Position numbers and translations under genes: made by a program. The notes beneath the pieces were generated by a model. The model worked only from the letters and a program-made list of their open reading frames with translations. It did no database searches and had not been told where the DNA came from. A DNA stretch of 20,997 nucleotides, from IMG/VR virus record IMGVR_UViG_3300044681_001062, positions 1-20,997 of that record, one strand, 5' to 3'. Shown here in pieces: positions 1-20,997 of the stretch (positions are counted from its first letter, which is position 1; each line of letters starts with the position of its first letter). Origin of the DNA: a virus.

Positions 1-1
1 T

Positions 2-106
2 AAAAAGTCGCAGGCCTATCTGGACAGTCCCTGGGAGATTGCGGCATTCAGTAAACAGGAATTGCTGTATCGTCGTGCTCTGAGAACCATAACTGGAAAG
101 GAGTAA
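2..106 (+). CDS. C-terminal end of an unidentified protein (partial)
   Basis: The window opens inside a reading frame that stays open from base 2 to the TAA at 104-106, giving about 34 residues that end in RALRTITGKE. The codon style (AGT, GCC, CTG) matches the genes that follow, and the next gene's ATG lies 2 bases after the stop, as is usual here. The GGAAAGGAG just before the stop is the ribosome-binding site of the next gene. Too little is visible to name a family. Confidence 0.6.
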   Translation, partial: KKSQAYLDSPWEIAAFSKQELLYRRALRTITGKE

Positions 107-108
107 TC

Positions 109-285
109 ATGCTAAACTGGCTTGCTGAAAGTGGAGACTGGGTCGTGGCCCTGGCTGCATGTGTAACAGGTCTGTTACTGACTCTGATCTTTGCGGTAAT
201 CATGAACTGGGTAGATGCGCGTCGTGAGCAGGAGCGCATAGACAATAACTACCTGATACGTAATCGGGACGAAGGAGACATCTGA
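109..285 (+). CDS. small single-pass membrane protein
   Basis: A 58-residue protein with a clear hydrophobic segment at about residues 11-33 (rich in Val, Leu, Ala, Ile), followed by a charged tail (DARREQERID). This suggests one membrane span with a cytoplasmic C-terminus. GGAAAGGAG lies just upstream of the ATG, and the TGA overlaps the ATG of the next gene (ATGA-type coupling). No family recognised. Small membrane peptides are common among early genes of T4-like phages, but no role can be assigned. Confidence 0.75.
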   Translation: MLNWLAESGDWVVALAACVTGLLLTLIFAVIMNWVDARREQERIDNNYLIRNRDEGDI

Positions 286-581
286 TGCGTAAAACCGTAC
301 TAGCCATGCTAGCTGTACTGGCTCTGGCCAGCTGCAGTTCTGATTTTGTTCCTGAACCTGCTGGCTCTGCTCCGGATACGATGCGAATCACAGACTACGA
401 GGCTTGCCAGTTACGTTGCTGGCAAGTCGAAGGCATTAGCCTGAGCAGCATCCAGGCTCATACACGGCTAAGATTGCAAAACGAAGCCGAAGTTCGCAAT
501 CCCCGAGTCTGTGTCAAGGACATCAATCTGGGACCCAACTTTCAGCATGCCACGGAAACTGTTATTGTTCCCTGCCCCTAA
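285..581 (+). CDS. small lipoprotein, unknown function
   Basis: A 98-residue protein with a lipoprotein signal peptide: positively charged start (MRKT), hydrophobic core (residues 4-15) and lipobox LASC with the lipidated Cys near residue 17. The mature part is about 80 residues with several more cysteines (the pairs CQLRC and the late VCVKD and VPCP), so disulfides and a periplasmic or outer-membrane location are plausible. It overlaps the previous stop by one base. Phage lipoproteins can act in superinfection exclusion or as spanins, but nothing here identifies either role. Confidence 0.75.
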   Translation: MRKTVLAMLAVLALASCSSDFVPEPAGSAPDTMRITDYEACQLRCWQVEGISLSSIQAHTRLRLQNEAEVRNPRVCVKDINLGPNFQHATETVIVPCP

Positions 582-593
582 GGAGGACACAAC

Positions 594-917
594 ATGAAAG
601 TAGTAATCAATCGCTGCTATGGTGGTTTTGATCTTAGCTTCGAAGCCAGTAAGCTGATTGCCGAACGCAAGGGCTGGACTCTGGCCACCGATGACTATGA
701 CCGCGAATACTGGTTAGTCAATGGTCAGAGAGCAGATCCTTATGAGATAGAACGCACAGACCCTGATCTGGTTGCCGTAGTAGAGGAGCTGGGATCAGAA
801 GCCGACGGTTATGCTGCAGAGCTCAGGATAGTCGATATTCCAGACGATGTTGATTGGTACATACATGACTATGATGGCATGGAAAAGATTTGTGAAAATC
901 ACAGGACCTGGTTATGA
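594..917 (+). CDS. conserved phage protein of unknown function
   Basis: A 107-residue acidic protein with a strong ribosome-binding site (AAGGAGG, 584-590). The N-terminal pattern VVINRCYGGFDLS followed by a short helix and a DxDREYWLVNG segment resembles a small protein family I associate with many phage genomes, of unknown function. The C-terminal half is rich in Asp and Glu and contains PDDVDWYIHDYDG, which suggests a compact cytoplasmic fold. The stop overlaps the next start. Confidence 0.8.
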   Translation: MKVVINRCYGGFDLSFEASKLIAERKGWTLATDDYDREYWLVNGQRADPYEIERTDPDLVAVVEELGSEADGYAAELRIVDIPDDVDWYIHDYDGMEKICENHRTWL

Positions 918-1135
918 TAGTTTTTCCTGATTATATGACTCCCATACTGCACCAGACCCTGGGTCTAAATAAAGAGCAGGTCAGGGATTACACACACTTT
1001 ACATTTCACAGACATGAATTGGAGAGATTCATGAATCTGCTTGAGCTGCACCACAAGCCTCCACCTAAACCCAAAAAGGTGCGAAATGCAAACAAAAAGC
1101 GAACTACTAGAGTATCTGATACAAAATCAGATTAG
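914..1135 (+). CDS. hypothetical protein
   Basis: A 73-residue protein that starts at the ATG overlapping the preceding TGA. The first two thirds look folded (MTPILHQTLGL, RDYTHFTFHRHELERFMNLLEL); the tail is short, Lys/Pro-rich and probably disordered (HHKPPPKPKK onward). The last 50 bases overlap the next gene in another frame, so the basic tail may be a by-product of that overlap. No family recognised. Confidence 0.55.
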   Translation: MIVFPDYMTPILHQTLGLNKEQVRDYTHFTFHRHELERFMNLLELHHKPPPKPKKVRNANKKRTTRVSDTKSD

Positions 1136-1268
1136 CGAAGAAGTCACAGCAACTGTCATGGGCTTTATACTCAGACTAGAACAACAACATGCTCTGGAGC
1201 TTGGAGACAATCTGGACTGTTCTGGTCACTGGCTACTGCATAACCGAAATCCACAGGATGGACCATGA
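1086..1268 (+). CDS. hypothetical protein
   Basis: A 60-residue protein. I chose the ATG at 1086 over the in-frame ATG at 1041 because AAAGGTG lies at the right distance and because residues upstream of it overlap the previous gene. The sequence is mostly helical (QTKSELLEYLIQNQ, MGFILRLEQQHALELGD) and ends in HNRNPQDGP. Its TGA overlaps the ATG at 1265. Function unknown. Confidence 0.6.
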   Translation: MQTKSELLEYLIQNQISEEVTATVMGFILRLEQQHALELGDNLDCSGHWLLHNRNPQDGP

Positions 1269-1537
1269 AAATGTTTGATGATGTCGCAGCCCGATCTGGC
1301 CTTAGCCTGGCACAGAGTACGGTCTGGCGTGAGGTCTTTCTACGCTACAACCGTGAACTGGTGCAGAGACTGGCAGAGGAACTCAGCCATGTTCCCTACA
1401 GAGCCGGACCCCAGGGTCAGCTGGTTGGTGGTCATATCTGGGCAGCAGCGTTTGAAAATGCACAGCAAATTTTGTTACAAACCCTTGAAAAGGAATCTGA
1501 AAATGAGCCTGGACCAACTTCGGCAGCGAGCACGTGA
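1265..1537 (+). CDS. hypothetical protein
   Basis: A 90-residue protein coupled to the previous gene by an ATGA overlap. It appears all-helical, with the central segment VWREVFLRYNRELVQRLAEE and a second helix around IWAAAFENAQQILLQTLEKE. The tail (about residues 79-90) overlaps the next gene, which starts at 1503 in another frame. No family recognised. Confidence 0.65.
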   Translation: MKMFDDVAARSGLSLAQSTVWREVFLRYNRELVQRLAEELSHVPYRAGPQGQLVGGHIWAAAFENAQQILLQTLEKESENEPGPTSAAST

Positions 1538-1748
1538 ACTCATAGACATCGTTGAGAACAGTTCCTCGGACTTTGACATATACGAACAAGCAGCTCGAAC
1601 TCTGAGCACTGAATTTGGCATCGGCCTGGACGAAGCCTTTGGTTTTCTGGAAGATCAGATCACCGAAAAGATAAACGATGATTGGGACGAAGATGGCCTA
1701 ATATATACTGATTACAATGACGACGAATGGACTTACCTCAAACAATGA
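1503..1748 (+). CDS. small acidic helical protein
   Basis: An 81-residue, strongly acidic protein. The ATG at 1503 has AAAAGGAA upstream; the frame is open back to 1275, but the upstream part overlaps the 1265 gene and lacks phage-like composition. Helices are likely around LDQLRQRARELIDIVEN and YEQAARTLSTEF, followed by a very acidic tail (KINDDWDEDG, DYNDDEW). Such acidity is seen in some nucleic-acid-mimic or inhibitor proteins, but that is speculation. No family recognised. Confidence 0.65.
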   Translation: MSLDQLRQRARELIDIVENSSSDFDIYEQAARTLSTEFGIGLDEAFGFLEDQITEKINDDWDEDGLIYTDYNDDEWTYLKQ

Positions 1749-1758
1749 TAGGAAAAAC

Positions 1759-2343
1759 ATGAATACAGATAATTTGTCAACACGCCAGGTCTGGGTCGAG
1801 CTCAGCATGGGCAATCTAAGCCTGGACGATTTTGAAAGCTGGTTGTCCAAAGCCAAAGATGAGGCCTATGAAACTGGCTTCAAGGATGGCCAGATCGAAG
1901 CCACACAGGGTCAGATTCAGCTTGATGATTCCTGGGGGTATGGCACCCTGGCTGGCACAGGTAAACATCAGCCACAGCCACTGAGCCCACAGACCATTGC
2001 AGACATTCTGAAGCAGATTGGCGGGATCAGTACTACCAGCTCTAAGCAGCCCGATCTTTTCGACACTGATTTGGGTTCGGATAGTAAGCCTAGTACGCCA
2101 AGTCCACATAACAGCAATGGTATCTGGTTTCAGTATCCACAGACCCTGAAAATCGAAGACCTGTATGTCCAAGGCTCTGATGTATGGAGGACTGAAACAA
2201 TCAGCCTGGACGGTCGTGGCGCAGACATCTGCACAGTATGTGGTACAGATGATACATTTAGCCTGGATACAGCCTGTCCTTCAACAGACTGGGAAGTTGA
2301 AAAACTACCCAACGGAGATTTTCGTATCATACCCATCAAGTAA
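1759..2343 (+). CDS. hypothetical protein
   Basis: A 194-residue protein. I chose the ATG at 1759 (MNTDNLSTRQVW) over the in-frame ATG at 1717, because the longer form would run through the 3' end of the 1503 gene; GATAGGA lies upstream. The N-terminal part is helical (QVWVELSMGNLSLDDFESWL). A Gln/Ser/Pro-rich linker covers roughly residues 60-125. The C-terminal part looks beta-rich, with spaced cysteines (ICTVCGTDD, DTACPST) that could bind metal or form a small domain. No family recognised. Confidence 0.65.
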   Translation: MNTDNLSTRQVWVELSMGNLSLDDFESWLSKAKDEAYETGFKDGQIEATQGQIQLDDSWGYGTLAGTGKHQPQPLSPQTIADILKQIGGISTTSSKQPDLFDTDLGSDSKPSTPSPHNSNGIWFQYPQTLKIEDLYVQGSDVWRTETISLDGRGADICTVCGTDDTFSLDTACPSTDWEVEKLPNGDFRIIPIK

Positions 2344-2358
2344 ACCCGGAATCAAATC

Positions 2359-2457
2359 ATGGACACCATTGAATTCATAATTGTACATGTTGCTCTCATT
2401 GGTCTGGCACTGGTTGTGGCTATCTGGCTCAAGTTCAAAAGGAGCGACGAGGAATGA
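2359..2457 (+). CDS. tiny single-pass membrane protein
   Basis: A 32-residue peptide consisting almost entirely of one hydrophobic helix (about residues 4-24, FIIVHVALIGLALVVAIWL) plus a charged tail (KFKRSDEE). A GGA precedes the ATG at fair spacing. It ends shortly before the promoter at 2489 and so closes the first operon-like block. Function unknown; it is one of at least eight comparable mini membrane proteins in the window. Confidence 0.6.
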   Translation: MDTIEFIIVHVALIGLALVVAIWLKFKRSDEE

Positions 2458-2488
2458 TAGGTTATTGATTTCATTGATGTTTTAATGC

Positions 2489-2517
2489 TTGACAGCAGGG
2501 CCGAATTTTGCTAGAAT
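2489..2517 (+). promoter_or_regulatory. sigma70-type promoter for the GIY-YIG gene
   Basis: A perfect -35 TTGACA (2489-2494), exactly 17 bp, then -10 TAGAAT (2512-2517). The ATG of the next gene is at 2524, only 6 bases beyond the -10 box, so transcription should start at or within a base of the start codon (leaderless mRNA). No Shine-Dalgarno sequence lies upstream of that ATG. Confidence 0.8.
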
Positions 2518-2523
2518 CAGTGT

Positions 2524-2847
2524 ATGAAAATAGCAAAACGCAAGAAAAGATCAGACAGACTTCACATGGTCTATCAGATCCTATGCCTCAAAACTGGGCA
2601 ACAGTATTTTGGAATCACCCAGGGATCGACACCACAGGATCTCAAGGTTCGCTTTCAGAAGCACGTTTGGCGTGCCCTGAATGAGGACAAGGGTTGGCCA
2701 CTTTGCCAGAGTATACAGAAGCACGGAGCTGAAGAACATGTCTGTGATCTGGTTGCCGTGGTTCGTGGCAAGGCCCAGGCACATGAATTTGAACGCGAAA
2801 TCATCGCAGCATACAGGCCCGTACTAAACCGTACGGGCATGAAGTAA
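2524..2847 (+). CDS. GIY-YIG-like nuclease domain protein
   Basis: A 107-residue protein. After a basic leader (residues 1-13) comes VYQILCLKTGQQYFGITQ, which fits the GIY-YIG core as VYQ...YFG. It is followed by LKVRFQKHVWRAL (the conserved Arg/His helix) and EFEREIIAAY (the metal-binding Glu helix). The length equals a single catalytic domain with no DNA-recognition domain, so it is either a stand-alone nuclease or a minimal homing-endonuclease relative. It has its own strong promoter with the ATG at the expected transcript start. It is followed after one base by a tRNA gene, a setting compatible with a mobile element near a tRNA, but no element ends are visible. Confidence 0.75.
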   Translation: MKIAKRKKRSDRLHMVYQILCLKTGQQYFGITQGSTPQDLKVRFQKHVWRALNEDKGWPLCQSIQKHGAEEHVCDLVAVVRGKAQAHEFEREIIAAYRPVLNRTGMK

Positions 2848-2848
2848 T

Positions 2849-2921
2849 GCAGGCGGAGTTCGTGGAGAACGGCTTCAGTTCATCGAAGAGAGACGGGGTT
2901 CGATTCCCTGCGTCTGCACCA
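2849..2921 (+). tRNA. atypical tRNA with 8-nt anticodon loop, CCA encoded
   Basis: Cloverleaf by eye: acceptor stem GCAGGCG (2849-2855) with CGTCTGC (2911-2917), 7 pairs including one G-U; D arm GTTC/GAAC (2858-2861, 2867-2870) with a 5-nt loop containing GG; T arm CGGGG/CCCTG (2894-2898, 2906-2910) with canonical loop TTCGATT; discriminator A and encoded CCA (2919-2921). The anticodon arm pairs only as CTTC/GAAG (2873-2876, 2885-2888) and leaves 8 loop bases, AGTTCATC. With T as base 33 the anticodon could be TCA or CAT; regular numbering would give TTC but with G at 33. Position 8 is G rather than T. The isotype is therefore unresolved and a degenerate gene is possible. The stop of the upstream gene is 1 base before it, and the AAGGAG of the next gene starts right after CCA. 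Confidence 0.7.
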
Positions 2922-2932
2922 AAGGAGAAATC

Positions 2933-3133
2933 ATGGAACCTGATCTAGGACATCTAGGATGGTTTGTGTTCAATGGATTATTGTCCTTCTGGTGTTGGAG
3001 AATATCCAAAGTATCATTCAGCCAGAATCAACCTGGCTGGGGCTGGGCCAATATAATCGCCAGTGCAGTAAATGCTGCAGCTGCGCTTCTGAATCTGTAT
3101 AATTTCCTTAGTCCACCAGCTATCATAAACTAG
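2933..3133 (+). CDS. small membrane protein
   Basis: A 66-residue hydrophobic protein, Trp-rich at the start (LGWFVFNGLLSFWCWRI) with a second hydrophobic stretch around residues 41-61 (IIASAVNAAAALLNLYNFLS), so two membrane spans are likely. AAGGAG sits directly after the tRNA CCA end, with the ATG 7 bases later; processing of the tRNA 3' end would leave this mRNA with a very short leader. Function unknown. Confidence 0.7.
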   Translation: MEPDLGHLGWFVFNGLLSFWCWRISKVSFSQNQPGWGWANIIASAVNAAAALLNLYNFLSPPAIIN

Positions 3134-3134
3134 A

Positions 3135-3602
3135 ATGAAATTCACGAATTTCGGAATCACAGGCACCAGGTTTGCCATCACTGATTACCAGGCAGAGTCC
3201 ATAAAACTTTACCTGAGCACCATGAGCGATCTGGTCATAAAAGGCCTGGGGCTAGAGCTGACTCTGCATCATGGCGATTGTGTTGGTGCCGATGTAGCCG
3301 TAGCTCGCATAGCCAAGGATCTGGGATTCAGAATTGTTAGCCATCCGCCCATCAAGGATGAGCTCAGAGCTTTCTTTGATGGTAATGATCAGGAAATGAA
3401 TTCAGAGAATTATCTGAAGCGCAATCGCAACCTTGTTGATGCCGTGGAATTCCTGATCGTGGTTCCCAGAACCATGTATCATGAGCCACGTGGCGGTACC
3501 TGGTATACACATGATTATGCAAAAAAGCAGGGCACTGAGGTCAGAATTTTCTGGCCTGAAGCAACAAACGTGCCCATGGGTCTGGATATTCTTTTCGACT
3601 AG
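3135..3602 (+). CDS. SLOG-type nucleotide-binding protein
   Basis: A 155-residue protein with Rossmann-like SLOG/DprA features: a glycine turn after the first strand (FGITGTR, residues 6-12), a second motif LHHGDCVGADVAVARIAKDLG, HPP, then NYLKRNRNLVDAVEFLIVVPR and RGGTWYTHDYAKKQGTEVRIFWP. This pattern, with GD..GAD and the late GGT followed by a helix, is typical of small SLOG-family proteins that bind nucleotides or nucleotide-derived ligands. The ligand cannot be read from the sequence. The ATG is 1 base after the preceding stop with no clear ribosome-binding site, so it probably relies on translational coupling. Confidence 0.75.
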   Translation: MKFTNFGITGTRFAITDYQAESIKLYLSTMSDLVIKGLGLELTLHHGDCVGADVAVARIAKDLGFRIVSHPPIKDELRAFFDGNDQEMNSENYLKRNRNLVDAVEFLIVVPRTMYHEPRGGTWYTHDYAKKQGTEVRIFWPEATNVPMGLDILFD

Positions 3603-3611
3603 GAGCTAAGC

Positions 3612-3869
3612 ATGGCCAAGGAAATCACGGTTACAGTCAAATGGCAAAATACTACGCAGGTTGAACTTGCCAAAACCATGTGGTACAAATGCAAGACTCA
3701 GGAAGACATTCAGGCACTGAAAGCTGCGTTTGGCTTTGACGCTGAGTTTGTGCATCAGATGCTGGCAGCTGAGATTCTGGATACGCACATGGAAACCAAT
3801 GTAGCTGAGCAACTACTTCAGCGTATCAGTGACCAGTCCAAATGGTCGCCGCCACCAGGAAAGGAGTAA
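3612..3869 (+). CDS. hypothetical protein
   Basis: An 85-residue protein with a good ribosome-binding site (AGGAG, 3601-3605). The start EITVTVKWQNTTQ looks like a beta strand; the rest is helical (EDIQALKAAFGFDAEFVHQMLAAEIL, VAEQLLQRI). No family recognised. The AAAGGAG near its 3' end serves the next gene. Confidence 0.65.
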   Translation: MAKEITVTVKWQNTTQVELAKTMWYKCKTQEDIQALKAAFGFDAEFVHQMLAAEILDTHMETNVAEQLLQRISDQSKWSPPPGKE

Positions 3870-3873
3870 TCAA

Positions 3874-4020
3874 ATGATTGAGCATCTGGTTTGGAATCTA
3901 TTACATCTGGGGCTGAACCCGCATGATATCTTTGTTGCAGTCAGCAAAGAAATTCCCGAGGTTGGTTACATACAGATCCTGGATGTAATCAATAATCTCC
4001 AAGGTGTCAGGAAAGGTTGA
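3874..4020 (+). CDS. small hypothetical protein
   Basis: A 48-residue protein. The ATG at 3874 follows GGAAAGGAG at good spacing; the frame is open further upstream, but that part overlaps the previous gene. Residues MIEHLVWNLLHLGLNPHDIF and EVGYIQILDVINNL suggest two amphipathic helices. Function unknown. It closes a gene block; the next promoter follows 24 bases later. Confidence 0.6.
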   Translation: MIEHLVWNLLHLGLNPHDIFVAVSKEIPEVGYIQILDVINNLQGVRKG

Positions 4021-4044
4021 CATTGACCACAAAGACCCTAGGGC

Positions 4045-4073
4045 TTGACAGGTTATTCAAAAGGTGCTACAAT
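4045..4073 (+). promoter_or_regulatory. sigma70-type promoter
   Basis: TTGACA (4045-4050), 17 bp, TACAAT (4068-4073). A very short reading frame (MNKEV, 4083-4100) begins at or just after the expected transcript start; the ribosome-binding site AAGGAGGTG for the ATG at 4102 lies inside it. Confidence 0.8.
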
Positions 4074-4101
4074 GGTGGTACGATGAATAAGGAGGTGTGA
4101 A

Positions 4102-4170
4102 ATGAGAGGGATGACTGCAATGGTTGTTGTTATGGTCCTGTTCCTGGTCATTACTGCGGTCTTTGCATAA
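4102..4170 (+). CDS. 22-residue membrane peptide
   Basis: A 22-residue, almost entirely hydrophobic peptide (MRGMTAMVVVMVLFLVITAVFA) with an excellent ribosome-binding site AAGGAGGTG (4089-4097). It is the first gene after the 4045 promoter and its TAA overlaps the ATG of the next gene. Promoter, ribosome-binding site and coupling make it more believable than its length suggests. Function unknown. Confidence 0.6.
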   Translation: MRGMTAMVVVMVLFLVITAVFA

Positions 4171-4301
4171 TGAACATTCTGGTCGCGTTGGTTGTTTATC
4201 TGGGCATTGGTTTGTTGAATAATCTTCCAGCAAATCAAGCCTGCCTGGACCAGGACGACGCGACCTATAATTCCTGCATGGACCAGAACAAAGGAAAATA
4301 A
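4170..4301 (+). CDS. small secreted or membrane-anchored protein
   Basis: A 43-residue protein that starts in the overlap TAATG. Residues 2-16 are hydrophobic (NILVALVVYLGIGLL). The remainder is polar and contains two cysteines (ACLDQDD and NSCMDQ), compatible with export and a disulfide. It could be a signal-anchored periplasmic peptide. No family recognised. Confidence 0.55.
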   Translation: MNILVALVVYLGIGLLNNLPANQACLDQDDATYNSCMDQNKGK

Positions 4302-4302
4302 C

Positions 4303-4623
4303 ATGGACACTAGTATACGTAGCCTTATAGAAGCTGATATAGAAATCAGTTTGGAGCACTGCAAGTTTTACAAAGACTCAGGCAAGCTCATGCTACACAC
4401 TGACACAGTTTTGGCCCATGGCTACAAGCAGGCGTTCCCCAGAGACGTCTGGATTAGCAGCCCTCACACGGGACGTACCATACGGTTTAGTGTCGTCGGC
4501 CCCGAGGATGTTTTATTTGACCAGGATCAATGGGACGGCGAACAACAGGTGTATCGCCCGTTATCCACCCTTCCAAGCAACAAAGTCAATTTTCTTGTTA
4601 TCCACCGTTATCCAATGGAGTAA
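4303..4623 (+). CDS. hypothetical protein
   Basis: A 106-residue protein with an AAAGGAAAA ribosome-binding region and an ATG 1 base after the preceding stop. It has a helical start (IRSLIEADIEISLEHCKFY) and then a beta-rich part (DVWISSPHTGRTIRFSVVGPEDVLF, NKVNFLVIHRYP). No family recognised. Confidence 0.65.
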   Translation: MDTSIRSLIEADIEISLEHCKFYKDSGKLMLHTDTVLAHGYKQAFPRDVWISSPHTGRTIRFSVVGPEDVLFDQDQWDGEQQVYRPLSTLPSNKVNFLVIHRYPME

Positions 4624-4629
4624 TCAGTC

Positions 4630-4821
4630 ATGGGTGTACTCAAGAGTCTGTTCGACAATCGTAGCAAAGCCGAAATCCAAGCAGAGATTGATCAGAGTAT
4701 TCAGGATTTTCTGAACAAGGGTGGAACCATTACCAAGATTGAACGCAAGAAGCGCATCCCTGGCAAACTGACTGCCAATGGCAAGACATCAGGACAGGTT
4801 TTTATCAATGTGAATGAATAG
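4630..4821 (+). CDS. small phage protein, possible regulator
   Basis: A 63-residue basic protein. Residues 14-35 (AEIQAEIDQSIQDFLNKGGT) followed by ITKIERKKR resemble short phage proteins with an 'xFLxxGGxIT' pattern that are sometimes annotated as transcriptional regulators. That is a weak resemblance only. The C-terminal half is basic and Gly-rich, ending with a strand (GQVFINVNE). Confidence 0.6.
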   Translation: MGVLKSLFDNRSKAEIQAEIDQSIQDFLNKGGTITKIERKKRIPGKLTANGKTSGQVFINVNE

Positions 4822-4829
4822 GAAACAGC

Positions 4830-5135
4830 ATGCCAAATTTCAATGAAGATTATTTACAGCGATCTGAGACTGAGCAAGAAAATATTCGAGCCAGTATCAG
4901 ACAACTGCTTGAATCTGCTATCATACAGGTAACATTTATCAAGAAAGACGGTACCGAGCGAGTCATGAAATGCAGCAACCACGCAAAATTCATGCCTGCA
5001 GTTGATCGAAATTCCAAAAAACAGAGTAGTGCCGAAGCCGTAACAGTCTGGGACATCGAAGCCGATGACTGGAGAAGCTTTAGATATGATCGTGTACGAA
5101 GCCTAAAACTTGATACCTACATAGAGCATCCATGA
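4830..5135 (+). CDS. SH3-beta-barrel fold protein (DUF2693-like)
   Basis: A 101-residue protein with a helical N-terminus (SETEQENIRASIRQLLESA) and then a beta-rich region: IIQVTFIKKDGTERVMKCS, a short linker, and VTVWDIEADDWRSFRYDRV. The pairing of 'VTFxKKDGTxRxMxCT' with 'VWDxxxxxWRSFRxDxV' is the pattern I associate with the SH3-beta-barrel phage family DUF2693, whose function is unknown. AGGAAAC precedes the ATG. The last bases overlap the next gene. Confidence 0.75.
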   Translation: MPNFNEDYLQRSETEQENIRASIRQLLESAIIQVTFIKKDGTERVMKCSNHAKFMPAVDRNSKKQSSAEAVTVWDIEADDWRSFRYDRVRSLKLDTYIEHP

Positions 5136-5389
5136 TGAAAACATTTCTGAGAGGTGGTATAGCAGTTGCCTGCTGGGTTGTGATCATGTTCGCAGTATTC
5201 CTGATACTGAGCACGTTCTTTCAGCTGTACCAGGAACTCAGATACATGGACAGCATTCAGACCAGTCCCAGGCTGGTCATAGAGACGCCCGAAGAAACCT
5301 GGTATCGAGCCTGCGCGATGTTCGAGAATCCTACCGAACGTTGGAACTGTAATCTGGGCGAGAAAACAGGGCTTGACAAACGTACCTAA
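5132..5389 (+). CDS. single-pass membrane protein
   Basis: An 85-residue protein that may start at 5132 or at the adjacent ATG at 5135. There is one membrane helix at about residues 8-30 (GIAVACWVVIMFAVFLILSTFF). A soluble C-terminal part contains two spaced cysteines (YRACAMFEN and RWNCNLGE), suggesting a periplasmic disulfide if the tail is exported. Its 3' end overlaps the -35 box and spacer of the next promoter. Confidence 0.65.
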   Translation: MMKTFLRGGIAVACWVVIMFAVFLILSTFFQLYQELRYMDSIQTSPRLVIETPEETWYRACAMFENPTERWNCNLGEKTGLDKRT

Positions 5390-5401
5390 GTATGTTAATA
5401 T
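5373..5401 (+). promoter_or_regulatory. sigma70-type promoter for the rnh operon
   Basis: TTGACA (5373-5378), 17 bp, TAATAT (5396-5401). It lies partly inside the end of the previous gene. A normal ribosome-binding site (GAGGAG, 5413-5418) follows before the ATG at 5424. It should drive the 367-aa gene, RNase H and the DUF6433-like gene, which are all overlapping. Confidence 0.75.
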
Positions 5402-5423
5402 CATGGTTTACTGAGGAGTTCAT

Positions 5424-6527
5424 ATGGTTGAGAAAGTAGCAGATCCGCGTCGTGTCAAGAAAGCTGATACTGAGCCTGAGGTTAGCGCAGTAAACTTTGA
5501 GCAGGCTGGTTATACAACTGCTCTGATGCGAGCCCTGACCTGGTATCATGCTGAGAATGATCGCAAGACTGCTGCCATGTTTATTCGTAGTTACATCAAG
5601 GCCAAGCGTCCAGCCGACCTTCGAGTTTTTGATAGCTGCAAAGGTTTCATGTCACCAACCTATGGCTACATGGCCAGGCTTGTTATGCGTGGCGCTGAAC
5701 TGGCTCCACATCATCTAGAAAATCTAAATGCCAGCATCACAGAATTCCTGGACAAGGAAAAGACCGTTGTTGAGGTTGTTGAACCTAAACCTCAGACAGC
5801 CAAGCCTAATATTCAGGCCGCCATGGATGCTAAAATTCGTGAATACATAGGCACACTAGAAGGTGCAGTTGATGACTATGTAAGCGAAGGAACCGAATTC
5901 AGCCTAGAGGCCGATCTCAGGGCCAAGGAAATTCCTCAGGCCTATGTTCCTAAAATTCAGGAATGGGCTCGTAAAAATCTGCAGCAATGGATCGAAATTC
6001 TCGAAGGAAAAGATGAGCAGCTGAACGAAGCCTATGCACACTATGGCAAGGTTGCACGTAAGAACGTGGCCAAGTTTTTCGGAGCCATGGTCGAGGATTG
6101 CCAAAAGTATGGTGCCTTCAAGAAAGCAAATCGTAAACCCAGACCCAAGAAAGTGAAGCCACCAACAGTTCAGGTCGCCAAGCTTCAGTATCTCAAGGAA
6201 TTTCCTGAGCTCGGTCTGGTAAGCGTGAACCCCGTAGAGATTATTGGAGCCAGCCAGGTCTGGATCTATAATACCAAGAACAAAAGAGTGAGCCTGTATC
6301 GTACAGAAAGCGGAGCTGGCCTGCAGTGTAAAGGTACCAGACTACAGAACTACGATCCTGAAATCTGCGATCAGCGTACTCTTAGAAAACCTGGTCCCAT
6401 GACTCAGGAGATTCTGCAGGCTGGTAAAGTGCAGCTTCGAAAGTTCATGGAATCGCTATCAACTAAATCAAGCACTCCCAATGGCATCGTTAACGGAGAG
6501 TGTGTTATCCTGAGGGTTGTAAAATGA
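5424..6527 (+). CDS. conserved phage protein of unknown function
   Basis: A 367-residue protein, the largest in this part of the window. Recognisable blocks are LMRALTWYHAENDRK near the N-terminus, YGYMARLVMRG, a long helical middle (about residues 125-235), a basic patch (KKANRKPRPKKVKPP) and the C-terminal block LQYLKEFPELGLVSVNP, then SQVWIYNTKNKRVSLY, LQCKGTRLQNYDP and TLRKPGPM. I recall this layout, including the 'KEF-EL-L' and 'VWxxNTKxRxLxxY' parts, from conserved hypothetical proteins of aquatic T4-like phages. No function is known to me. It overlaps RNase H by 4 bases. Confidence 0.85.
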   Translation: MVEKVADPRRVKKADTEPEVSAVNFEQAGYTTALMRALTWYHAENDRKTAAMFIRSYIKAKRPADLRVFDSCKGFMSPTYGYMARLVMRGAELAPHHLENLNASITEFLDKEKTVVEVVEPKPQTAKPNIQAAMDAKIREYIGTLEGAVDDYVSEGTEFSLEADLRAKEIPQAYVPKIQEWARKNLQQWIEILEGKDEQLNEAYAHYGKVARKNVAKFFGAMVEDCQKYGAFKKANRKPRPKKVKPPTVQVAKLQYLKEFPELGLVSVNPVEIIGASQVWIYNTKNKRVSLYRTESGAGLQCKGTRLQNYDPEICDQRTLRKPGPMTQEILQAGKVQLRKFMESLSTKSSTPNGIVNGECVILRVVK

Positions 6528-7402
6528 TTGTTATTGATTACAGCCAGACCGCCATTAGCAACATCATGGTTGAACTTGGCGGTCGAACCGATGTTGAGAT
6601 CAATTTGCCGCTCATGCGTCACATGATCATAAACAGCATACGTGGCTACAAGAAAAAGTTTGGCTCCAAGTACGGCGACATGGTACTGGCCTGCGATAGT
6701 AAAAACTATTGGCGCAAGCAAATCTTTTCCTATTACAAGGCTCATCGTAAAAAGGACAGGGAAGAAAGCGGTCTGGATTGGAAGGCTATCTTTGAAGCAC
6801 TGGACACCATACGTTCAGAGATCCATAGATACTTTCCCTATAAGGTACTTTGGGTCGAGGAAGCCGAGGCTGACGACATCATTGCAGTACTGGCTAAATA
6901 CAGTCAGACCATAAGTTCAGGAAATCCGTTATTCGATGAGCCTGCGCCATTTCTGATTGTAAGTGGTGATCATGATTTTGTCCAACTACAGAAATACGAA
7001 AATGTCAAACAGTTCTCACCGATTCAAAAGAAATTTATCACAGCAGACACAACGCCGCAGAGAGCTCTATTGGAACACATCATCCGCGGAGACAAAGGAG
7101 ACGGAATTCCAAACGTACTCAGTGCAGACGAAAGCATATACGAAAACATTCGGCAACGTCCAATTACTGCCAAAAAAATAGCTGAATGGTCAGCGCCAGA
7201 GAATAGACCCCAGGACCTGGAATTCCAGACACGCTGGGAACGTAATCAGCGTTTGGTGGATTTTGATTTTATCCCTGAACGTATTGAAACAAATATCATG
7301 AATGAATTCTTGTCACAGCCAAACAAAGATCGAAGTCAGTTGTTCGGATACTTTATTAGTCACAAGATGAAAAACATGATGGAAGTTATTGAGGAGTTCT
7401 GA
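6524..7402 (+). CDS. rnh: T4 RNase H-like 5'-3' exonuclease (FEN family)
   Basis: A 292-residue protein matching the T4 Rnh/FEN-1 family, which removes RNA primers during lagging-strand synthesis. Visible acidic metal-site residues: D5 (VIDYS), D58 in ACDSKNYWRKQIFSYYKAHRKK, the cluster EEAEADD (112-118), SGDHDF (D149, D151) and RGDKGDGIPN (D190, D193), the last being the DNA-binding helix-hairpin region. I chose the ATG at 6524, which overlaps the previous TGA, over upstream codons in frame. The length is close to T4 Rnh (about 305). It heads the conserved rnh-dsbA-33-59-32 order. Confidence 0.93.
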   Translation: MIVIDYSQTAISNIMVELGGRTDVEINLPLMRHMIINSIRGYKKKFGSKYGDMVLACDSKNYWRKQIFSYYKAHRKKDREESGLDWKAIFEALDTIRSEIHRYFPYKVLWVEEAEADDIIAVLAKYSQTISSGNPLFDEPAPFLIVSGDHDFVQLQKYENVKQFSPIQKKFITADTTPQRALLEHIIRGDKGDGIPNVLSADESIYENIRQRPITAKKIAEWSAPENRPQDLEFQTRWERNQRLVDFDFIPERIETNIMNEFLSQPNKDRSQLFGYFISHKMKNMMEVIEEF

Positions 7403-7983
7403 TGTCAAAAACAACCATACCACAGGTCTTTGAAGAAGTAGAAAAGGCCAAGACACGCGAAGAAAAGATTCGTGTACTTAGAAAGTATAATGACTCACAA
7501 GAGTGGCCCTATGGCAACATGCTTCGTGGTTTCATAAATCTAAACTTTAGAGCCAATATTCAGTTTCAGCTACCCGAGGGATCTCCTCCCTACAAGGTAG
7601 ACAAAGAAAGAGACATTGGCTATACTGAGAGTAACCTGTTTCAGGAATATCGTCGCCTCAATCTCTGGGTCAATGCACAATCAGACCTGCCCAGATTCAA
7701 GCGTGAGAATCTTTTCGTTCAGATGCTGGAAGCCATACACTGGACCGAGGCCGAGTTTATCATTGCTGTCAAGGATCGAAAGCTAACACATGTATATCCC
7801 AGTGTTACTGTGGATCTAATTCGCGAAGCCTTACCGCAGATGCTACCCGAGAGCGAACCTTTGGCCGAGATTCCACCTCTGCCAAAACCCAGTACCAAGA
7901 AAGCCAGTGCCAAGAAACGCACAAAAAAGGCCTCTGGGGATGGGTTAGAAGTTTCTTTGAGCCAGGAACCCCAGACCCTGTAG
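7402..7983 (+). CDS. DUF6433-like phage protein, zero-frame product
   Basis: A 193-residue protein starting in a TGATG overlap with RNase H, with GAGGAG upstream. The opening (IPQVFEEVEKAKTREEKIRVLRKY), LPEGSPPYK, the LFQEYRRLNLWV block, FKRENLFVQMLEAIHWTEAEFIIAVKDRKL and the late VTVDLIREALPQ match my memory of the DUF6433 family beside RNase H in aquatic T4-like phages. Its function is unknown. The C-terminus is a Lys/Ala/Ser-rich linker (KKASAKKRTKKAS) that contains the slippery heptamer A-AAA-AAG in the right phase. Zero-frame reading stops at the TAG at 7981-7983; a -1 shift would add 61 residues. Confidence 0.85.
   Translation: MSKTTIPQVFEEVEKAKTREEKIRVLRKYNDSQEWPYGNMLRGFINLNFRANIQFQLPEGSPPYKVDKERDIGYTESNLFQEYRRLNLWVNAQSDLPRFKRENLFVQMLEAIHWTEAEFIIAVKDRKLTHVYPSVTVDLIREALPQMLPESEPLAEIPPLPKPSTKKASAKKRTKKASGDGLEVSLSQEPQTL
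7923..7975 (+). promoter_or_regulatory. candidate programmed -1 ribosomal frameshift signal
   Basis: The heptamer A-AAA-AAG (7923-7929) is in phase with the 7402 reading frame (ACA AAA AAG); it is the heptamer used by E. coli dnaX. Three bases later a 7-bp stem begins: TCTGGGG (7933-7939) with CCCCAGA (7969-7975), loop of 29 bases. The spacer is short, 3 bases, or 5 if the two outer pairs are open. A competing pairing GGGTT (7942-7946) with AACCC (7967-7971) is possible. No upstream Shine-Dalgarno-like stimulator is obvious. Confidence 0.6.
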
Positions 7984-8114
7984 AACCTGTAGAGACCTGG
8001 TCCGTCTCTAGTGATTTCCCTCCAGATGTAAAAAACTTCGATCATAGGCTCTTGGATATTCGTAAAGCCAGACCCTTGCTAAGGAGTAAAGGAAATGAAA
8101 CCAGACGTTTTTGA
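7929..8114 (+). CDS. -1 frame extension of the DUF6433-like protein (transframe part)
   Basis: From the slippery site the -1 frame runs 61 codons (GLWGWVRSFFEPGTPDPVEP onward) to the TGA at 8112-8114. No ATG occurs in it, and it fills the otherwise empty 111 bases between the zero-frame stop and the next ATG (8095), which it overlaps by 20 bases like other neighbours. The composition looks protein-like: Pro/Glu linker, then SSDFPPDVKNFDHRLLDIRKARPLL. The fused protein would have about 237 residues. Caution: the same frame is also open for at least 40 codons upstream, so openness alone is weak evidence, and a sequencing error in the run of six A would look the same. Confidence 0.55.
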   Translation, partial: GLWGWVRSFFEPGTPDPVEPVETWSVSSDFPPDVKNFDHRLLDIRKARPLLRSKGNETRRF

Positions 8115-8277
8115 TCAGGCTCTTCAACGCGAAGCCGGTGCTTGGACTCAGCACTGGGATGGTACACCGCTGCGAGACTCTAGGTCCAGTTTTTTCTCGC
8201 CTGAGCCGTTGCCCAGGATGTACTGGGACCTGAAATACCAGGATGCTCGGGCCAAAAAACGCTTGACAAACAAGTAG
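8095..8277 (+). CDS. small hypothetical protein
   Basis: A 60-residue protein with two purine-rich ribosome-binding elements (AAGGAGTAAAGGAA) before the ATG. The sequence (MKPDVFDQALQREAGAWTQH, then SPEPLPRMYWDLKYQDARAKKR) is polar and Trp-containing, with a basic tail. No family recognised. The next promoter overlaps its last codons. Confidence 0.65.
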   Translation: MKPDVFDQALQREAGAWTQHWDGTPLRDSRSSFFSPEPLPRMYWDLKYQDARAKKRLTNK

Positions 8278-8291
8278 ATTTATCATAGAAT
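8263..8291 (+). promoter_or_regulatory. sigma70-type promoter
   Basis: TTGACA (8263-8268), 17 bp, TAGAAT (8286-8291). The transcript should begin near 8298, giving a leader of about 20 bases with the ribosome-binding site TAGGAA (8308-8313) before the ATG at 8319. It should drive the 8319 to 9720 gene group. Confidence 0.8.
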
Positions 8292-8318
8292 CAGTATTCG
8301 TGAACTTAGGAATATATC

Positions 8319-8693
8319 ATGTCACTTTGTCATCCCAGTCTTACTACCACAGGTAAGCGCCGCGGTAAATTCAAATGGGCATCAGCCGAGCAGAAACGTA
8401 ATCATGAGCAATTGCAAGAAAGCTGGACTAAACTGGTACAGGACACTAAGTCAAACAAAGTTTCTGCTGAGCGTCCTCTTACGCGTGGCATCCCAAAGCT
8501 GGGTCCACCGCCAGGACGTACCACCAATGCACACATACCTAGTCTGGACACAGGCCTAGGTGTAGCTGCTAAAAAAGATTCCCCAGTTTATACAGGAACC
8601 AAGATTGTAGGTATCGGTACCATGCACAAGAGCAATGCTGTGCCTATCTTTTCCGATTCTGAAGCCCGTGAAATTTCGTCAATGAGGAGATAA
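8319..8693 (+). CDS. conserved phage protein of unknown function
   Basis: A 124-residue basic protein. The N-terminal third (GKRRGKFKWASAEQKRNHEQLQESWTKLV) is helical and charged. The C-terminal half has the block HIPSLDTGLGVAAKKDSPVYTG, IVGIGTMHKSNAVPIFS and a final MRR, a pattern I have seen in small conserved proteins across many aquatic phages (function unknown). First gene after the 8263 promoter. Confidence 0.8.
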   Translation: MSLCHPSLTTTGKRRGKFKWASAEQKRNHEQLQESWTKLVQDTKSNKVSAERPLTRGIPKLGPPPGRTTNAHIPSLDTGLGVAAKKDSPVYTGTKIVGIGTMHKSNAVPIFSDSEAREISSMRR

Positions 8694-8694
8694 C

Positions 8695-8853
8695 ATGAAG
8701 TTGCTAGCTACATTAGGTCTGGTTGCCGTTCTTGCTGGTTGCAGCGTAATTGCCGAATCTACCTGGCCACAGCACTGCTATAAAACCAAAGATGGTGAGT
8801 GCAAAGACCTTCAGCCCAGGAAAGCAGCACCCATCAAAGAGATTCGTTCCTGA
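8695..8853 (+). CDS. small lipoprotein
   Basis: A 52-residue lipoprotein: start MKLL, hydrophobic core ATLGLVAVL and lipobox LAGC with the lipidated Cys at residue 16. The short mature part carries two further cysteines (QHCYKTKDGECKD) spaced for a disulfide. The size and single lipobox would fit an Rz1-like outer-membrane spanin, but Rz1 is usually Pro-rich and nested in an Rz gene, which is not seen here. AGGAGA upstream; its TGA overlaps the next ATG. Confidence 0.7.
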   Translation: MKLLATLGLVAVLAGCSVIAESTWPQHCYKTKDGECKDLQPRKAAPIKEIRS

Positions 8854-9251
8854 TGCTTAGAGAGTTTTTCTGGAAGCTGATTGACAGGCTCAATCAGCAT
8901 CCCATACACAGCAATCCCGAAGCCGAAGGTTACGCTGGACCTTTCTGGTCCAAGAAGGAGCTGGCACAGGGATTGGCTCCAGATTACAGTAAAAATAGTT
9001 TTCGTGTTGGTCCAGCATTTAGTTGTGACCGTCACAATCAGTTCGTCTGGCCTCTGGATCCCTGGAGCCGTCGAGTCATCTTACAGGAAATTGATGAATT
9101 AGGTATCGCCTGGGAAGATGAGATTGCCATGTTTTATAGTATGCGTGCGCCAAACAAGATCCGTATTCCATCACTTGAGGACTATGATCGTCTTGTAGAG
9201 CACATTTCAACAATGAACCTTACTTTGGAAGAAGTGGAGAGAAGGAAATGA
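8853..9251 (+). CDS. hypothetical protein
   Basis: A 132-residue protein. I chose the ATG at 8853 because it overlaps the preceding TGA; the frame is open upstream only as a shadow of the lipoprotein gene. Blocks include FFWKLIDRLNQHP, GPFWSKKELAQGLAP, FSCDRHNQFVWPLDPWSR and a helical C-terminus (LEDYDRLVEHISTMNLTLEEVERRK). It looks like a soluble globular protein; no family recognised. It overlaps dsbA by 4 bases. Confidence 0.75.
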   Translation: MLREFFWKLIDRLNQHPIHSNPEAEGYAGPFWSKKELAQGLAPDYSKNSFRVGPAFSCDRHNQFVWPLDPWSRRVILQEIDELGIAWEDEIAMFYSMRAPNKIRIPSLEDYDRLVEHISTMNLTLEEVERRK

Positions 9252-9523
9252 TTATCCCTAGTAGTCCAGCAGATCGCAAAGCCATCAAGAGTGCACTTGA
9301 TGAAATCTCAGGTAGCATGACTCGTATTGAAGCCGAGCGTGATTTGATCAAAGAAGCCATAGCCGAGACCTGCGATAAGTTTCAGTTGAACAAAAAGACC
9401 TTTAGGAAGATGGCCAAGGTATATCACAAGCAGAACTTTACACAGGAACGCGAGGAGCATGAGCACTTCGAGGAAATGTACGAAACCATTACTAACACTA
9501 CTTCCATGAAGGATGCCGCATAA
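9248..9523 (+). CDS. dsbA: DsbA-like double-stranded DNA-binding protein (T4)
   Basis: A 91-residue, mostly helical, charged protein. IEAERDLIKEAIAETCDKFQLNKKTFRKMAKVYHKQNF followed by the acidic helix EEHEHFEEMYETI matches the layout of T4 DsbA, a dsDNA-binding protein linked to late-promoter function. The position, downstream of rnh and upstream of 33 in the same direction, agrees with T4 gene order. AAGGAA upstream; ATGA coupling with the previous gene. This is the phage DsbA and is unrelated to the disulfide oxidoreductase of the same name. Confidence 0.8.
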   Translation: MIIPSSPADRKAIKSALDEISGSMTRIEAERDLIKEAIAETCDKFQLNKKTFRKMAKVYHKQNFTQEREEHEHFEEMYETITNTTSMKDAA

Positions 9524-9720
9524 TGGAACGATATATTCTAGAAGTTAGATATGTAGATAAGATGCAAAGAACTCGTAAGTCCAGCATTCAGGGCGTGTAT
9601 CGAACTCTAGAAGAAGTACATGCGGCTGTGAATAAAACCATAGATTGTCCCAAGGACAAGGGTCTGAGGCGTGAATACAGTGTTCAGATCAATACAGACC
9701 CTGCGTTTTCCTGGGTCTAA
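9523..9720 (+). CDS. small hypothetical protein
   Basis: A 65-residue basic protein starting in a TAATG overlap with dsbA. It has a beta-strand-rich start (RYILEVRYVDKMQRTRKSSI), a helix (LEEVHAAVNKTI) and a last strand (EYSVQINTDP), giving a compact alpha/beta look. No family recognised. It ends just before the next promoter. Confidence 0.65.
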   Translation: MERYILEVRYVDKMQRTRKSSIQGVYRTLEEVHAAVNKTIDCPKDKGLRREYSVQINTDPAFSWV

Positions 9721-9747
9721 TTGCCTGTTTTCATTGAAGAAAAATGC

Positions 9748-9776
9748 TTGACAGCAGGCTGCGTTGGTGCTATAAT
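9748..9776 (+). promoter_or_regulatory. perfect consensus sigma70 promoter
   Basis: TTGACA (9748-9753), 17 bp, TATAAT (9771-9776): both hexamers and the spacer are exactly consensus, the strongest promoter in the window by this measure. The first usable ATG (9787) is only 10 bases past the -10 box, so the leader would be about 3-4 bases. It should drive the small basic protein gene and probably DNA ligase. Confidence 0.88.
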
Positions 9777-9786
9777 CATGGCTTGA

Positions 9787-9951
9787 ATGAGAAAAGCCAT
9801 GAAAGACAAAGCCAAAATTGCAAAGAAAAGGAACCCGTTAGCCCGTGAGCTCTGGAGCGCAAAATTCCGACGTACCGTTGAGAACAAGCTTGTCTACAAG
9901 CGCGCTCCAAAGCATCGCGGACGAGCTCTGGGTTCGGGTGAGATATCTTGA
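9787..9951 (+). CDS. small highly basic phage protein (DUF7230-like)
   Basis: A 54-residue, extremely basic protein: KDKAKIAKKRNPLARELW, then RRTVENKLVYKRAPKHRG. The core 'KxRNPxAR...YKRxPKHR' recalls small basic phage proteins grouped as DUF7230, function unknown; this is recalled, not searched. A second in-frame ATG lies at 9799 with GAGAAAAG before it, so that start is also possible. It sits directly after the best promoter in the window, so it should be made early and in quantity. The charge suggests nucleic-acid binding. Confidence 0.75.
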   Translation: MRKAMKDKAKIAKKRNPLARELWSAKFRRTVENKLVYKRAPKHRGRALGSGEIS

Positions 9952-10150
9952 CTGGGCCCAGACCTTTGATGTTTCCCTGGTCCATAAGAAGACCGTGCAA
10001 GTTTGCCTGTACACCGAGTTCATCGACAACATTTTTCACGTTAGAAAACTTGAGCAGGATCTGAACAATGAAATCCAATACCTTAGACATTTTTACCAAT
10101 CTCGAATCCAACAGCAGTCGTTTGGCCAAGGAAGCAATTCTAAAGGCTGA
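9938..10150 (+). CDS. possible small protein overlapping the ligase start
   Basis: This frame is open from at least 9845 to the TGA at 10148-10150 and fills 116 bases that no other gene covers (9952-10067). The part that reads like protein begins near a GTG at 9938 (VRYLDWAQTFDVSLVHKKTV, FIDNIFHVRKLEQDLNNEIQYLRHFY), ending in a helical, possibly coiled-coil segment. About 83 bases overlap the ligase gene in another frame. The start is unsure: ATG 9845 would overlap the 9787 gene by 107 bases, and the GTG has no clear ribosome-binding site. Confidence 0.45.
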   Translation: MRYLDWAQTFDVSLVHKKTVQVCLYTEFIDNIFHVRKLEQDLNNEIQYLRHFYQSRIQQQSFGQGSNSKG

Positions 10151-11420
10151 ACTTGTTGACCTTGAGTCTGGATTTTGGATTGCCGTAAAACTAGCTCTGG
10201 ATCCTTTTGTAAACTTTTATATCAAGAAAATTCCTCCTCATACCAAGCAGACTGGTCAGGCTTCACTAACACTGACGCAGGGTCTGGAGCAGCTTCGCAA
10301 ACTATCCAATCGCGAGGTTACAGGCAATGAGGGGATTGAACATCTGAAATCTATTCTGGAGAATGTTAGTGCCTCAGACAGCCTGGTTATTGAACGAGTC
10401 ATTGCAAAGGACCTCAAATGCGGAGTCAGCGAAGCCACAATCAATAAAATTCGCCCCGAGTATATCCCAACCTACCCCGTCATGCTGGCCTCAGGGTATG
10501 ACCAGAAACTCGTTGACCGAGTCAGCTGGCCAGCGCTCTGTCAGCTCAAACTGGATGGTATGCGCTTTAACGCAATCGTCCGCAAGGGCAAAGTAGAATT
10601 TCGTTCCAGGAATGGCCGTGAGATTCAGTTTCCTGAAGGCTCTGCTTCTGCTTTGTTATGCGATGCGTTCATTGGGTTGGCTCAGAGCTATGACGCTGAC
10701 TATGTTTTTGATGGTGAGCTTCTGGTGGTTGATGCAGCTGGTAAACCATTGGATAGGAAGACTGGTAACGGTATTTTGAATAAAGCAGTCAAAGGTACCA
10801 TTAGCGAAGCAGAGACTGTTCAGGTTCGTGCTACTCTATGGGACGCCATACCTTTATCACATTTCTTACGTGGTAAGTATACTGTGCCCTACAAGACTCG
10901 TTTAGGTCAGTTAGACAGCATCGTGGTTAGTGCATCTGGAGCAATCAGACATCTAATATCTGTCTGTCCTGGCGTCATAGTAAACAACGCCCATGAAGCC
11001 CAGCGTTACTTTGAGAAAGAATTCAACCAGGGTCAGGAAGGTAGTATCCTCAAGACACTGGATGGCATCTGGGAAGATAAACGTAGCAAAGGCCAGATCA
11101 AGTACAAGGGTGAACTCGAAGCTGAACTGGTCATTGTTGATCTTGAGCGCGGTACAGGTAAAAACGCAGGACGCCTAGGTGCCCTGGTATGCGAAAGTTC
11201 TGATGGTGTAATCCGAGTCAATGTAGGCAGTGGTTACACAGATGGACAGCGTAGTGCTCTATGGGCTCAGGGTCATGACCTAGTTGGACAGATTGTAACT
11301 GTGAAGTATAATGCAAGGATCAAGGACAAGAACAGCAAACAAGAAAGTCTGTTCCTTCCAATCTTTGTTGAGCTTAGATCAGACAAGAGCGTGGCCAATT
11401 CAAGCAAGGAAATCAAATGA
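10068..11420 (+). CDS. 30: ATP-dependent DNA ligase (T4 gp30-like)
   Basis: A 450-residue protein with the nucleotidyltransferase motif I KLDGMR, catalytic Lys161 (T4 ligase uses Lys159), then FRSRNGREI (motif Ia-like), VFDGELLVVD (motif III), EGSILKTLDG (motif IV region, 'EG.xxK') and GQIKYKGELEAELVIVDLERG (motif V). The N-terminal helical domain (ILKAELVDLESGFWIAVKLALDPF) and the C-terminal OB-type region (GRLGALVCES, GQIVTVKYNA) complete the family layout. It seals nicks in phage DNA during replication and repair. The start is bounded by an in-frame TGA 6 bases upstream. It lies between dsbA and 33, unlike in T4. Confidence 0.93.
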   Translation: MKSNTLDIFTNLESNSSRLAKEAILKAELVDLESGFWIAVKLALDPFVNFYIKKIPPHTKQTGQASLTLTQGLEQLRKLSNREVTGNEGIEHLKSILENVSASDSLVIERVIAKDLKCGVSEATINKIRPEYIPTYPVMLASGYDQKLVDRVSWPALCQLKLDGMRFNAIVRKGKVEFRSRNGREIQFPEGSASALLCDAFIGLAQSYDADYVFDGELLVVDAAGKPLDRKTGNGILNKAVKGTISEAETVQVRATLWDAIPLSHFLRGKYTVPYKTRLGQLDSIVVSASGAIRHLISVCPGVIVNNAHEAQRYFEKEFNQGQEGSILKTLDGIWEDKRSKGQIKYKGELEAELVIVDLERGTGKNAGRLGALVCESSDGVIRVNVGSGYTDGQRSALWAQGHDLVGQIVTVKYNARIKDKNSKQESLFLPIFVELRSDKSVANSSKEIK

Positions 11421-11719
11421 AAAAGAAACTCGCAGATTTTCGTTTAGGAGATGTTGAAGATCCCCAGCTGTATGGCAGTCTGCATGTACAGAGTCTGATC
11501 GACACTGGTGTGATCGAACAGAGTTCGGATATCTGGATCGAGTATCGGGGGTCTGAGCTGGGTTGGAACTGTACTGTGTATGATGGCTCCAGGGAACAGA
11601 AACCTGAGCCCGAAGTTTCGGTCAAGCCAGATCTGGAACGTCAAGAAGCTTTCTGGAACAGTCTAACCCCTGAACAACAGCTGGATGCCTATCTGGCTAT
11701 CAGAAGTCGACTCAAGTAA
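11417..11719 (+). CDS. hypothetical protein
   Basis: A 100-residue protein coupled to ligase by ATGA, with AAGGAAA upstream. It reads LADFRLGDVEDPQLYGSLHVQSLIDTG, a beta-rich WIEYRGSELGWNCTVYD, then a helical C-terminus (RQEAFWNSLTPEQQLDAYLAIRSRL). No family recognised. Its TAA overlaps the ATG of the AAA+ gene. Confidence 0.7.
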   Translation: MKKKLADFRLGDVEDPQLYGSLHVQSLIDTGVIEQSSDIWIEYRGSELGWNCTVYDGSREQKPEPEVSVKPDLERQEAFWNSLTPEQQLDAYLAIRSRLK

Positions 11720-12903
11720 TGAATCAGCAATTACAACAGCTTATAGCTCAGCTTCGCAATGGTAATAGCCGTGTTCGTCCCTCCACGGTTTCAAAACGTA
11801 ATGCCAAGAATACCGGGCGGAGATATATTCAACGTAGTAACAAAGGAAATCGTCCACGTAGATATGTTGATGATTTTTATAATCCTTTTCAGGTGAGAAA
11901 AATGCGCGAAATGAATGATCCAAATAGTCCCTTTCACTTAGGTCTGAGCGGTGTTGATGATCTAATTACCGCAGAAATTTTGCATCGTCGTTGGCAGAAT
12001 GGTAAGGAGATCTTTCATGAAGTCGCTCACCTCATGACTGAGATTCGAACATTCCTCAAGAAAATTGACAACGACAAACATAAGCCTGAGCGTCGTTATA
12101 TCATCAATGATGAGACTGGCATCCTCATGTATCCTGGAGACAACTATCTGGAATACAATGCCGACTCTAGTTGTGTTCGTATTCGCCTAAGCGGAGATCA
12201 GAGTTTTGTCGAGAACACCCTGAAAGATTTTTCTGACGAATATAGTCTTGCAGATTGCTTTATCGAATGGATGTATAGTGCCGATGGTAATAGTGCTACT
12301 GTACCCGTTACCAACGAGCGCAAGCCACTAAGTGAAATGTATCCGTTCCTTGGAACTGACCTTTATGATTTTTATGATCGTTACATGGACAGCTCCGCGA
12401 GTGTGCTGGTTCTAATTGGTCCACCTGGAACAGGCAAGACTACCTTTATACGTGGCTTGCTTCAGCATACCAAGACCAATGCTCTGGTTAGTTATGATGC
12501 CAACATTCTGGAAAAAGATTATATCTTTGCCAGATTTGTCGAGGGCAGCAACAGTGTCATGGTTCTGGAAGATGCAGACAACTTCCTGGGATCACGAAGT
12601 GATGGCAATACTGTGATGCACAAGTTCCTGAACGTTGGTGATGGATTGATTACCACCAAGGGCAAGAAAATGATCTTTAGTACTAACCTGCCCAGTATCA
12701 AAGACATCGATCCTGCTCTTATTCGTCCAGGTCGTTGCTTTGATATCATTGAGTTTAGACCGCTCCAGACTCAAGAGCAGCAGGCACTCAAAGACGGGCT
12801 GGGCATTGATTTCAAACCCGAGGGAGAGAAAACTCTGGCCGAGATTTTCCATACACAGATTCAGAGCAAGAAAATTGCAAAGCGTACCATGGGATTTTAT
12901 TGA
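11719..12903 (+). CDS. AAA+ ATPase
   Basis: A 394-residue protein. The AAA+ core is in the C-terminal half: Walker A GPPGTGKT (234-241), Walker B VMVLEDAD (280-287), sensor 1 FSTN (320-323) and arginine finger LIRPGRC (334-340). The arrangement, with ATP-dependent chaperone or BCS1/FtsH-like spacing and 'DPALIRPGR', points to a classic-clade AAA ATPase. The N-terminal 200 residues begin with a basic, disordered tail and are otherwise unrecognised; they probably select the substrate. It has no metalloprotease HExxH, so it is not FtsH. It may remodel protein or nucleoprotein complexes; the target is unknown. Confidence 0.88.
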   Translation: MNQQLQQLIAQLRNGNSRVRPSTVSKRNAKNTGRRYIQRSNKGNRPRRYVDDFYNPFQVRKMREMNDPNSPFHLGLSGVDDLITAEILHRRWQNGKEIFHEVAHLMTEIRTFLKKIDNDKHKPERRYIINDETGILMYPGDNYLEYNADSSCVRIRLSGDQSFVENTLKDFSDEYSLADCFIEWMYSADGNSATVPVTNERKPLSEMYPFLGTDLYDFYDRYMDSSASVLVLIGPPGTGKTTFIRGLLQHTKTNALVSYDANILEKDYIFARFVEGSNSVMVLEDADNFLGSRSDGNTVMHKFLNVGDGLITTKGKKMIFSTNLPSIKDIDPALIRPGRCFDIIEFRPLQTQEQQALKDGLGIDFKPEGEKTLAEIFHTQIQSKKIAKRTMGFY

Positions 12904-13163
12904 TGGCAAACATAAGCAATGTTGTTTCAATATTTCCAGAACGGCATCTGGCCATTAGGTTAGAGACCGATGAAGAAATCTTTGTGACCATTGCCAGCAT
13001 CAATGTCTTTGGAGAACGTAAAGTTTCTGAACGCCGTCTCTGGGAACTAGAACCAGATTATGTTATTGCCTGTTTGCAGGCTGGCCTGACCTCAGAATTG
13101 TTTAGTAACCGTGCCAGGGTGATCTGTAAACAGATTGTTGATAAATATCAGGAGCAATCGTGA
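12903..13163 (+). CDS. hypothetical protein
   Basis: An 86-residue protein starting at an ATG that overlaps the preceding TGA (TGATG). Beta-rich start (NVVSIFPERHLAIRLETDEEIFVTIASINVFG), then RKVSERRLWELEPDYVIACLQ and a helical end. It resembles a small DNA- or protein-binding domain, but no family is recognised. AGGAGC near its 3' end is the ribosome-binding site for the UV endonuclease gene. Confidence 0.65.
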   Translation: MANISNVVSIFPERHLAIRLETDEEIFVTIASINVFGERKVSERRLWELEPDYVIACLQAGLTSELFSNRARVICKQIVDKYQEQS

Positions 13164-14176
13164 AAGTTGGATTCTGTTGCAAATGGATTGACAATGAAGC
13201 CCAGATTGATGGATTCAAACCTCGGGATGCGGCTAAACTGTTGAATACCAGAGTCACTACGGTTGCCTGGTTGGGCCGACAAACGCGTGAGGTTGCCGAG
13301 CAACGTCTCTGGGACCTCATGGTTCATAACATAGAAAGCATCAGGCTTTTGGTTGAAAGGGTAGGTAGCTTACATGAGCGTCTTAGGATGGTTCGTCTTG
13401 GTAGTGATATCTTGCCTGTTTATACCGAGCCTACCTGGAGTTATTTTTGGCGTCGTGCTGACGTTAGGGCTTATTGTGAGCGCCACTTTGCAGTTGTTGG
13501 TGATCTGGCTCGTCGCCTTGGGGTACGTCTTAGTTTCCATCCTGGACAATTTTGTGTTCTGGCTTCAGAAAACCCTAACATAGTAAACCGTAGCATAGAG
13601 GAGTTTGAGTATCATGCAGATATGGCCCGTTGGATGGGGTACGGAAAAACGTATCAAGACTTCAAAATCAATGTCCACATCGCGGGTAGAGCCGGTCCAG
13701 CCGGTATCAAAGATGTCCTTCCGCGACTATCTACAGAAGCAAGAAATACCATCACAATCGAAAACGACGAAACCAGGTGGGGTCTCGATTCGAGCCTAGA
13801 GCTCGTCAACCATTGTGCTTTGGTTTTGGACATTCATCATCACTTCATAAGAACTGGCGAGTACATAGCCTCCATGGATGACCGTGTAAAACGAGTCATA
13901 GATAGCTGGAGGGGCGTAAGGCCAGTGATCCATTACAGCCAGAGCCCTGAGAGTGTGCTAACGGGCCACAAACCAGAGATTCTACCTAACATGACTCTGT
14001 TGCTTGAGAACGGTCATAAGAAAGGTAAGCTTCGAGCCCATAGCAATTTTTACTGGAATGAAGCCTGTAATCTTTGGGCCAGTACTTTTAGCTCAAACTT
14101 TGACATACAATGTGAAAGTAAAGCCAAGAATCTGGCTAGTTTCAGGTTTGCCAAAACCCTAGGAATAGATATATAA
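13160..14176 (+). CDS. uvdE: UV-damage endonuclease (UvdE/UVDE family)
   Basis: A 338-residue TIM-barrel endonuclease. It starts at GTG 13160, inside GTGA overlap with the previous stop, with CAGGAGC upstream. Family motifs visible: MKVGFCCKW at the start, LNTRVTTVAWLGRQ, RLSFHPGQFCVLAS (HPGQF 127-131), KINVHIAGRAG (171-), ITIENDETRWG (ENDE 201-204), DIHHHF (224-229) and PVIHYSQSP (256-263), which together supply the His/Glu/Asp metal ligands. UVDE nicks DNA 5' to UV photoproducts and starts an excision repair route independent of UvrABC, using downstream ligase and exonuclease. Both are encoded nearby here. T4 itself uses DenV for this purpose. Confidence 0.92.
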   Translation: MKVGFCCKWIDNEAQIDGFKPRDAAKLLNTRVTTVAWLGRQTREVAEQRLWDLMVHNIESIRLLVERVGSLHERLRMVRLGSDILPVYTEPTWSYFWRRADVRAYCERHFAVVGDLARRLGVRLSFHPGQFCVLASENPNIVNRSIEEFEYHADMARWMGYGKTYQDFKINVHIAGRAGPAGIKDVLPRLSTEARNTITIENDETRWGLDSSLELVNHCALVLDIHHHFIRTGEYIASMDDRVKRVIDSWRGVRPVIHYSQSPESVLTGHKPEILPNMTLLLENGHKKGKLRAHSNFYWNEACNLWASTFSSNFDIQCESKAKNLASFRFAKTLGIDI

Positions 14177-14179
14177 GTT

Positions 14180-14437
14180 ATGCCTACATATAATTTCAAA
14201 TGCAATGAATGCGAGCAGGAATTCGAAGTGCTGTGTCGTATTAGCGAAAGAAACAATCAATCATGCCCTGGTTGCCAGGCGCAGAATTACCAACCCCATT
14301 TTACCACCCCCGTTGCCATGGGCGATCCAGTCCGTCTTGGAGTTCGCACTACTGACAATGGGTTCAAAGAGGTTCTCAGTAGAATCGGAAAAGCAAATCC
14401 ACGATCCGATCTCGGGGCCAAACTAAGTAGAAAATGA
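14180..14437 (+). CDS. FmdB-type zinc ribbon protein
   Basis: An 85-residue protein with the classic FmdB N-terminus MPTYNFKCNECEQEFE and two CxxC pairs (C8/C11 and C29/C32) that bind one zinc. The C-terminal tail (residues 45-85) is polar and basic and ends in GAKLSRK. FmdB-type proteins are putative regulators; in phages the role is unknown. The ATG lies 3 bases after the uvdE stop without a clear ribosome-binding site. The stop codon overlaps a mini-ORF start. Confidence 0.85.
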   Translation: MPTYNFKCNECEQEFEVLCRISERNNQSCPGCQAQNYQPHFTTPVAMGDPVRLGVRTTDNGFKEVLSRIGKANPRSDLGAKLSRK

Positions 14438-14487
14438 TGCAACTATTCCGTCAACAATCCACTGGGAGGGCATGTCCATCCTTTTGA
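14434..14487 (+). CDS. possible 17-residue leader peptide upstream of phoH
   Basis: A mini reading frame (MMQLFRQQSTGRACPSF) whose ATGATG overlaps the TGA of the zinc ribbon gene. It ends with TGA at 14485-14487, in the loop of the hairpin that covers the phoH ribosome-binding site and 6 bases before the phoH ATG. Ribosomes reading it would pull apart the 5' arm of that hairpin. The peptide itself need not matter. Evidence is positional only. Confidence 0.35.
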   Translation: MMQLFRQQSTGRACPSF

Positions 14488-14502
14488 GGACCTATGCCCT
14501 CT
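14465..14502 (+). promoter_or_regulatory. hairpin covering the phoH ribosome-binding site and start codon
   Basis: Outer stem GAGGGCAT (14466-14473) with ATGCCCTC (14494-14501), extendable by a G-U pair; inner stem GTCC (14474-14477) with GGAC (14488-14491); 2-base bulge CT (14492-14493); loop 14478-14487. The ribosome-binding site GAGGA (14486-14490) is mostly in the inner stem and the phoH ATG (14494-14496) is in the outer stem, so translation should be blocked unless the stem is opened. Confidence 0.65.
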
Positions 14503-15264
14503 AAAAAAATATCGAGGGCTTACATGGCAAGAAAAGCAGAAAATCTACAGGTAAGTAGAAACAACGCAGTCACTATAACAAACAAACTGAAACTGCGCAT
14601 CGATGACCTGCAGACTAGATCGCCATTGACAGAAAACCAGAGGAGATTTTTTGAGCTATACGAAGATAGCGATATCATGCTACTGCATGGTGTTGCAGGA
14701 ACAGGAAAAAGTTATATTGCATTATACAAGGCCTTAGAGGAGGTTCTGGATCGTAGTACAGTTTTCAATCAGGTAGTCATAGTTCGAAGTGCAGTACCCA
14801 GTCGTGACATCGGTCATCTTCCAGGTGACGAAAGAGAAAAGACTGAGGTATATCAACAGCCCTATGTTGAGATCTGCTCAGATCTTTTTGGCCGTCATGA
14901 TGCCTTTCAGAGGCTCAATGAACAGGGAGCCATAAAATTCATGATTACCAGTTTTGTTCGAGGCATCACACTAGACAATAGCATCATCATTGTCGACGAA
15001 GCTCAGAACATGACAGACATGGAACTCAATTCAATCATAACACGCGTTGGCGAAAGAAGCAAAATTATTTTTTGCGGTGACTTTAGACAGACAGATTTAT
15101 ATAAAAGAAATGACATGTCTGGTCTGAAGAAATTCATGGTCATTGCTGATAGTATGCCCAGCTTTGATACCATTGAATTCGGCGTTGATGATATCGTTCG
15201 TTCTGATATTGTCAAGGAATATATTATCGCTCGTATGCGTTACGAAGAACAGTACGGAGCATAA
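14494..15264 (+). CDS. phoH: PhoH-like P-loop ATPase
   Basis: A 256-residue protein. Walker A GVAGTGKS (66-73) follows LTENQRRFFELYEDSDIMLLH; Walker B is SIIIVDEAQNM (163-173); IIFCGDFRQTD is the sensor region, and VVIVRSAVPSRDIGHLPGD is the characteristic PhoH/helicase-like block. The PhoH family is cytoplasmic, ATP-binding and related to superfamily 1 helicase cores; it is frequent in marine phages, with a role in phosphate stress proposed but not proven. About 40 N-terminal residues are basic. Translation is probably controlled by the start-site hairpin. The next gene abuts its TAA. Confidence 0.9.
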   Translation: MPSKKISRAYMARKAENLQVSRNNAVTITNKLKLRIDDLQTRSPLTENQRRFFELYEDSDIMLLHGVAGTGKSYIALYKALEEVLDRSTVFNQVVIVRSAVPSRDIGHLPGDEREKTEVYQQPYVEICSDLFGRHDAFQRLNEQGAIKFMITSFVRGITLDNSIIIVDEAQNMTDMELNSIITRVGERSKIIFCGDFRQTDLYKRNDMSGLKKFMVIADSMPSFDTIEFGVDDIVRSDIVKEYIIARMRYEEQYGA

Positions 15265-15900
15265 TTGGACTTTACATTCTACTTCAGTGTAGAGCATCTA
15301 AGACATTCGTTGCACAGAATCTCGAACCATGAAGAATGGTTCGAGGCTCTGACTGATGCCCTGCCCCAATACGATATTAGTACACCTGAACGCGTAGCTG
15401 CGTTCATGGCTCAGTGCGCTCACGAAAGTGGAGGGTTTACTGCTCTCAAGGAAAACCTAAACTACAGTGCTCAGGGACTCATGGGAGTGTTCAAGAAATA
15501 CTTTCCCACACAGGACCTGGCCAATGCCTATGCGCGCCAACCCGAAAAGATTGCAAATCGTGTCTATGCCAATCGCATGGGAAACGGTAGCGAACAAAGC
15601 GGAGATGGTTGGAGGTATCGCGGCCGTGGCCTCATCCAGCTTACAGGTAAGAGCAACTATACACGTTGCAGTGAATACCTGTTTGAAGATCATACACTGG
15701 TTGATAAACCCGAGGTTGTTGAACAACCATACTATGCCATACACACAGCCTGCTGGTTCTGGACTGCCAATGGAATCAACTACTGGGCTGACAGCGGTAA
15801 CATTGAAAAGATGACCCGTGTAATCAATGGCGGTACCAATGGTCTGGCAGACCGAATCAAACACTATCAGGAATTCCTGGAACTATTTCATACATCATAA
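15265..15900 (+). CDS. GH19 family lysozyme/chitinase-like endolysin
   Basis: A 211-residue protein starting at TTG 15265 immediately after the phoH stop, with CGGAG upstream. The glycoside hydrolase 19 core is clear: RVAAFMAQCAHESGGF with the catalytic Glu54, LNYSAQGLMGVFKKYFP, ANRVYANRMGNG, GDGWRYRGRGLIQLTGKSNY (114-132) and VINGGTNGLADR near the end. In phages this family cleaves peptidoglycan glycan strands as an endolysin. It has no signal peptide or membrane anchor and no wall-binding domain, so it would need a holin or other route to the periplasm. Confidence 0.92.
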   Translation: MDFTFYFSVEHLRHSLHRISNHEEWFEALTDALPQYDISTPERVAAFMAQCAHESGGFTALKENLNYSAQGLMGVFKKYFPTQDLANAYARQPEKIANRVYANRMGNGSEQSGDGWRYRGRGLIQLTGKSNYTRCSEYLFEDHTLVDKPEVVEQPYYAIHTACWFWTANGINYWADSGNIEKMTRVINGGTNGLADRIKHYQEFLELFHTS

Positions 15901-15904
15901 CATC

Positions 15905-16570
15905 ATGATCTTTCAGCATAATTGGTTACCCAAGATCGAAATGAAAAGGGTAACAGATGAACAAACAGGAAAAAGACTCTATACCACACCCGAAGGAAAA
16001 CGCTATCCTTCGGTTACTACTGTACTGAGTCAGCATAGCGCAGCAGGCATACAGGCCTGGCGTGCTCGTGTAGGCGAAGCCGAGGCCAATCGAATCAGCA
16101 GTTATGCTGCAAAACGTGGGACTCGTATTCATGCACTCTGCGAATCTTTTCTAAAAAACGAACCCGTGGTCATAGAAAATCCCGTGCACAGGGAAATGTT
16201 TGAAAGTCTGAAACCTGAGCTTGAAAAGATTGATAATGTCCGAGCTCTGGAACATGGGCTATACAGTAACTATCTAAGACTGGCTGGAACAGTGGACTGT
16301 ATTGCAGATTATCGTGGAAGGCCCTGCGTAATTGATTTCAAGACTAGTCGTAAACTAAAAAACAGAGATCAGATCCAGAGCTACTTCATGCAAACCAGTG
16401 CCTATGCCATCATGGCCGAGGAGCGTCATGGACTGAGCATACCCTGGATGGTTATCCTAATCATGGTTGATGACTCTGCTCCACAGGTATTCATAGAACA
16501 TCGGGACGATTGGGCAGATTGTCTGCTAGAGTATCGTGACATGTATGAGACAGGACTGAAACCGTTTTGA
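15905..16570 (+). CDS. RecB-like PD-(D/E)XK exonuclease
   Basis: A 221-residue protein. I chose the ATG at 15905, which follows the previous stop by 4 bases; the frame is open upstream but overlaps the endolysin gene. Motifs of the RecB/Cas4/MGME1-type nuclease family: RGTRIHALCE (His76), LEHGLYSNYLRLAGTVDCIAD (Glu116, Asp131), VIDFKTSRK (Asp144, Lys146) and the QSYFMQTSAYAIM helix with Gln. It starts PSVTTVLS, also typical of this phage group. It probably degrades or resects DNA in recombination or repair, together with ligase and UV endonuclease. No iron-sulfur cysteine cluster is visible. Confidence 0.88.
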   Translation: MIFQHNWLPKIEMKRVTDEQTGKRLYTTPEGKRYPSVTTVLSQHSAAGIQAWRARVGEAEANRISSYAAKRGTRIHALCESFLKNEPVVIENPVHREMFESLKPELEKIDNVRALEHGLYSNYLRLAGTVDCIADYRGRPCVIDFKTSRKLKNRDQIQSYFMQTSAYAIMAEERHGLSIPWMVILIMVDDSAPQVFIEHRDDWADCLLEYRDMYETGLKPF

Positions 16571-16580
16571 TATTTTCTGC

Positions 16581-16609
16581 TTGACCAATTTCAGATTCTT
16601 CTATACAAT
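16581..16609 (+). promoter_or_regulatory. sigma70-type promoter
   Basis: TTGACC (16581-16586), 17 bp, TACAAT (16604-16609). The ATG of the next small gene is at 16616, 6 bases past the -10 box, and ATGATG follows directly, so the mRNA should be leaderless. It is the nearest visible promoter upstream of the tmRNA gene and may transcribe it together with the three tiny membrane genes. Confidence 0.72.
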
Positions 16610-16615
16610 GGTAGT

Positions 16616-16723
16616 ATGATGAAAGAGATTATTCTAAACCTAAATCCACTGGCCTTCAATCTATCGCTGAATGTGGTACTAGTATTTCTGATCTGGGCTT
16701 ACTTCTTTTGGCTAAGGAAATAA
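16616..16723 (+). CDS. tiny membrane protein (leaderless mRNA)
   Basis: A 35-residue peptide with one hydrophobic helix (about residues 11-31) ending in WLRK. The ATG is where the transcript from the 16581 promoter should begin, and no ribosome-binding site exists upstream, so translation would be leaderless. First of three consecutive mini membrane proteins before the tmRNA gene. Function unknown; holin or antiholin roles are conceivable near the endolysin, but unproven. Confidence 0.55.
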   Translation: MMKEIILNLNPLAFNLSLNVVLVFLIWAYFFWLRK

Positions 16724-16724
16724 C

Positions 16725-16841
16725 ATGGAAGATATTATAATCTGGCAATTCTTATACAAGGTCTTCTTTTATCTCTGTATTTCTGTCATAATTACAGCTG
16801 CCTTTATTTTCTGGCTTGGCTTGGATAAGAAAAATGGTTGA
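16725..16841 (+). CDS. tiny membrane protein
   Basis: A 38-residue peptide with one long hydrophobic segment (residues 4-32, aromatic-rich: WQFLYKVFFYLCISVIITAA) and a short charged tail (LDKKNG). AAGGAAAT lies just upstream at close spacing. The ATG is 1 base after the previous stop. Function unknown. Confidence 0.55.
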   Translation: MEDIIIWQFLYKVFFYLCISVIITAAFIFWLGLDKKNG

Positions 16842-16920
16842 TCCAGGAGGAAACAAGAATACAACCATGGGATTCATGCTTTTCTTAATCCTTATACTCA
16901 TCGCAGTTTTTGTAATCTGA
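16834..16920 (+). CDS. tiny membrane protein
   Basis: A 28-residue peptide; residues 12-28 are hydrophobic (MGFMLFLILILIAVFVI). If it starts at 16834 it overlaps the previous gene by 8 bases. The in-frame ATG at 16867 would give only 17 residues and lies 16 bases after AGGAGG (16845-16850), too far for a good ribosome-binding site. The start is uncertain, and the ORF ends right before the tmRNA acceptor region. Confidence 0.4.
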   Translation: MVDPGGNKNTTMGFMLFLILILIAVFVI

Positions 16921-16997
16921 TATACATATTGATATAGTTGTATGAAGCAAGCAGAAAAGTGCTGCGGACGCGGGTTCGACTCCCGCCTGGTCCACCA

Positions 16998-17063
16998 AAA
17001 GCATTCTGATGTAGGTCTTGGTCGTTACCCGCATTGAGCAAAAACGGCGTCCCAGAATGCTTT
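16998..17063 (+). other. removable intervening segment of the permuted tmRNA
   Basis: Between the CCA end and the coding piece an 11-bp perfect inverted repeat, AAAGCATTCTG (16998-17008) with CAGAATGCTTT (17053-17063), encloses a 44-base loop; one more pair is possible with A16997 and T17064. It would hold the two tRNA halves together in the precursor and be cut out by RNase P before G17068 and by 3' trimming to CCA, as in other permuted tmRNAs. Confidence 0.85.
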
Positions 17064-17155
17064 TGATGGGCCAGATCTGGTTTCGACGGGGTAACAAGTA
17101 AGTGAGTGGACAACTCGATAGGCGAAGGACGTAATCCTAGCAAAAGCAAATAGAC

Positions 17156-17188
17156 GCAAACGAAGAAGTTTTTGCACTAGCTGCCTAA
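17156..17188 (+). other. tmRNA proteolysis-tag reading frame (ANEEVFALAA)
   Basis: AATAGAC directly precedes the resume codon GCA (17156-17158), close to the E. coli AATAGTC-GCA. The codons give A-N-E-E-V-F-A-L-A-A and then TAA (17186-17188). The end ALAA matches the tag recognised by ClpXP and ClpAP in proteobacteria, and the start AN..E. is like E. coli ANDENYALAA. The tag resembles beta- and gammaproteobacterial forms more than the longer alphaproteobacterial ones; that comparison is from memory. Confidence 0.9.
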
Positions 17189-17269
17189 TCATAGGTAAGC
17201 AGGAGTTCTGGAGGTGTACTTGGCAACAGAAACACCTCCACCGTATACCATAACTTCTTTTAGACCAGC

Positions 17270-17644
17270 ATGGATATAGTGTCAATTATTGGTTGGATTA
17301 TGTCAGGAACGATATGGTCCATGCTATTCATACTTTGGTTTCTCTGGCTTCTCTATGTTGCCATGATGAACATCAAAAGAGCCGTTGGCGACGATGTTGG
17401 GTCTTTGCCCTGGCAGGCTAAGTTACTGGTCTACCCAACAAGTGTTCTTTTTGACATTGTTGAGTTTATTGCCAATGTCATAGTCTGCACCATTATATTC
17501 CTGGATTGGCCCAGGGAGGTTACAGTCAGTGATCGGCTTCGAAGATATGCTGTCGAACCAAACAAAGCTGGGTGGCGCATGGTATTAGTAGATTTTGTCA
17601 GGCCCATGTTGGATCCATTTGATCCTGAAGGACCTCATATATAA
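17270..17644 (+). CDS. phage membrane protein of unknown function
   Basis: A 124-residue protein with two hydrophobic regions: about residues 3-33 (IVSIIGWIMSGTIWSMLFILWFLWLLYVAM) and 62-82 (DIVEFIANVIVCTIIFLDWP). The C-terminal block REVTVSDRLRRY and the ending LDPFDPEGPHI resemble a phage membrane family with a conserved 'TxxxRLxxY...DPxGxH' ending that I have seen without known function. No ribosome-binding site precedes the ATG, which lies a few bases after the tmRNA coding piece, so its translation may depend on how the tmRNA precursor is processed. Confidence 0.75.
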   Translation: MDIVSIIGWIMSGTIWSMLFILWFLWLLYVAMMNIKRAVGDDVGSLPWQAKLLVYPTSVLFDIVEFIANVIVCTIIFLDWPREVTVSDRLRRYAVEPNKAGWRMVLVDFVRPMLDPFDPEGPHI

Positions 17645-17649
17645 AGTTT

Positions 17650-17680
17650 GGAGTTCTCGATCTCCTAAAATCGAATTTTA
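17650..17680 (+). other. two small adjacent hairpins in a short intergenic gap
   Basis: GGAG (17650-17653) with CTCC (17662-17665), 8-base loop, directly followed by TAAAAT (17666-17671) with ATTTTA (17675-17680), 3-base loop. A CACACA-rich stretch follows (17680-17698). There is no T run, so this is not a standard terminator; it may simply be leader structure for the next gene. Confidence 0.35.
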
Positions 17681-17710
17681 CACACACAATCACACACAAG
17701 GAGTAGTAAA

Positions 17711-17962
17711 ATGACACCTTTCGAAATACGTTTAGAATTACTTAAGTTATCCCGAGACATGCTCAGCGAAGATTATTTCGCTCGGCGTGCAGTATCCGAA
17801 AACAACTGGCAAACAGCTTGCGAAAATGCAAGACAACGTGGTGAATCCTTACCACTACAACCAGATTTGCCAGCATATCCCACAGAAGCAGAAATCATTG
17901 CCAAGGCAACAGCGCTCAATGGCTTTGTTTCCGCAATTTCAGGGAAAGCAAGTCAAACCTAA
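17711..17962 (+). CDS. conserved small protein of aquatic T4-like phages
   Basis: An 83-residue, mostly helical protein with a good ribosome-binding site (AAGGAG, 17698-17703). The start TPFEIRLELLKLSRDMLSEDYF and the later YPTEAEIIAKATALNGFVS form a pattern I recall from conserved hypothetical proteins of cyanophages and related phages, where the role is unknown. The conserved spacing between the N-terminal helix and the 'PTEEEI...KA..LN.FVS' helix supports a real gene. Confidence 0.8.
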   Translation: MTPFEIRLELLKLSRDMLSEDYFARRAVSENNWQTACENARQRGESLPLQPDLPAYPTEAEIIAKATALNGFVSAISGKASQT

Positions 17963-17969
17963 ACTATCA

Positions 17970-17987
17970 GGGCGGGGCAACCCGCCC
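17970..17987 (+). other. GC-rich hairpin with GCAA tetraloop
   Basis: GGGCGGG (17970-17976) and CCCGCCC (17981-17987) form a perfect 7-bp stem closed by the GNRA tetraloop GCAA (17977-17980). It sits between the 17711 stop and the ATG at 17998, 10 bases upstream of that ATG. No T run follows, so it is not a classic terminator. It may block 3' exonucleases, act as an RNase processing site or limit translation of the wall hydrolase. Confidence 0.7.
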
Positions 17988-17997
17988 CAGAAAAGAC

Positions 17998-18576
17998 ATG
18001 TGGACATATATTCGCTTGCTTATAATTTTAGTTGTTGCCAGTTTCATAGGACATGTTGTCTATGAGCTGTCTGTCTATCTGACCAAGAACTGGGCTGCAA
18101 GAGCTCAGGATACTAAATACATACGTACAAAGGCCGCACCCTATCCAGAGCCCAATAAAATCAGAGCAGAAATTCGTAAACAGGAACTATGTCTGGCCAA
18201 TAATATCTACCACGAAGCTGGTATTGAAAGTCGTCTGGGTAAGATGGCTGTTGCTCAGGTAACACTGAACCGTGTTGATCATGATGCGTTTCCTAATACA
18301 ATCTGCAAGGTTGTAAATCAGCGCACAGTAAAGAAGGTTGTTCGCAAGAAAAAAGTCAAAACCAAATCAGTTTGTCAGTTCAGCTGGAAGTGCCAGAATG
18401 TCAAACCACCCAGCCCTCGACACTTTGCCGAGAGTCTGGATATTGCCAAGAAGTTCATACGCGGACATCGTCTGCCCGAACTTGATCAAGCCCTGTATTA
18501 TCATGCAGATTATGTAAAGCCTGGTTGGAACAAAGAAGTAATTACTAAAATCGGAACGCACATTTTCTACAGATAA
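17998..18576 (+). CDS. membrane-anchored SleB-like cell wall hydrolase
   Basis: A 192-residue protein. An N-terminal hydrophobic helix (residues 5-22, IRLLIILVVASFIGHVVY) should act as an uncleaved signal anchor. The hydrolase domain follows at about 60-192: CLANNIYHEAGIESRLGKMAVAQVTLNRV with the likely catalytic Glu73, FPNTICKVV, a Lys-rich insertion (VKKVVRKKKVKTK), CQFSWKC, LYYHADYVKPGW and the final IGTHIFYR. These are hallmarks of the SleB/Hydrolase_2 family, which cuts peptidoglycan. It is the second wall enzyme here and, unlike the GH19 protein, can reach the periplasm unaided. The GC-rich hairpin lies just upstream. Confidence 0.88.
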   Translation: MWTYIRLLIILVVASFIGHVVYELSVYLTKNWAARAQDTKYIRTKAAPYPEPNKIRAEIRKQELCLANNIYHEAGIESRLGKMAVAQVTLNRVDHDAFPNTICKVVNQRTVKKVVRKKKVKTKSVCQFSWKCQNVKPPSPRHFAESLDIAKKFIRGHRLPELDQALYYHADYVKPGWNKEVITKIGTHIFYR

Positions 18577-18583
18577 ATAAAAG

Positions 18584-18922
18584 ATGGCCACATACAGAGC
18601 AAACGTAGAATACATTGTTGGTTTGAACAACAGTAAGAAAACCAGTATCAATGTTCATAGAAAACCTGGACCAGGAGAACGTGCCTATGCTACAAGCATG
18701 GGAGACGCCCCCAATGTCATAACAGGTCAAAACTATTCACCAACACAGCTAGAACCTGGGCAAGCCAGCCCTGGCGGCGAGTATCAGGGTATTTTCATGT
18801 TACGGGATTTTATGACACCAGTCACCAAAACCGTAACCGCGAATACACTGGCCGAAGCCATAGCATTATTCAGGGCAACCTATGGCCCTAATAGTTTGAA
18901 AGATACGCCCGAGGAAATATAA
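18584..18922 (+). CDS. hypothetical protein
   Basis: A 112-residue protein. The N-terminal part (residues 1-30) and the C-terminal part (about 66-105: YQGIFMLRDFMTPVTKTVTANTLAEAIALFRATYG) look like an alpha/beta domain, separated by a Gly/Pro-rich flexible stretch (HRKPGPGERAY to ASPGGE). No ribosome-binding site is obvious; ATAAATA precedes the ATG. Its stop overlaps gene 33. No family recognised. Confidence 0.65.
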   Translation: MATYRANVEYIVGLNNSKKTSINVHRKPGPGERAYATSMGDAPNVITGQNYSPTQLEPGQASPGGEYQGIFMLRDFMTPVTKTVTANTLAEAIALFRATYGPNSLKDTPEEI

Positions 18923-19188
18923 TGACCATTGATGAAAACTTTACCGATGCACAGCTCATAACCAAACAAAGATTCAAAAATTCCAACGACTTCAGTCTTT
19001 ACATTGAAAAGAAAGTCCTGGAAACCAAGGCTGGTTACATGGATTGCATACTAACCTATTGTCGTGAAACCGACATTGACGAAAGCAGTATTGCCAAGTT
19101 AGTAAACAGCAGTCTAAAAGAAAAAATCAGAGCCGAGGCCGAAGAAAATAATCTCATGAAACCCAAGACAGGGAAACTACCTCTATGA
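18922..19188 (+). CDS. 33: late-transcription coactivator (T4 gp33-like)
   Basis: An 88-residue protein. KAGYMDCILTYCRETDIDESSIAKLVNSSLKEKIRAEAEENNLMKP lines up with the T4 gp33 core (GMSYLEATTAFLEENSIPE..., IIEKIQSEAIDENLL) in order and spacing. In T4, gp33 bridges host RNA polymerase and the gp45 sliding clamp to activate late promoters. The T4 clamp-binding tail LDFLL is not obvious here; the protein ends GKLPL. It lies directly before gene 59, as in T4, with GAGGAAA upstream. Confidence 0.82.
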   Translation: MTIDENFTDAQLITKQRFKNSNDFSLYIEKKVLETKAGYMDCILTYCRETDIDESSIAKLVNSSLKEKIRAEAEENNLMKPKTGKLPL

Positions 19189-19218
19189 TTACGGTTGCGG
19201 CAACAGTTTTAGTGTCTG

Positions 19219-19335
19219 ATGTCTAAATTCAATCGACCCTTCTGGGAGATTCTTATAATATGGTGTATAGTAACACTAGGGTGGTTTGTGGTACTATATT
19301 TGATCAAACCTTTTACAATATGTCATAGTTGCTAA
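19219..19335 (+). CDS. tiny single-pass membrane protein
   Basis: A 38-residue peptide with one hydrophobic span (about residues 8-29, FWEILIIWCIVTLGWFVVLYLI) and two cysteines in the tail (TICHSC). No ribosome-binding site is visible. Its TAA overlaps the gene 59 ATG, which would couple the two. It fills the gap between genes 33 and 59. Function unknown. Confidence 0.5.
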   Translation: MSKFNRPFWEILIIWCIVTLGWFVVLYLIKPFTICHSC

Positions 19336-20111
19336 TGGATTCATTCCAAGTTTATCGTTATTACCTGGCTCTAAAATTACACTTCACAACCGACAACTAT
19401 AACGTATTCGAACACAAGGGACGTGTTCGTTGTAGTCGTCGTACCTTTGAAGCTCGTAAAGATCTGTATTCCATAGAAAAGCTGGCCAAGAAATACAGCG
19501 AGGACCAGATTGTGAATTTTCTGGTTGCTAACTTTGTATCAGGTTCACACTGGGGTGGATTATTTGACGAGTCAGCCAATGAGGTTTATCTTCGCTGGCA
19601 AGGCCGTCAGGAAAAGCTAACCTATCTGTTTACCAATGATTGCGATAACCTGGCCGAATATAGTTCTGATTGGCATGAAATAACCAGCATTGAAAACACC
19701 ACTCATCCATATATACTAAAGAGTTACCTGGGCGGGCATCTGAGTCTGGAGACATTGGCCATACTGAATAAGATTACGGATTCCAGTGTTACTAATCTGA
19801 GCATAGCAGACACCATTCTCTGGCCTGATATACGCAGACTGATACTAAAGTATCAACCGTTTCTAAAGATAAAAAATGGACGCTTCACAGAAGTTTTTAG
19901 AGCACGATTTAGATATGAACAGCGAGAGGATTCGAACACTGGAGGAAACAGTGGCGGATCTACAGTACCGTCTGAACGAACAGAACGACCAGATCATGGG
20001 ACTGTTGCTGAGCCTAAGAGAGACGCAAAAGTATCTAATCAAGTCAGTAAAAAATCAGCAAGATCTTACCAAGCGAGTCAGTCAGTGGCCCTATCTGACT
20101 ATTTCCAATGA
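19335..20111 (+). CDS. 59: DNA helicase loader (T4 gp59-like)
   Basis: A 258-residue protein. I chose the ATG at 19335 overlapping the previous TAA. Residues 1-195 fit T4 gp59 (217 aa): FQVYRYYLALKLHF, SRRTFEARKDLYSIEKLAKKYSEDQIVNFLVANFVS, WGGLFDESANEVYLRWQGRQEKLTYLF, HPYILKSYLGGHLSLETLAILN and ILWPDIRRLILKYQPFL. gp59 loads the gp41 helicase onto gp32-coated forks. After about residue 196 comes a 62-residue polar tail (Ser, Thr, Arg, Lys, Gly-rich) absent from T4, which is encoded in the overlap with the coiled-coil gene and ends in LSDYFQ, a possible clamp-binding peptide. Confidence 0.88.
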   Translation: MDSFQVYRYYLALKLHFTTDNYNVFEHKGRVRCSRRTFEARKDLYSIEKLAKKYSEDQIVNFLVANFVSGSHWGGLFDESANEVYLRWQGRQEKLTYLFTNDCDNLAEYSSDWHEITSIENTTHPYILKSYLGGHLSLETLAILNKITDSSVTNLSIADTILWPDIRRLILKYQPFLKIKNGRFTEVFRARFRYEQREDSNTGGNSGGSTVPSERTERPDHGTVAEPKRDAKVSNQVSKKSARSYQASQSVALSDYFQ

Positions 20112-20124
20112 GGAGCAAGAGTAA
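19876..20124 (+). CDS. coiled-coil protein nested in the 3' end of gene 59
   Basis: An 82-residue protein in another frame; 236 of its 249 bases lie inside gene 59. It shows clear heptad repeats: MNSERIRTLEETVADLQYRLNEQNDQIMGLLLSLRETQKYL, then NQQDLTKRVSQWPYL. The hydrophobic a/d spacing and lack of low-complexity bias argue that this is a genuine gene. I recall similar small 'LEETVxxLQxRLxEQN...TKRVxQWP' proteins next to gene 59 in aquatic T4-like phages. Its own ribosome-binding site is weak (AAAGATAAAAA). Function unknown; oligomerisation is likely. Confidence 0.75.
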   Translation: MDASQKFLEHDLDMNSERIRTLEETVADLQYRLNEQNDQIMGLLLSLRETQKYLIKSVKNQQDLTKRVSQWPYLTISNEEQE

Positions 20125-20131
20125 CTAAATC

Positions 20132-20326
20132 ATGAACAAATCACGTAATGTATCCTTTGATCGCGAACCAAAAATACATAAAGTACAAAAAGGCATGGGA
20201 TCGCGTATAGACAAACATAAAAAACTTATATATAATTTGGCTTCATCTTATAGTAAAGGTGAGGTCGATGTTGATGATGAATTTGATGCAAATCTATATT
20301 ATGATACGCATAACAAACGACGCTAA
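20132..20326 (+). CDS. small hypothetical protein
   Basis: A 64-residue protein, basic in its first half (NKSRNVSFDREPKIHKVQKGM, RIDKHKKLIYNLA) and acidic in its second (GEVDVDDEFDANLYYD). GAGGAG lies about 14 bases before the ATG, which is rather far. It is positioned between the coiled-coil gene and gene 32. The mixed charge and probable disorder suggest a binding peptide; no family recognised. Confidence 0.65.
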   Translation: MNKSRNVSFDREPKIHKVQKGMGSRIDKHKKLIYNLASSYSKGEVDVDDEFDANLYYDTHNKRR

Positions 20327-20359
20327 TACAATCTAATACTTTTCAATACGGAGAATCAC

Positions 20360-20997
20360 ATGGCATTCAAGAGCCTTAGTGAACTACGCCAAAGTCGTGG
20401 CGGGTTCGACAAACTAGTCAAAGAAGTAGAACGCATTTCTCAACCTCAGGGCGGCGGTGGCAGTAAAGACGATGACCGCTTCTGGACTCCCGAAGTAGAC
20501 AAGGCAGGCAATGGCTATGCAGTCATTCGCTTCCTGGCTCCACCACAGGGCGAAGAATTTCCTTTTGTCAGAGTTTGGAAACATGCTTTCCAAGGTCCTA
20601 CTGGCAAATGGTATATCGAAAACTCACTCACAACCATTGGACAGAATGATCCTGTTGGCGAGCTCAACCAGGAACTCTGGAACTCAGGTACAGACGCCAA
20701 CAAAGAAGTTGCACGTAAGCAAAAGCGTAAGCTAGAATACATTACCAACATTCTGGTAGTATCTGATAGCAAGCGTCCTGAAAACGAAGGTCGTGTATTC
20801 CTGTTCAAGTTTGGTAAAAAGATCTGGGACAAGATCAAGGATGTTACTGAACCACAGTTTGAGGATGAAGATCCCATCAATCCTTTTGACTTCTGGGAAG
20901 GTGCAAACTTCAAGCTCAAGATTCGCAATGTCGAAGGTTATCGTAACTACGACAAATCTGAGTTTGATAAAGCAAGTCCAATTGCAGGCAGCGATGC
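20360..20997 (+). CDS. 32: single-stranded DNA-binding protein (T4 gp32-like), partial
   Basis: The first 212 residues of gp32; the gene runs off the window. ACGGAGA precedes the ATG. Alignment by eye with T4 gp32: KAGNGYAVIRFLAPP, FPFVRVWKHAFQGPTGKWYIEN, YITNILVVSDSKRPENEGRVFLFKFGKKIWDKI, PFDFWEGANFKLKIRNVEGYRNYDKSEF. These form the OB-fold core that coats ssDNA at the fork and binds gp59. The T4 zinc ligands (His64, Cys77, Cys87, Cys90) are not conserved as a set: there is no Cys in the visible part, and ENSLTTIGQNDP replaces the zinc loop. Confidence 0.93.
   Translation, partial: MAFKSLSELRQSRGGFDKLVKEVERISQPQGGGGSKDDDRFWTPEVDKAGNGYAVIRFLAPPQGEEFPFVRVWKHAFQGPTGKWYIENSLTTIGQNDPVGELNQELWNSGTDANKEVARKQKRKLEYITNILVVSDSKRPENEGRVFLFKFGKKIWDKIKDVTEPQFEDEDPINPFDFWEGANFKLKIRNVEGYRNYDKSEFDKASPIAGSD

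Follow-up and report, generated by a model that had tools for sequence, protein, structure and literature searches.

Transfer-messenger RNA (tmRNA) frees jammed ribosomes and marks the unfinished protein for destruction. A two-piece tmRNA (ssrA) has been published for the Methylophilales phage Melnitz (Kyanoviridae; PMC9004378), and of the 133 unique phage tmRNAs counted in that paper, 53 are two-piece; it also discusses the integration-site question for Melnitz and reports a riboswitch in the same phage. Permuted genes are also carried by Stenotrophomonas phages (Menderavirus and similar) and by the Xanthomonas phages X1 and Rb1, where they are mostly unannotated (L002, L003, L004; L numbers are our labels for the sequences compared). 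Phage-borne permuted tmRNAs, for which the earlier note on the present DNA could not confirm a previous description, are thus already known. Among bacteria, the comparable form is the permuted tmRNA of betaproteobacteria (Rfam RF01850, beta_tmRNA; Rhodocyclales, Cupriavidus).

The window analysed here is a viral stretch of 20,997 nt (IMG/VR record IMGVR_UViG_3300044681_001062). Its sequence and those of its relatives make it very probable that it carries a beta-type permuted two-piece tmRNA gene, complete and functional, from a lineage long established in T4-like phages. Positions 16936–17188 matched Rfam RF04321 (tmRNA_permuted) over the full model (1–213) with 127.9 bits and E = 3.8e-25, against a curated cut-off of 47 bits, and the gene scored 110.8 bits with RF01850, for which the curated cut-off is 84 bits. 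ARAGORN independently called a permuted tmRNA (tmRNA*) at 16905–17279 with the tag ANEEVFALAA. Read from the sequence, the order of parts is acceptor piece, spacer, coding piece (Table 1). The claim of a phage-borne, circularly permuted tmRNA with all its main elements is therefore borne out by Rfam, ARAGORN and the sequence itself. Its proposed extent, 16936–17265, is somewhat long at the end, as the last recognisable element stops near 17239.

Table 1. Features of the tmRNA gene and of its neighbourhood in the window
Feature	Position	Strand	Basis or remark
PhoH-like protein gene	14494–15264	+	upstream of the tmRNA gene
PD-(D/E)XK exonuclease gene (phrog_298)	15941–16570	+	upstream neighbour, conserved in relatives and Melnitz
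Acceptor piece of permuted tmRNA	16936–16997	+	sequence, ARAGORN, Rfam
P2 5' strand, AGTTGT	16936–16941	+	within acceptor piece
T arm, GCGGG-TTCGACT-CCCGC	16970–16986	+	
Acceptor 3' strand, CTGGTCC	16987–16993	+	
Discriminator A	16994	+	
Encoded CCA	16995–16997	+	
Intervening spacer, 70 nt, predicted to be excised	16998–17067	+	sequence, folding
Coding piece	17068–17239	+	sequence, ARAGORN, Rfam; end is the last recognisable element, the mature 3' end being unreadable from DNA
Acceptor 5' strand, GGGCCAG	17068–17074	+	pairs with 16987–16993
D-loop region, GGTTTCGACGGGG	directly after acceptor 5' strand	+	
P2 3' strand, ACAACT	17110–17115	+	
Tag frame, ANEEVFALAA and stop TAA	17156–17188	+	ARAGORN
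Pseudoknot-like pairing	17205–17217 with 17227–17239	+	coding piece
T4 gp59-type DNA helicase loader gene (phrog_269)	19329–20111	+	downstream neighbour, also at the Melnitz locus

The two acceptor strands pair at 7/7 positions across the permutation, including the G3-U70 alanine mark (G17070-U16991), just as had been claimed. The ends of the spacer pair over 11 bp (16998–17008 with 17053–17063), and its last four bases are TGAT, a motif that most relatives also have ahead of the acceptor 5' strand. Cut sites are predicted after 16997 and before 17068. The 70-nt spacer holds a hairpin only, with no protein gene inside. An ATG in the acceptor piece opens a frame of ∼30 codons into the spacer (16943–17038), probably by chance. 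A scan beside the gene gave no convincing promoter or terminator, promoter-like matches being hardly commoner than in shuffles. No Melnitz-like riboswitch was found in the window, for which Rfam gave no other match at gathering score.

The locus is like that of Melnitz, also a T4-like phage, in which a permuted tmRNA gene lies with PhoH, the PD-(D/E)XK exonuclease, a late coactivator and the gp59-type loader. The Melnitz tag, ANDNYVPVDYALAA, also ends in LAA but is otherwise unlike that of the window, and its spacer is about 142 nt with an unannotated open reading frame (ORF), whereas the window spacer has none. The betaproteobacterial form shares piece order, P2, D-loop and tag start with the window gene. 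However, the 12 bacterial beta genes sampled have the acceptor GGGGGTG/CACCTCC rather than GGGCCAG/CTGGTCC, their tag is ANDERFALAA (with one miscalled exception), and their spacers are 3–36 nt, compared with 70 nt in the window and mostly 50–170 nt in phages. The Stenotrophomonas and Xanthomonas phage genes have an identical T stem and a long spacer but differ in acceptor sequence, tags and gene neighbourhood, those of Mendera and X1 lying near tRNA and ribonucleotide reductase genes.

The T4-like setting described in the earlier note is upheld by window genes for a T4 RNase H-type exonuclease, a gp59-type helicase loader, a T4-like ligase and a PhoH-like protein. Further neighbours encode an AAA ATPase, a GH19 endolysin and a cell wall hydrolase; the window also has genes for a UvdE-type UV endonuclease (13160–14176) and a GIY-YIG domain protein (2524–2847). 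No SmpB match was found among 23 phage records, so host SmpB would serve; the IMG/VR record is only a 20,997-base fragment, and smpB may lie elsewhere in the phage.

A strict DNA pattern spanning T arm to coding piece found only two distant matches in viral contigs, so relatives were gathered through the neighbouring PhoH and PD-(D/E)XK exonuclease proteins, yielding 59 distinct viral permuted tmRNAs. Credible permuted tmRNA calls lay 1.2–4.7 kb downstream of PhoH in 29/80 viral relatives, and Rfam recovered three more that ARAGORN had missed. One ARAGORN call, in L085 (tag VDNTTKTVYI), was discarded as not credible. G3-U70 is present in 59/59 relatives, the scan that defined them having demanded both this pair and 7/7 acceptor pairing. 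In a separate, looser parse of the ARAGORN calls, 6/7 pairs sufficed and G3-U70 was not demanded, yet all sequences that could be parsed had 7/7 pairs with G3-U70; thus, these features are not merely a product of the filter. Within the 59, acceptor positions 1, 2 and 7 are invariant, while positions 4, 5 and 6 change pair type yet always pair. Nine T-stem sequences occur, every one paired, and P2 takes forms such as AGTTGT/ACAACT, GATCGT/ACGATC and TGCTGT/ACAGCA in different phages. CCA is encoded in 56/59, and the terminal stems of 50 phage spacers average 10.2 bp, compared with 4.7 bp in shuffled sequences.

The tags of these relatives end in LAA in all except three cases (56/59; the others are IAA, IAA and MAA), and every ten-residue tag begins AN[DE] (44/44). 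The differences lie in the middle, giving 36 different tags among the 59. Conserved ends around a variable middle would be the pattern expected of a degradation tag in use and, taken with the compensating changes in the stems, point to long constraint on the gene across the 59 relatives.

Tags also appear to move between otherwise similar genes. L007 and L017 are 98% identical in the acceptor piece and 100% in the spacer, but only 58% in the tag and 49% in the part after it, and the window matches L014 in the acceptor piece (97%) but L007 in the tag (94%). More generally, the tmRNA genes of L007, L014, L017, L028 and the window are mosaics, with near-identical acceptor pieces and differing tags and 3' parts. 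This pattern looks like exchange of a tag module. The earlier note's idea that the phage might set the tag fits the data.

The tag ANEEVFALAA was searched in all codon forms against the genome contigs of a collection that represents each of 84,980 species by a single genome. It had no exact match in the bacterial genome contigs searched and was matched in six viral contigs. Host assignment by tag therefore failed; a species with the matching tag may simply be absent from the genome collection. A positive control, ANDE[R/Q/H]FALAA, gave at least 120 matches in the genome contigs, and among the matches listed the ARAGORN call was a standard one-piece gene at 93 loci and, at 11, a permuted gene bearing the control tag. 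As one-piece and permuted genes both carry it, the tag alone does not reveal the gene form.

In a tree of 70 tmRNAs (175 columns), for which the bacteria sampled were beta forms only, the 12 bacterial genes formed one clade (support 99/99) and the window fell in a phage-only group (100/98), most deep forks being weakly supported. Despite the gene passing the RF01850 cut-off, the tree thus gives no support for a position of the window inside the sampled bacterial beta clade. Sub-cut-off RF04321 matches occur in most genomes of the class, with 3/143 above the cut-off. The earlier suggestion that the tmRNA hints at the host lineage is not sustained, since the gene groups with phage tmRNAs, the sampled bacterial clade is separate, and the tag is in none of the bacterial contigs searched.

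The spacers of several relatives contain protein genes. In L080 (6470–7160), CCA and the acceptor 5' strand of a permuted tmRNA are separated by a 455-nt spacer that contains the whole of a 146-aa SNase-family gene (PF00565, 47.6 bits), and the acceptor still pairs 7/7 across it. The same arrangement is seen in L218–L222, L229 and L254, with spacers of 453–455 nt; L080 and L219 are a single contig, and several of the remaining SNase-bearing contigs come from other metagenomes. Between L080 and L229, the SNase gene gave dN = 0.088 and dS = 1.0. A conserved gene for a 52-aa protein lies inside the spacers of L048, L333/L407/L408, L411 and L413, with dN = 0.20 and dS = 3.3 (the latter near saturation) between L048 and L333, in both of which the TTATGAT motif just 5' of the acceptor 5' strand supplies the stop codon, TGA. 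An Oxidored-like domain (PF09791) is encoded in the spacers of L309 (4871–5071, E = 3e-12) and L313 (4461–4670, 5.5e-9), where the frame has no in-frame ATG, GTG or TTG within the spacer. An in-frame ATG is found in the tmRNA acceptor piece of both, from which the frame would cross the T arm. L091, with the same tag as the window, has a 57-codon ORF beginning in the spacer, and the evidence is weaker for additional spacer ORFs in L031, L056, L059, L305 and L022. The L035 spacer (6494–6609) has a T-arm-like stretch, at which ARAGORN calls no tRNA.

In 15 of the 37 spacers of at least 78 nt, a Shine-Dalgarno-like site and a start codon accompany an ORF that takes up at least 55% of the spacer; dinucleotide shuffles gave an expectation of 1.65. 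These 15 spacers are not independent and represent about eight families. Melnitz itself (L414, 14183–14323) has a conserved ORF (MFKWLSKTRLVVITRDYF...) in its tmRNA spacer; the annotated ssrA feature covers this ORF, for which no CDS is annotated. Similarly nested relatives occur in viral contigs, and dN was lower than dS in 7/7 comparisons (0.034/0.17 to 0.30/3.0); the passages of PMC9004378 that were searched make no mention of this ORF. We consider it likely that the spacer of this phage lineage is a slot for protein genes, one transcript giving both a two-piece tmRNA and a message, and that the tag is phage-specific and swapped as a module among related phages. The nested message would be released by spacer removal or translated before it. 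The Shine-Dalgarno-like sequence often lies within the terminal stem of the spacer, so processing and translation could be coupled. The window copy has the phage-specific tag and the long spacer, without a nested gene.

Loss clearly occurs in this lineage. Contigs with the SNase locus differ in this respect: some have both tmRNA pieces, L227 has the coding piece only, L230 has the acceptor piece only, and L223, L225, L226, L228 and L232 have neither. Either tmRNA piece can thus disappear without the other, and without loss of the protein gene. In L409 and L410 the tmRNA that surrounds the 52-aa gene is degraded, and a second acceptor piece with its spacer comes directly after it, an arrangement that suggests tandem duplication. 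Several relatives at a window-type locus have no detected tmRNA and, with others keeping half of it, the gene is evidently dispensable in some phages. These half-kept and degraded copies are what could be cited for reading the window gene as a decaying remnant, or as a recent capture from a host, that does nothing for the phage. However, the window copy is intact at all tested positions and the 59 relatives indicate long constraint, while its grouping with phage tmRNAs, apart from the sampled bacterial clade, argues against recent capture; we regard this explanation as unlikely.

Another possibility is that the RNA acts as a decoy, titrating SmpB and thereby inhibiting trans-translation in the host. 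This has a phage precedent in an RNA with the tRNA-like domain only, the tag-less tmRNA of mycobacteriophage DS6A, which has been proposed to act in this way (PMC4131195). The window gene has a full tag with the conserved LAA end, which would be superfluous to a decoy, making this very unlikely here. Finally, tmRNA genes are common integration sites, but an origin as the remains of an integration event at the ssrA gene of a host is hardly credible for a complete gene that lies in a T4-like replication-gene cluster, beside the exonuclease across many phages, with no integrase seen among the window genes examined.

Taking the window gene as a functional two-piece tmRNA, we infer that it acts on the ribosomes of the host together with the host's SmpB. 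By established tmRNA biology, from which the processing, charging and tagging steps are drawn, host RNase P would cut before G17068 and host tRNA 3'-end processing would cut after the CCA at 16997, removing the spacer. The two pieces would remain paired and be charged with alanine through G3-U70. Once bound to host SmpB, the charged two-piece RNA would enter stalled ribosomes, where it would add ANEEVFALAA, the LAA end making the tagged protein a target of host proteases such as ClpXP. The phage would probably use it for extra ribosome rescue and removal of truncated proteins during infection, and the phage-specific body of the tag may keep phage tagging apart from that of the host.

The window gene is an addition to the known phage permuted tmRNAs, a clear case where few ribosome-rescue RNAs of phages are on record, and its tag has so far been seen only in viruses. 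With such a tag, a phage-run stream of protein tagging during infection becomes directly testable. The relatives also expose a blind spot in annotation: ARAGORN missed the SNase-bearing tmRNAs with long spacers, and the Melnitz ORF lies unannotated inside the ssrA feature. More surprising than the window gene itself is the excised segment of its relatives as a site for protein genes. They suggest that the segment cut out of a structural RNA during processing holds protein genes under purifying selection, for which we found no report in the open-licence papers searched, and the nested case in the cultured phage Melnitz makes the order of cutting and translation testable at the bench.
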